Origin: Myxococcales bacterium
GTDB lineage: Bacteria > Myxococcota_A > Polyangia > Polyangiales > Polyangiaceae
Length of the DNA stretch: 51,219 nucleotides
Direction of reading: 5' to 3'
Assembly (NCBI GenBank): GCA_947473045.1
Contig: CANJCO010000035.1
Location: 1-51,219, forward strand
Of this stretch, positions 1 through 51,219 are shown piece by piece; within the stretch, counting starts at the first letter, position 1, and every line of letters starts with the position of its first letter. Below the pieces are notes generated by a model. That model worked only from the letters and a program-made list of their open reading frames with translations, ran no database searches and was not told where the DNA came from. The position numbers and the translations under genes were made by a program.

Positions 1-504
1 GATGGGCATGCGCAGCTGCGTCTCGCCGTCGCGGGCCAGCTCGACCATCGCGGTGGCGCGCTGGGTGCCCTTTTGGTGCAGGCGCGGCAGCGTCACGCTC
101 TTGACGACGGTGCGTGGCGAAAGCGTGGCGCCTACCGTTGCGTCGACGCGTACGAGCGAGACGCCGGGTCGCAGGGCGCCCGCGACGGCTGGCTGCACGA
201 GCTCCGCGAGCTGGCGGGCCGTAAGAACGCGGGAGGCCGACGTAATGCGCACCGGCGCGGTCGGCAGGCGCACGAACGACGCGCGATCGCCGAGGCGGGA
301 CGCGAGGGCTTCGGGCGTGAGCAGGACCGATCCTCCGGGCGGAGGTGCAGCGCCCACGTCGAGCGAAGCGTCGGATTCGGGGGCGTCGGCGATGACGTCC
401 TTGAGCGCGATGCGCGCGTGATCGACGAGCCGTGGCGCCGTGTCCGCGTAGGCGGGCAGCGCGCTCATCGTGAGCAGGATCGCGGCAAAAACAGGGAGTC
501 TCAT
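1..504 (-). CDS. flgA: Flagellar P-ring assembly chaperone FlgA (3'-truncated by window edge)
   Basis: FlgA is a periplasmic chaperone for assembly of the FlgI P-ring around the rod. The reading frame is open from an ATG at 504 to the window edge (168 codons, C-terminus missing). It begins with a signal peptide (MRLPVFAAILL..., likely cleavage after AYA at residue 20). A SAF/ChapFlgA-like region follows, with 'TARQLAELVQPAV' and 'VELARDGETQLRMPI'. An AAGGGG ribosome site lies just upstream, overlapping the end of flgG, and the gap to flgG is 13 bp, so the two are one operon. Family assignment is from context plus the C-terminal SAF-type pattern; overall similarity is diffuse. flgH and flgI would be expected further left. 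Confidence 0.8.
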   Translation of the reverse strand, partial: MRLPVFAAILLTMSALPAYADTAPRLVDHARIALKDVIADAPESDASLDVGAAPPPGGSVLLTPEALASRLGDRASFVRLPTAPVRITSASRVLTARQLAELVQPAVAGALRPGVSLVRVDATVGATLSPRTVVKSVTLPRLHQKGTQRATAMVELARDGETQLRMPI

Positions 505-517
505 CGCGGCTTCCCCT

Positions 518-1303
518 TCACTTCATCTGCGTCGCCGAGCGGAGCATCTCGTCCGCAGCGGTGACGATTTTGGTGTTTACGTCGTAGGCGCGCTGCGCGG
601 CGATGAGGCCGATCATCTCTTCGACGACCTCGACGTTGGCGTGTTCGAGTGTGTTCTGGAGCAGCGTGCCGCGCCCGTCGGAGCCCGGAGCGCCGACTTG
701 CGGTTCGCCGCTGGCGCCGCTGGCGAGCATCAAGTTGTGACCGCCGGCGCTCAGGCCCGCGGGGTTGACGAAGTTCGCCAGCTGAATTTGCCCGAGCTGC
801 GAAGCGGTCGTGCTCGTTTTCAGCGTCGCCGACACCACGCCATCGGAGCCGATCGAGATACTGGTCGCATCGGCCGGGATTACAATCGGCGGCTCGAGCT
901 GCATGCCTTCGGCGGTGACGATGCGGCCCTGTGCGTCGGTCTTGAGGTTGCCGGCGCGGGTGTACGCGGGGGTTCCGTCGGGCTGCTGCACGACGAAGAA
1001 GCCGTTGCCTTCAACGGCGACATCGAGCGGATTTCCAGTGGTTTGCAGGGCGCCCTGCTGGAACATGCGGGTGGTGGCGACGATGCGAACTCCGCTGCCG
1101 ACCTGCAGGCCCGTGGGCGCTGCGGTCGTGGTCGAGTTCTGCGTGCCGGCTCCGCGGATCGTTTGGTAGACGAGGTCCTGAAAGTCGGCGCGCGACTTTT
1201 TGTACCCGATGGTGTTCGCGTTCGCGAGGTTGTTCGAGATCGAGTCGAGCTCGGCCTCCTGCGCGGCCATACCGGTAGCGGCGATGTGCAATGAACGGAA
1301 CAT
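518..1303 (-). CDS. flgG: Flagellar distal rod protein FlgG
   Basis: FlgG builds the distal rod that crosses the periplasm. The 261-residue product has the family's usual length and the N-terminal rod signature 'SISNNLANANTIGYKKSRADF'-type (residues 21-40). It also has the central 'GNGFFVV' and the C-terminal helix 'VVEEMIGLIAAQRAYDVNTKIV'-type that packs with the N-terminal helix. The ATG at 1303 is preceded by AGAGG and by a good sigma-54 element (1326-1341). It heads a flgG-flgA operon on the minus strand. Its usual partner flgF lies 27 kb away on the other strand, after fliA. Confidence 0.97.
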   Translation of the reverse strand: MFRSLHIAATGMAAQEAELDSISNNLANANTIGYKKSRADFQDLVYQTIRGAGTQNSTTTAAPTGLQVGSGVRIVATTRMFQQGALQTTGNPLDVAVEGNGFFVVQQPDGTPAYTRAGNLKTDAQGRIVTAEGMQLEPPIVIPADATSISIGSDGVVSATLKTSTTASQLGQIQLANFVNPAGLSAGGHNLMLASGASGEPQVGAPGSDGRGTLLQNTLEHANVEVVEEMIGLIAAQRAYDVNTKIVTAADEMLRSATQMK

Positions 1304-1325
1304 GCTGGACCTCTACCCGCGTCGT

Positions 1326-1341
1326 TGCACGAGCGGTGCCA
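1326..1341 (-). promoter_or_regulatory. Sigma-54 (-24/-12) promoter of flgG-flgA
   Basis: On the minus strand the site reads TGGCACC-GCTC-GTGCA, 10 of 12 matches to TGGCACG-N4-TTGCW, with the invariant GG-N10-GC spacing. The predicted start is about 1315, giving a 12-nt leader that carries the ribosome site AGAGG before the flgG ATG at 1303. Confidence 0.75.
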
Positions 1342-1346
1342 GAGGC

Positions 1347-1715
1347 TCAGCCCGCGTCGCTCGCGTCGAGAATCGGGCCCGCGTCGCCAGGATCGGCGTC
1401 TGCGCCTGCCGCGTCGGAGCTCGCGTCGGAATTCGCGTCGGAGCCGGCGTCGGCGTTCGCGTCGCCGCCATCGGCGCTCGCGTCGCTCTGCGCGTCGGCA
1501 GCGTCGGTGGATCCGTCGGCCGACGCCTCTGCGCCGGCGCCGTCGGAGCTCGCGTCGAGTGACGGCGGAACGCATGTATTCTGCACGCAAACGTAGCTGT
1601 TCGAGCAGTCGGACTCACGCAGGCACGCCGCGCTGTCGACGCAGGCGGTTGCCCTGAGCGCGAGGCCGGTCCCGATCGCCCAGCCGGCAGCGAGGAGCCA
1701 TCTAGAGATCTGCAT
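1347..1715 (-). CDS. Small secreted/lipoprotein-like protein with Cys cluster and Asp/Ala-rich tail
   Basis: No named family is recognised. The 122-residue product starts with a signal-like hydrophobic stretch ending in ATAC, which could be a weak lipobox. A short Cys-rich segment follows (C25, then pattern C-x5-C-x5-C-x4-C), and the rest is about 70 residues made almost only of D, A, S and G. Such acidic low-complexity tails on exported proteins are common in Myxococcota genomes. The start overlaps the end of the preceding outer-membrane-like gene by 14 bp. It is therefore probably the last gene of flbD-motA-motB-omp-lipoprotein. Function unknown; co-transcription with the stator suggests an envelope role near the motor (inference). 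Confidence 0.65.
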   Translation of the reverse strand: MQISRWLLAAGWAIGTGLALRATACVDSAACLRESDCSNSYVCVQNTCVPPSLDASSDGAGAEASADGSTDAADAQSDASADGGDANADAGSDANSDASSDAAGADADPGDAGPILDASDAG

Positions 1716-2211
1716 GAATGCCTACTTTTAGCAGGCCCCAGAGGATGGGCCGGTCGTCGGGAAGGTCAGTGCCGAGCGGAACCACGGCAAACGATGGCTC
1801 GATGAGCAAGCGCAGCGTTTGGCCTGGGATGGGCAGGCGCACTTGCAGCGCGAAGTCGGCGCCCACGAGCGAGTGCGGAAAAATGTCTACGAGCGCGCCC
1901 GCGCCCGCCACGAACGAGGGCGACAACCAGTAGATGAGGCGCAGCCCGCCGCCGAGCGACGCGTGTGGCTCGATTTCAGCAAAAACCCGGGCTTCGAGGC
2001 CGATGCGCTTGTCTTCGTCGTTTCGGCCGTCGACGGTGAACTCGAGGCGCGTGCGCGCCCGGCGGAACTGGGTTCCGGAGCCGGCATCTCCGCCCTCGAC
2101 GCCGGACGCGAGGCCCGCCGATCCGCCCAGCATGAGCTTTTGTGCGGCCGCCTCGCGCGAGCAAGCGACGAGCGCGCCGGCGGTGGCGAGGGCAGAAAGC
2201 GTGCGCCTCAT
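1702..2211 (-). CDS. Putative outer-membrane beta-barrel-like protein coupled to motB
   Basis: The 169-residue product has a signal peptide (MRRTLSALATAGALVAC...AAA-Q) and then alternating hydrophobic/polar strands typical of small beta-barrels ('TRLEFTVDG', 'LGGGLRLIYWLSPSFVAGAGALVDI', 'VGADFALQVRLPI', each shown in part). It ends in the hydrophobic pattern GIHADL rather than a terminal aromatic. There is no named family that I recognise. Its ATG overlaps the motB stop as ATGA, so it is translationally coupled to motB. That arrangement argues for a role linked to the stator or cell-wall anchoring, but this is inference. A periplasmic lipid- or ligand-binding protein is the alternative. Confidence 0.7.
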   Translation of the reverse strand: MRRTLSALATAGALVACSREAAAQKLMLGGSAGLASGVEGGDAGSGTQFRRARTRLEFTVDGRNDEDKRIGLEARVFAEIEPHASLGGGLRLIYWLSPSFVAGAGALVDIFPHSLVGADFALQVRLPIPGQTLRLLIEPSFAVVPLGTDLPDDRPILWGLLKVGIHADL

Positions 2212-3149
2212 GGATGCTCCTTGCCGGCGTCGGCGAGTCCGCCATCGCCGTTCGTAGGCTGTTGTTCGTTCTTCTTCCCGGCGGTGGCGGCGGCGCTTGC
2301 GTCTTGCGCACCGGCGTCGCCGGGAGCTTGATTCATCGCTGCGGCCGCGTCGCCTTCGAGCCCGCCGTCGCCGTCCGGCGAGCCGTTCGTCAGCGCCCTG
2401 CTCGCCTTGATCTCAGGGTCGTCCGCATCGGCCGCCACGATGATGATATCGACCCGGCGGTTCTGGGCGCGCCCGTCAGGCGTGTCGTTCGACGCGATCG
2501 GGTGCCACTCGGCGTAGCCTGCGGCGGCCAGTCGCCGCGGGTCGAAGTGCAGTTTGTCGACCCAAAACGTGATCACCGCCGTGGAGCGCGCGGTCGCGAG
2601 GTCCCAGTTTGAAGGGAAGCGGGCGGTGTGGATCGGCGACGCGTCGGTGTGTCCCTCTACGCGCACGCGAACCCGGCGCTTTTCGAGCACGTGGGCGATC
2701 GCTTCGAGGATGCGCTGTCCCGGCGCCTGAAGCTCGGCCTGCCCGACAGCAAACAGCGTCGTGTCGGGAAGTCGCAGCACCAGCTCGCCGTGAACGTCGA
2801 GCACCTTGATGCCGCTGAGGTCGCCGTTTTTAGCGATTTTGTCGAGGATTTCCTTGCGAATGGCCTCGCGCGCCTTGACGAACTTGTCGCGCGCCTTGCT
2901 CTCCGTGGACTCGGGCGTCTCCTTGCCTGGGACGGCGTCGCTCAGCAGGCCCCGGCTGCCCTTGTCGAACAGCTCCCAGTCGATGGCGCCTTTGAACGAC
3001 TCACTCAGGCGCCCGAGCTTTTGGCTGTCGACTTGCGAGACGGCGAACATGACGACGAAGAACGCGAAGAGGAGCGTGATGAAGTCGGCGTAGCTCACGA
3101 GCCATCGCTCGTGGTTGGCATGCTCCGGGTGTTTCTTCTTACGCGCCAT
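2208..3149 (-). CDS. motB: Flagellar motor stator protein MotB
   Basis: MotB forms the ion-conducting stator with MotA and anchors it to peptidoglycan. The 313-residue product has a short basic N-terminus and a single membrane helix at about 17-37 containing 'SYADFITLLFAFF'. D22 in that helix is the conserved ion-binding aspartate. A plug/linker follows, then an OmpA-type peptidoglycan-binding domain at about 150-240 ('VEGHTDASP', 'NWDLATARS', 'NRRVDIIIV'). An extra tail of about 70 residues rich in D, A and G is unusual for MotB and resembles the tail of the small protein at 1347-1715. motA lies 18 bp upstream and the downstream gene overlaps by 4 bp. Confidence 0.96.
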   Translation of the reverse strand: MARKKKHPEHANHERWLVSYADFITLLFAFFVVMFAVSQVDSQKLGRLSESFKGAIDWELFDKGSRGLLSDAVPGKETPESTESKARDKFVKAREAIRKEILDKIAKNGDLSGIKVLDVHGELVLRLPDTTLFAVGQAELQAPGQRILEAIAHVLEKRRVRVRVEGHTDASPIHTARFPSNWDLATARSTAVITFWVDKLHFDPRRLAAAGYAEWHPIASNDTPDGRAQNRRVDIIIVAADADDPEIKASRALTNGSPDGDGGLEGDAAAAMNQAPGDAGAQDASAAATAGKKNEQQPTNGDGGLADAGKEHP

Positions 3150-3167
3150 GGTGTTGACAGGGGGGCG

Positions 3168-3947
3168 TCAGGCCGCCGCCGTCTCCTTCTTGTCGCCGTG
3201 GCCGTCGTCGTGGACGAGCGCCGAGAGCCGCTCGCGCACGAGCTTCGGGTTCATGCCCTGTTGAATGGCGAGCGCGCCTTCGAGCATGAGAATCTTGGTG
3301 GCGACGGCCTCGCGGGTGCGGAGCTTGAGCTTTCCGCCGACCGGCAGGCAAATGATGTTGGCGAAGCCCACGCCGTAGATGGTCGCGACGAACGCGGTCG
3401 CGATGCCCTCACCGACCTTGGCGATGTCGGAGAGGTTGCTCATGACTTGAATCAGGCCGAGCACGGCGCCGATGATGCCGATCGTGGGCGCGTAGCCTCC
3501 GGCCGTCTCGTAGACCTTGGCGATGTCCTCGCCGCCCTCTTCGACCTGGTGAATCGCCGCTTCCATCGTGTCGCGCATCGCGTTCGAGTCGGCGCCGTCG
3601 ATCGCCATCATCAGCGCCCGCGACAGGAACGGATCGCTGGCCTTGGGCGCCACGGACTCAAGCCCGAGGATGCCGTCTTTGCGGGCGATCGTGGCGTATC
3701 CGACGATTTCGTCGATGAGCTTGTGACCGTTGCTTGCGGGCTCGAAGAGCACGCTCTTCACGGCCTTGATGGCGCCGATCGCCGTCGAGAGCGGAAACTG
3801 AATGAGCGTGGCGCCGACCGTTCCGCCGATCACGATCATCGCCGCCGTCGGTTGGAGGATCTGCGAGACCTTTCCGCCCTCAATGGCGTTTCCGCCCAGG
3901 ATTCCCGCTGCTGCGAGCCCTACGCCGATCGCTGTTGCCTTGTCCAT
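3168..3947 (-). CDS. motA: Flagellar motor stator protein MotA/PomA
   Basis: MotA surrounds the MotB helices and exerts torque on FliG. The 259 residues match the shorter PomA-type family. Membrane helices lie at about 4-22 and 33-50 at the N-terminus and at about 145-200 after the cytoplasmic loop ('GGYAPTIGIIGAVLGLIQVM', 'AFVATIYGVGFANIICLP'). The cytoplasmic loop between them contains the charged torque-generating region. Sequence alone does not decide whether protons or sodium drive it. The ATG at 3947 follows AAAAGGA. It lies in the flbD-motA-motB unit, 53 bp after flbD, and a weak internal sigma-54-like site precedes it. Confidence 0.96.
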   Translation of the reverse strand: MDKATAIGVGLAAAGILGGNAIEGGKVSQILQPTAAMIVIGGTVGATLIQFPLSTAIGAIKAVKSVLFEPASNGHKLIDEIVGYATIARKDGILGLESVAPKASDPFLSRALMMAIDGADSNAMRDTMEAAIHQVEEGGEDIAKVYETAGGYAPTIGIIGAVLGLIQVMSNLSDIAKVGEGIATAFVATIYGVGFANIICLPVGGKLKLRTREAVATKILMLEGALAIQQGMNPKLVRERLSALVHDDGHGDKKETAAA

Positions 3948-3974
3948 CTTCGTCCTTTTCGTCCCGGATGCCTT

Positions 3975-3990
3975 TTCACGCGCCGTGCCG
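3975..3990 (-). promoter_or_regulatory. Weak sigma-54-like site upstream of motA
   Basis: On the minus strand the site reads CGGCACG-GCGC-GTGAA. The -24 half is good, but the normally invariant GC of the -12 half is GA. The predicted start (about 3964) would leave the AAAAGGA ribosome site in the leader. It may be a weak internal promoter or chance. Confidence 0.25.
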
Positions 3991-4000
3991 AGGCCTCAAA

Positions 4001-4378
4001 CTAGAGACCTCCGGCGCGCGGGGGCAAGTCGGACGGGTCGATCTCCGCGTCATCCGGCAGCTGGAAGGGCGACGGGGGCGGGGGCGGCGGCGTGCGATTC
4101 GCGCGATAACCCTGCGGCGGATGGCCGGAGGTACGGAGCACGCGCGCCTGATCGATCACCCCTTCGCTCGGCGGAGACGCATCGGACGCACCGGCCAGCA
4201 CGCGAATGCTCGCGCGGTACGCGACCACGTGATCGATCACTTCGCTCAGCGACTCGCGCACCATGATTCGATCCCCGCCGAGAAACGACACCGTGGTGTC
4301 AGGCGTGATGTCGATCCAGGTGACCAGGTCGGGATTGATCGCGACGACTTGCCCGTTGAGCCGATGGAGGGTGATCAC
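4001..4378 (-). CDS. flbD: FlbD-family flagellar protein
   Basis: This is the short FlbD family found beside motA/motB in spirochaetes, Firmicutes and others; its biochemical role is not settled. The N-terminal about 65 residues fit the family ('LHRLNGQVVAINPDLVTWIDITPDTTVSF'-like start, 'VRESLSEVIDHV'). The remaining about 55 residues are a Pro-rich extension with a run of six prolines, absent from typical family members. It should not be confused with the Caulobacter FlbD response regulator. The start is GTG at 4378, fixed by the family's usual beginning, with no ribosome site upstream. A sigma-54 element sits so close that the message would have a 2-nt leader. Confidence 0.85.
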   Translation of the reverse strand: MITLHRLNGQVVAINPDLVTWIDITPDTTVSFLGGDRIMVRESLSEVIDHVVAYRASIRVLAGASDASPPSEGVIDQARVLRTSGHPPQGYRANRTPPPPPPSPFQLPDDAEIDPSDLPPRAGGL

Positions 4379-4390
4379 GAAGAGCTGAAC

Positions 4391-4406
4391 TGCACGGAGC
4401 GTGCCC
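4391..4406 (-). promoter_or_regulatory. Sigma-54 promoter of flbD-motA-motB, near-leaderless
   Basis: On the minus strand the site reads GGGCACG-CTCC-GTGCA, 10 of 12 consensus matches with GG-N10-GC spacing. The -12 C is at 4392, so transcription should start near 4380, two bases before the GTG of flbD at 4378. There is no Shine-Dalgarno sequence between the -12 box and the start codon. Confidence 0.7.
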
Positions 4407-4430
4407 CGCGCAAATCAGCCCTGAACGTCA

Positions 4431-5528
<1,098 letters not shown>

Positions 5529-5914
5529 GAAGTGTCTCCGGGGTAGTCGGTCGCGTGGGCGACGTTCGCGCAAAGAGCCGGGTCGCCCAACCTCGGGCGC
5601 CGTCGCGCTCTCTGCGACGCGACAACGAAGACATGGAGCAAGCGGAGTGCCAGCGTCGGGTTATTGGCTCCCGAGCGTCGGATCTCCAACGCTCCAAGCC
5701 TCCCGGTGGGGGTCCGACGTATTCGTATCAAAATGAGAATGAAGTCAGTTCTGACCTCGCCTCGGCGCCAAGAACTACCGAATAGAGCGCAAGACGCGCA
5801 ATTTGCGCTGCTGTTCTCGTTTTGATACGAGCGGGTCCGGTTGGACACCATGGGTGTATCGCGACACCGGCGGCGGTTTCAGCGTTCGGCACGGCCTGTG
5901 CTGAAGGACGTGTC
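5529..5914. promoter_or_regulatory. Divergent flagellar control region with inverted-repeat sites
   Basis: This 386-bp non-coding region lies between the activator gene and flgB. It holds a 17-bp motif CGTATCAAAAYGAGAAY twice in inverted orientation (5724-5740 plus; 5813-5829 minus, two mismatches). It also has a GTCAG-TT-CTGAC palindrome (5743-5754), a GCGCAA-T-TTGCGC palindrome (5796-5808) and an alternating ACACC/GGTGT/ACACC cluster (5845-5868). The 17-bp sites lie about 85-190 bp before the predicted flgB start, the usual distance for sigma-54 activator binding sites. No ORF here looks real. Confidence 0.6.
5887..5902 (+). promoter_or_regulatory. Sigma-54 promoter of the flgB operon, near-leaderless
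   Basis: The site reads CGGCACG-GCCT-GTGCT, 10 of 12 matches with exact GG-N10-GC spacing. The -12 C is at 5901, so the predicted start is about 5913, two bases before the flgB ATG at 5915. An AAGGA ribosome site (5904-5908) lies between -12 and +1 and would not be in such a transcript. Confidence 0.7.
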
Positions 5915-6310
5915 ATGGACCTCTTCGCTTCCGTCGCTCCTCTAAGCGGTGCGTTGGACTATCACCTTGAGAGGCACTCGGTCCTGATTGGCAACGTATC
6001 GAACGTCGATACCCCCGGCTACGTCGCCAAAGAATTGACGCGTACCGGCGCTTCGTTTGACGGCGCCCTGAATCTCGCGCTCTCGAAGACCCAGGAAGGG
6101 CACTTTGCCCTCGGCGCGTCGCAGGTCACCACCGGCGTGATCGTCAAGGACCCGTCGGGGGGAGGCGGCGCCGACAATAATAAGGTGTCCCTCGACCGCG
6201 AGGCCGCCAAGGTGGCCGCCAACCAGCTTCGCTACGACGTCATTTCCACGATCGTCAGCGCTGAACTCAGCGATTTGAGCTACGCCGCCGCCGACGGTCG
6301 CGGCGTCTGA
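5915..6310 (+). CDS. flgB: Flagellar proximal rod protein FlgB
   Basis: FlgB is a proximal rod subunit. The 131-residue product has the diagnostic rod signature 'GNVSNVDTPGY' at about 26-36 and a C-terminal helix 'VAANQLRYDVISTIVSAEL' close to family norms (usual length about 130). The ATG at 5915 is chosen because it places the NVDTPGY motif at the usual distance from the N-terminus and follows AAGGA with a 6-nt spacer. It is first in flgB-flgC-fliE-fliF, the conventional order, 16 bp before flgC, and driven by the sigma-54 element at 5887-5902. Confidence 0.95.
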   Translation: MDLFASVAPLSGALDYHLERHSVLIGNVSNVDTPGYVAKELTRTGASFDGALNLALSKTQEGHFALGASQVTTGVIVKDPSGGGGADNNKVSLDREAAKVAANQLRYDVISTIVSAELSDLSYAAADGRGV

Positions 6311-6326
6311 GACGGGAGACCCCACC

Positions 6327-6746
6327 ATGCTCGGAACCTTCTCTGCATTCGAAGTCGCCGCGTCGGGCCTTTCAGCCGAGCGCACGCGCATGAACACGAT
6401 CGCCTCGAACCTGGCGAACGCGCGCACCACGCGCACCGACGAGGGCGGCCCTTACCGCCGGATCGACCCTGTTTTTCAGGCGATTCCGCTTCGCGGCGCC
6501 ACGGGCGCGCAGGCGGCGTCGATGGTCAAGGTCGCCCGTATTCAGCAAGACACCCGTGATCCGCAGATGGTCTACGAGCCCGGGCACCCCGACGCGGACG
6601 GAAGCGGATACGTGCGGTACCCGAACGTCAACGTCGTCGAAGAGATGGTCAACATGATCACCGCTTCGCGCGCCTACGAGGCGGGCGTCACGTCTATCGA
6701 GACGGTCAAGGGCATGGCGCACTCCGCCCTGGGTATCGGCAAGTGA
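6327..6746 (+). CDS. flgC: Flagellar proximal rod protein FlgC
   Basis: FlgC is a proximal rod subunit. The 139 residues show the N-terminal 'ASGLSAERTRMNTIASNLANART' pattern, the 'GYVRYPNVNVVEEMVNMI' segment and a C-terminal 'TASRAYEAGVTSIETVK' helix, all typical of FlgC. The ATG at 6327 follows GGGAG. The gene lies 16 bp after flgB and its TGA overlaps the GTG start of fliE as GTGA, so translation of fliE is coupled to it. Confidence 0.97.
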   Translation: MLGTFSAFEVAASGLSAERTRMNTIASNLANARTTRTDEGGPYRRIDPVFQAIPLRGATGAQAASMVKVARIQQDTRDPQMVYEPGHPDADGSGYVRYPNVNVVEEMVNMITASRAYEAGVTSIETVKGMAHSALGIGK

Positions 6747-7063
6747 CCCTGCCCATCGGTGAAGGCCAGATACCGCTCCTCGCGCCGCACGCGAGGGTCG
6801 AGTTTTCTCAGGCTCCGCAGGCGATTGAGAAGGGGCCGGGCGGGGTCGCCTTCGCCGACATTCTCACGAACATGGTCCAGCAGGCCAACGACGCCGCGCT
6901 GCACGCCGACGCCGCACAGAACGCTTTTGCCGCCGGACGGAGCGATGACATTCACGGCACGATGATCGCAATGAAGGAAGCGGACATCGAGCTGCGGCTC
7001 GTGTCGAACGTGCGCAACAAGCTCGTCGACGCCTTCAACGACCTCTGGAGAATGAACTTCTGA
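6743..7063 (+). CDS. fliE: MS-ring/rod adaptor FliE
   Basis: FliE links the MS ring to the proximal rod. The 106-residue product has the family pattern 'FADILTNMVQQANDAALHADAAQNAF' and the C-terminal 'IELRLVSNVRNKLVDAFNDLWRMNF' (both shown in part), which forms the conserved alpha hairpin. The start is GTG at 6743 overlapping the flgC stop. The N-terminal 35 residues are not conserved. It lies 35 bp before fliF. Confidence 0.93.
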   Translation: MTLPIGEGQIPLLAPHARVEFSQAPQAIEKGPGGVAFADILTNMVQQANDAALHADAAQNAFAAGRSDDIHGTMIAMKEADIELRLVSNVRNKLVDAFNDLWRMNF

Positions 7064-7098
7064 GGGTCGCCGGCGCGGAGCGATGACCGGGAGCCGAC

Positions 7099-8739
7099 GT
7101 GGACCTCAAGGCTATTTTCCAGCAGGCGCGCGATTTCTTCATGAATCTCTCGCTGGCCCGGCGCCTCGCGCTGGTCGGCTCGGTTTTAGGGGTAATCGGC
7201 CTTGTTTTGGCAGTTTCTGCGATCAGCTCGCACGAGACGTACGCCTACCTGTTCACCGATCTCTCCACCGAGGACGCCGCCGCGGTGGCCGCCAAGCTCA
7301 AGGAGCTGAAGGTGCCCTATCGCGTTGAGGCGGGCGGCACGGCGATCGAGGTGCCTGAGGAGCGCGTTCACGAATTGCGGCTCGATCTTGCGGGTGCGGG
7401 CCTTCCGAGAGGCGGCGGCGTCGGGTTCGAAATCTTCGACAAGGCCCGGCTCGGGTCGACCGATTTCGAGCAGCGCGTCAACCTCCGGCGCGCGCTCGAG
7501 GGCGAGCTTTCTCGCACGATCAGCACGATTGGCAGCGTTCAGGCGGCTCGCGTGCACCTCGTTTTGCCCGAGCACAGCGTCTTCGTGGCGAACAAGGAAG
7601 AAGCCACGGCGTCGATCGTCGTGAAGCTGCGATCCGGCCGGAATTTCGACAAAGCCGAGGTCGCCAGCGTGGTTCACCTCGTGGCCGCGGCGGTGCCGGG
7701 ACTCAGTGAGGACCGCGTGTCGGTCGTCAGCGCCGACGGGTTGACGCTCCACCGTCCGCGTAGTGGCGCTGGCGGCGGCGTGGCGGGCGGCGGGCTCGGG
7801 CACGGCTCCGACAGCGAAGAGCACGTTGAGCGTGAAGTCGGCGCGTATCTCGAGGAGCATGCGCGCACGCTCATCGAGCGCGTGGTCGGCCCCGGGCACG
7901 TCGATGTGCGCGTCAACGTGGCCCTCGACAGCTCGACCCGCGAGCGCACCGAGGAGCACTACGATCCGGCGAAAATCGTTCTCCGGAGCGAGCAGAAGAA
8001 CGACGAGCGCACCGCGTTGGACGGCCTCTCGGTCGCGGGCGTTCCGGGCGCGGGGAGCAACCTGCCGCCCCCCGTCGCCGCCGCGGCCGATGGCGGAACC
8101 ACGCCCCCTGCGCCCGAGCCGCAGCCCGGCGTTGGGTCGCGCCTCAGCTACACGCGCAACTGGGAAGTCGACCGCGTGGCCGAAAAGACCACGTTGCCGG
8201 CCGGCACCATCGCGCGCCTGTCGGTCGCGGTGCTGCTCGACGGCAAGCCCGTTGGCGGCGGCGTATCGGCCCGCGACAAGGCGGAGCTCGATCAACTCGC
8301 TGCGCTCGCCCGGGAGGCGGTCGGGTTCAACGCAAAACGCGGCGATTCGCTGCAAATCGACAGCGTTCCGTTTGCCGCCCTGCCTGGCGCCGAGGCTGCT
8401 GGCGCAGCGACCGCGGCCGTCGCGGCGAAGCGTCCGACCTGGCAGTATATCGCGCTCGCGGGCGGCGTCGTAGCGCTGCTCGGCATCGTGTTCGCGCTGC
8501 GTCGCCGCGCTGCCCGGCAGGCTGAGCTGCTTGTGCTGCCGGTGGCCGATCCGCTCGCGCTGACCGTGGGCGACGAGGCGATGGCGGCCGCGCTGCTGAC
8601 CGAGGCGAAGGAGACTGCGGCGTCGGTACGCGGGCGGGCGCTCGACATCGCTTCGCAGGATCCGGCGACGGCTGCGATGATTCTCAGGGAGTGGCTGAAC
8701 GCACCGTCGACGGCGCTCCCGGTGCCGGCGCAGTTCTGA
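7099..8739 (+). CDS. fliF: Flagellar MS-ring protein FliF
   Basis: FliF forms the membrane MS ring on which the rotor and export gate are built. The 546-residue product has a first membrane helix at about 22-46, YscJ/FliF ring-building domains ('YAYLFTDLSTEDAAAVAAKL', 'GVGFEIFDKARLGSTDFEQ', 'ALEGELSRTISTIGSVQAARVHL', all partial) and a variable beta-collar region rich in G/P. A second membrane helix lies at about 450-468. The C-terminal tail 'QDPATAAMILREWL' is the segment that binds FliG. The start is GTG at 7099, a normal length match to the family. Instead of fliG, the next gene is fdhD. Confidence 0.97.
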   Translation: MDLKAIFQQARDFFMNLSLARRLALVGSVLGVIGLVLAVSAISSHETYAYLFTDLSTEDAAAVAAKLKELKVPYRVEAGGTAIEVPEERVHELRLDLAGAGLPRGGGVGFEIFDKARLGSTDFEQRVNLRRALEGELSRTISTIGSVQAARVHLVLPEHSVFVANKEEATASIVVKLRSGRNFDKAEVASVVHLVAAAVPGLSEDRVSVVSADGLTLHRPRSGAGGGVAGGGLGHGSDSEEHVEREVGAYLEEHARTLIERVVGPGHVDVRVNVALDSSTRERTEEHYDPAKIVLRSEQKNDERTALDGLSVAGVPGAGSNLPPPVAAAADGGTTPPAPEPQPGVGSRLSYTRNWEVDRVAEKTTLPAGTIARLSVAVLLDGKPVGGGVSARDKAELDQLAALAREAVGFNAKRGDSLQIDSVPFAALPGAEAAGAATAAVAAKRPTWQYIALAGGVVALLGIVFALRRRAARQAELLVLPVADPLALTVGDEAMAAALLTEAKETAASVRGRALDIASQDPATAAMILREWLNAPSTALPVPAQF

Positions 8740-8756
8740 GGGGGTTCACCGGGCGC

Positions 8757-8785
8757 AACCCGCTGGCCGCATGCGTCAGCGGGTT
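8757..8785 (+). terminator. Perfect stem-loop after fliF
   Basis: A 9-bp perfect stem AACCCGCTG / CAGCGGGTT with an 11-nt loop lies 18 bp after the fliF stop. There is no T-run behind it, so it is at best an imperfect intrinsic terminator; it could instead attenuate or protect the flgB-fliF message before fdhD. Confidence 0.45.
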
Positions 8786-8841
8786 GACGCTCGCAGATTG
8801 TGCGTTGACGCTGAGCGCGCGCGCAGCTCACGCGGTAGGCT

Positions 8842-8871
8842 CGAGGTGAACAGGTTCACGTCGAGGTGAGC
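8842..8871 (+). promoter_or_regulatory. Operator-like repeats upstream of fdhD
   Basis: A palindrome GTGAAC-AG-GTTCAC (8846-8859) overlaps two direct repeats CGAGGTGARC (8842-8851 and 8862-8871) spaced by exactly 20 bp, 18 bp before the fdhD ATG. The two-turn spacing is what a dimeric regulator bound side by side would need. Which protein binds is unknown. Confidence 0.4.
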
Positions 8872-8888
8872 ACCACGCGAGGCGCATC

Positions 8889-9869
8889 ATGAGCGAAGCA
8901 CCGATCGGACGGCCGCCCGATGAACCCGCCGCCGCAGTCACGGCTGCGGGCGACGGCCCGGCGCGCGCGGAACGATCGCGCGAATTTGCCGTGGTGCGTG
9001 TGGCGGGCGGGCAGACCACGGCGTTGCCCGATCGGGTCGCGGTTGAAGAGCCGCTTGAGGTGCGGCTCGCGGGCGACCCGTTCGCAGTGACGATGCGCAC
9101 TCCCGGCCACGACCGCGAGCTGGTGCTGGGGCTGCTGCTCTCCGAGGGAATCATCGCGTCGGCGGCCGATGTGGGCGGAATCGCCCATTGCGGGCGCCTG
9201 GGTGATCCCGGCCTCGGCAACACCATCGACGTGGCGTCCGCTCCGGGGATGGTGTTGTGTGTTGTACACGATTCTCCCGCGCGCCGGGGCACCCTCACGA
9301 GCGCCGCGTGTGGCGTCTGCGGGCGGCGTTCGATTGACGATCTGCTCGCCCGCTGCGGAGCGCTCCCGGTGGCCGCTCAGGTCACGCTCTGCGCCGTGTC
9401 GATGGCGGTTGCGCGCCTCGGCGAAGTGCAGCCCGTGTTTGGTGCGACGGGAGGCACGCACTGCGCGGCGCTGTGCACCTTCGACGGGACGCTGGTCGCG
9501 GCGTTCGAAGATGTCGGTCGGCATAACGCGGTCGACAAAGTCATCGGTTCGCGGCTGCTCGCCGGAGCGCTGCCGCTGGCCGACCACATTCTCGCGGTCA
9601 GCGGTCGCGCGAGCTTCGAGATCGTGCAGAAGGCCATCGCCGCCGGCATCCCGGTGGTCGCGAGCGTGTCGGCGCCGAGCTCGCTGGCCGTCGAGCTGGC
9701 GCGCCGCGCGAACGTGACCCTCGCCGGTTTCGTGCGTCCGACCGGTCTCAACGTGTACGCTTGCTACGAGCGTGTCCGGTCAGGCACGCTTCTCGCTCCA
9801 TCAGGTCCGGGCTCGCCTGATCTCGCCGCCACCCGCGCGGCGGGCGCTGAGAGCCCATCAAAGGGTTGA
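8889..9869 (+). CDS. fdhD: Formate dehydrogenase accessory sulfurtransferase FdhD
   Basis: FdhD moves sulfur from a cysteine desulfurase to the bis-molybdopterin-guanine-dinucleotide cofactor, activating formate dehydrogenases. The 326-residue product has the catalytic CGVCG loop (C141 and C144), 'PGHDRELVLGLLLSEGI', 'ATGGTHCAALC' and the strongly conserved 'FEDVGRHNAVDKVIG'. The N-terminal 35 and C-terminal 30 residues are low-complexity extensions. The ATG at 8889 follows GAGG. It stops 9 bp before fliG and so is probably co-transcribed with fliG-fliJ. No formate dehydrogenase or molybdenum cofactor gene is in the window, so its place between fliF and fliG is unexpected. Confidence 0.95.
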   Translation: MSEAPIGRPPDEPAAAVTAAGDGPARAERSREFAVVRVAGGQTTALPDRVAVEEPLEVRLAGDPFAVTMRTPGHDRELVLGLLLSEGIIASAADVGGIAHCGRLGDPGLGNTIDVASAPGMVLCVVHDSPARRGTLTSAACGVCGRRSIDDLLARCGALPVAAQVTLCAVSMAVARLGEVQPVFGATGGTHCAALCTFDGTLVAAFEDVGRHNAVDKVIGSRLLAGALPLADHILAVSGRASFEIVQKAIAAGIPVVASVSAPSSLAVELARRANVTLAGFVRPTGLNVYACYERVRSGTLLAPSGPGSPDLAATRAAGAESPSKG

Positions 9870-9878
9870 CGCCTCGCC

Positions 9879-10859
9879 ATGCCGCTCACCGGACCCGAAA
9901 AAGCCGTTCTCATGTTGCTCTCGCTCGACGAGGGAACGGCTTCGCCGATCGTCGCCGAGCTCGACGACGCCGAGCTGCGCAAGCTGCGCGAAGTTGCGGC
10001 GATGATGCGCGGCGTGCCCGCCAGCGCCATCGAGGACATCTACCGTGAGTTCGTCGATCGTGCGCAGGAGGCCGTCGCGGTTCCGAGAGGCGGCGTCTCC
10101 TACCTCCGCAGACTTGCGGGGCGCGCGCTCGGGGAAGGGCGCGTCGAGGGCATCTTTATGGATGCGCCGATCAAGCCGATGGACCGCCTCGCGCACGCGG
10201 ACCCGATCGCGCTGGCCGGCGTGCTCGAAAACGAGCTTCCGCAGATGATCGCGGCCGTGCTCTCGCAGCTCGAACCGGGCCGCGCCGCGCGCATCCTCGA
10301 GGCCTTGCCGCCCGAAAAGCAGGCTGAAGTGCTCTCCCGCCTCGGCTCGCTGACCGAGGTTCCCGCGGGCCTGCTCGAAGGCGTCGCCTCCGCGATCGCA
10401 GCAGAATTGCCCACGTCTGAGGCCGAGGCCTCCGTGAGCGTCAACGGCGTCTCACACGCCGCGGCCATGGTGCGCAAGCTCAGCAAGGCGGCCGCGGGCG
10501 AGCTGCTCGAGCGCGTCAGCAGCCAGCAGGGCGAGGTTGCCAACGAGATCCGTCGCGCGATGTACACGTTCGAAGATCTCAAGGAGATCGACGTGCGCGC
10601 GCTGCGAAACCTCCTCAAGGAGGTTCCGAGCGATCGGCTCGTGCTCGCGCTGAAAACGGCCAGCGAAGAGGTCAAAAACAAGATCTTCGCGAGCATGTCT
10701 TCGCGCGCCGGTGAGCTGCTCCGGGACGATCTTTCGGCGCTCGGAAGCGTGCGCCTGGTCGAGGTCGAGGCCGCCCAACGCGAGATCGTCGAGGCGGCGC
10801 TCAAGCTCGAGGCCGAGGGCGTCATTTCGCTCGGAGGCGGCGGCGATGACATGGTTTGA
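9879..10859 (+). CDS. fliG: Flagellar motor switch protein FliG
   Basis: FliG couples the stator to rotation. The 326-residue product has the N-terminal FliF-binding domain, a middle domain with 'LENELPQMIAAVLSQLEPGRAA' (variant ELPQ in place of the usual EHPQ), and the C-terminal torque domain. The torque residues are kept: the Lys in ALKTA, the Arg in SRAGELLRDDL, both Asp of that motif, and the Arg in SVRL, so the protein should be functional. The ATG at 9879 lies 9 bp after fdhD. The 3' end overlaps fliH by 14 bp. Confidence 0.96.
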   Translation: MPLTGPEKAVLMLLSLDEGTASPIVAELDDAELRKLREVAAMMRGVPASAIEDIYREFVDRAQEAVAVPRGGVSYLRRLAGRALGEGRVEGIFMDAPIKPMDRLAHADPIALAGVLENELPQMIAAVLSQLEPGRAARILEALPPEKQAEVLSRLGSLTEVPAGLLEGVASAIAAELPTSEAEASVSVNGVSHAAAMVRKLSKAAAGELLERVSSQQGEVANEIRRAMYTFEDLKEIDVRALRNLLKEVPSDRLVLALKTASEEVKNKIFASMSSRAGELLRDDLSALGSVRLVEVEAAQREIVEAALKLEAEGVISLGGGGDDMV

Positions 10860-11565
10860 GCGGCCCCGAAAACCGGCCGCTCCTCAGCCCGCGGCATTTG
10901 GCCGCGTTCGCACCGAAGCGGGCGTCGCCAACGTCGGCTGGCATCAGCTCGGGGGAGCGCCGAAGCACGTCGCCGGTTCGCCGTCGGTCGAGCGCGAAGC
11001 GCCGCCCGAGCCGCCGAAGCTCTCTCCTTCGCAAGAGCCCGACGCGCTGCTCAGCCGTCAACCTGCGGCCAGGCCGACCAACGCGGTCGCACCGCGCAGC
11101 GTGGCGCCTGCCGATCACGAGCTGGCGCGCGCACGCTACGAAGAGGCGACCTCGCGGCTCGAGCAGGCCATCGTCGACCTCGTCGACTTGAAAGAGCGCA
11201 TCCTTTCGCACGAGCAGGAGCGGATGACGGAGCTGTCGATGGCGATCGCCCGGCGGGTGGTCGGGCGCGAGCTGCGCACGGACGCGACGCTCATCGCAGG
11301 GTTGGTCGTCGAGGGGGTGGTCGCGCTGGGCGAGCGCGACGGCGTGACCGTGCGCCTCGGGCCGATGTCCGACGAAGCCACTGACGTGGCGCTCGCGCTC
11401 GCGCTCCGCACGAAGCTCCCGAAATGCGAGGTCATCCGCGACGCTGAGCTCGAGGCTGGCGATTGCGTCGTCGAGACGAGCCTCGGTCGCGTCGACGAGT
11501 CGCTTTCGGCCCGGCTGGCGGCCGCCGAGCGCGCGCTGTCGGGCGACGACGACGCGGGAGCGTGA
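10846..11565 (+). CDS. fliH: Flagellar export stator/ATPase regulator FliH
   Basis: FliH dimers hold the FliI ATPase and link it to the C-ring and export gate. The 239-residue product has a Pro-rich disordered N-terminus (about 1-95), a long helical region ('YEEATSRLEQAIVDLVDLKERIL', partial) and the conserved C-terminal domain ('MAIARRVVGRELRTD', 'VVALGERDGVTVRL', 'AGDCVVETSLGRVDESL'). The ATG at 10846 overlaps the end of fliG by 14 bp and is chosen because it fits the spacing; an upstream in-frame start would lie deep within fliG. fliI follows after 4 bp. Confidence 0.9.
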   Translation: MTWFERPRKPAAPQPAAFGRVRTEAGVANVGWHQLGGAPKHVAGSPSVEREAPPEPPKLSPSQEPDALLSRQPAARPTNAVAPRSVAPADHELARARYEEATSRLEQAIVDLVDLKERILSHEQERMTELSMAIARRVVGRELRTDATLIAGLVVEGVVALGERDGVTVRLGPMSDEATDVALALALRTKLPKCEVIRDAELEAGDCVVETSLGRVDESLSARLAAAERALSGDDDAGA

Positions 11566-11569
11566 CCGC

Positions 11570-12901
11570 ATGATCTCGATCCTCAAGGCGCTCGAACAGA
11601 TCAAGTCGGCGCCGCTCGACGCGGCGATAGGCACGGTCACCGACGTCGTCGGGCTCGTCGTCGAAGTCGGCGGTCTGCGCGCGGGCGTCGGCGAATTGCT
11701 CGCTGTGCTTCATGAGGATCCCCGGGTGCATGCGCTCGACCTCGAGGTCATCGGGTTTCGCAAGGGTCGGCTGCTCGCCACGCCGCTCGGCTCCGTGGCG
11801 GGCGTCGCGCCCGGCGTCCGCGTCGTCAAGTCGACGCGTGGCTCGGCGGTGCCTGTGGGCGACGAGCTTCTCGGTCGCATCGTTGATTCTTTCGGACGCC
11901 CGCTCGACGAGCTCCAGCCGCCGCGAACGTCGGGGCGATACCCCGTTCACGCGTCGCCGCCGCCCGCGGTGTCGCGTCGCGGCATCGAGCACGTGTTCCA
12001 CACGCACGTACGCGCGATCGACTCGCTGCTGACGCTCGGGCAGGGGCAACGCGTTGGCATCTTCGCGGGCGCGGGCGTGGGAAAAAGCACGCTTTTAGGC
12101 ATGATTTGCAGGCGCGCGGAGGCCGACGTCAACGTCGTGGCGCTGGTCGGTGAGCGCGGGCGCGAGCTGGGCGAGTTCGTCCGCATGTCGCTCGGCGAAG
12201 ACGGGCTCGCGCGCAGCATCGTGGTGGCCGCCACCAGCGATCAGCCTCCGCTGGTGCGCGCCCGCGGCGCCGAGACGGCGACCGCGATGGCCGAGTATTT
12301 TCGCGATCGCGGCAAGCGCGTGCTGCTCGTCATGGACTCGGTCACGCGCTACGCGATGGCGCTGCGCGAAGCGGCGCTCGCGACCGGCGAGCCTCCCGCG
12401 ACCAAGGGCTACCCGCCGAGCGTTTTTGCCGCGCTGCCGCGCCTGCTCGAGCGTGCGGGAAATTGCGCAGGCGAGGGGTCAATAACTGCATTGTACACGG
12501 TTCTCGTCGAGGGCGACGAGATGACCGATCCGATCGCCGACGCGGCCCGAAGCATTCTCGACGGGCACATTCTGCTCTCGCGAAAACTGGCCGATCGCGG
12601 TCACTTTCCTGCGATCGACGTGCTCGCGAGCGTGTCGCGCCTCGCGCCGCAACTCATGCAGCCGCCGCAGGCGCGCAGCGCGGCGCTGGTGCGCGACTCG
12701 ATGGCGACCTACGCGAACGCGGCCGATCTCGTTCATATCGGAGCCTACGTCGCGGGCAGCGATCCGCGGGTCGATGCCGCCGTGCGGGCCGCGCCTGCGA
12801 TCGACACGTTCCTGCGCCAGGGCGTCGATGACGGCTGCCTGCCGGAGCAGGCCCTCGCGATGCTCGCAGCGACCGCCCGCGTCGCTGAGGGCGCCGGGTG
12901 A
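11570..12901 (+). CDS. fliI: Flagellum-specific export ATPase FliI
   Basis: FliI is the hexameric ATPase of the flagellar type III export apparatus. The 443-residue product matches the family length. It has an N-terminal beta-barrel, Walker A GAGVGKST (about residue 165), 'VALVGERGRELGEF', the Walker B strand 'VLLVMDSVTRYAMALREA', and the export-specific motif 'GSITALYTVLVEGDEMTDPIADA' (partial). The ATG at 11570 follows GGGAGC. It overlaps fliJ by 4 bp. Confidence 0.97.
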   Translation: MISILKALEQIKSAPLDAAIGTVTDVVGLVVEVGGLRAGVGELLAVLHEDPRVHALDLEVIGFRKGRLLATPLGSVAGVAPGVRVVKSTRGSAVPVGDELLGRIVDSFGRPLDELQPPRTSGRYPVHASPPPAVSRRGIEHVFHTHVRAIDSLLTLGQGQRVGIFAGAGVGKSTLLGMICRRAEADVNVVALVGERGRELGEFVRMSLGEDGLARSIVVAATSDQPPLVRARGAETATAMAEYFRDRGKRVLLVMDSVTRYAMALREAALATGEPPATKGYPPSVFAALPRLLERAGNCAGEGSITALYTVLVEGDEMTDPIADAARSILDGHILLSRKLADRGHFPAIDVLASVSRLAPQLMQPPQARSAALVRDSMATYANAADLVHIGAYVAGSDPRVDAAVRAAPAIDTFLRQGVDDGCLPEQALAMLAATARVAEGAG

Positions 12902-13341
12902 GCGTCAAGGTCAAGCGGTACGAGCGCGTCAAGGGGGCGCGTCAGGAGGCGCTTGACCGGGAGCAGGGGCTCGCGGCTCAGGCGATCGCGTCTGTGGCCG
13001 CGGCTCGCGCGGCCCTCGAAGCCGCGCGCGGGCGCCTCGCCGAGGCGCGCCTTGAGAAGCTCGCGGAGCGCGCCGACGTCACGATCGACGAATGGCGGGC
13101 GCGAGAGGCCTGGCTCGTGGAGCTTGCGAGCCGCCTCGCTGCTGCCGAGCAAGCGGTCCGCGACGCCGAGGCAGAGCTGTCTGCAGCGCGCGCCAGGGTG
13201 GCCGCTGCGCGAGCGGCGGTCGAGCAGATCGACGTTCTCGTGCGCCGCGCCCGCGAGGAGGACGCGCGCGACGAGCAGCGCGTCGATCAGCGCGACGCCG
13301 ACGAGCTGGCAGGGCGCCGACGCCTACCGCCAAGCGCGTGA
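12898..13341 (+). CDS. fliJ: Flagellar export chaperone FliJ
   Basis: FliJ is a small coiled-coil protein that sits in the FliI ring and helps couple ATP hydrolysis to export. The 147-residue product is almost entirely helical heptad sequence rich in A, E and R ('LEAARGRLAEARLEKLAERADV', 'AEQAVRDAEAELSAARARVAA', partial), typical in length. The start is GTG at 12898 in a GTGA overlap with fliI. Primary sequence is poorly conserved in this family; the call rests on position after fliI plus coiled-coil character. Confidence 0.85.
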   Translation: MSVKVKRYERVKGARQEALDREQGLAAQAIASVAAARAALEAARGRLAEARLEKLAERADVTIDEWRAREAWLVELASRLAAAEQAVRDAEAELSAARARVAAARAAVEQIDVLVRRAREEDARDEQRVDQRDADELAGRRRLPPSA

Positions 13342-13352
13342 CGCTGGGCCGA

Positions 13353-13389
13353 CGCGCGGCTGACTCATCGCGCGGCGGGGCTTGTTTTT
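13353..13389 (+). terminator. Possible terminator after fliJ
   Basis: A 6-bp CGCGCG/CGCGCG stem (13353-13358, 13369-13374) with a 10-nt loop is followed seven bases later by TTGTTTTT (13382-13389). The stem is short and the T-run is not adjacent, so this is a weak candidate. It does fall exactly between the end of fliJ and the sigma-54 site of flgD. Confidence 0.35.
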
Positions 13390-13404
13390 AGGCGTTTTGG
13401 CGCG

Positions 13405-13420
13405 CGGCATCATCTTTGCT
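13405..13420 (+). promoter_or_regulatory. Sigma-54 promoter of the flgD operon, near-leaderless
   Basis: The site reads CGGCATC-ATCT-TTGCT, with a perfect -12 half and GG-N10-GC spacing (9 of 12 matches). The -12 C at 13419 puts the start near 13431, two bases before the flgD ATG at 13433. An AAGGG ribosome site (13422-13426) lies upstream of the predicted +1, as at flgB. Confidence 0.7.
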
Positions 13421-13432
13421 CAAGGGCGTGGC

Positions 13433-14143
13433 ATGACGACAGTCTCCTCGACCGATCGGACCTCGCAAGCGGTGAGCGATCCTTCCGGCGCGCTCGCCTC
13501 CGCCGCTGGCGGACAGGCGCTCGGCAAAGATGCCTTTTTGAAGCTCCTCGTCGCGCAGATCCAGCATCAGGATCCGATGAAGCCGATGGACGACACGGCC
13601 TTCGTCTCGCAGCTCGCGCAGTACTCGGCGCTCGAGCAGCAGCTCGGCACCAACACGCGTCTCGACACGATGTCGGCGCAGCAGAAGGGCGTCGCCAACA
13701 CTGAGATCGCGTCCCTCGTCGGCAAGACCGTGACCGTCAACGGAGACACGGCCACCCTGTCGGGCGACGGCACCGGATCGCCGGTGCGCTTTACGCTCGG
13801 TGCGCCCGCCGCAGACGTCAACGTCACGATCAAGGACGGCGCGGGCAACATCGTCCGCACCATCAAGCTCGGCGCCGAGCCTTCGGGCTCGGTGAAGTTC
13901 ACGTGGGACGGCAAAAACGACTCGGGTCAGACCCAGCCGGCCGGCGTCTACAAAGTCAGCGTCGACGCCAAAGCGGCGGGCGGCGGCAGCGTGCAAGTCA
14001 CCCAACAAACCTCGGGCGTCCTCAAGAGCGTCTCGTTCGACGAGGGCTACGCGAAGCTAACCCTCGCCGATGGCACCACTGCGCCGGCGAGCAATCTCGT
14101 CAGCGTCGATGCGCCCCTCAGTTTCAATCAACCTGCGAAGTAA
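13433..14143 (+). CDS. flgD: Flagellar hook-capping protein FlgD
   Basis: FlgD caps the growing hook and guides FlgE assembly. The 236-residue product has the diagnostic N-terminal 'LGKDAFLKLLVAQIQHQDPM' block with 'DTAFVSQLAQYSALEQ', then the FlgD Tudor/Ig-like part including 'VKFTWDGKNDSGQTQPAGVYKV' (partial). The ATG at 13433 is preferred to an upstream in-frame start (13382) because of AAGGG six bases away and normal family length. It is the first gene of flgD-flgE-fliL-fliM-fliN-fliO-fliP-fliQ-fliR-flhB. Confidence 0.95.
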   Translation: MTTVSSTDRTSQAVSDPSGALASAAGGQALGKDAFLKLLVAQIQHQDPMKPMDDTAFVSQLAQYSALEQQLGTNTRLDTMSAQQKGVANTEIASLVGKTVTVNGDTATLSGDGTGSPVRFTLGAPAADVNVTIKDGAGNIVRTIKLGAEPSGSVKFTWDGKNDSGQTQPAGVYKVSVDAKAAGGGSVQVTQQTSGVLKSVSFDEGYAKLTLADGTTAPASNLVSVDAPLSFNQPAK

Positions 14144-14153
14144 GGAGAAGATC

Positions 14154-15443
14154 ATGTCGATTCTGCGCACCATGTACACGGGAGTGAGCGGCATCACGGC
14201 CGAGGGCGAAGCGCTCGGCGTGGTCGGCGACAACATCGCCAACTCGAATACGATCGGCTTCAAGTCGCAGCGCGCGCTCTTCGAAGACGTGCTCGGTCGT
14301 TCGATCACGGGCGGGTTCGGCCCCGGCGCGGGCGTGCAGATGTCGGGCACGCAGCAGATCTTCAACCAGGGAGCCCTGTCGAACACGGGAGTGTCGACCG
14401 ACGTCGCCCTCAGCGGCAACGGCTTCTTCGTCGTGAAGGGCAGCGATCAGGGCATCACCGGGAATTTTTACACCCGTGACGGCCAGTTCAAAATCGACAA
14501 CTCGGGCTTCCTCGTCAACGCCCGTGGCATGCAGGCGCAGGGCTATGCGTCGCTGGGCAACGGCCAGTTCGCGAGCGCCGTGTCATCGCTCAAAGTGCCC
14601 ACGTCGGCGCTGGCGCCGAACGCGTCGACGAAGATGAATTTCGTCGCCAACATCGACTCGGGCGCCACCGTTCCGGTGCTCCCGTGGGACGCGCAGAACC
14701 CCACCGCGACGAGTAACTTTTCAAGCTCGATGACCACCTACGACTCGCTTGGTCAGTCGCACAACGTTGATGTGTACTTTCGCAAGACCGGCGCAAACAC
14801 GTGGGATTATCACGTGCTCGCGGCCGGCTCCGAGGTCAACGGCGGCGTTCCCGGTCAAAACAGCGAGATCGGCAACGGAACCCTCGCGTTCACGAACACC
14901 GGCGCGCTCAACACGGTTACGACCACGACGCCGATCGCGGTGAGCTTCAACAACGCCAAGCCCAACCAGGCCGTGGCGCTCAATTTCGGCACCTCGATCG
15001 CTTCGGGCGGAACCGGTACCGACGGCATGACCCAGTATGCCGCGACGTCGAACATCTCGAGCCAGTCGCAGGACGGCTACTCTTCCGGCGATCTTTCGGG
15101 CGTGTCGGTCGACGGGAACGGCGTGCTGTCGGGCATCTATACGAACGGTCAAAAAATCGCCGTTGGCGCGCTCGGCGTCGCAAAATTCCAAGCGAATGAA
15201 GGCCTCGGTCGCGCCGGGCAGAACCTGTGGATCGCGACCACCGAGAGCGGTGATGCTGCGCTGGGAACCGCAGGCGCGGGCGGTCGCGGCACCGTGAGCG
15301 CAGGCTCGCTCGAGCTGTCGAACGTCGACCTCGCCGACCAGTTCGTGCAGCTCATCGCGCACCAGCGCGCGTTCCAGGCCAACTCGAAGACGATCACGAC
15401 CGCCGACGAGATGCTACAAGAGCTCGTGAACCTGAAGCGTTGA
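14154..15443 (+). CDS. flgE: Flagellar hook protein FlgE
   Basis: FlgE polymerises into the hook, the universal joint of the flagellum. The 429-residue product begins 'SILRTMYTGVSGITAEGEAL' with the rod/hook signature 'VVGDNIANSNTIGFKSQRA'. It contains 'LSGNGFFVV' and 'FYTRDGQFKIDNSGFLVNARG' (partial), and ends with the paired helix 'QFVQLIAHQRAFQANSKTI'. The ATG at 14154 follows AAGGAG; an in-frame ATG 84 bp upstream lies inside flgD and would add unrelated residues. It lies 10 bp after flgD. Confidence 0.97.
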   Translation: MSILRTMYTGVSGITAEGEALGVVGDNIANSNTIGFKSQRALFEDVLGRSITGGFGPGAGVQMSGTQQIFNQGALSNTGVSTDVALSGNGFFVVKGSDQGITGNFYTRDGQFKIDNSGFLVNARGMQAQGYASLGNGQFASAVSSLKVPTSALAPNASTKMNFVANIDSGATVPVLPWDAQNPTATSNFSSSMTTYDSLGQSHNVDVYFRKTGANTWDYHVLAAGSEVNGGVPGQNSEIGNGTLAFTNTGALNTVTTTTPIAVSFNNAKPNQAVALNFGTSIASGGTGTDGMTQYAATSNISSQSQDGYSSGDLSGVSVDGNGVLSGIYTNGQKIAVGALGVAKFQANEGLGRAGQNLWIATTESGDAALGTAGAGGRGTVSAGSLELSNVDLADQFVQLIAHQRAFQANSKTITTADEMLQELVNLKR

Positions 15444-15465
15444 CGCAGGCGCAGAGAGCTGAATC

Positions 15466-16008
15466 ATGGCCGACGACAAAAAGCCCGCAGACGCGAAGAA
15501 GGACGAAAAAGCCGAAGCTGCCGGTGGCGGCAAGGGCAAGACGATCATCCTTGTGGTGGTCGTCCTGCTCGTGGCCGTCCTCAGCTCGGTCGGCGGCGCC
15601 CTCGTCGCGCCGAAATTGATCGGGCAGCCGGCTGCTGCCGAAAAGCCGAAGCCCAAGCACAACGCCGAAGAGGCCGACGAAGAAGAAGAGGCGGAGACGC
15701 CCATTTTTAGCACCCTGCCGCTCGACAGCATGATCGTCGACGTGCGCAACGACGAGGGTGAGTTTCACCACCTGAAGATCAGCGTCGCCCTCGAGATCAA
15801 GGTCAAGGTGCCGGAAGAGGAGCTCAAGGGCTTCGTTCCGCGTGCGCGCGACGCGCAGCTCACCTACCTGCGCACCCTGTCACCGGCCGATGTCGTCTCG
15901 ACGAAGCGCTATGAGACCATCCGCAAGGAGCTCTCCGACCGCATCATCAAGGCCGTGGGCAAAAAGTTCGTGAAGAAGATTCTTATTACCGACTTCGTGG
16001 TGCAATGA
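15466..16008 (+). CDS. fliL: Flagellar basal-body-associated protein FliL
   Basis: FliL is a single-pass inner-membrane protein that rings the stator and supports torque. The 180-residue product has a Lys/Ala-rich N-terminus, one membrane helix at about 25-45 ('TIILVVVVLLVAVLSSVGGAL', partial), an acidic linker (EEADEEEEAE) and the conserved periplasmic domain. That domain contains 'PLDSMIVDVRND', 'HHLKISVALEIK' and the C-terminal 'KKFVKKILITDFVVQ'. The ATG at 15466 is 22 bp after flgE. The stop overlaps the fliM ATG by 4 bp. Confidence 0.95.
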   Translation: MADDKKPADAKKDEKAEAAGGGKGKTIILVVVVLLVAVLSSVGGALVAPKLIGQPAAAEKPKPKHNAEEADEEEEAETPIFSTLPLDSMIVDVRNDEGEFHHLKISVALEIKVKVPEEELKGFVPRARDAQLTYLRTLSPADVVSTKRYETIRKELSDRIIKAVGKKFVKKILITDFVVQ

Positions 16009-16877
16009 CCCAGTCGCCGCCTGAAGGGGGAGACGTTCGCCGGCTCGATCTCACGGGCCGCGAAACGCACTCTCAGGCCGCCGTGATCGCGATCGAGCGC
16101 GTCGCCGCCGCCTTCACCCGCGGGGCGCGGCGCAGCATGCCGTTTCTGCTGCGATCGCGATCGAAGCTCGTCGCGAGCGAGGTGGAGGCGGTCAAGAAAT
16201 CGCTGACGCTGTTCGGAGATGAACGCGCGCTCTCTTACACCGCGTTTGTTGCCGGCTCGGACGCGACCTCCTGGGCAGCCGTATCGCTCGACGCGGGCGC
16301 CATCGGGCTCGTGCTCGAGGGAGCGCTCGGCGGCAGCGGCGGCAAGCCCCCCGAGCTCGGCCCTTCGCTGACGTCACCGCAGCGCGCGCTCGTCTCGCGC
16401 ATCGCCGGCTCGCTGGCGCGCGATCTCGCCGCCGCGCTCACCGAAGAGCTTCGCGTGCCGTTTTCAGCTGAGAAGGGCCGCAGCCCTGCGTCGCGCGGAG
16501 AGCCGTACCCGAGCGCGCTGCGCTGCAGGTGCGACATCGTTGGCGCCATCGAGTCGGCGACCGTCACCATCGCGGCAGGCGCGGAGGCGGTCGAGGCCGC
16601 GGCGCGTCAGCTTCAGGCGGAGCAGGGCGTAGCCGGTGATCCGCGCATCGGCGACGTCATGCCCGAAGTTCCGCTCGAGATGATCGCTGAGCTGGGCCGC
16701 GTGGTGCTCGGACTGCGGCGCGTGCTGTCACTTCAGCCAGGCGATGTGCTTCGTTTGAAGACCCCTGCCGACGACCCTGTGATCGTGCGCGTGGGGGGAA
16801 TTGAAAAGTTCGTTGGGGTGCCCGTAACGTCGCGTGGGCAGATCGCCGTCGAAATCAAGGGCCGGCACGGAGAATGA
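16005..16877 (+). CDS. fliM: Divergent flagellar switch protein FliM lacking the CheY-binding N-terminus
   Basis: FliM forms the middle of the C-ring. The 290-residue product is shorter than the usual about 330. The middle CheC-like domain is recognisable, with GGSG near residue 105, and the C-terminal SpoA domain is clear ('VPLEMIAELGRVVLGLRRVLSLQPGDVL' in part, 'VRVGGIEKFVGVPVTSRGQIAVEI' in part). The N-terminus begins directly with 'VRRLDLTGRETHSQAAVIAIERVAAAF' (partial), corresponding to the RQERI region of other FliM. The canonical LSQxEIDALL CheY-P-binding segment is absent. The start is fixed by an ATGA overlap with fliL, so the missing segment is not an annotation error upstream. Switching by CheY-P at this site seems impossible. 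Confidence 0.85.
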   Translation: MTQSPPEGGDVRRLDLTGRETHSQAAVIAIERVAAAFTRGARRSMPFLLRSRSKLVASEVEAVKKSLTLFGDERALSYTAFVAGSDATSWAAVSLDAGAIGLVLEGALGGSGGKPPELGPSLTSPQRALVSRIAGSLARDLAAALTEELRVPFSAEKGRSPASRGEPYPSALRCRCDIVGAIESATVTIAAGAEAVEAAARQLQAEQGVAGDPRIGDVMPEVPLEMIAELGRVVLGLRRVLSLQPGDVLRLKTPADDPVIVRVGGIEKFVGVPVTSRGQIAVEIKGRHGE

Positions 16878-16923
16878 AAGGCTATCCTGTGGAGGCGCGA
16901 ATGGCGCCACATCGGAGGTCACC

Positions 16924-17277
16924 TTGAACGAAGACGCGGTCGAGAAGAACAATCCCAGCGAAGACGCCCAGAGCGCCGAAGCAGACGCTGGTCTCGCCGC
17001 CCGCAGCGCCGAAGGCCTTGCGTTCGTCATGGACGTGCCCGTGGAAGTCACGGTGGAAATCGGCCGAAAACGCGTCAGAATTGCCGATATTTTGCGGCTC
17101 GGCGCGGGCTCGGTCCTCGAACTCGACAAAGCCTCCGACGAGCCCCTCGACATCTATGTCAACGATCGCCCGATCGCGCGCGGCGAGGCTGTCGTCGTGG
17201 GCGATCACTACGGCGTGCGCGTGACCGAAGTGCTCACGGTCGAAGAGGTGCGCCAGCGGCTGCGGGGCATCGAATGA
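16924..17277 (+). CDS. fliN: Flagellar switch protein FliN
   Basis: FliN forms the base of the C-ring and docks FliH. The C-terminal SpoA domain is typical: 'FVMDVPVEVTVEIGRKRVRIADIL' in part, 'LELDKASDEPLDIYVNDRPIARGEAVVV' in part and 'VRVTEVLT'. An ATG at 16834 inside fliM is open, but TTG at 16924 is preferred because GGAGG (16914-16918) sits five bases before it. That gives 117 residues, a normal length, and avoids a 44-bp overlap. It overlaps fliO by 4 bp. Confidence 0.9.
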   Translation: MNEDAVEKNNPSEDAQSAEADAGLAARSAEGLAFVMDVPVEVTVEIGRKRVRIADILRLGAGSVLELDKASDEPLDIYVNDRPIARGEAVVVGDHYGVRVTEVLTVEEVRQRLRGIE

Positions 17278-17993
17278 AGAGCGTCAGGGCGTTGTCGCTC
17301 GCAGGCGCGCTGCTGACGCTTGCTGGCGCAGCCATGGCCGACGGGCCGCCTGCGGCTTCGGCCCAGCCTCCGCCGGCTCCCGCCTGGCTTGCGCCGAGCC
17401 CTGCTCCGTATCAGGCCCCTCCGTCGACCGGATCGATCTGGCGGGGCTTCGGAGCTCTGCTGCTGCTCGGCGGCCTCGGAGGCGTCGCGGTCTACGCACG
17501 CAAGCGGCGTCGCGGCGTCGGCGCAGGGCCCGGAGCAACGCCTGCGCTGCGTGTGCTTGAGACGGCGCGCCTTGGCCAAAACGGCGAGTTGGTGGTGGCC
17601 GAAGTGTTCGGTGAGGTCATGCTGCTCGGCGTGACGCCGCAGAGCATTCGTCGCATCGCCACGTTCCGAAGGCCCGCGGCTGCCGAGCCCGACGCCGCGG
17701 CGTCCGCCCCCAGTAACGCTGCCGCCGAGGCCCAGGAGCCGGCGCCGTTCGCGTCCGCGCTCAAGGCCCTTCTGCACAGAGCGCCTGCGCGCGCCGACGC
17801 GTCGGTCGATTCTGCCGCCGGCAACGCCGCGGTCGCCCTCGCCGATCGAACGACCGACACGCTCGAACGCCGCTCCCCTCCGCGATCCGCGCGTGAGGCG
17901 GTGGGCTATCACCCCACGCGAAGCGAGCCGGAGCCGCCCCGCAAGCCGGCCGTCGAAGGTCAGGCCGCGGGCCTGCGTCGGCGCCGACCTTGA
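17274..17993 (+). CDS. fliO: Flagellar export assembly protein FliO with long C-terminal extension
   Basis: FliO helps assemble the FliP export-gate ring. The 239-residue product has a signal-like N-terminus, a Pro/Ala-rich stretch, one membrane helix at about 60-76 ('FGALLLLGGLGGVAVYA') and the conserved cytoplasmic block 'LRVLETARLGQNGELVVAEVFGEVMLLGV' (partial). The last about 110 residues form a disordered A/P/R-rich tail that most FliO proteins lack. The ATG at 17274 overlaps fliN. The position between fliN and fliP supports the call. Confidence 0.9.
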   Translation: MKSVRALSLAGALLTLAGAAMADGPPAASAQPPPAPAWLAPSPAPYQAPPSTGSIWRGFGALLLLGGLGGVAVYARKRRRGVGAGPGATPALRVLETARLGQNGELVVAEVFGEVMLLGVTPQSIRRIATFRRPAAAEPDAAASAPSNAAAEAQEPAPFASALKALLHRAPARADASVDSAAGNAAVALADRTTDTLERRSPPRSAREAVGYHPTRSEPEPPRKPAVEGQAAGLRRRRP

Positions 17994-18012
17994 GCGCCAC
18001 ACGAGGCCCCGA

Positions 18013-18672
18013 ATGAAAGACATCTCCTCGCTTCTGGGGCAGGACACCACCTCGCAGCCGCTGCGGATCCTCGCGATCCTCACGCTGCTGTCGCTGCTGC
18101 CCGCCATCATTCTCACCACGACGTCGTTCGTGCGCATCTCGGTGGTGCTGTCGTTTCTGCGGCAGGGCCTCGGCACGCAGCAGGCGCCGCCCACGCAGGT
18201 GCTCGTCGGCCTGTCGATTTTCCTCACGTGCTTTTCGATGGCGCCGGTCTTCACAGAAATCCAAAAGCGCGCGCTCGACCCGTACATCGCGGGAACGATC
18301 ACCGATGTGCAGGCCGCCGAGCAGTCGGTCGCGCCGCTGCGCTCCTTCATGCTCCGCCAAACGCGTCAGGCCGATCTCGAGGTCTTCTACGCGAGCACGG
18401 GCATGCCGCTGCCCAACAAACCGGACGACGTGCCGCTGTTCATCGCCGCCCCCGCGTTCGTCATCAGCGAGCTGTCGACCGCCTTTCAAATGGGCGTGAT
18501 GGTGCTGCTGCCGTTCCTCGTCATCGACCTCGCCGTCGCCTCGCTGCTCATGTCGATGGGCATGATGTTCGTGTCGCCAACGACGATCAGCTTGCCGCTC
18601 AAGCTGCTGTTGTTCGTGCTCGCCGACGGATGGAACCTGGTGTGCGGTTCGCTGCTCCGGAGCTTCCGATGA
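18013..18672 (+). CDS. fliP: Flagellar export gate protein FliP
   Basis: FliP forms the core pentamer of the export gate. The 219-residue product contains the hallmark 'TSFVRISVVLSFLRQGLGTQQAPPTQVLVGLS' (partial), 'PAFVISELSTAFQMG', 'LPFLVIDLAVASLLMSMGMM' and 'PLKLLLFVLADGW'. There are four membrane helices. The ATG at 18013 is chosen over upstream in-frame codons that lie in fliO. Unlike enteric FliP there is no cleavable signal sequence of the usual length. The TGA overlaps the fliQ ATG. Confidence 0.97.
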   Translation: MKDISSLLGQDTTSQPLRILAILTLLSLLPAIILTTTSFVRISVVLSFLRQGLGTQQAPPTQVLVGLSIFLTCFSMAPVFTEIQKRALDPYIAGTITDVQAAEQSVAPLRSFMLRQTRQADLEVFYASTGMPLPNKPDDVPLFIAAPAFVISELSTAFQMGVMVLLPFLVIDLAVASLLMSMGMMFVSPTTISLPLKLLLFVLADGWNLVCGSLLRSFR

Positions 18673-18941
18673 TGACCACCGAGGGTGCGCTCGACTTGCT
18701 GCGCAACGCCCTCATTGTTGCGGCCACCGTGGCCACGCCGGTGCTCATGGCGGCGCTCATCACGGGTCTCGCGGTCGGCGTGCTGCAGACCGCCACCCAG
18801 GTGAACGAGGCGACGCTGAGCTTTTTGTTCAAGCTCGCCGCCGTGGCCCTCGCGCTCGTCGTGTTCGGCCCGATGATCCTCGATCAGCTTGTAGAATACA
18901 CGCGTCGCAGCATCGCATCGATCGGGCAGGTCGTGCCGTGA
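18669..18941 (+). CDS. fliQ: Flagellar export gate protein FliQ
   Basis: FliQ is the small four-copy subunit of the export gate. The 90-residue product has two membrane helices ('NALIVAATVATPVLMAALITGLAVGV' in part; 'LFKLAAVALALVVFGPMIL') separated by the conserved 'LQTATQVNEATLSFL'. The ATG at 18669 overlaps the fliP stop as ATGA, and the gene overlaps fliR as GTGA. Confidence 0.96.
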   Translation: MMTTEGALDLLRNALIVAATVATPVLMAALITGLAVGVLQTATQVNEATLSFLFKLAAVALALVVFGPMILDQLVEYTRRSIASIGQVVP

Positions 18942-19708
18942 GCCCGCTCGACCATCAGGCCACCGCGCTCGCGCTCGAGACAACGCGAATCGTCGGTGCC
19001 CTGATTGTCGCTCCGACCCCCATTCAGAACGCCCCTGTGCGGGCCCGGGCCGCCCTCGCCATTTTGCTGGCGTTCGTGGTTCACTCGACGACCGCGGGCC
19101 ATCCGCCGCTGTTCGACAGCTGGCTGCGGGTGGTGATCGCGGCCCCCGGCGAGATGCTGCTGGGCGTTGCGATGGGCATGACCTTCAGGCTCGCGATTGC
19201 CTCGGTTGAGATCGCGAGCGAGGCGTTCGGCCCGATGATCGGCTTCGGTCTGGCGAGCCTGTTCGACCCGAAAACCCAGTCGCAGGAGAGCGCGCTGGCG
19301 CGAATGCTTCGCATGTTCGCGATGCTGCTCGCGGTCATCGCCGGCGTGCACCGCGTGCTGATCGGCTCGCTGCTCGCGAGCTTTCGCGCCATCCCGGTGG
19401 GCATGGTCGTCGCGCCGCAAGCCACCGCGCTTGATCTCGTCAGCATGACCGGCGAATCGATCGCGTTCGGCCTGCGGTTGGCCTTGCCGCTGCTGTCGAT
19501 TCTGCTGCTTGGGCAGCTCGCGCTCGCGTTCATTTCGCGGGCGGCTCCGCAGCTGGGCATCTTCGGCGTCGGCTTCGCAGTCTCGGCGATGCTCGGCGCG
19601 TTCGTGCTCATCGCGTCGCTCAACGACTACGCCTCTGCGGTGCTCTTCGAGCTCGGGCGCGTTGGCGGCTGGATCGAGATCATCATTCGGTCGGCTCAGG
19701 GAGCGTGA
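18938..19708 (+). CDS. fliR: Flagellar export gate protein FliR
   Basis: FliR is the single-copy gate subunit that completes the FliP5-FliQ4-FliR assembly. The 256-residue product is strongly hydrophobic with about six helices and the family marks 'RIVGALIVAPTPIQNAPVRARAALAI' (partial), 'GEMLLGVAMGMTFRLAIASVEIASE' (partial) and 'ISRAAPQLGIFGVGFAVS'. The start is GTG at 18938 overlapping fliQ. flhB follows after 3 bp. Confidence 0.96.
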   Translation: MSPLDHQATALALETTRIVGALIVAPTPIQNAPVRARAALAILLAFVVHSTTAGHPPLFDSWLRVVIAAPGEMLLGVAMGMTFRLAIASVEIASEAFGPMIGFGLASLFDPKTQSQESALARMLRMFAMLLAVIAGVHRVLIGSLLASFRAIPVGMVVAPQATALDLVSMTGESIAFGLRLALPLLSILLLGQLALAFISRAAPQLGIFGVGFAVSAMLGAFVLIASLNDYASAVLFELGRVGGWIEIIIRSAQGA

Positions 19709-19711
19709 GGC

Positions 19712-20773
19712 ATGGCCGACGCAGAGAAGACCGAACAACCGACACCGGAAAAACGACGCCGCGCGCGAGAAGAAGGGCAATTCGCGCGCGGGAAAGACGC
19801 CGGAGGCGTGGCGGCGTCGGCGGGTGTGCTGCTCGTGCTGCTCACCCTCGGCGGCACGTTCGCGTCGGCCGTCCACACGTTCGCGCTTCGGTGCTTTACG
19901 TCTCCATACGGGGTCACGCCTGAGGGCGCGGGTGGCCCGCTCACCGAGTTCGGTGGCGTGCTGCTCGCGCTGACGCTGCCTCCTGCGTTGGCCGCCGCGA
20001 TCGCCGCCGCCGCCATTGGTTTCGCCGAGGCCGGATTTCATCCGCAAATGTCGCTCATCATGCCCAAGGCCTCGCGAATCGGGGGCTTTTCGCGACTCGG
20101 CGAGATGTTCGCGCCGCAGAAGGCGGTCGTGGAAATTCTGTTTTCGGCCGCTCGGGTGTCCGCCGTTGCCTACGTTGCGTACGCCGCCTCGCGCGACGCG
20201 CTTCCGCGCGTCATTTCGCTGTCGCGCGGCAACCTGCTGTCGGCCACGCAGCTGATGGGGGAGGTGTTTTCGACCGTCGTCATCAAGTGCACCATCGCGC
20301 TCGGAGTGCTCGCGGGAGGCGACTACATCTACAATCGCTGGAAGCTCGGCAAGCAGCTCATGATGAGCCGCCAGGAGATCAAAGACGAGCACAAGCAGTC
20401 CGAAGGCGACCCCCGCACCAAGGCCCGCATGCGACAGCGGGCGCGCGAAATGCTCCGCAAAGGCATCTCGAAGGCCGTGCCGCAGGCCGACGTGGTGGTC
20501 GTCAATCCGACGCACGTTTCGGTTGCCCTTCGCTACCGTCCGAAAGATGGCGCCCCGATTGTAGTGGCCAAAGGCTACGACGAAATCGCCCTGTATATCC
20601 GCACCCTCGCGCGCTCTTCCGGTGTGCCGATCCTCGAAAACAAGCCGCTCGCGCGTGCGCTCGCCTCTCGGGTACGCATCGGCAAGGCCATTCCGGCGGA
20701 CCTGTTCGCCGCGGTCGCCGAGGTGCTCGCGTTCGTTTACCGAATCAAGGGGCGCGCGGCCGCGTTTCTCTAG
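19712..20773 (+). CDS. flhB: Flagellar export switch protein FlhB
   Basis: FlhB switches export specificity from hook to filament proteins. The 353-residue product begins with the conserved 'EKTEQPTPEKRRRAREEGQFARG' (partial), has four membrane helices, and has a cytoplasmic domain with the autocleavage site NPTH (in 'VVVNPTHVSVALRYRPKDGAP', partial) and 'ILENKPLARAL'. All features needed for self-cleavage and substrate switching are present. The ATG at 19712 lies 3 bp after fliR. It appears to be the last gene of the flgD operon. Confidence 0.97.
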   Translation: MADAEKTEQPTPEKRRRAREEGQFARGKDAGGVAASAGVLLVLLTLGGTFASAVHTFALRCFTSPYGVTPEGAGGPLTEFGGVLLALTLPPALAAAIAAAAIGFAEAGFHPQMSLIMPKASRIGGFSRLGEMFAPQKAVVEILFSAARVSAVAYVAYAASRDALPRVISLSRGNLLSATQLMGEVFSTVVIKCTIALGVLAGGDYIYNRWKLGKQLMMSRQEIKDEHKQSEGDPRTKARMRQRAREMLRKGISKAVPQADVVVVNPTHVSVALRYRPKDGAPIVVAKGYDEIALYIRTLARSSGVPILENKPLARALASRVRIGKAIPADLFAAVAEVLAFVYRIKGRAAAFL

Positions 20774-20794
20774 TCGCGGCTGAGCCGTTCGGTG

Positions 20795-20810
20795 TGGCGT
20801 CGGAGTTGCC
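20795..20810 (+). promoter_or_regulatory. Candidate sigma-54 promoter of the Cys-rich lipoprotein
   Basis: The site reads TGGCGTC-GGAG-TTGCC, 8 of 12 matches with exact GG-N10-GC spacing. The predicted start is about 20821, giving a 20-nt leader before the ATG at 20841. It is weaker than the other sites but lies in the only gap between flhB and this gene. Confidence 0.5.
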
Positions 20811-20840
20811 TCGCAGGCGCGGTCGCGCGATACTCATGAG

Positions 20841-21683
20841 ATGTTCAGTCGACTCGTCCGCACGGTCACGCTTGCTCTGGCTACGGGCGCATGCGTGGCG
20901 GCCTGCGGCTCCCGTGCGTCGCTCGATGACATCGACGCAGTGTACAATCCCGACGGCGGCTATCTTCCCGATGGCGCGCTCATCCCGAATCTGTGCGGCA
21001 ACGGCGCGTGCGACAACGCCGAGACTTGCTCGACGTGCTCGGTCGATTGCGGACTGTGCGCAGGGTGCGGCGACGGCAAGTGCGGCAGCACCGAAAACTG
21101 CTCGTCGTGCCCGCAAGACTGCGGAAAATGCAGCACCTGCGGCGACGGCTTCTGCAAAGACGGCGAGACCTGCCTGACGTGTTCGCCCGACTGCGGCGCC
21201 TGCCAGAGCTGCGGCGACGGCGTTTGCGATGCCGCGAAGAGCGAAAACTGCTTCACCTGCCCGAAGGACTGCGGCCAGTGCGCCGGCTGCGGAGACGGCC
21301 TTTGCAAGGTTCCCGAGACCTGCGCTTCGTGCCAGCACGACTGCGGCGTGTGCTCGTTCTGCGGCAACAACAAGTGCGAGCAGTTCGAGACTTGCAGCAA
21401 CTGCCCCTCCGACTGCGGCGCCTGCCAGACGAAGAGCTGCTTCGCGGCGTTCACCTGCACGCTCGGATGCATCGACCTGAAGACGAACCCGCCTTCGGTC
21501 AGCCTTTCTTGCGCAGCCAACTGCGTCGCTCAAGGCTGCGCCGACACCCAGTTCTTCCTCGATCAAGCGGTAAACTGCCTTGCTTTCAAGGGCATCGCGC
21601 AGTGCGGCGGCAACGTCGCGTGCATCCAGAAGGTTTGCGACAGCGAGATTGCGGCCTGCCTCGGCTCGACCTGCGCCAAGTGA
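20841..21683 (+). CDS. Cys-rich repeat lipoprotein inside the flagellar cluster
   Basis: No named family is claimed. The 280-residue product has a signal peptide ending in the lipobox VAAC (C22). Six tandem 22-24-residue repeats of the form C-G-[DN]-x2-C-x4-E-x-C-x2-C-x2-D-C-G-x-C follow (about residues 52-197), and then a separate C-terminal Cys-rich domain of about 80 residues with ten or so cysteines. Such a protein would be exported, heavily disulfide-bonded and lipid-anchored. It stands 67 bp after flhB and 137 bp before fliK with its own sigma-54-like site, so it is likely expressed with the flagellum. Possible roles are a sheath, surface or outer-membrane ring factor (inference). Confidence 0.85.
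   Translation: MFSRLVRTVTLALATGACVAACGSRASLDDIDAVYNPDGGYLPDGALIPNLCGNGACDNAETCSTCSVDCGLCAGCGDGKCGSTENCSSCPQDCGKCSTCGDGFCKDGETCLTCSPDCGACQSCGDGVCDAAKSENCFTCPKDCGQCAGCGDGLCKVPETCASCQHDCGVCSFCGNNKCEQFETCSNCPSDCGACQTKSCFAAFTCTLGCIDLKTNPPSVSLSCAANCVAQGCADTQFFLDQAVNCLAFKGIAQCGGNVACIQKVCDSEIAACLGSTCAK
20994..21431 (+). repeat. Six tandem Cys-rich repeats (about 72 bp each)
   Basis: The repeats encode CG[DN]G-type units with about six cysteines each. Unit 4 carries a two-residue insertion. The protein repeats are clear while the DNA is diverged, so the array is old rather than a recent slippage product. Confidence 0.85.
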
Positions 21684-21791
21684 CGCCCGCGAGCTTCCCG
21701 TCGTGATTGGCGCCTGACGCCCGGGTGTCGGTGGCTTGACGGCCGCCGACATCCGCCTTGTTTTTGCGGACGCGGCCCGGCGCCGGCGGCT

Positions 21792-21807
21792 TGGCCCCGG
21801 GTTTGCT
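21792..21807 (+). promoter_or_regulatory. Sigma-54 promoter of fliK, near-leaderless
   Basis: The site reads TGGCCCC-GGGT-TTGCT, 10 of 12 matches with GG-N10-GC spacing and a perfect -12 half. The -12 C is at 21806, so the predicted start is about 21818, three bases before the fliK ATG at 21821. A TAGGGG ribosome-site-like sequence lies upstream of that +1. Confidence 0.7.
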
Positions 21808-21820
21808 CTAGGGGCTGCTG

Positions 21821-24196
21821 ATGCGCATCGTGCCCGAAACAGCTGCCGCAGCGACGACGCGGATCGAGGCTCCCGACGCCGGTCTCGCCGGAGCGTTCGC
21901 CGAGGCGCTGTCAGGAAAGAGCGGCGCCAGCACTTCGCTCGACGCGGGCGCACCGGCGGCCCTCATGGCGCCTGCCACGGGCGTCGCGGCGGGCCCTGGC
22001 GTGCCGCCGGCGACGAGCGTTCCGGGGCTGTTCAGCGGGCCGCAGGAGTTGGCGTCGCCGGACGGCCGAAGCGAAGCGGTGGCCTCCGGAGCGGCGAGTT
22101 TCTCGACGATTGTGGCGCTTGCGGGCGACGCTCCGCCCGTCGCTGCGCCAAAAGCAACCGCAGCGCCGCCAGCGTTGACGGACGCCGGTTGCGCGACGAC
22201 AGGCGCGATCGCCAGCGTGTCGGCGAGCCTGCCCGCGTCGTCGCCTTCGACGACCGCGACGGCGCGGCCAGCGATGACGTCCAAGTCGAATTGGCCGCCC
22301 GCCAGCGCGACGTTTCTGCCGGAAATTCCGCCGCCCAATGCTCCGGTGAGGTCTCCGCAGGCCGCGTTGCCCGCGACCCCGGCGCCCGAAAAAGCCGCGT
22401 CGGCCGCTGACGGCGCTGCGGGTGATTCTGCGCCGGTCGCCTCGGCCGCGACTTCGCAGTCGGCCACTCCTGGTGCCCCTCCAGCGGCAGGTGCAGCGTT
22501 GGTGGGGCCAGCGTCCGCTGCCGCCGCGCCTTCGACGCCCGATCGGGCGTCGCAGTCTGTGCCCGCCGCCGGCGGTGGAGCGCTTCGGACCACGGGTGAA
22601 TGGCCTCGAGGCCCGAAGGACGCTCCGGGCCCTCCCGCGGCGGCTCCTGCGGCGCACGTGACGCCTGCTCGCGCGACAGACCCTGCTGCAAAGCCGGCGG
22701 TCAGGTCTGCGTTCGCGCCGGCTGCCAGAGCGGCGAGGGCGGCAGCGCCGGACGCGTCCGCGTTGGCTGCGTCGCAGCGTGTCGTGGCACCCACGCTCGC
22801 CGAAATGCCGTCCGTCGCAGCCGCCGGCGTTGCGGAGCCGGCAGACGTGCTCGCGCACGCGGTTGCTGCTAAAATGCGTCATTCGGGAGCTCTTCCGGTC
22901 GCGCCGAACGTCGCAGTGCCCGACGCGGGGCAGCCTCGGCCGGCAGGCGCCCCCGATCCCGACGCTCCCGTCGCCGACGCCGTCGCCGATGCGTCTCCTT
23001 CCCGGTCGCGCACCGAGCGGCCGGATCCTGACGACCGTTTCGACCTCTCGGCGATGCTGGCGCAGTTCGCGCTGCCCGCTCCTTCGCGCGATCGGATCGC
23101 TCGTCCCGAATTGCCGGTGACGCTGCGCGATTTGCTCGCTGCGCCCGACGCGCGCAGCGCCGAACCCCAGGGGCAGGTCTTCGCGCAGCCTCCGCCGGAT
23201 CGCGACGCCCGTCGCCCGTCCTCCGCTCTGCTCGGCGAGGTGCCCGCCGCGACGACGCCCCGGACGAATGCGCCATCGCCGGATCGATTGGCTCAAGTGA
23301 GCGCGAACGCGTCTGCGAAGCGCGGCCCGGTCGCGGCTGCGCTGGCCGACACGGCGCCGACCGACGCGCGAAGCGTATCTGACGTTGCTGCTGCGACCCC
23401 GCTCCCCGAGCTCCTCGCGATTTCGTCGCAGCCTGCGGCAACCGGGCCGACTGCGCCCGCCGAGGGAGCTGACGCCGCGGCGCCGGCGGAGCCCGAGAAC
23501 GCTCTGTCACCGCAGGTCGCCGCTCCCGAGGCGGGGCGTGAGCGGGGCGCGCGCGTCAGCGCTGCGTCACCTCAGCCTGTCAAGGCGTTGACGCCGGAGG
23601 GCGAAAAGAGCGAGCCGAAGCCCGTCGAGCGCCCGCGCAACGAGCCCGTGGCAACGGTCGCTCCGACCGCGCCGCGAACAATCGCGACGGAGGCAGCCGC
23701 CGCGCCGGAGGCCCCTCGCACGGCCGCGCCGGCCGAGCGTGCGCAGCGGGTCCTCGACGCGGTGCAGCTCCAGGTCGAGCGCACCGACAAGGTCGCCGAG
23801 ATCCAGGTGGGGCAGGGGGCCGAGTCGATTCGCGCCACGATTCGGGTCGAAGACCACCGGGTGACCGTGCACTTCGTGACCGCGGACCCGGCCGTTCGAA
23901 CGCGTTTGGAGGCTGGTTTTGGCGGCCTCGCGCGCGATCTTGCCCAGCGCGGCTTCGAGCTCGATCGCGGCGCTTCGCGCGCTGCGGCTCCCGATCAGGC
24001 GCAGAAATCCGAGACGGTTGTCGCTACCGCCAGCGCGCGCAGCGGCGACGAAGCGACCTCGAGCGGTGCCGGCGGCTGGGGCCGGGGCGAGCGGCACCCC
24101 GATGGCGCCAAGGGTCGCCGGGACGACGATGAAGACGAAGCTCCCAAGCCGGGTACTGCGCGCCGCACCAAGGTCGGTCGCGCCTACCTGACTTAA
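21821..24196 (+). CDS. fliK: Flagellar hook-length control protein FliK (large)
   Basis: FliK is the secreted ruler that measures hook length and triggers the FlhB switch. The 791-residue product is about twice the enteric length. Residues 1 to about 640 are A/P/D-rich low-complexity sequence, as expected of an unfolded ruler. The C-terminal part (about 645-715) has the Flg_hook pattern 'LDAVQLQVERTDKVAEIQVG' (partial), 'IRATIRVEDHRVTVHFVTADPAVRTRLEAGFGGL' (partial) and 'LAQRGFELD'. A charged Gly-rich tail follows. The position before flhA supports the call. If ruler length scales with hook length, a long hook is predicted. Confidence 0.85.
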   Translation: MRIVPETAAAATTRIEAPDAGLAGAFAEALSGKSGASTSLDAGAPAALMAPATGVAAGPGVPPATSVPGLFSGPQELASPDGRSEAVASGAASFSTIVALAGDAPPVAAPKATAAPPALTDAGCATTGAIASVSASLPASSPSTTATARPAMTSKSNWPPASATFLPEIPPPNAPVRSPQAALPATPAPEKAASAADGAAGDSAPVASAATSQSATPGAPPAAGAALVGPASAAAAPSTPDRASQSVPAAGGGALRTTGEWPRGPKDAPGPPAAAPAAHVTPARATDPAAKPAVRSAFAPAARAARAAAPDASALAASQRVVAPTLAEMPSVAAAGVAEPADVLAHAVAAKMRHSGALPVAPNVAVPDAGQPRPAGAPDPDAPVADAVADASPSRSRTERPDPDDRFDLSAMLAQFALPAPSRDRIARPELPVTLRDLLAAPDARSAEPQGQVFAQPPPDRDARRPSSALLGEVPAATTPRTNAPSPDRLAQVSANASAKRGPVAAALADTAPTDARSVSDVAAATPLPELLAISSQPAATGPTAPAEGADAAAPAEPENALSPQVAAPEAGRERGARVSAASPQPVKALTPEGEKSEPKPVERPRNEPVATVAPTAPRTIATEAAAAPEAPRTAAPAERAQRVLDAVQLQVERTDKVAEIQVGQGAESIRATIRVEDHRVTVHFVTADPAVRTRLEAGFGGLARDLAQRGFELDRGASRAAAPDQAQKSETVVATASARSGDEATSSGAGGWGRGERHPDGAKGRRDDDEDEAPKPGTARRTKVGRAYLT

Positions 24197-24215
24197 AAGC
24201 GGCCAAAAAACGCGA

Positions 24216-24231
24216 TGGCACGTCGCTGGCA
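24216..24231 (+). promoter_or_regulatory. Sigma-54 promoter of the flhA operon, near-leaderless
   Basis: The site reads TGGCACG-TCGC-TGGCA, 11 of 12 matches with a perfect -24 half. The -12 C at 24230 puts the start near 24242, three bases before the flhA ATG at 24245. No convincing Shine-Dalgarno sequence precedes the ATG. Confidence 0.75.
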
Positions 24232-24244
24232 GTGACGAGCCCCG

Positions 24245-26350
24245 ATGGCCACCGCTGACAGCACCGAAAAGCCCCCGTCGACCGCCATGTCTCTCGTGGT
24301 GCCGATGGGCCTCCTCACGGTCGTGTTGCTGCTCGTCATACCGATTCCGCCGGTGCTCCTCGACCTGCTGCTGGCCGTGAGCCTCGCCGCCGGGGTGGGC
24401 GTGTTTCTCATCGCGCTGTTTATCGAAAAGTCTCTCGAATTTAGCGCGTTTCCGACGGTCGTGCTGATCGCGACCCTGCTTCGCCTCTCGCTCAACGTCG
24501 CCACCACGCGCCTGATTTTGCTGCACGGAGCCGACGGAAACGGATCGGCGGGCAAGGTCGTCGAGACGTTCGGGCGCTTCGTCGTGGGCGGCAACGTCAT
24601 CGTCGGCCTCGTCATCTTCCTGATTCTCGTCATCATCAACTTCGTCGTCATCACGAAGGGCGCGGGGCGCGTAGCCGAGGTGGCCGCGCGCTTCACGCTC
24701 GACGCGATGCCCGGCAAGCAGATGGCGATCGACGCCGATCTGAACGCCGGTCTGATTACTTCCGACGTCGCCCGCGATCGCCGCAAGTCGGTGGAGCGCG
24801 AAGCCGACTTTTTCGGTGCGATGGACGGTGCGAGCAAGTTCGTGCACGGAGACGCGGTCGCGGGACTGTTAATCACCGGCATCAACCTGGTGGGCGGCCT
24901 GATCATCGGCGTCGTCCACGGCATGGACATCGCGCAGGCCGGCGAGACGTTTTCGATCCTGAGCGTCGGTGACGCCCTCGTTTCTCAGGTGCCCGCGCTG
25001 TTGGTTTCGACCGCGGCCGGCATCGTGGTCACCCGCTCGGCGACCGGCGAGGACATCGGCTCCGCCCTCGCCACGCAGATGCTGGGCAGTCGGCGCGCCG
25101 TCGGTCTCACCGCCGGTATCCTGACGCTTTTTGCGCTCGTCCCCGGAATGCCGGCGTTTCCGTTCCTGCTGCTCGCCGGCTCGCTCGGCTACTATGCGTA
25201 CAGCAAGAAGGCCGTCTCGAAGTCGACGGGCTCGGACGGTGGCGGCGGTCCTGCCGGGGCTTCGGATCCTGCGGCCAAGGCCGGCGGCAACGCCGAAGAA
25301 ATCGAAGCGGCGCTGCCGCTCGACACCCTCGCGCTCGAGGTCGGCTACGAGCTGATCGCGGCCGTCGACACGGCGGCTGGCGGCACCCTGCTCGACCGCA
25401 TCGGCACCACGCGCAGGCAATTTGCGCTCGATATGGGCATGGTCATCCCCCCGGTTCGGGTGCGCGACAACCTGGCGCTCGAGCCCGGCGAATACCGCTT
25501 CGTGCTGCTCGGCACCGAAATCGCGCGGGCGACCCTGCGCGGAAACTACCTGCTCGCGATGAACGCCTCGGGCACCGCCTCGGACCTCGACTCCGACCGC
25601 ACGACCGACCCGGTCTTCGGCATGGAGGCCTACTGGATTCTGCCGCGCGACCGCGAGCTCGCGGAGGCTCTCGGCTACACCGTCGTCGACCACGCCACGA
25701 TCATGGCCACGCATATGGGCGAAATCGTGCGTCAAACGGCCGATCAGCTCCTGGGTAGGGCAGAGCTCGCGCACTTGTTCGAGGTCTTCACGAAGACCAA
25801 CCCGAAGCTCACCGATGACTTGGTACCCAACTTGCTCTCTATGAGCGATGTGCTCAAGGTGCTTCGCAATCTGCTCAAGGAAGGAGTGTCGATCCGCGAC
25901 CTCCGGACGATCATCGAGGCGCTCCTCGAGATTGGCGCGCAGACGAAGGACACCGAGCAGCTCACCGAGGTCGTCCGCCAGAGGCTGGCGCGGCAGCTCA
26001 CCTCGTCTGCCCGAACCCGCGAAGGCCTCGTGCACGCCATCGTGCTCGACCCGCAGGTCGAGGACATGTTCCGCCGCTCGCTGCAGGGAATCGCGCAGGG
26101 CACGGGCGGCGCGCTCGACCCCGACGTGATGCGCCGCCTCGGCCAGAGCCTCGAATCCGCAGTGGGCCGGCAAAAGCAGCTCGGGCGCGCCCCGGTGCTG
26201 CTCACTGCCCCCGACCTCCGCCGCTACGTTCGGGCCTTCGCTGAGCGCAAGGCGCGAGACCTTTCTGTCCTTTCCTTCCGCGAGATCGACGCATCCACGT
26301 CGATCAAGCCTGTCGAGACCGTTTCCGCCGATATGGCGCGAGCCGCCTGA
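24245..26350 (+). CDS. flhA: Flagellar export gate protein FlhA
   Basis: FlhA forms the nonameric export gate ring and its cytoplasmic part receives substrate-chaperone complexes. The 701-residue product has an N-terminal membrane region with about eight helices and the conserved 'FPTVVLIATLLRLSLNVATTRLIL' (partial), 'RFTLDAMPGKQMAIDADLNAGLI' (partial), 'DFFGAMDGASKFVHGDAVAG' and 'GDALVSQVPALLVSTAAGI'. The cytoplasmic domain contains 'MGMVIPPVRVRDN', 'EAYWILPRD' and 'RNLLKEGVSIRDLRTIIEAL'. A Gly/Ala-rich linker (about 325-350) joins the halves. The ATG at 24245 fits the family N-terminus. It is followed by flhF. Confidence 0.97.
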   Translation: MATADSTEKPPSTAMSLVVPMGLLTVVLLLVIPIPPVLLDLLLAVSLAAGVGVFLIALFIEKSLEFSAFPTVVLIATLLRLSLNVATTRLILLHGADGNGSAGKVVETFGRFVVGGNVIVGLVIFLILVIINFVVITKGAGRVAEVAARFTLDAMPGKQMAIDADLNAGLITSDVARDRRKSVEREADFFGAMDGASKFVHGDAVAGLLITGINLVGGLIIGVVHGMDIAQAGETFSILSVGDALVSQVPALLVSTAAGIVVTRSATGEDIGSALATQMLGSRRAVGLTAGILTLFALVPGMPAFPFLLLAGSLGYYAYSKKAVSKSTGSDGGGGPAGASDPAAKAGGNAEEIEAALPLDTLALEVGYELIAAVDTAAGGTLLDRIGTTRRQFALDMGMVIPPVRVRDNLALEPGEYRFVLLGTEIARATLRGNYLLAMNASGTASDLDSDRTTDPVFGMEAYWILPRDRELAEALGYTVVDHATIMATHMGEIVRQTADQLLGRAELAHLFEVFTKTNPKLTDDLVPNLLSMSDVLKVLRNLLKEGVSIRDLRTIIEALLEIGAQTKDTEQLTEVVRQRLARQLTSSARTREGLVHAIVLDPQVEDMFRRSLQGIAQGTGGALDPDVMRRLGQSLESAVGRQKQLGRAPVLLTAPDLRRYVRAFAERKARDLSVLSFREIDASTSIKPVETVSADMARAA

Positions 26351-26362
26351 GTGGGAGATCAC

Positions 26363-27484
26363 ATGAGCTTCGAAACATTTCGTGGTCGAAACGTCTCTGA
26401 GGCGGTTGCCGCCGTAAAGGCAGCATTTGGCGCCAACGCAGTGATCGCATCGACGCGGCACGTGTCGAACGGTCGAAGCGGGGGGCTGTCGCACTCCTTC
26501 GTGGAGGTGACCGCGGCGCCTGGCGGCGACCTGCGCTCGACGCCGTTCTCCCGCGACGTGGGGCGCGAGCTGCGCGTCGCGACGGAGTCGGCCCCGCGCC
26601 TGCCTTCGCCGCGCGGCCTTCCGATGGCGGTGAAGAGCGACGACGCGATGGAAGAGCTCCGCGCGATGCGGGCGATGATCGAGGAGCTGCGCGGGACGCC
26701 GAAGCCAGCGGCTGCCAAGGCTCCCAGCCGCGCGCTCCAAATGTTGCACTATGCAGGTATCGAGGGCGCCCTCGCGACCCAGCTCGCGAGCGGCGCGCCG
26801 CGCACCCGCGGTCCCGACGCTGATCTCCGCGACTTTCTGCGTGATCGCATCGCCGCGCAGCTCACCTCGATTCCGAGCCTGATCGAGCAGGAGGGCCCCC
26901 GCATGATCACCTGCATCGGGCCGACGGGCGCGGGCAAGACCACCACGCTCGCCAAGCTCGCGGCGATCGCCAGCAACGACCTCGGTCGCTCGGTCGCGAT
27001 CATCACCCTCGACACGTTCAGGGTCGGCGCTGTGGAGCAGGTCAGCCGCTTCGCTGAGCTCATGGATCTGCCGCTGCACGTAGCCTCGGACGCGACCGAC
27101 TTCGCTCGCGCCGTTCGGTCCATCACCGCCGACATCATTCTGGTCGACACACCGAGCCGCGCGCCGAGCGACGTAGGAACCATGAGCCTGCTGGCCGAGT
27201 GCATGTCGACTGTGGAAAATCGAGCGATCGACGTGCTTTTGGTGCTTCCCGCGTCAATTCGGGCGCGCGATGCCGAGGCGCTCGACACCGTTTATGAGAC
27301 CTGTCCGCCGACCGCCCTCGTCATCACCAAGCTCGACGAAACCACGCAGGCGGGTGGGGCGCTCCATGCGGCGTTGCGGGGCCCTCTGCCGCTCGCCTAC
27401 TTGAGTAGCGGCCCACGCGTTCCGGAAGATCTTAGCCAGGCGACCGCCAACGATCTCGCTGCTGCTATCTTGCCGGAGCAATGA
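26363..27484 (+). CDS. flhF: SRP-like GTPase FlhF
   Basis: FlhF is an SRP-type GTPase that places and initiates polar flagella. The 373-residue product starts with the FlhF-specific 'FRGRNVSEAVAAVKAAFGANAVI' (partial). It has a basic variable B region and an NG domain with 'IGPTGAGKTTTLAKLAAIA', 'VAIITLDTFRVGAVEQ', 'ADIILVDTPSR' and 'ALVITKLDETTQAGGAL'. The ATG at 26363 is preferred over GTG at 26351 because GGGAG lies just before it. It overlaps fliA by 4 bp. The usual partner flhG (MinD-like) is not between flhF and fliA and is not elsewhere in the window. Confidence 0.95.
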   Translation: MSFETFRGRNVSEAVAAVKAAFGANAVIASTRHVSNGRSGGLSHSFVEVTAAPGGDLRSTPFSRDVGRELRVATESAPRLPSPRGLPMAVKSDDAMEELRAMRAMIEELRGTPKPAAAKAPSRALQMLHYAGIEGALATQLASGAPRTRGPDADLRDFLRDRIAAQLTSIPSLIEQEGPRMITCIGPTGAGKTTTLAKLAAIASNDLGRSVAIITLDTFRVGAVEQVSRFAELMDLPLHVASDATDFARAVRSITADIILVDTPSRAPSDVGTMSLLAECMSTVENRAIDVLLVLPASIRARDAEALDTVYETCPPTALVITKLDETTQAGGALHAALRGPLPLAYLSSGPRVPEDLSQATANDLAAAILPEQ

Positions 27485-28254
27485 GCATGTCCAGCGATCG
27501 TCCGGGTGCCACTACGACAGACGCAGCGGAGCGACGCATCAGCGATCGCGCGACCTACGATCGGTACGCGCCACTCGTTCGACGCATCGCGATGCGCGTG
27601 GTGCGCAGGCTGCCGGCGACGATCACCATCGATGACATGCTCAGCGCCGGTTGGGTCGGGCTCAGCGAGGCGCTCAAGCGCTGCGCGGTCACGATGCCCG
27701 AAGAAGAAGTCGAGGCGTACGTGTCGCACCGCGTGCGCGGCGCGATGCTCGACTACCTGCGCTCGCTCGACCCGATGTCGCGGCGCATGCGCAATGCGTC
27801 ACGCCAGGTGACGGCGGCCGTCAAAGCGGTGACGATCCGGCTCGGGCGCGCGCCTGAAGAAGAAGAGATCGCGGCCGAGCTCGGGCTGACCCTCCCGCAG
27901 TACCAGAACCTGATGGGCGAAATCGCGTCGACCGACTGCGTGACGCTCGACCTCAGCGAGCTCGCAGCTCCCCGCAGCGAGCCGGAGTCGGGCCCCGACG
28001 TGATCGCGTCGCGTCGTGAGCTCGTGGGCCGCATCGCCGAGGCCATCGAGGAGCTTCCGGAGCGGCTTCAGCTCATCGTCGGCCTTTATTATCAGGAAGA
28101 GTGCAGCCTCCGCGAAATCGGCGAGGTTTTGGGCGTGACGGAGTCGCGCATTTGCCAGCTTCACGGCGAGGCGATTCACCGTATTCGCGCCTCGGTCGAG
28201 CTCGTCGAAGAAAAATCCACCGCGCGTGCGCGCATCCACGGGGGCAGGCCATGA
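27481..28254 (+). CDS. fliA: Flagellar sigma factor FliA (sigma-28)
   Basis: FliA directs transcription of late flagellar genes. The 257-residue product has region 2 with 'RIAMRVVRRLPATITIDDML' and 'YVSHRVRGAMLDYLRSLDPMSR' (partial), region 3, and a region 4 helix-turn-helix 'ECSLREIGEVLGVTESRICQ'. Length and domain order are normal. The ATG at 27481 overlaps flhF as ATGA and the stop overlaps flgF. No gene for the anti-sigma factor FlgM is seen in the window, and I found no convincing sigma-28 promoter here, consistent with its targets being the missing filament and chemotaxis genes. Confidence 0.95.
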   Translation: MSMSSDRPGATTTDAAERRISDRATYDRYAPLVRRIAMRVVRRLPATITIDDMLSAGWVGLSEALKRCAVTMPEEEVEAYVSHRVRGAMLDYLRSLDPMSRRMRNASRQVTAAVKAVTIRLGRAPEEEEIAAELGLTLPQYQNLMGEIASTDCVTLDLSELAAPRSEPESGPDVIASRRELVGRIAEAIEELPERLQLIVGLYYQEECSLREIGEVLGVTESRICQLHGEAIHRIRASVELVEEKSTARARIHGGRP

Positions 28255-28970
28255 GCCACGGAATATGGAGTGCTGCCAGCGGCGCCGATGCGCAGCTCGC
28301 CCTGCTCGACGTCGCGGCCAACAACGCCGCCAACGCCTCGACGGCCGGCTACCGCGGCGATCGCATTTCGTTCAAACAGGTGCTCGCCGGTGCGAATGCC
28401 GGTGCTGCGGCTCCGCGCTACGTCACGCGCGTCGGTTCGGGCGTCGACGACGCGCAGGGAGCCGTTAGCGGAACCGGGCGCGGGCTCGACGTCGCCATCC
28501 GCGGACCCGGATATTTCGCGGTTCAGACCGCAGGCGGCGAACGCTATACGCGCGCCGGCCAGTTCGACGTCGGCCAGGACGGCAAGCTGCGCACCCGCAG
28601 CGGTGACCTCGCGCTCGGCGTCGACGGTCGCCCGATCACCGCCAAGGGCCTCGACGCCCGCATCGATGCCGATGGCACCGTACGTGCAAATGGTCAGTCC
28701 GTGGGTCGACTTCGTGTCGTCACTTTCACCGGGCCGCTCGCCAAAGAAGGCGCACAGCTCCTGCGCGCCGATGCAGCCAGCGGCGCGCCGAAGGTGACAG
28801 CGAGTCCGATCCTTGAGGCGAGCGCCCTTGAAATGGCGAACGTCTCAGTCGTCTCGGCGATGGTCGACATGGTCACCGCCACCCGCTCGTTCGACGCTTG
28901 CGAAAAGGCCATCGAGGCCTTCAGCGACGCCGATCGAAAGGCTGCGACGACGCTCATGGGCCGCGACTAG
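28251..28970 (+). CDS. flgF: Flagellar rod protein FlgF
   Basis: FlgF is a proximal rod subunit. The 239-residue product begins 'SHGIWSAASGADAQLALLDV' with the rod signature 'AANNAANASTAGYRGDR', has 'IRGPGYFAVQT' and 'YTRAGQFDVGQDGKLRTRSGD' (partial), and ends with 'VVSAMVDMVTATRSFDACEKAI' (partial). The length suits FlgF rather than FlgG. The ATG at 28251 overlaps the fliA stop as ATGA. In most bacteria flgF is directly followed by flgG; here flgG is on the opposite strand at 518-1303. Confidence 0.9.
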   Translation: MSHGIWSAASGADAQLALLDVAANNAANASTAGYRGDRISFKQVLAGANAGAAAPRYVTRVGSGVDDAQGAVSGTGRGLDVAIRGPGYFAVQTAGGERYTRAGQFDVGQDGKLRTRSGDLALGVDGRPITAKGLDARIDADGTVRANGQSVGRLRVVTFTGPLAKEGAQLLRADAASGAPKVTASPILEASALEMANVSVVSAMVDMVTATRSFDACEKAIEAFSDADRKAATTLMGRD

Positions 28971-29007
28971 TTCAACCAGATTTGTGCCTGAAAAATAGGA
29001 GTTCATC

Positions 29008-29544
29008 ATGATCGTAAAGAGTGACCGCTTCGGTTCGATCGAGACCCCCGACGACGACGTCATCACCTTCCCGGGCGGCGTCGTTGGCTTTCCGAACGAG
29101 CAGGCCTTCGTGCTGCTTCGGCCCCGCGACGAGGCCCGCATCGCGTGGCTGCAGTCGACCCGCACGCCCTCGATGGCTCTGCCGATCGTCTCTCTCCACG
29201 AGACCGCGATCGACGCTCCCTTCGAGGCGTTCGCCAACGCGACGCATGAACTCGGCCTCGCCGAGGACATCGACGATTGCGCGGTGCTCCTCGTCGTGAC
29301 GGCCAACGGCGGCGCCCGCGCGACCGTCAATCTTCTCGCACCGATCATCGTCAATGCGGCGACACGCACGGGCGTTCAGGTGCTGCTCGACCTCGATTCG
29401 CGTATGCTCACTGCGCCGCTCTGCTTGCGTCCGCTCGACGAGCCGTCTATTTCCGAGGTGGATGCCTCTGACGAATCGGACGACGGACCAATGGCCCTGA
29501 CGACCAGCCCGACGCATCACCAGTACACGTCCGCCGCGGAGTAA
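29008..29544 (+). CDS. fliW: Flagellar assembly factor FliW
   Basis: FliW binds flagellin and the RNA-binding protein CsrA, coupling flagellin translation to its export. The 178-residue product has the family pattern 'DDVITFPGGVVGFPNEQAFVLL' (partial), 'IAWLQSTRTPSMALPI' and 'NLLAPIIVNAATRTGVQVLLD' (partial), followed by an extra acidic, His/Thr-containing tail of about 35 residues. The ATG at 29008 follows AGGAG and lies 37 bp after flgF. csrA and flagellin genes, the usual neighbours, are not in the window. Confidence 0.93.
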   Translation: MIVKSDRFGSIETPDDDVITFPGGVVGFPNEQAFVLLRPRDEARIAWLQSTRTPSMALPIVSLHETAIDAPFEAFANATHELGLAEDIDDCAVLLVVTANGGARATVNLLAPIIVNAATRTGVQVLLDLDSRMLTAPLCLRPLDEPSISEVDASDESDDGPMALTTSPTHHQYTSAAE

Positions 29545-29548
29545 CCAT

Positions 29549-31405
29549 TTGCAATCGTTTGCGAGCGTTGCGCCCATATCCGAGGCACTCCCTCGGATTT
29601 TGCTGGTAGACGACTCGCACGAGAGGCGGGAGATCATCGGTGCGTCGCTGCTTGGCGACGGCTACGAGGTTCGCTCCCTCTCCACCCTCGAGGGCGTCAT
29701 CGACACGTTCGAGTCATTCGAGCCCGACCTCGCGCTGTTCGCGATGAGCTCAGGCATCGATGGAGTGAGCCTCTGCGGCGAGCTCCGGGCGCGAGCACTC
29801 GGGGGTCACACGCCGGTAATCCTCATCGGAGAAGATGCTGATGAGGTGAGCATCGCACGCGCGTTGCTCTCAGGCGCCGACGACTACGTCACCACGCCGG
29901 TTCGCGTCATCGAACTCTCGGCGCGCGTCCGCGTCCAGCTGCGCACGAAGCGCATGCTTGACGCCCTTACGCGCATCAGAGCCGAACGCGACTCTTTTAG
30001 ACGCGAAGCTTCGCACGACGCCCTCACGGGTCTGAACAACCGTCGCGCGCTTGAAGAGGCCGTTGCCTGGGCCATGGGCCGCGGCGACATGTTTGCGGTT
30101 TTGTTTGTCGATATCGATCACTTTAAAAGCATCAACGACACGTTCGGACACGCCATCGGCGACGAAGTGCTCAAGGCCGTCGCCGAGCGACTCGGTCACG
30201 GCATGCGGCCACAGGACATGTGCGCGCGCTACGGCGGCGAAGAGTTCGTCGTGCTCCTGTCGCGGGCAGGCCAGATGGTCGCCACCGCGGTAGGCGAGCG
30301 CCACCGCATTCGCGTCGCCTCGATGCGCTTCGATCGGCCCGATTATCCGGCCAAAGTTACGGTTTCCATCGGCGTCGCGATCTACGATCCAGCGGCCCCC
30401 GACGCCGGCTCCGACTCCTTTCTGCGTCGCGCCGACGCGGCCCTGTATGAAGCGAAGGGCGCGGGTCGAAATTGCGTGGTGCTCGCGCGGCCGACGATGC
30501 CGGCGGTGCGTCCGCCCTCTGCCCGTCCGGACGTGTCGGGTCAGGCCGGCAGCGTTCGGGTCACGATGCGCGCGCCCTCGACGACGCAGCCGCCGCCGGA
30601 CCTCGAACTTTCGCCCAGGTCCGAGGCTTCGAGCTCCATCGAGCGCGAGTTTCTGCGGCGGCTCGAGGCGCGTCGAACTTCGTTGCCGATTTTGCCCGAC
30701 GTCGCGACGGCTGCGCTGCGGCTGGCCTCCGACCCGAACGCGAACATGCTCGAGCTCGTGCGCCTCGTCGAAAAGAGCCCGCCGATCGCGGCGCGCTTTC
30801 TGGCCATCGCCAACAGCGCTTTGTATTCGCGCGGCGTTGCCGTTTCGAGCATTCACATCGCCGTCGTGAGGCTCGGACTTGGCGGAGCGCGCGACGTGCT
30901 CTTTCAGCTGTCGTACGAGGCCCAGGCCGCGGGCCTTCAGCGCTACCGCGAGGCGGTCGCGAAGAGCTTCGACCGAAGCGTGCGCGCCGCCCACGTCTGC
31001 CGCGCGGCCAGCGCGAAGATCGGCGTGCAGAGCGAGTACGACTATCTGGCCGGTCTGCTCCACGACATGGGGGAGGCCCATGTCTATCGCGTGCTCGACA
31101 GCATGCCCGACCGCCCGTCCGACAAGTTCGTTCGCGAGCTCGTGGGGCGCTATCACACGACGGCCGGCGCCGAGGTAGCGCGCGCCTGGGGGCTGCCTGA
31201 GGAGATCGCGCGCATTTGCGCAGCGCACCACGACGCGTCGCCGTCAACGCCGATGCTCCGCCTCGTGATGCTGGCCGACCTTGTCGTGGACGCCTCGTTC
31301 GACGACGCAGTCTCGTTCGATCCGGCCAAGCTTCAGTTGCTGGGCGTCACCGACGCGCTCGCGACCTCGCTGCTCGAGATCGCGCGCGCCGCCAGCGCTT
31401 CGTAG
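29549..31405 (+). CDS. Pseudo-receiver / diguanylate cyclase (GGEEF) / HDOD protein
   Basis: This 618-residue signalling protein joins three domains. Residues 15-130 form a receiver fold with D21/D22 present, but the phosphoacceptor Asp is Ala (A65 in PDLALFAMSSG) and the conserved Lys is Thr (T116 in VTTP), so it cannot be phosphorylated in the usual way. Residues 150-315 are a GGDEF domain with an active GGEEF (229-233) and an intact RxxD product-inhibition site (RPQD, 220-223), so it should make cyclic di-GMP. Residues about 370-570 are an HDOD domain. The start is TTG at 29549, 5 bp after fliW, with GGAG upstream. It likely ties c-di-GMP to flagellar expression. Confidence 0.9.
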   Translation: MQSFASVAPISEALPRILLVDDSHERREIIGASLLGDGYEVRSLSTLEGVIDTFESFEPDLALFAMSSGIDGVSLCGELRARALGGHTPVILIGEDADEVSIARALLSGADDYVTTPVRVIELSARVRVQLRTKRMLDALTRIRAERDSFRREASHDALTGLNNRRALEEAVAWAMGRGDMFAVLFVDIDHFKSINDTFGHAIGDEVLKAVAERLGHGMRPQDMCARYGGEEFVVLLSRAGQMVATAVGERHRIRVASMRFDRPDYPAKVTVSIGVAIYDPAAPDAGSDSFLRRADAALYEAKGAGRNCVVLARPTMPAVRPPSARPDVSGQAGSVRVTMRAPSTTQPPPDLELSPRSEASSSIEREFLRRLEARRTSLPILPDVATAALRLASDPNANMLELVRLVEKSPPIAARFLAIANSALYSRGVAVSSIHIAVVRLGLGGARDVLFQLSYEAQAAGLQRYREAVAKSFDRSVRAAHVCRAASAKIGVQSEYDYLAGLLHDMGEAHVYRVLDSMPDRPSDKFVRELVGRYHTTAGAEVARAWGLPEEIARICAAHHDASPSTPMLRLVMLADLVVDASFDDAVSFDPAKLQLLGVTDALATSLLEIARAASAS

Positions 31406-31846
31406 CTACTTCGCGTATTTCTCGACCAGCTTGCCGAGGCGCGGCACGGCCGACTCGACGTTCTTCTTCGCGCTGCCGCGGAGCTTGTCGTAGGTGCCCT
31501 TGACGACGCTGCTGCTCGAGCGCTGCGCCTTGCCGTCGGTGATGGCGAGGAGGGCGTCGGCAACCCGGCCGCTGTTTTTGGTGAAGAACTCGCCGATCGG
31601 AGACGACTGCGCCAGCGCATCTTGAAACACCGGGTCGAGGGCGACCGCGAACTCGGGGAGAAGATCTTCGACCGCGTGCTTGATGAACCCGGGCTTGACG
31701 CTTTTTACGGCGCCGAAGCCGGCCTTGATCGCGAGCCCTGACAGGCCGCTTTTGTCGCTCACTTCAGCGTCGATGATGGTGAGGCACTCGTCGACGACGG
31801 CGGCTTTCTTCTCAGGGGCGGTGAGGACGTCGGACAGCTGAGGCAT
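31406..31846 (-). CDS. Conserved hypothetical protein (possibly DUF6918)
   Basis: A 146-residue soluble protein without signal peptide or membrane helix. It reads 'LSDVLTAPEKKAAVVDECLTIIDAEVSDKSGLSGLAIKAGFGAVKSVKPGF...' (shown in blocks), with later 'LLPEFAVALDPVF', 'VADALLAITDGKA' and 'AVPRLGKLVEKYAK'. It resembles a small helical family I recall from Actinobacteria (DUF6918), but this is from memory and uncertain. The function is unknown. The stop codon abuts that of the diguanylate cyclase gene (convergent, no gap). AAGGAG precedes the ATG at 31846. Confidence 0.75.
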   Translation of the reverse strand: MPQLSDVLTAPEKKAAVVDECLTIIDAEVSDKSGLSGLAIKAGFGAVKSVKPGFIKHAVEDLLPEFAVALDPVFQDALAQSSPIGEFFTKNSGRVADALLAITDGKAQRSSSSVVKGTYDKLRGSAKKNVESAVPRLGKLVEKYAK

Positions 31847-31999
31847 GGCGCAGGCTCCTTGGAGGTGTGTGCAGTTAGCACACTTCGTAAGCCCTCGCGA
31901 AATCTGCGATTTTATGGGTGATTGAAGTCAATTTGGCACCTCGCGCGGGCGCCGGCGTGCTTGCGCGGGAGCGCCGCGTCACGTAGGTAAACGCGCAAA
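31847..31999. promoter_or_regulatory. Divergent spacer with GTGTGC-N5-GCACAC palindrome
   Basis: This 153-bp spacer lies between the hypothetical gene (minus) and mfd (plus). A perfect 6-bp inverted repeat GTGTGC-AGTTA-GCACAC is at 31867-31883, 21 bp before the hypothetical gene's start codon, the position of an operator or a leader hairpin. I see no clear -35/-10 pair. Confidence 0.35.
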
Positions 32000-34900
32000 A
32001 TGTCGGGCGAACTTACTGCGACCATGAAAGAGCGCGCCGGCACGTTGAGCTTGCCGCCCGACGAACCTGCGCCCGCGGACGTGATGCCGGCGGTGCTGCC
32101 GCCGGAAGGCGTGCGCGCGTTCACCCCGAAAGAGATCGCGTCGCGCGTGCTGGAGCAGCGTCGCGTCGACGTATCGGGCGTTCGGGGATGCGCCGCGGCC
32201 GTGGTGGTCTCCGCGATCGCGCAGCAGGCCGATCGCCGCGTTGTGCTGGTGACCGCCGACCTCGACTCGGCGCGCAGAGCCGCCGACGAAATCGGCTTCT
32301 TTTTGCGGTCGGGCGACCAGGACGCCGAGGACACGGGCGAAGGCGACGTGCTCGTGTTCGCGGCCAGCGACACGTCTCCCTACGCCGACGTCAATCCCGA
32401 TCGGCGCGCTGCGATGGGGCGCATGGCGACGCTCGCGCACCTCGCGTTGGGCCGACCGTGGCGCGTGCTCGTCGTGCCGGTGATCGGTCTGTCGCGCAAG
32501 GTTCCCCCGCGCTCGGCGGTGAAGGCGCAGACGCACGCGATCGTCGCGGAGGCCGAGATCGACCGGGACCGCCTCGGCGCGCGTCTCATCGAGTCGGGTT
32601 ACCTGCGCGTGCCGGTGGTCGAAGACCCGGGCAGCTTCGCGGTGCGCGGCGCGCTGTTCGACGTGTGGCCGCCCAACCTCGACAAGCCCGTTCGCGTGGA
32701 GCTCTACGGCGACGTGGTGCTGTCGATTCAGTCGTTCGATCCCTACGAGCAAAAGACGCTCAAGAACGCCTCGCGCGCCTCGATTTCGCTGCCGCCCGCG
32801 CGCGAAGCCATCTTGTCGCAAGACAACGTCGCGCGCGCCCGTCAGCGGGTGCTTCAGCAGGCCGACGCCATCGACCTGCCGACGATGAAGGCGCGCGCGC
32901 TCGTCGACGACATCGCTTCGGGCCGCACGTTCTTCGGCGCCGACGGGCTTTTGCCTGCATACTACACAGAACTCGTCAGTCTGCTCTCGTACGTGGAATC
33001 AGGCGAAGTAGTCTTTGCGCTCGACGATCCGCCCGCGCTCACCGTGACGCTGCGTGAGGAGCTCGAGCGGGCCAGTCGCGACCACGCGGGGCGGCCGCGC
33101 GAGGTCAGCTTTCCGCCTGAGGCCTTCTACGCAGACGAGGCGAGCGTGGCCGACGTGATCGCGTCTGCGCGCCACGTCGTGCTCGCGCGCACGACGACGA
33201 TGGGCGCATCCGAAGCGGCGTTCGCGCAGTTCGAGACGATCGCCGATCCGTCGGCGGCGTGCGACGTGGCGGCGCGCGATCACGAAGACCTGTCGCGTGC
33301 GGTGAAGATGTCCCGCGCGGCGAGGGGCAAGGCCGGAACGCTCTCGCCGCTCGTGCATCGCGTCGCGCACTGGCAGTCGCACGGCCTGCGGGTCATCGTG
33401 GCGGCCCGCGCTGAGACGCAGGCAGAGCGCCTCGCGGGACTGCTTCGCCATCAGGGCGTCAAGTGCCGCGCCCGCCTCGGTCGCTTCGACCCGCGATGGA
33501 CGCGATCCGACGAAGACCGCGACGTCGCGCAGATCGTGGTGGGCGCGCTCTCTCGCGGCGTCGTGTTGCCGGCCGAAGGCTTCGCGCTCGTCACCGAAGA
33601 AGAGGTGTTCGGCGCGCGCAAGCACCGGCGCGAGAAGAGCGAAAAGAGCGCGGCGCGCCCGTTTCTCGAAGATCTGCGGAGCCTTTCGGTCGGCGATCTG
33701 GTCGTGCACGTCGAGCACGGAATCGGCCGCTATCAGGGCCTCGTTCACAAAGACGTGGCCGGGCTCGTGGTCGACCTGCTCGTCGTCGAATACTCGGGCG
33801 GCGACAAGCTCTACCTGCCTGTCTACAGGCTCAATCAGATTCAGAAATATTCTGGCGGCGAGAGCGCCGCGGCGAAGATCGATCGCCTCGGCGGCGCCAC
33901 GTTTTCGAAGACGAAGGCCCGCGCGCGCAAGGACGTGCGCAAGATGGCCGACGAGCTGCTTCGTCTGTACGCGGAGCGTCAGGCACAGACGCGGCCCGCC
34001 ATCGGCGGTCTCGACGACGAGTACCGCGCGTTCGAGGCGACCTTTCCCTTCGACGAGACGATCGATCAGGCGCGCGCGATCGATGACGTCAACTCCGACC
34101 TGTCGAAAGAGCGGCCGATGGATCGCCTCGTGTGCGGCGACGTCGGCTTCGGCAAGACCGAAGTCGCTCTGCGCGCGGCGTTCCGTGCCGCGCTCGCGGG
34201 CAAGCAGGTTGCGTTGCTCTGCCCGACCACGGTGCTCGCGCAGCAGCACTACCGCACGTTCGAGGCGCGCCTGCGCGACTACCCGGTCGTCATTCGCGCG
34301 ATGAGCCGTTTTCAGGGCGAAAAAGAGCAAAAAGAGACGATGCTCGCCCTCAAGGAGGGCAAGGTCGACATCGTCATCGGCACGCACCGCCTGCTGTCGA
34401 AGGACATCCACTTCAAAGACCTGGGGCTGCTCATCGTCGACGAAGAGCAGCGCTTCGGCGTCGTGCACAAGGAGCGCATCAAGCAGATGCGCACCAACGT
34501 CGACGTGCTCACCCTCACCGCCACGCCCATCCCGCGAACGCTGCAAATGGCCGTCGGCGGCCTGCGCGACTTGTCGCTCATCACCACCCCGCCCAGCGAT
34601 CGCCGCGCGGTGCGCACGATCGTCACGCGCATGGACGACCAGGTGCTGCGCGACGCCGTCACGCGCGAGATGTCGCGCGGCGGACAGGTATTTTACGTCT
34701 ACAACCGCGTCGAGGGGCTCTACGACAAGGCGAGGCGCCTGCAGGAGCTCGTGCCCGAGGCGCGCATCGCCGTGGGACACGGACAGATGACGCGGGCGTC
34801 GAAGGAGGGCGAGACCGGCGCGCTCGAAAAGACGATGATCGACTTCGTCGAGGGTCGCTACGACGTGCTCTGCGCCACCGCGATCGTCGAGAGCGGGCTC

Positions 34901-35707
34901 GACATTCCGCGCGCCAACACGATCCTCATCGACCGCGCCGACCTGTTCGGGCTCGCGCAGCTCTACCAGTTGCGCGGTCGCGTCGGCCGCTCGAAGGAGC
35001 GCGCGTACTGCTATCTGATTGTGCCGCCGTTCGACGTGATGACCGACGAAGCGCGCGCGCGCATCGAGGCCCTCGAGCGCCACACCGAGCTGGGCAGCGG
35101 CTTTCAGATCGCCTCGCTCGATCTCGAGCTGCGCGGCGGCGGCGATTTGCTGGGCGCCGAGCAGTCGGGCGCGGTCGCGAGCGTGGGCTTCGAGCTGTTT
35201 TGCCAGATGCTCGAAGAGGCGGGCGCCGAGCTGCGCGGGCAGGAAATCGTCCACGAGGTCGACACCGAGCTTTCGTTCGACGTCGCCGCGCTTTTGCCCG
35301 AGGAATACGTCGGAGACGTGGGCGTGCGGCTGTCGCTCTACAAGCGGCTCGCCAGCGCGATCGACGAGGCGCACGTGGCCGAGATCGCCGAGGAGATGGA
35401 AAACCGCTTTGGTCCCCCTCCCGAGGACGCGCGCCGCTTCGTGGCGCTGATGGGGCTCAAGACCGAGCTGCGTCGCTTGCGCGTGCTGGGCTGCGAGGCG
35501 AACTCGCGCATCGTCACGCTCCACCTGCGCGACGACACGCCCCTCGATCCGCGCAAGATCCTCGAGCTCGTGCGCGCGCCGCGGAGCGCCTACCGGCTGA
35601 CTCCCGACATGCGGCTGTCGCGCCGCTTCGATGACGCCGCGGGTAACGGGATCACCCACTGCGAGGCGCTGCTGTCTGAGCTCGCCAAGTGTATGAAGCC
35701 GGGCTGA
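32000..35707 (+). CDS. mfd: Transcription-repair coupling factor Mfd
   Basis: Mfd removes RNA polymerase stalled at DNA lesions and recruits UvrA. The 1235-residue product has UvrB-like N-terminal domains ('FAASDTSPYADVNPD', 'GSFAVRGALFDVWPP'), the polymerase-interaction CarD-like domain ('GDLVVHVEHGIGRYQGLV'), and an SF2 translocase with 'VCGDVGFGKTEVALRAAF', 'VIGTHRLLSKD', 'VDEEQRFGVVHKE', 'TLTATPIPRTLQMAV' and 'NTILIDRADLFGLAQLYQLRGRVGRS' (partial). The TRCF C-terminal domain ends it. All domains appear intact. The ATG at 32000 has no good ribosome site; a second ATG at 32024 is possible. It is unrelated to the flagellar genes. Confidence 0.97.
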   Translation: MSGELTATMKERAGTLSLPPDEPAPADVMPAVLPPEGVRAFTPKEIASRVLEQRRVDVSGVRGCAAAVVVSAIAQQADRRVVLVTADLDSARRAADEIGFFLRSGDQDAEDTGEGDVLVFAASDTSPYADVNPDRRAAMGRMATLAHLALGRPWRVLVVPVIGLSRKVPPRSAVKAQTHAIVAEAEIDRDRLGARLIESGYLRVPVVEDPGSFAVRGALFDVWPPNLDKPVRVELYGDVVLSIQSFDPYEQKTLKNASRASISLPPAREAILSQDNVARARQRVLQQADAIDLPTMKARALVDDIASGRTFFGADGLLPAYYTELVSLLSYVESGEVVFALDDPPALTVTLREELERASRDHAGRPREVSFPPEAFYADEASVADVIASARHVVLARTTTMGASEAAFAQFETIADPSAACDVAARDHEDLSRAVKMSRAARGKAGTLSPLVHRVAHWQSHGLRVIVAARAETQAERLAGLLRHQGVKCRARLGRFDPRWTRSDEDRDVAQIVVGALSRGVVLPAEGFALVTEEEVFGARKHRREKSEKSAARPFLEDLRSLSVGDLVVHVEHGIGRYQGLVHKDVAGLVVDLLVVEYSGGDKLYLPVYRLNQIQKYSGGESAAAKIDRLGGATFSKTKARARKDVRKMADELLRLYAERQAQTRPAIGGLDDEYRAFEATFPFDETIDQARAIDDVNSDLSKERPMDRLVCGDVGFGKTEVALRAAFRAALAGKQVALLCPTTVLAQQHYRTFEARLRDYPVVIRAMSRFQGEKEQKETMLALKEGKVDIVIGTHRLLSKDIHFKDLGLLIVDEEQRFGVVHKERIKQMRTNVDVLTLTATPIPRTLQMAVGGLRDLSLITTPPSDRRAVRTIVTRMDDQVLRDAVTREMSRGGQVFYVYNRVEGLYDKARRLQELVPEARIAVGHGQMTRASKEGETGALEKTMIDFVEGRYDVLCATAIVESGLDIPRANTILIDRADLFGLAQLYQLRGRVGRSKERAYCYLIVPPFDVMTDEARARIEALERHTELGSGFQIASLDLELRGGGDLLGAEQSGAVASVGFELFCQMLEEAGAELRGQEIVHEVDTELSFDVAALLPEEYVGDVGVRLSLYKRLASAIDEAHVAEIAEEMENRFGPPPEDARRFVALMGLKTELRRLRVLGCEANSRIVTLHLRDDTPLDPRKILELVRAPRSAYRLTPDMRLSRRFDDAAGNGITHCEALLSELAKCMKPG

Positions 35708-35754
35708 TCGCGAAGCTCGCGCCATCCGCGGCCCGACGCGCTACGATTGCCGCC

Positions 35755-37164
35755 ATGAAATTCGTTACGGCGCTCGGCCTGTCGGCGGTCACTCTCGCGC
35801 TTGCCTCTGCGTGCTCGTCATCGACGCAGTCGCAGCCGGTGACGTTTCACAAGGACGTCGAGCCGATTTTGCAGGCGCACTGTCAGAGCTGCCACGTCGC
35901 GGGCGGGATCGCACCGTTTCCGCTCGTGACGTTCGCCGACGCGAAGCCGATGGCGCCGATGCTCGCGGTGGCGACGGCGTCGAAGAAGATGCCGCCGTGG
36001 GGCGCGACCGAGTCGGCGGCGTGCGCGCCGCGATTTGGCTGGACCCACGATCCCCGGCTGTCGACGGCGCAGATCGCGACGCTGGACACGTGGTCGAAGA
36101 CCGGCACGCTCGAGGGCAACCTCGCCGATGCGCCGCCGCCGGTCGACGCGCGCCCGGGCCTTCCCGGCGTGCAGATGGAGCTTCAGCCCGCCGGACCCTA
36201 CTCCGTGAGCGCCACCAGCAGCGACGCGTTCCGCTGTTTCGTGCTCGATCCGAAGCTCGCGCAGGACACTTGGGTGAGCGGTGCGAACGTCATTCCGGGC
36301 AACGCCGAGATCGTTCACCACGTGATCTTGTTCACCGATCCGGCCGGCGAGAGCGCGAAGAAGACGCTGGGCGCTGACGGGGGCTACGAGTGCTTTGGCG
36401 GCATAGGCGTGCAGGATACAAGTATCTTGATGGCCTGGGCGCCGGGCATGCAGGCGCAGGAGTTCCCCCCCAACGTCGGCACGAAGCTGACCGCCGGAAC
36501 GCAGCTCGTCATGCAGGTGCACTATCATCCGCATACCGTTGCCGCGGCCACCTCGGACAAGCCCGACCTGACCCGCGCGCAGCTGCGATTCAATCCTGCG
36601 ACTCCCGAATATGCGCTGGTGAGTTTGCTGCTCGGAAACTTCGACAAGACCGAGAAGAACGGCGACGGGTTCGTCTACGATTCGAGCGATCCGCAGGCGC
36701 TCTCGACGTTTGTGATCCCGGCGGGGGCGAAAGACCGGACGGTGACGCAGCGGGTGACCCTGCCGCCCACGCTCGACGGCAAGAACGCGCTGCCGACGCT
36801 TCGCATTTACGGTATCGGCGGGCACATGCACTGGGTCGGAACGAAGGTCGAGATTACCGCGCACCGACTCACGCCGCTCGATCCCGAGCCGCAAGACGAG
36901 TGTCTGCTGGGCATTCCGAACTGGGACTTCAACTGGCAACGCGTTTATCACTACGACACCGATATCGAGACGCTGCCGTCGCTGCGGCAGTTCGATCAGG
37001 TCACGCTGAAGTGCACCTACGACAACACGCTGCAAAATTCGAAGGTGCAGCTTGCGCTCTCGCAACAGGGACTCAAGCAGCCGGCCGACGTGAAGCTCGG
37101 CGAGACGACCCTCGACGAGATGTGCCTCGGCATCTTTCAGCTGGTGGCCAAGGTCGCTCCCTGA
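35755..37164 (+). CDS. Lipoprotein fusing a c-type haem segment to a copper monooxygenase (PHM-like) domain
   Basis: The 469-residue product has a lipobox SAC (C20) and a cytochrome-like segment with one CxxCH (C43-QS-C46-H47, followed by PF/Met-rich sequence). The rest is a two-domain type II copper, ascorbate-dependent monooxygenase-like region. Candidate copper ligands are visible: 'IVHHVILF', 'MQVHYHPH' and 'GIGGHMHWVG'. Such proteins are common in Myxococcota and are thought to be periplasmic oxygenases, but the substrate is unknown. The ATG at 35755 is preferred over a 5' extension because it starts the signal peptide. It is convergent with the kinase gene, 1 bp apart. Confidence 0.85.
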   Translation: MKFVTALGLSAVTLALASACSSSTQSQPVTFHKDVEPILQAHCQSCHVAGGIAPFPLVTFADAKPMAPMLAVATASKKMPPWGATESAACAPRFGWTHDPRLSTAQIATLDTWSKTGTLEGNLADAPPPVDARPGLPGVQMELQPAGPYSVSATSSDAFRCFVLDPKLAQDTWVSGANVIPGNAEIVHHVILFTDPAGESAKKTLGADGGYECFGGIGVQDTSILMAWAPGMQAQEFPPNVGTKLTAGTQLVMQVHYHPHTVAAATSDKPDLTRAQLRFNPATPEYALVSLLLGNFDKTEKNGDGFVYDSSDPQALSTFVIPAGAKDRTVTQRVTLPPTLDGKNALPTLRIYGIGGHMHWVGTKVEITAHRLTPLDPEPQDECLLGIPNWDFNWQRVYHYDTDIETLPSLRQFDQVTLKCTYDNTLQNSKVQLALSQQGLKQPADVKLGETTLDEMCLGIFQLVAKVAP

Positions 37165-37165
37165 T

Positions 37166-39532
37166 TCAGGTGGCCGGCGGCTCTCCGAACGCTGCGCGCA
37201 CGTGGTTCGCGCGCCCGAGAACGGTCGCGCGCGCGGCCTGAAATGCGGGCTCTTCGCGGAGCGTCGCGAGCGTGGTGCAGCGGTCCATCCATTCGAGATC
37301 GAAGAGGCCCGATTCGACTGCGCGCTCGATCGACGCGATCGCAGCGGCGTGGTCGACCACCAGCGCGAAAGCCTCGGCCGAGATCTGATGATAAGCGGAC
37401 TTGGCGCGCTTGGTCCCGGGTATCAGCGCGAGCAAAAGCTCGGACGCGGATCGCTGCTCGTCGGTCAGGTTCCGCGAAAGGATCGATCGGCACAACGAGA
37501 GCACGAGCGGCGCTTGAACCGTGGTGCTCTGCTCGAGGATGGGGATGAGCGTCTCTGCCATGCGCGCGTCGTCTCGCCAGGCCGCCATGCGCACGAGCAG
37601 GATCCACTGCACGGAGCGTGGTTCTTTTGTGTTCAGCGCTTCAGTCGTCCAGCGTTCGACCGCCTCCCAGTTTCGATCGAACGCGTCGAGCCGCGCGCGC
37701 AGGGCCACGACGTTGCCGAAGCGTGGCTCGAGCGCCAGCGCTCGTTCGATTCGCGTTCGGGCCGCGCTCGTCGGCCCGGTCTCGGAGAGCAGCTGCGCCG
37801 CACGCTCCCAGGCATCGGGGTGCAGCGGCGAACGACGCAGGGCTTCGGCGATCAGGTTTGCGCACCGCTGGAGGTCGCCCTCGTGCAGTGCGATGGACGC
37901 GAGCGCCACGAGCGGATCGGCGGCCAGCGGCGCGAGCTGTTGCGCCCGCAGCGCAGCGGTGCGCCCCTCGTCGAGGGTCGCCGTCGAGGCCACGGGCATC
38001 CCGAGCATTCGCGCGACGGCGAGCGCATAGCCGGTCGCGATGAGCGCGTCGTCCGGCGCGCGGTCGCGCGCAGCCAGCAGCAGATCGCGCGATTTCGAGA
38101 CGGCGTCGGGCGCAAATTTGAAGAACTCGTGTCGACCGCGCAGGTATAAATCGATGGCCTCGGGATCGGTGGTCCGCACCCGCTCTGGCTGGGCCGCTAC
38201 CGTAAGCGCGGTGGCGATCTCGCGGGCCGCTTCGTCGGCGATACGAAGCACATCGGCGCGGGCGCCGTCCCATCGTTTGGCCCAGAGCTGAAAACCGTCG
38301 GTGACGCTGAGCAGCCGCGCCGAAACCCGAAGGGCGTCTCCTGCGACGCGCACCGATCCGTCGACGACGACTTGCACGCTCAGCTCGCGCCCGAGGTCGC
38401 GTGCATCGCGTTGCGTGCCCTGCAAGTGCGCTACTGCGCTTCTCGGGCGCACGCGAAGGCCGGCGGTCATCGACAGCGTGTCGATGATGTCGTCGACGAG
38501 GCCCTCGACGAGATAGTCGTCCGCCCCGGCGCTGCGGAAGGGCAGCACGGCGACGGTCTTCGCGCTGCTCTGTGCCGACGCGTCGGGCGTGCGCGGCGCC
38601 AGCGGTAGCGGGTTGGCGAGGGGCGGCAAGAGCGTCGCCCCGGCGAGGCAGGATGCGACTTCAACGGCCGACGACGGGCGATCTTGCGGCGCGCGCGCCA
38701 TGCAACGCATCACGAGGTGCGCGATCACGTCGGGCAGGTCGGTGCGGGCCGGGCGGGGATCCGGCGGCGGCTTCACGAGCCGCGCCGCGGCGATCGCGAA
38801 AATCGACTCGCCCTGCCACGGAAGCTGCCCCGTCAGCATTTCGTACATCATCGCGCCGAGCGCATAGATGTCGGCCCGCGCGTCGACGTCGGGCTGCGCC
38901 TCGACCTGTTCGGGAGACATGTACGCGGGCGTTCCGACCGCCGCTCCCATCGTGGGATGCGCGACGCCCGGATCGACGGCGCGGGCGATGCCGAAGTCGG
39001 TGATGACCACGCGCCCGGCTGGCGTGACGAGCACGTTGTCGGGCTTGAGATCGCGGTGCACCACGCCCGCTGCATGCGCTGCTGTGAGGCCCGCGCAAAT
39101 CGTCGTCACCGTCTCGATGAAGGTGTCGATGGGCATTGCGCCTTGCCGCGCGAGCAACGCAGCGAGCGACTCTCCGGCGATGAGCTCCATGGTGAGAAAG
39201 CGCTCTCCGTTGTGCTCGCCGAGGTCGAAGGTGCGCGCCACGCTCGTATGGGTGATCTTGCGCGCGAGCTTCACTTCGCGACGAAATCGCTCGACCATCG
39301 AGGGATCGCGCGCCAGCTCGGGGCGGAGAACCTTGAGCGCGACCGTTTCGTCGAGCTCGCAATCGCGTGCACGATACACCGATCCCATCCCGCCGACCCC
39401 GATGAGGGCGAGGATCTCGTACCTCCCCGCGAGCCTTTCCGGCGGCAGCGTCGCGCCCGGGGGCGAGCTCAGCACCGCCGGGTCATCGGTAGCCACGGTC
39501 GCTGCGAAGCCCTCGGCCGGCCCGCGATTCAC
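37166..39532 (-). CDS. Ser/Thr protein kinase with TolB-like and TPR-like C-terminus
   Basis: A 788-residue Hanks-type kinase. The kinase domain (about 37-300) has glycine loop GVGGMGSVY, catalytic 'VVHRDLKPDNVLV', DFG in 'VITDFGIA' and 'GTPAYMSPEQV', so it should be active. Residues about 330-430 ('VAVLPFRSAGADDYLVEGLVDDI', partial; 'VVVDGSVRVAGDALRVSARLL', partial) match the TolB/FlgO-like domain often fused to regulators. About 440-780 is a TPR-like helical array, with repeated 'A.A...AP' blocks. There is no membrane helix, so it is probably cytosolic. It lies 7 bp after the small lipoprotein gene, in one operon with the upstream kinase. Confidence 0.9.
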   Translation of the reverse strand: MNRGPAEGFAATVATDDPAVLSSPPGATLPPERLAGRYEILALIGVGGMGSVYRARDCELDETVALKVLRPELARDPSMVERFRREVKLARKITHTSVARTFDLGEHNGERFLTMELIAGESLAALLARQGAMPIDTFIETVTTICAGLTAAHAAGVVHRDLKPDNVLVTPAGRVVITDFGIARAVDPGVAHPTMGAAVGTPAYMSPEQVEAQPDVDARADIYALGAMMYEMLTGQLPWQGESIFAIAAARLVKPPPDPRPARTDLPDVIAHLVMRCMARAPQDRPSSAVEVASCLAGATLLPPLANPLPLAPRTPDASAQSSAKTVAVLPFRSAGADDYLVEGLVDDIIDTLSMTAGLRVRPRSAVAHLQGTQRDARDLGRELSVQVVVDGSVRVAGDALRVSARLLSVTDGFQLWAKRWDGARADVLRIADEAAREIATALTVAAQPERVRTTDPEAIDLYLRGRHEFFKFAPDAVSKSRDLLLAARDRAPDDALIATGYALAVARMLGMPVASTATLDEGRTAALRAQQLAPLAADPLVALASIALHEGDLQRCANLIAEALRRSPLHPDAWERAAQLLSETGPTSAARTRIERALALEPRFGNVVALRARLDAFDRNWEAVERWTTEALNTKEPRSVQWILLVRMAAWRDDARMAETLIPILEQSTTVQAPLVLSLCRSILSRNLTDEQRSASELLLALIPGTKRAKSAYHQISAEAFALVVDHAAAIASIERAVESGLFDLEWMDRCTTLATLREEPAFQAARATVLGRANHVRAAFGEPPAT

Positions 39533-39539
39533 GCGCGGC

Positions 39540-39941
39540 TCACAGGTGCCCGCCGCTGGCGAGGCACGCGGACTTGAGCGTCTCGAACTCTTTCTGTCTT
39601 CCGTTGGCGAGCATCACCTTCGCGGCTGCGCAGGCGGGGGGCAGCGCGGTGGTGGCGGGCGGCGCCGAGGCGGAGGTTGCAGGACGCGGAGCGACGCCCG
39701 GCTTTGCAGCGGCGACGGGCGGCGGCAGCGTGTGCGCGAGCGGCGCGAGAGGCGCGAGCGGCGCCACGTCCCCGGACGAATCGGCCGGCGCCGGCGACGA
39801 AGGCTCGGCCGCGGCGACCGTGCCGACCGCTCCCGAAGGAGCCGCGTCGGGCAGCAGCATGTCCGCGTTCTTCTTGCACGCGCCGAGCGCGCTCAGGCTT
39901 GCGGTCAACACGCCCCAGGCGATGCACTGCTTGATGTTCAC
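39540..39941 (-). CDS. Small lipoprotein sharing its C-terminus with the adjacent kinase
   Basis: A 133-residue lipoprotein with lipobox LGAC near residue 22, a Pro/Ala-rich stalk (about 35-95) and a C-terminal 34-residue module containing 'PPACAAAKVMLANGRQKEF' and 'GGHL' with two cysteines. The module is 27 of 34 residues identical to the C-terminus of the membrane kinase encoded just upstream. The start is GTG at 39941 in a GTGA overlap with the kinase stop, so the two are translationally coupled. The function is unknown. The shared tail would put both modules on the same side of the inner membrane. Confidence 0.8.
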   Translation of the reverse strand: MNIKQCIAWGVLTASLSALGACKKNADMLLPDAAPSGAVGTVAAAEPSSPAPADSSGDVAPLAPLAPLAHTLPPPVAAAKPGVAPRPATSASAPPATTALPPACAAAKVMLANGRQKEFETLKSACLASGGHL

Positions 39942-41536
39942 AGGTGGCCTCCCGCAGCTTCGCAGGCTGCCTTCAGCGAACGAAACTCGCGCTCCCTGCC
40001 GTTCGCGAGCATGACCTTCGCGGCGGCGCAGGCCGGCGGCAGGTGCGGCGGCGGCGTGGGTGGTGCGGTTGCGGTCGCAGTCGCCGTCGCGGGCGCAGTT
40101 GTGGTCGCCGTCGCGGTGGCGGTGGCCGTCGCGGTGGCCGTCGGAGCGGCGCCAGCGTCGCGCTTTGCGGTAGGAGCCACCCAGACCGGCGGCGTCTTCG
40201 TCGGGCTCAGCGGGGCGACCGGGCCCGGATCGGCGGCGCTCGCGGTCTCGGTTGCTGTGGCTGTAGCCGTTGCGATGACGAGCGACGTGGCGCTCGCCGT
40301 TGCGCTGCTCGCAGCACCTGTCGAAGCGTGCCCGGACTGCGTGACAAAATAAGCCACAATCGCGCCCACACTAAACAGCCCGCCGATCGCGAGGACGGCC
40401 AAAATCAGGCCATTTCCGCCGCTCTTTCGTGCGCTTTGGGGAGCTTGCTGCGGCGCGGCCGCCTGCGGAAACGCGCTTGGCGTGTAGGCGTAGCTCGACG
40501 GCCCCGTGGTGGGGTAGCCCGGCGGAGCCGAGCGGTAGCCGCTTACGGCCGACGGCGTGACGGAGGGCGCGCCGAGCTCGGTGCGTGCGTGCACTCCGGC
40601 GGCATCGGTGACGGCGCCCGCGACAGGCAGCACCGCCGTGGATGGCCCCGCGGCTGCGAAAGCCTCGTAGAACGCGCCGGCGGTCGACCACCGGGTCGCG
40701 GCGTCTTTCATCAGCGCGCGGGTGATCGCGTCTTTCATCGCGGGCGGCAGGTTCGCGCCATTGGGGGTTGCGTCGAGCGACATCGGCTGCGCGGTCATGT
40801 GCGCCGTCGCCCATTCCCACGCTGTGTTGCCGCTGAACGGCAGGCGCCCGGTGAGCATTTCGAACGCCACGACGCCGAGCGAATAGATATCGCTGCGCAG
40901 GTCGATCGGCTTTCCGGTGAACTGCTCCGGGCTCATGTAAGGGGGCGTCCCGAGCACCGTGCCCTGCTGCGTGAGCTTGCTCTCTTCGGTGTCGACCGCA
41001 GCCGAGCGCTTGGCGATCCCGAAATCGAGCACTTTCACCCAGTCTTTTTGGCCGGCCGAGTCGCAGAGCAGAATGTTCTCGGGCTTCAGGTCGCGGTGCA
41101 CGATGCCGAGCCCGTGGGCTTCGTCGAGCGAACCGGTCACCTGCTCGAGAATTTTCTTCGCGCGACCGGGAGTGAGCGGCCCCTCTTTCTCGAGTACGTC
41201 GGCCACCGTGCGGCCTTGCACGAACTCCATCACGATGTAGAGCTGACCGTCGTCGGTCGTGCCGAAATCGTACACCGTGATGGTGTTGGGGTGCTTGAGC
41301 GCGGCGACCGTGCCGACCTCGCGCTCGAACCGGGCGAGCACCTTCGGATCGTGCGACAGGTGCTCGTGCAGCGTCTTGACGGCGACCTTCCGGGTCGTGT
41401 CGCCAAGTCGCTGCTCGCCCTCGTAGACGCAGCCCATCCCGCCCTCGCCGAGAACGCGCGTGATTCGATATTTGCCGCCGACCGATCGCCCTACGAGCGA
41501 GTGTTGCGGCGATTGGCCCTGATCGAGGTTCGTCAT
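39938..41536 (-). CDS. Membrane Ser/Thr protein kinase (Pkn-type)
   Basis: A 532-residue kinase. The domain (about 24-290) has GEGGMGCVY, 'VAVKTL', 'GIVHRDLKPENILL', 'VLDFGIAK' and 'GTPPYMSPEQF', all consistent with activity. A Pro/Tyr-rich juxtamembrane part follows, then one membrane helix at about 377-400 ('GLILAVLAIGGLFSVGAIVA'). The extracytoplasmic part has low-complexity Ala-Thr repeats and ends in the 34-residue CxxxKVMLANGR...C...GGHL module. The orientation puts that module in the periplasm, possibly as a sensor. It is first in the kinase-lipoprotein-kinase operon. Confidence 0.92.
   Translation of the reverse strand: MTNLDQGQSPQHSLVGRSVGGKYRITRVLGEGGMGCVYEGEQRLGDTTRKVAVKTLHEHLSHDPKVLARFEREVGTVAALKHPNTITVYDFGTTDDGQLYIVMEFVQGRTVADVLEKEGPLTPGRAKKILEQVTGSLDEAHGLGIVHRDLKPENILLCDSAGQKDWVKVLDFGIAKRSAAVDTEESKLTQQGTVLGTPPYMSPEQFTGKPIDLRSDIYSLGVVAFEMLTGRLPFSGNTAWEWATAHMTAQPMSLDATPNGANLPPAMKDAITRALMKDAATRWSTAGAFYEAFAAAGPSTAVLPVAGAVTDAAGVHARTELGAPSVTPSAVSGYRSAPPGYPTTGPSSYAYTPSAFPQAAAPQQAPQSARKSGGNGLILAVLAIGGLFSVGAIVAYFVTQSGHASTGAASSATASATSLVIATATATATETASAADPGPVAPLSPTKTPPVWVAPTAKRDAGAAPTATATATATATATTTAPATATATATAPPTPPPHLPPACAAAKVMLANGREREFRSLKAACEAAGGHL
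40063..40145 (-). repeat. Low-complexity Ala-Thr coding repeat
   Basis: Short GCGACG/GCCACC-type hexamer repeats encode (AT)n runs in the extracytoplasmic linker of the kinase. It is a likely slippage-prone tract with variable length between strains. Confidence 0.75.
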
Positions 41537-41590
41537 GAGACCGCAGATCGTACTAGAGCCGGGCCCGATCCGCTGCCAAATGTCCTTGGG

Positions 41591-44242
41591 TCAGCGCGGC
41601 GCCGTTCCGAGGGTGCGCATGTGCTCGCCGACCTCGCGGCGCAGCCACGGCGCTTGATCCGGCACGTCGTAGAGCGCGCCCGGGTCAGCGTTGGGCGGCG
41701 CGTACGACTTCGACGACGCGGCGTTGCAGCTCACCTTCGTGGTCAGCGGCGCGTACGTATACGGAGTGAAATCGGGCGTGCTCGTGAAGGCGTCGAACGG
41801 CACCGCGGCCTCGGCGGCCCGAGCGTTGTTGTAAGGCTTCGCAAACAGATGCGCGAAGAGCTTGTGAATGGCCGCGCTGTCGATGCGCGAGTGACTCACG
41901 TAGCCGCGCTTGACCCACGGCGACGCCATGAAGAGCGGCGTTCTGTGCCCGTCGACGTGATCATAGCCGTCTTGAGGGTCGTCCTCGGTCACGATGAGCA
42001 GCGTCGTGGGCCACGCGGGCGAGTGTGACAGCGCGTCGAGCAGCAGCCCGGTGGCCACGTCGTTCATCGAGATCATCAGCTCGGAGGTCGGAGCGCCGGG
42101 CGCGTTGCCCAAGGTGTGATCGTTGGGCATGATCACATAGGATATGGCCTTGAGATCACACAACGCCCTGGCGCGCGCGGCGAGATAGCAGGCTTTTTCC
42201 TGGTCGGGCACAGTCTGGCTGTACACGATGCCAGGGTATCTCAAGTCGAAGCCCTGGTTGCCGGCGCCGATGATTTCTCCCATGTCATCATAGGAGACAT
42301 GGTTGCGCTCGGCCCACAGAAAGAGCCCTCCCTCGACTGGGGAACCGAACGTGCGATCGAGCCCCGCTTTGGGCGTGCGAACGCCGCGTCCCCATGCCGA
42401 GCTCCAGGTGCGCTCGATGTAGTCGGTCGACCGCCCAAAGCTCGTCCACACATGGCCCTGCAGCGACTGCTCGGCGCTGATCGCGTAGTTGTCGAAGTTG
42501 GTGAAGGTGCGGGCGATCGCGCGCGCGTTTCTCCAGTAGTCGTCCATCTTGCCGGGAGACATCACGAGGGCCGGGTCGCCGTCGACGCCGGGCAGATCGC
42601 CGAAGACCGAATCGAAGGTCTTGTTCTCGCGAATGACATACACGACGTGCTCGATGCGGCTCGAAGGCGCGCCCGTGTTCGTGGCCGGAACCGGGAAGTC
42701 GTCGGCCCCGCCGCCGCATGAGACTTGTGGAAATCCCTCCGCGGCGGTCGACCGCCTCGATGCCTCAACCGTCGCGGTCATGGCAGCGAGGTCGCCCGGC
42801 TGCGGGGGGGCGATGACGGCGATCGTGCCGAACATCGTCTCCGGGACATTTTCTGTGAGGGTCGGCCCGCTGCTGTGGCCTTTCGCCGTGACGACCACGA
42901 GGCTGCCGTCGGGCCGCACCCGCACCGCGGTCGGAAACCAGGAGGTAGGGATCTTGCCGAGCGGTGACAGTGGCGCTGCGGCCTCCGCGTCATAGGCGTA
43001 CACCCCAATCGCGTTTTCGCCCGACAGCGTGACGTACAGTCGTTTGAGCGTGTCGTCGTAGCTCATGGTGCCCGGCTGCGCGCCCGAGGCGCCGCTGCCG
43101 ACCGCGAGGGTCTGGACCGGCTTGTTCGTCGGGAGATCGTAAAGCCCGATCGCGTCATCCCCGCTGAAAACAGCGGCGAGGTGCTTGCCGCCGAGAAACG
43201 CGAGGCCTTCGGGGTTGCTGCCGGTCGGGAGCCTGCTGGTGATCGCCGCCGAGCTGGCGTCGACGCGAAGCAGCGCGCGTCCGTCGAGCGAGGCGATCCA
43301 GTAACCCGCGCCGCCCGGATCATACGGATCGCGCGTTACGCCGAAAATCTCGAGCGAGCCCTGCAGGTCAATCGCGGTCTGCACCTTGCTGGTCAGGTCG
43401 ATGACGCGCGCCTGCCCTTCCGCGGTGGACGACGCCACAACGAGGGTCTTGCCGTCCGCGCTCGTGGCCAGTCCGCCGGCGTACCAGGCGTTGCGTCCGG
43501 TCGCAGATTTACCGAGCGAAAGATCGCCGGCGGGATCGCGCGCGAGGACTCCCGACGCGAGGTCGATCGCATAGCTGTAAACTTTTCCGTCGGCGCCGCC
43601 GGAGGCGAGCACGCGGTTCGGCGCGACGAATGCGAGCCCGACGTCGAGCTGGCCCGCGGCCTTCAGCGAAGAAATGAGGCCAGGCTTGTCGGCGGCTACC
43701 GCGTCGAGATCGACCGAATACAGCGCGTTGTCGCGAACGCCCGCGTCGAGGGCGACCGCGAAGCGTGTGCCGGGCACGAGCAGCACGTCGCTCACGAAGG
43801 CGCTCAGAATGCCCTCGCCGTGGAGAACCTGATCGTGACCCGCCGGCTGAACGAAGTGACCGTCGGGAATATAAAAGCGCCCTGGAAGCGCAGGGTCCGG
43901 GCCGAGGCGCTTCGCGGCGACGCCCGTCGGAGCGCTGGCGACGCACTTGCCCGTCGCGGCCACGGGCAGCGCGGCTCCGTCGTAATTCCCGCACGCCGGC
44001 GCGTGCTCCATCGCGGCCCACGGTCGCATCGCAGGGCACTCCCACTGACGCTCCGGCTCCGAGCACGAGCACCGGAACGCGCAGGAGCGCACCGCGTCGC
44101 ACTTGAGCGACGTCACGTAGCCGTCTGGCGTTGAAAAATCGGCGCACGCTTCGGGCGGCGGCGCGGGCGTCACGTCGTCGGGGCTTGTGTAGCTGCAAGC
44201 AGAAAACGCTGCGATCGCAACGGAAATAAGGGCTCGGCGCAT
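41591..44242 (-). CDS. YncE-like beta-propeller / phosphoesterase lipoprotein (paralogue 1)
   Basis: An 883-residue exported lipoprotein (lipobox FSAC near residue 16). A Cys-rich segment (about 33-80) is followed by a beta-propeller of YncE type (about 130-500; blades such as 'GLATSADGKTLVVASST', 'AVRVRPDGSLVVV'). Then comes a phosphoesterase/alkaline-phosphatase-like domain (PF04185-type): 'VVYVIRENKTFDSVFGDLPG', 'AEQSLQGHVWTSFGRSTDYIE' (partial), 'MPNDHTLG', 'LLIVTEDDPQDGYDHVDGHR'. These residues fit metal and phosphate binding. It is predicted to be an extracellular phosphatase or phospholipase-like enzyme; the substrate is unknown. A paralogue lies at 47128-49764. Confidence 0.88.
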   Translation of the reverse strand: MRRALISVAIAAFSACSYTSPDDVTPAPPPEACADFSTPDGYVTSLKCDAVRSCAFRCSCSEPERQWECPAMRPWAAMEHAPACGNYDGAALPVAATGKCVASAPTGVAAKRLGPDPALPGRFYIPDGHFVQPAGHDQVLHGEGILSAFVSDVLLVPGTRFAVALDAGVRDNALYSVDLDAVAADKPGLISSLKAAGQLDVGLAFVAPNRVLASGGADGKVYSYAIDLASGVLARDPAGDLSLGKSATGRNAWYAGGLATSADGKTLVVASSTAEGQARVIDLTSKVQTAIDLQGSLEIFGVTRDPYDPGGAGYWIASLDGRALLRVDASSAAITSRLPTGSNPEGLAFLGGKHLAAVFSGDDAIGLYDLPTNKPVQTLAVGSGASGAQPGTMSYDDTLKRLYVTLSGENAIGVYAYDAEAAAPLSPLGKIPTSWFPTAVRVRPDGSLVVVTAKGHSSGPTLTENVPETMFGTIAVIAPPQPGDLAAMTATVEASRRSTAAEGFPQVSCGGGADDFPVPATNTGAPSSRIEHVVYVIRENKTFDSVFGDLPGVDGDPALVMSPGKMDDYWRNARAIARTFTNFDNYAISAEQSLQGHVWTSFGRSTDYIERTWSSAWGRGVRTPKAGLDRTFGSPVEGGLFLWAERNHVSYDDMGEIIGAGNQGFDLRYPGIVYSQTVPDQEKACYLAARARALCDLKAISYVIMPNDHTLGNAPGAPTSELMISMNDVATGLLLDALSHSPAWPTTLLIVTEDDPQDGYDHVDGHRTPLFMASPWVKRGYVSHSRIDSAAIHKLFAHLFAKPYNNARAAEAAVPFDAFTSTPDFTPYTYAPLTTKVSCNAASSKSYAPPNADPGALYDVPDQAPWLRREVGEHMRTLGTAPR

Positions 44243-44302
44243 GGCCTGCGATGGTAGCGCATGTGCGCCCCGACTCGCTCGTTTGCAGTATAGTTCGCAT
44301 AT

Positions 44303-46354
44303 ATGAACCGCGTTCTTCTGGGTGCTTTGGGCGTATCGATCGTCGTCGCGTGCGGCGCTGAGCCCGGGGGCACCGTCGGCGCAGACAGCGGCGGCGGCGA
44401 GGTCGACGCAGCCAGCCCGCCGCCGGGCGATTTTGACGCGCAGCTCGCAGACGCGGGCGCCGTGATTCCGACTGCGAACATCACGTCGGCGCGCATCGAC
44501 CCGGCCGACGCGACCATCACCCTGTCGCCGCCCATGCAGGCCACGCAGCCTTACAAAGTCTGGGCGGTCATCAACGGGCAGGGGCCCGAGGTCGACATCA
44601 CTTCGCGGTCTGTATTTTATGTTCCCGACAACTACCTGGTAGGTGGGTTTCCCGCGAACGGCGACAGCACGTTCACGACCAACGCGTCCAGCCCGCGCGG
44701 TGGCCAGCTCACGGTGCAGGCCCAGGCTGCGAACTCCGACGGGACGCTCTCCACGCTGACGACCTCGCTCACTGTGCAGCTTCAGGCGGAGCTCGCCTCA
44801 CCGAACGGCAGCCCCGCCCTTCCGAACAACCCCGCCTCGCTGTTCGGTGGTCCGACCGATCCTGCGCGGGCGCCAAAGCTCGTCTATCCCAACGATGGAG
44901 TGATGGTACCTCCCAACCTTCACCGCCTCGAAGTTCACTGGCAGCCGGGCAACAACGCAACCACGCTGTATGAGATCTCGTTTACGAGCAAACTCGGAGT
45001 CATTCGCTACTACTCGCGATGCGGCGCGAGCCTGCCGTCGGGCTGCGGCTTTGAACTCGACGACACCGGCTACGCCTACGTCGCCGAGTCGAATCGCGGC
45101 GCCGGCCCGGTCACCCTCAAAATTCGCGGAACCGACGACGGCGGCGCCTCGTTCGGGGAGTCTGCCGGGTTCCTGGTGACCTTCGCCGAGAGCGACGTGA
45201 AGGGCGGCCTCTATTACTGGAACACGTCGTCGGGCACCCGCATCATGAACTTCGACTTTGGCAGCGCGCAGCTCGCGCCGACCGTGTTTATGGCGCCCGG
45301 TGACTATGGATTGCCGGGGGGCCAGTGCGTCGGGTGCCACGCGATCTCGCGCGACGGCAAGAAGCTCGTCGGCTCGCTCAATGGGCAATACGGCGGGCAG
45401 CAGGTGTTCGCAAACGACCTGTCGAAGCCGACCAACCCGCCGCTTCCCGCGCGCACCGATCCCACCTTTTTGGCCAAGGCCGGCGACAGCACCAATCGCG
45501 TGCAGTTTGCATCTTTCAATCCGAAGGGCGATCGATTCGCGTCGATTTTCGGTGACACCGGCAACCTCACCGAGCGCTTTACGCTGTGGATGAACGACGG
45601 CACGACCGGCGCGCGCATTCCCGCGGAGAGCATGACGCTGACGTTCGAGCCCGACCACCCGGACTGGGCGCCCGACGGCAACACCATCGCGATGACGCAC
45701 GTAGGCATTCACCAGACCTCCCAGCGCCCGCTCAACTGCGGCGTCGACATCATCCAGTGGAACGGGAGCGCGTGGAGCGCTCCGCAGGCGATCGTCGATA
45801 TTGCCCCGGGCTACAATCGCTACAACCCCAGCTTCGTTCCCGATTCGTCGTTCTTCCTCTTCTCGGAGTCGACCTGCCCTGGCGGCGTCAACACCAGCGG
45901 CGACTGCGACGGCGACGCCGATCCGAGCGCAAAGACGTGGGCCGTGAAGCCCACAGTGGCCGCCCCCCGCGTGCTGCTCGCGAAGGCTGCGGGCCCGGGC
46001 GTTGCCGACAACAACAACACCAACCTGGGAGATACCTTCCCGCGCAGCGCGCCGTTCAAGAGCAAACAGGGCTCCGGCTCGCTCTACTGGTTTACGGTAG
46101 CCTCGCGTCGCCTGCCCGGTCTGCGCGGCACTGCGGGCGCGCAGAAGTTGTGGATGTTCGCCATTGATCCGGCCCAGGTGCTCGCGGGCAACGACGGCAG
46201 CTATCCTGGGTTTTTCCTGCCGTTTCAGGATTTCAAGACCTCCAACCACATCGGGCAGTGGACCGAGCAGATTGTGTCGAGCAACCCGCCTCCGCCCTCT
46301 CCTCCGCCGCCTCCGCCTCCGCCGCCTCCGCCTCCTCCGCCAAACCCGAACTGA
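44303..46354 (+). CDS. Lipoprotein with beta-propeller-like repeats, one CxxCH and a polyproline tail
   Basis: The 683-residue product has a lipobox (VVAC, residue 17), then a D/A/G/P-rich stretch, Ig-like beta segments (about 50-300) and a single haem motif CVGCH near residue 342. TolB-like propeller strands follow ('GKKLVGSLNGQYGGQQVF', 'FNPKGDRFASIFGD', 'HPDWAPDGNTIAMTHVG'). It ends in about 24 residues almost all proline. There is no named family. It lies between and divergent from the two phosphoesterase genes. A TATAGT at 44289 and lack of a ribosome site suggest a very short leader (weak). Confidence 0.8.
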   Translation: MNRVLLGALGVSIVVACGAEPGGTVGADSGGGEVDAASPPPGDFDAQLADAGAVIPTANITSARIDPADATITLSPPMQATQPYKVWAVINGQGPEVDITSRSVFYVPDNYLVGGFPANGDSTFTTNASSPRGGQLTVQAQAANSDGTLSTLTTSLTVQLQAELASPNGSPALPNNPASLFGGPTDPARAPKLVYPNDGVMVPPNLHRLEVHWQPGNNATTLYEISFTSKLGVIRYYSRCGASLPSGCGFELDDTGYAYVAESNRGAGPVTLKIRGTDDGGASFGESAGFLVTFAESDVKGGLYYWNTSSGTRIMNFDFGSAQLAPTVFMAPGDYGLPGGQCVGCHAISRDGKKLVGSLNGQYGGQQVFANDLSKPTNPPLPARTDPTFLAKAGDSTNRVQFASFNPKGDRFASIFGDTGNLTERFTLWMNDGTTGARIPAESMTLTFEPDHPDWAPDGNTIAMTHVGIHQTSQRPLNCGVDIIQWNGSAWSAPQAIVDIAPGYNRYNPSFVPDSSFFLFSESTCPGGVNTSGDCDGDADPSAKTWAVKPTVAAPRVLLAKAAGPGVADNNNTNLGDTFPRSAPFKSKQGSGSLYWFTVASRRLPGLRGTAGAQKLWMFAIDPAQVLAGNDGSYPGFFLPFQDFKTSNHIGQWTEQIVSSNPPPPSPPPPPPPPPPPPPPNPN

Positions 46355-46367
46355 GCCGCGCGGGCTG

Positions 46368-46769
46368 TCAGGGGACGAAGACCTTCGCGACCTTCGTGAG
46401 GGTCGCGCGCGTCTCCACGAGCACCGGGGCAGAAATCTTCGCGCGTGCGATCAGAAGAAGCGTCGCGCCGATGGCGAAGTCGGTGCCGCCGACGGCGCCG
46501 ATCGCGACGCCGTAGCCGCGGCTGAAAAAATGCTCGAACGCGAAGATGGCGCCCGCGTGGGCGAGCATCAGCGCAAACACCATGAAGACGAACGCGAGCG
46601 CCGTCATCGCGAGGCCGGTGAGCACCCGCACGAAGTCGTCGGTCGCCTCCCGTTTCGCTGTGCTCAGGTGAGCCTTCAAGAGCAGCTCAAACGCTCGATA
46701 CAGCCGAAGCAGCATGCTGGCAGATTCCTTTGGTTCGTCGTCGCGTTTGGCGGGCGACTCCTCAGTCAC
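46368..46769 (-). CDS. Small membrane protein, holin-superfamily-III-like
   Basis: A 133-residue protein with an acidic N-terminus, an amphipathic segment ('LLRLYRAFELLLKAHLSTAK') and two membrane helices (about 50-75 and 83-105; 'MTALAFVFMVFALMLAHAGAIF', partial). It resembles the Phage_holin_3_6 type of small bacterial membrane proteins, usually chromosomal and not phage. It overlaps the upstream DUF883-like gene by 8 bp. The function is unknown; pairing with a YqjD/ElaB-like protein is a known genomic theme. Confidence 0.7.
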   Translation of the reverse strand: MTEESPAKRDDEPKESASMLLRLYRAFELLLKAHLSTAKREATDDFVRVLTGLAMTALAFVFMVFALMLAHAGAIFAFEHFFSRGYGVAIGAVGGTDFAIGATLLLIARAKISAPVLVETRATLTKVAKVFVP

Positions 46770-47052
46770 GACGGCGCGTCCCGCCCATCAGCAGTCCGAG
46801 GATGACGCCGAGTCCGAGCGCCATCAGCACCGTCGTCCAAATGTTTTCGCGGGCCTTGGCCTCGACGGGCTCGAGCCGGGTCGACACGCGCTTCGCCTCG
46901 GTGGCCGCGAAGCCCTCGAGCCGCTTCACCGCCGCCATGAGGTCGTCCACCTGTGACGACACCGCCGCGCGGAAGTCCTTGCTGACGGGCTTCGGGCTGG
47001 CGGCCTTGTCGGCCTCTTCGTTCGGAGCGTAGCTGTCGTCGGTGTCGGCCAC
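46762..47052 (-). CDS. DUF883/YqjD-like membrane-anchored protein
   Basis: A 96-residue protein with a helical soluble part ('DFRAAVSSQVDDLMAAVKRLEGF', partial) and a C-terminal membrane helix ending in a basic GGTRRRD, as in the ElaB/YqjD family that anchors ribosomes in E. coli. The GTG at 47052 is preferred because GGGGAGG lies seven bases upstream; a longer in-frame start at 47106 lacks one. It heads a two-gene operon with the holin-like gene. The function here is not established. Confidence 0.7.
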   Translation of the reverse strand: MADTDDSYAPNEEADKAASPKPVSKDFRAAVSSQVDDLMAAVKRLEGFAATEAKRVSTRLEPVEAKARENIWTTVLMALGLGVILGLLMGGTRRRD

Positions 47053-47127
47053 GTAGGACCTCCCCAGTTGTGAGAAAATCGTTGTCGGAAACGCGCAGCG
47101 TCTCACGCCGCGCCGGCGAATGCCAAA

Positions 47128-49764
47128 CTATCGGGGCGCAGCCGGCAGCGCGTGGAGGGCCTGCCAAACCTGCGCAGAGAGTCCGGGCTGGTTGTCAGGG
47201 CTCGAAAAATCCCACCCCTCGGCGGCCTTCGCGCCGCTCGTGCCGCCGGGGTTGCACGAGGCGTCGGTGTACTTGCGCGGAACGTAGTCGAAGGGGGCGT
47301 AGTCCGGCGTCGAGGTGAAGATGTCGAGCGGCAGTGGCGCGTTTGCGAGCACTGTGTTGCGGTACGGAAGGCCGTAGATGTCGCTGATGAGCTTGTGCAC
47401 GCTCGCGAGATCGTAGTGCGCGTGCGAGACGTAGCGGCGCTTGATCCACGGAGACGCAAACAGTGCGATCGTGCGGTGAACGTCCACGTGATCGCCGCCC
47501 TGTGAAGGGTCGTCCTCGACTACGATGATGAGGCTGTCTTTCCAGAACGGGGAGTGCGACAGGGCGTCGACATACATGCCCGTCGCCTCGTCGTTGGTGG
47601 CGATCATCACCGCTGGATTCGGGCGCCCGGCTTCGAAGCCGAAGGTGTGGTCGTTGACGAGCCACGAATAGGTAAACTGTTTGGGGTCGCACATCACGCG
47701 CAGCCGCCAGGCTTGATAGCAGGCGCCGACGGTGTCGGGCTGGGCTCCTGATGTCGAGCCGCCGGGCCACTGGGCGTCGCGTATGGCGAGGCCGCCGATG
47801 AACTCACCCTGGTTGTCGAGCGAGACCTTGCTGCGCGACAGGAACTCGAAAATGTTGCCCTCGGCAGGTGTCGTGTCGCCCCCGACGCCGGGCGAGCTCG
47901 TGGCGCCCCATTCTCCGCGTCCCCAGATGTTGACCCAGCGGCGCTCGGCGTAGTCGGTCGTGCGGCCGAACACGGTCCACGCGTGGCCCTGAATCGACTG
48001 CTCCGCGTTGATGTAATAGTTGTCCATCTGAGAGAACTGGCTCGCGATCGCGAAGGCGTTCGGCCAGATCGCGTCCATGTTGCCCGGGGCGAGCACCAGA
48101 TCGGCCTTGCCGTCGACGCCGGGCTGCCCGCCCATGATTCCGTCGAACGTCTTGTTTTCGCGAACGATGAAGAACACGTGCTTGATCTGCTGGCTCGGTC
48201 CGTCCTCGGGCTTCTGGGAGATCGGGAAGTCATAAGGGCCGCCGGCGCACTCGACTGTGGAGTACCCAGTCATGCCCGCGACGTTGTTTTGGGCGTCGAC
48301 CACCTTCGTGGCCGCGGCGAGGGCGGCGGCGTCCATCATGGGTACGGCGGCGATGCTGCCGGCCATGCGCTTGGCCTCGTCGGCGACGCTCACGGGGTAC
48401 TGCTTGTCGTCGCTGCCGATTCCGTGACCGCGACCCGACAGCACGAACACGGTCCCGTCCGCCGGATCGACGCTGATCGCCGTGGGCCACCACGCCGTTG
48501 GAAACGCGCCGATCGGCGTAATCGCCGGCGTGGTGGTGTCTACCGAAAATACGCCCACCGCGTTTTGCTGCGCGAGCGTGACATAAAGCCGCTTGCTCGC
48601 CGCGTCGTAGGCGAGGGTGGTCGGACTCGGGCCGTGCATCGGGGTCGCGGCGATTTCGGCGGCGACCTTGTTCGCGGGGCGATCGATGAGCGACAGCGTG
48701 TCTCCGAGGGCGTTCGCGACGACCATCCAGCGGTCGTCGATGAAGGCCACCTCCTCGGGTTGCTGCCCTACGGCCAGCGCCGAGACTGATTTCGTGTTCA
48801 GGTCGAGGCGCACGAGGCGCATCTTCGAGGCGTCACTGCTCAGGACCTGACCGGTCCAGCACGTCGCGTAGAGAGTGCTGCCGGTCGGGTCCGCAGGATC
48901 GAAATGCAGGGAAAATACATCTTTCGAGCCCGCGTCCAGGGTGGCCGTGACAGCGCCGTAATTCGCAGCGTCGACGCTGACGACCAGCACGCTGCTGCTC
49001 GCGGCCTGTGCGACCACCAGCGTCTTGCCGTCGGGTGACGCGTCGAGTCCGCTCGGAAACGAGCCCGACGGGAGCTTGATTGTCTTGTCGCCGCGCTTGC
49101 TGAGCGCGCCCGTGGACGCGTCGAAATCGTAGGCAAAAATAGAGCTCTCGTGCGATCCGCTCGATGCGTACAGGAGCTTGGTGGCGGGCACGTAGGCGAG
49201 GCCGTAGTCGAGTGAGGCGGGCGGCGGGTACGTGATGCGCGCCACCTCGGCCTTGCCGCCGCTTTCGAGCAGGGCGGTGTCGATGACGCGCAGCGAGTGC
49301 ATCTCGTAGCCGTAGTCGCTGACCACGATGAAGCGCGTGCCGGGTATGCGGAGCATCGACGACGGAAACCCGCCGTCGCTTTGGAACAGGAGCTCGCGCC
49401 CGGCCGGATCGAGGCGGCGGCCGTCGGGAAGTACGATGGGGCGCGCGACGATCTGGGCTTTCGCGAGCGCGCTGCCCGAAGGCTCGGTCGCATGGCATCG
49501 CCCCTGAACCACCACGGGATATGAGGCGCCGTTGAAGTCCCCGCACGCGGCAGCATGCGGGATCGCGGTCCAGGGGCCGAGCGACGGACAAATCCACGGG
49601 GTCTTCACGTCGGCGCAGTCGGTGCCGCATTCGAGCACGCACGATGCGTTGTTCTTGTCGTAGAAATCCTCGGGCGCGCCGAGCGGCGCGGGAGCGTCGG
49701 GGGTGGAGCCGCACGCAGCGATAACGGCAACCAGCGCGCTCGGGATCAGGGTGTGCTTGCGCAT
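47128..49764 (-). CDS. YncE-like beta-propeller / phosphoesterase lipoprotein (paralogue 2)
   Basis: An 878-residue lipoprotein (IAAC lipobox near residue 18) with the same architecture as the product of 41591-44242: Cys segment, YncE-like propeller (about 110-490; 'GLDASPDGKTLVVAQA', 'AISVDPADGTVFVLSG') and phosphoesterase domain ('VFFIVRENKTFDGIMGGQPG', 'AEQSIQGHAWTVFGRTTDYAE' in part, 'LVNDHTFG', 'LIIVVEDDPSQGGDHVDVHR'). The ATG at 49764 follows AAGGAGG, which lies inside the end of the upstream gene, so the two are coupled. The paralogues have clearly diverged and so are not a recent duplication. Confidence 0.88.
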   Translation of the reverse strand: MRKHTLIPSALVAVIAACGSTPDAPAPLGAPEDFYDKNNASCVLECGTDCADVKTPWICPSLGPWTAIPHAAACGDFNGASYPVVVQGRCHATEPSGSALAKAQIVARPIVLPDGRRLDPAGRELLFQSDGGFPSSMLRIPGTRFIVVSDYGYEMHSLRVIDTALLESGGKAEVARITYPPPASLDYGLAYVPATKLLYASSGSHESSIFAYDFDASTGALSKRGDKTIKLPSGSFPSGLDASPDGKTLVVAQAASSSVLVVSVDAANYGAVTATLDAGSKDVFSLHFDPADPTGSTLYATCWTGQVLSSDASKMRLVRLDLNTKSVSALAVGQQPEEVAFIDDRWMVVANALGDTLSLIDRPANKVAAEIAATPMHGPSPTTLAYDAASKRLYVTLAQQNAVGVFSVDTTTPAITPIGAFPTAWWPTAISVDPADGTVFVLSGRGHGIGSDDKQYPVSVADEAKRMAGSIAAVPMMDAAALAAATKVVDAQNNVAGMTGYSTVECAGGPYDFPISQKPEDGPSQQIKHVFFIVRENKTFDGIMGGQPGVDGKADLVLAPGNMDAIWPNAFAIASQFSQMDNYYINAEQSIQGHAWTVFGRTTDYAERRWVNIWGRGEWGATSSPGVGGDTTPAEGNIFEFLSRSKVSLDNQGEFIGGLAIRDAQWPGGSTSGAQPDTVGACYQAWRLRVMCDPKQFTYSWLVNDHTFGFEAGRPNPAVMIATNDEATGMYVDALSHSPFWKDSLIIVVEDDPSQGGDHVDVHRTIALFASPWIKRRYVSHAHYDLASVHKLISDIYGLPYRNTVLANAPLPLDIFTSTPDYAPFDYVPRKYTDASCNPGGTSGAKAAEGWDFSSPDNQPGLSAQVWQALHALPAAPR

Positions 49765-49770
49765 TGTGTT

Positions 49771-50301
49771 TCAGCCTCCTTCAGCAGTCGCGTCGGCCGA
49801 GGCGTCCCCGGCGGGTTGGGGGGGCGGCCATGGGAGGGCCCAGCGCTGACCGGTGGCGCGATCCCACAGCTGCAGTCCTGTCCCGCGCGGCGTGGCGGGG
49901 AAGACGACGCCGATGCGTGTCTTGAGCTTTGCGGCGAGCGGATCGCTTCCGCTGTCGACGTCGGGCGCCCCCAGCAGCGGGAAGTCGAAGCGCACCCGCT
50001 CGATGAGCGTCGGCCCCTCATACAGCTCGAGCGCGAAGCGTCCCATCGCGCGCGGCGTGGTCTGCGGCGCGCTGAGCTCGAGCCCGTGCGTGCCGACGAG
50101 GAAGACCTCGCCGCGATCCCAGCGAAGGTCAAACACCCACTGGCGCCGCTCCGTGAGCGGCGGAGGATCCGGCGGGGTACGTGTAATCTGCAACCCTGCG
50201 TCGGAGGGGGCCCAGGACCCCGCCTGTGGCGCCGCGGCGGCCAGCGCCGTGAGCGCGGCAGTCAGCGCGGAGAGGATCAGAGCGACGAAGGTGCGCCTCA
50301 T
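49771..50301 (-). CDS. Secreted protein of unknown function
   Basis: A 176-residue product with a signal peptide (hydrophobic stretch ending AAAA-P near residue 24) and a predicted beta-rich body ('QWVFDLRWDRGEVFLVG', 'AMGRFALELYEGPTLIERVRFDF' in part, 'RIGVVFPATPRGTGLQLWDR'). It has a Pro/Asp/Ala-rich end. No family is recognised. A longer open frame to 50895 exists but would overlap mutH on the other strand; the ATG at 50301 begins a proper signal peptide. It lies 6 bp upstream of the phosphoesterase gene, so the pair likely works together. Confidence 0.75.
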   Translation of the reverse strand: MRRTFVALILSALTAALTALAAAAPQAGSWAPSDAGLQITRTPPDPPPLTERRQWVFDLRWDRGEVFLVGTHGLELSAPQTTPRAMGRFALELYEGPTLIERVRFDFPLLGAPDVDSGSDPLAAKLKTRIGVVFPATPRGTGLQLWDRATGQRWALPWPPPQPAGDASADATAEGG

Positions 50302-50409
50302 GTTCAAGCCACGATAGCAGAGGCGTCTGCGGCTCGCGCCGTCGCGCGCTGCCGGCACAGGCTTGTCACAGTCGGGCCGCGCGACCCCGCCGGATGCTAC
50401 GAAGAGCGG

Positions 50410-51060
50410 ATGCCGCCGCCGCCTGAATCGATCGACGAGCTCCTCGCGCGAGCGCGGGCCCTCGCGGGGCTCCGCGTCTCGCAGTTCGCCGCCATTCGCG
50501 GCGCGCCCCTGCGCACGAAAGGGAAGGTCGGCGAGGCCCTCGAGCGGGCGCTCGGCGCGTCGCCTGAGCGCGGCGCCACGCTCGATTTTCCACAGCTCGG
50601 CGTGGAGCTCAAGACGGTGCCGGTAACGCCCGAAGGCCGGCCGCGCGAGTCGACGTTCGTCTGCGCCGTGCAGCTCTCCGATGCCGACCGCGCCGAGTGG
50701 GAGTCGTCCTGGGTGCGCGCAAAGCTCGCGCGCGTGCTGTGGATTCCCATCGTGCATGACGCTTCGGGAGACAAGACCGTGGGACACGCCGTGTTGTGGT
50801 CGCCGTCGGCCGATCAGCAGGCGGTGCTCCGCGCCGACTTCGAAGAGCTGCTCGGCACGATCGCGATCGGAGGCATCGAGGGCGTCACCGCGCACATGGG
50901 ACGCTGGCTGCAGCTGCGTCCCAAGGCCGCCGACGGCCGCGCGCGCACACTCGCCCTCGGCCCCGACCAGCAGCTCGTCGCGACCACGCCGCGGGGCTTC
51001 TATTTGCGCACGCGATTCACAGGCGCCCTGCTGCGCGATCCGCTCGCGCTACCCGAATGA
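50410..51060 (+). CDS. mutH: MutH-family DNA mismatch-repair endonuclease
   Basis: MutH nicks the unmethylated strand at hemimethylated GATC sites in methyl-directed mismatch repair. The 216-residue product matches the enterobacterial protein (229) along its length: 'LRVSQFAAIRG', 'FPQLGVELKTVPVTPEGRPRE' in part, 'VRAKLARVLWIPIV', 'LWSPSADQQAVLRADFEELL', 'LQLRPKAADGRAR', 'TPRGFYLRTRFTGALL'. The active-site set is intact with exact spacing: E45, D59, E66, K68 correspond to E56, D70, E77, K79. The start is ATG at 50410; longer frames upstream overlap the secreted protein. No mutS, mutL or dam gene is in the window. A Sau3AI-type restriction enzyme is a less likely alternative given the size. 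Confidence 0.88.
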   Translation: MPPPPESIDELLARARALAGLRVSQFAAIRGAPLRTKGKVGEALERALGASPERGATLDFPQLGVELKTVPVTPEGRPRESTFVCAVQLSDADRAEWESSWVRAKLARVLWIPIVHDASGDKTVGHAVLWSPSADQQAVLRADFEELLGTIAIGGIEGVTAHMGRWLQLRPKAADGRARTLALGPDQQLVATTPRGFYLRTRFTGALLRDPLALPE

Positions 51061-51066
51061 AGCCAG

Positions 51067-51102
51067 CGGCCTGCTAGCAGGCCGTTGAAGAACGGCCTGC
51101 TA
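51067..51102. repeat. Overlapping perfect palindromes after mutH
   Basis: An 18-bp perfect palindrome (51067-51084, centre GCTAGC) overlaps a 12-bp-arm hairpin TAGCAGGCCGTT-GAAG-AACGGCCTGCTA (51075-51102). The two structures are mutually exclusive, as in a switch. They begin 7 bp after the mutH stop. Confidence 0.85.
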
Positions 51103-51113
51103 TCCTTTCATCT

Positions 51114-51135
51114 CGGGGAGGTATGCACCTCCCCG
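51114..51135. repeat. Perfect hairpin CGGGGAGGT-ATGC-ACCTCCCCG
   Basis: Arms of 9 bp and a 4-nt loop, directly abutting the next hairpin. Confidence 0.85.
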
Positions 51136-51160
51136 CCCCGAAAAACGCGGTTTTTCGGGG
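51136..51160. terminator. Bidirectional terminator-like hairpin CCCCGAAAAAC-GCG-GTTTTTCGGGG
   Basis: Arms of 11 bp with a 3-nt loop. The A5/T5 tracts lie inside the stem rather than after it, so it is not a textbook rho-independent terminator. Placed after mutH it could still stop or protect transcripts from either side. Confidence 0.5.
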
Positions 51161-51174
51161 TCCCCACCCCACGC

Positions 51175-51219
51175 AATTGACTTCGCCAATTCCTAGCAGG
51201 GTGTTTTTCAACACCCTGC
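51175..51219. repeat. Stem-loops running off the right edge
   Basis: AATTG-N7-CAATT (51175-51191) is followed by GCAGGGTGTT-TTTC-AACACCCTGC (51196-51219), preceded by CTA. The latter repeats the plan of the hairpin at 51075-51102 (TAGCAGG...GTT-N4-AAC...CCTGC), so both belong to one repeat family. The window ends at the last base of the arm. Confidence 0.8.

Follow-up and report, generated by a model that had tools for sequence, protein, structure and literature searches.

The array of hairpins at positions 51075-51219 of the 51,219 nt window (the whole stretch of DNA that was analysed, which is one whole contig, G000:C35, 1-51219) is best explained as a non-autonomous IS5-type MITE, a reading to which we assign a probability of roughly 0.88. 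The repeat has a high copy number, defined ends and YTAR edges, the same ends occur on an insertion sequence (IS), and its core covaries strongly across the Polyangiales. The structure of this core may be useful. In the mechanism that we propose, a 366 aa IS5-family transposase, whose gene lies on another contig (G000:C83), would recognise the terminal repeats GCAGGSYGTTGAARAA, each of which is doubled into a palindrome in the element, and would insert the element at YTAR with duplication of the TA. The core would, as a best guess, be a module that folds as RNA or as single-strand DNA, which may render the element tolerable, or stable, where it inserts beside gene ends, or may help it to replicate, and which would be kept even as the ends are exchanged from lineage to lineage.

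Six inverted repeats had been reported within 51067-51219 by an earlier note made from the sequence alone, and every one of them was found at those positions (Table 1), with the apparent stop in mid-structure being the end of the contig. The element proper comprises 51075-51219 and a final TA beyond the contig end, giving ~148 bp in full. The minimum-energy fold of 51075-51219 consists of five separate adjacent hairpins on either strand, and also when DNA parameters are used, with z-scores of -9.3 (RNA, + strand), -7.7 (RNA, - strand) and -11.6 (DNA) in a control of 200 dinucleotide shuffles, none of which (0/200) folded as well on the + strand. The AATTG-N7-CAATT repeat has decayed from AATTGGC-TTC-GCCAATT, a form that sister copies have kept intact. 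A search of Rfam gave no match at gathering level, with sbcD below threshold (27.7 bits, cut-off 40). The 18-bp palindrome represents the junction of the element with the remnant of an older half-hairpin, and since the left neighbours are unrelated in most other copies, with only a few having such a half-hairpin, the mutually exclusive "switch" previously read into the first two structures is an accident of the place where this copy landed, and not a property of the element.

Table 1. Features at the right-hand end of the window, with positions in the window
Feature	Position	Strand	Description
MutH-like gene	50410..51060	+	Mismatch-repair endonuclease (PF02976, E 1.5e-23)
Older half-hairpin	51059..51074	+	Probable remnant of terminal half-hairpin GAAGCCAGCGGCCTGC (cf. 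GAAGCAGCGGCCTGC in other copies)
18-bp palindrome	51067..51084		Perfect
Left terminal palindrome	51075..51102	+	TA + inverted repeat GCAGGCCGTTGAAGAAC, 12-bp stem, GAAG loop; whole repeat TAGCAGGCCGTT-GAAG-AACGGCCTGCTA; 51075-51076 presumed duplicated TA of YTAR target
Linker	51103..51113	+	TCCTTTCATCT; TTTCAT/TGTCAT motif found again in many family members
Core hairpin 2	51114..51135	+	CGGGGAGGT-ATGC-ACCTCCCCG; best-conserved part, 98% of cells paired (53 sequences)
Core hairpin 3	51136..51160	+	CCCCGAAAAAC-GCG-GTTTTTCGGGG; arms co-vary between genomes
Unpaired linker	51161..51174	+	TCCCCACCCCACGC, conserved
Core hairpin 4	51175..51191	+	AATTG-N7-CAATT in this copy
Right terminal palindrome	51194..51219	+	TAGCAGGGTGTT-TTTC-AACACCCTGC, with inverted repeat GCAGGGTGTT-TTTC-AACACCCTGC at 51196-51219; outer TIR GCAGGGTGTTGAAAAAC reads inward on minus strand

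A search of the genome, which belongs to the Polyangiaceae (Myxococcota), identified 40 near-full copies with 95-100% identity over ~145-157 bases, as well as some older or partial ones. Contig ends hold 34 of the 40 best copies, which explains why the window stops at the element. With a tolerance of two mismatches, 140 forward and 145 reverse occurrences of the palindromic hairpin CGGGGAGGYRYGCRCCTCCCCG were counted (pattern counts, in which one copy normally matches on both strands), with 0 occurrences of the reversed control. Several age classes were recognised, with at least two near-identical young subfamilies, one being that of the window and the commoner one having the form 'TAGCC..GGCTT..ACTAT', next to diverged older copies (L186-L198). 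Young copies start with TAGCAGGCCGTTGAAG and end in ...CAACACCCTGCTA, and the outer hairpins form terminal inverted repeats (TIRs) of the type TA-GCAGGSYGTTGAARAA whose outer edges read YTAR. The left TA was preceded by C or T in 30/31 distinct flanks (C in 26/31), and the right TA was followed by G or A in 20/20 flanks, edges which resemble the known IS5 target rule (PMC3281130). The presence of TA with Y/R neighbours on both sides of the element, as read from the flanking bases, suggests that TA may be duplicated on insertion. At 148 bp, with ~140-145 copies and sharp TA boundaries, the element is short, non-coding, of high copy number and has defined ends, as is required of a MITE.

Two loci (L019, 338-601, and L011, 339-559) carry a young copy in tandem with an older, diverged copy, which suggests that existing copies may be preferred landing sites. 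At the start of contig G000:C54, an IS701-family transposase gene (L212, 238-1476, minus strand, 385 bits) directly adjoins a copy of the element. No match to the element was found in the plasmid collection, and we found no description of this repeat in the literature.

The core, made up of three hairpins and CCCACCCCACGC, extends well beyond this genome. Scanning genome contigs with hairpin 2 detected it in the Polyangiaceae MAG ACE_MYX3 (~50 copies), NC_groundwater_781, Minicystis rosea (one copy), Labilithrix and others, several of which have completely different terminal palindromes. Matches to the hairpin-2 pattern in Acetobacteraceae, Gaiellaceae, Actinobacteria and Pseudoxanthomonas were simple palindromes that lacked the remaining parts of the core, and were taken as chance. 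With a covariance model of the core (threshold E <= 1e-4), matches were obtained in 32 of 183 Polyangiales genomes, 27 in the family of the host and five in other families. Nearly all of the 39 further copies that we read had one order, consisting of terminal palindrome, TTTCAT-like linker, hairpin 2, hairpin 3 (CCCC..GGGG), CCCACCCCACGC and hairpin 4, and the left palindrome was, for example, CTAAATGACCGAGC..GCTCGGCCCATTTAG in G078, CTAGAACGCCGATC..GATCGGCGTTCTAG in G087, and AAGAGCTGTCGA..TCGACAGCTCTT (end type AGAGCTGTCGAA) in both G030 and G049.

The arms of hairpin 2 varied from GGGGAGGC/GCCTCCCC to GGGGCGGC/GCCGCCCC, GAGGGGGC/GCCCCCTC and GGGGAGTC/GACTCCCC, and hairpins 3 and 4 changed almost fully in sequence with pairing retained. 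In an alignment of 53 distinct sequences, for which the structure was specified by hand and the sequences then re-aligned, compensatory (double) changes were present in 22 of 27 pairs, with 188 double-changed cells versus 61 in shuffles and a covariation score of 0.334 versus 0.134 for shuffled and <=0.107 for slid controls; these values come from a model-fitted alignment and are to that extent biased towards the structure, but they exceed the controls by a wide margin, and the changes can be seen directly in the unfitted sequences. The core therefore has a conserved secondary structure with compensatory changes, as is required of a structured RNA, and the earlier proposal of a compact multi-hairpin RNA may hold, in that the core covaries very strongly. 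RNAalifold on a MAFFT alignment (A1) yielded spurious pairs, because the register of hairpin 3 slips between genomes. In one locus (L077, G005:C11), the stem of hairpin 3 (CCCCAACACTATTCGC..GCCGGTTTTTTTGGGG) is greatly lengthened, apparently through insertion, and in one copy (L131/L154, G001) hairpin 3 is lost with hairpin 2 and the hairpin 4 region kept, a natural deletion of one stem.

The conserved pairing could also arise without selection, if the arms are kept complementary by quasi-palindrome correction (template switching during replication), which would make the core a passive filler. The terminal palindromes, which also change wholesale between genomes and still remain perfect or nearly so, behave as would be expected of such a process, but filler should decay or be deleted, and the order, spacing and unpaired motifs of the core (TTTCAT, the hairpin-2 loop and CCCACCCCACGC) are kept across genera and families despite the replaced ends. 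We consider such correction a possible but doubtful explanation, and favour, with modest confidence, a selected folded module, because the unpaired motifs and the spacing are conserved along with the stems. Core neighbourhoods comprised 12 convergent, 17 tandem and 4 divergent gaps, versus 30/67/33 for all gaps, counts which derive from a rough ORF caller and are indicative only. Near gene 3' ends the core could end or protect transcripts, or it could aid replication or transposition as single-strand DNA. A more specific version, in which a selected RNA or single-strand DNA module crossed the Polyangiales by acquiring the terminal repeats of resident transposases, is put forward tentatively.

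The genome has one IS5-family transposase gene, the single-copy 366 aa gene mentioned above, with a score of 273 bits (cut-off 140) to the IS5_4 model and DUF772 and DDE_Tnp_1 domains. It is bordered by C-TA-ACAGGACGTTGAG and TTTCAACACCCTGC-TA-A, 1,341 bp apart. Homologues in the Polyangiaceae genomes G066, G090, G091, G093, G070, G033 and G011 have the borders CTA-GCAGGCTGTTGAAA and TTCAACAGCCTGC-TAG or close variants, a comparison which covers the borders that could be seen. The end motif was matched 15 times in 11 loci versus 0.005 expected from shuffling, and was matched at none of 27 other DDE_Tnp_1 loci. Full terminal hairpins, TAGCAGGGTGTTGCAGAACACCCTGC and GCAGGCCGTTCTGCAACGGCCTGCTA, enclose a transposase remnant in G011. 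The element therefore shares its TIRs with an autonomous element, an IS5-family IS which occurs both in this genome and in related ones. We conclude from these sequence comparisons that the outer hairpins represent IS5-type terminal repeats doubled into palindromes, and the 366 aa transposase is the most likely agent to have moved the element in trans.

Counting against this, no close homologue of the 366 aa transposase was found in G001, G005 and G006, which have the same end type, and both G006 and G005 do have other DDE_Tnp_1 genes. Among the DDE_Tnp_1 genes of 10 genomes, there was no transposase that matched the other terminal types (G030, G049, G078, G087 and G167), and the IS5 link is thus shown for the GCAGG type of ends only. 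In G084, two loci (L235, L248) retain a short 3' part of this same IS5-family transposase, with in-frame stops (57-64% identity over ~45 aa), and one of them has CACCACCCTGCTAG downstream.

The presence of ~140-145 copies with defined ends, a YTAR site and a matching IS5-family transposase bears out the composite mobile repeat or foldback MITE of the earlier note, and the single copy lacking covariation that it had allowed for is contradicted on both counts. The REP/BIME-like repeat that it had named first, moved with a RAYT, is not supported. A REP/BIME (REPIN) would be mobilised by a RAYT, a tyrosine transposase that works on single-strand hairpins, and the short palindromes in many intergenic copies, the inverted doublets and the solo palindromes of G007 do look REP-like. 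However, the ends equal the TIRs of IS5-family elements, and Y1_Tnp (PF01797) was absent in G000 and in its close relatives G001, G002, G005 and G006, which have the core as well, in a search which finds PF01797 in E. coli and 12 relatives. RAYT-associated REPs have an unpaired GT(A/G)G head (PMC2817692), and there was no such head 5' of the hairpin, where pairing of the palindrome (TAGCAGG..CCTGCTA) starts at its very first base. We consider this origin very unlikely. The solo palindromes in G007 (L068, L072, L075 and L078) are 24-28 bp long, of the same terminal type (TAGCAGG..CCTGCTA / GAGCAGGGTGTTGAAAAACACCCTGCTC) and without the core, are intergenic beside gene ends, and are possibly minimal elements consisting of two terminal repeats back to back.

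An IS630/Tc1-mariner system (a RUP or Correia-like MITE) also targets TA/CTAG, and would fit the TA flanks and the CTAG preference, but DDE_3 (PF13358) is absent from the tested carriers (G000, G001, G005, G006 and G030) and the transposases with these ends are of the IS5 family, leaving hardly any weight on this alternative. Since the IS5-family ends match, and neither RAYT/Y1 nor IS630 was found, we prefer a MITE moved in trans; the earlier reading as a mobile repeat is right in kind and wrong in family, the element being an IS5-type MITE and not a REP/BIME.

The element begins 14 bp past the stop codon of the MutH-like gene, is GC-rich and forms hairpins, and many copies abut gene 3' ends, all of which would suit an ordinary transcription terminator cluster of this gene, but ~140-145 dispersed copies in the same genome, the absence of the array beside the MutH gene in 11 relatives, the lack of a T-run right after the GC-rich hairpin 2 and the location of the hairpin 3 T-run inside its stem refute this as the origin, which we regard as scarcely credible, with a terminator effect possible as a side function. 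For the MutH orthologues of these 11 relatives, neither core nor ends were detected within ~1.5 kb, consistent with insertion in this lineage.

The element resembles IS5-family IS (NCBIfam NF033581, IS5_4 type) and their MITEs in its GCAGGSYGTTGAARAA terminal repeats, its YTAR/TA site and the transposase with the same ends, but it shares only the ends, each of which is doubled into a palindrome, and in none of the loci examined does its 100-bp interior derive from an IS. With REP/BIME/REPIN repeats and their RAYTs it has in common that it is intergenic, of high copy number, hairpin-forming and sometimes present as solo palindromes, whereas it has DDE-type terminal repeats, no GT(A/G)G head and no RAYT/Y1 gene that we could find. 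Correia/NEMIS, RUP and ERIC are structured bacterial MITEs with the same size range, terminal repeats and strong predicted fold, and with a target duplication such as is presumed for the element. As far as is known, the fold of structured MITEs is mainly the pairing of their two ends, whereas that of the element is a row of local hairpins, with a conserved core between unrelated ends in different genera. Similar properties are found in the Coxiella QMITE2, with a length of 100-200 bp, terminal repeats, target duplication and a strong predicted RNA fold (PMC10969869).

The conserved, covarying core between lineage-specific ends is what is unusual about this element. Bacterial MITEs are usually viewed as decayed insertion sequences with a meaningless interior, whereas in this element it is the interior that is conserved and the ends that vary, so that the contribution of structure to the success of MITEs can be tested. 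The assembly of this genome is broken mainly by the element, which can also readily serve as a marker of mobile activity in myxobacteria that have not been cultured. If the core did cross the Polyangiales by acquiring resident terminal repeats, one conserved parasite, or a domesticated 3'-end element, would be wearing different 'ends' in each lineage.
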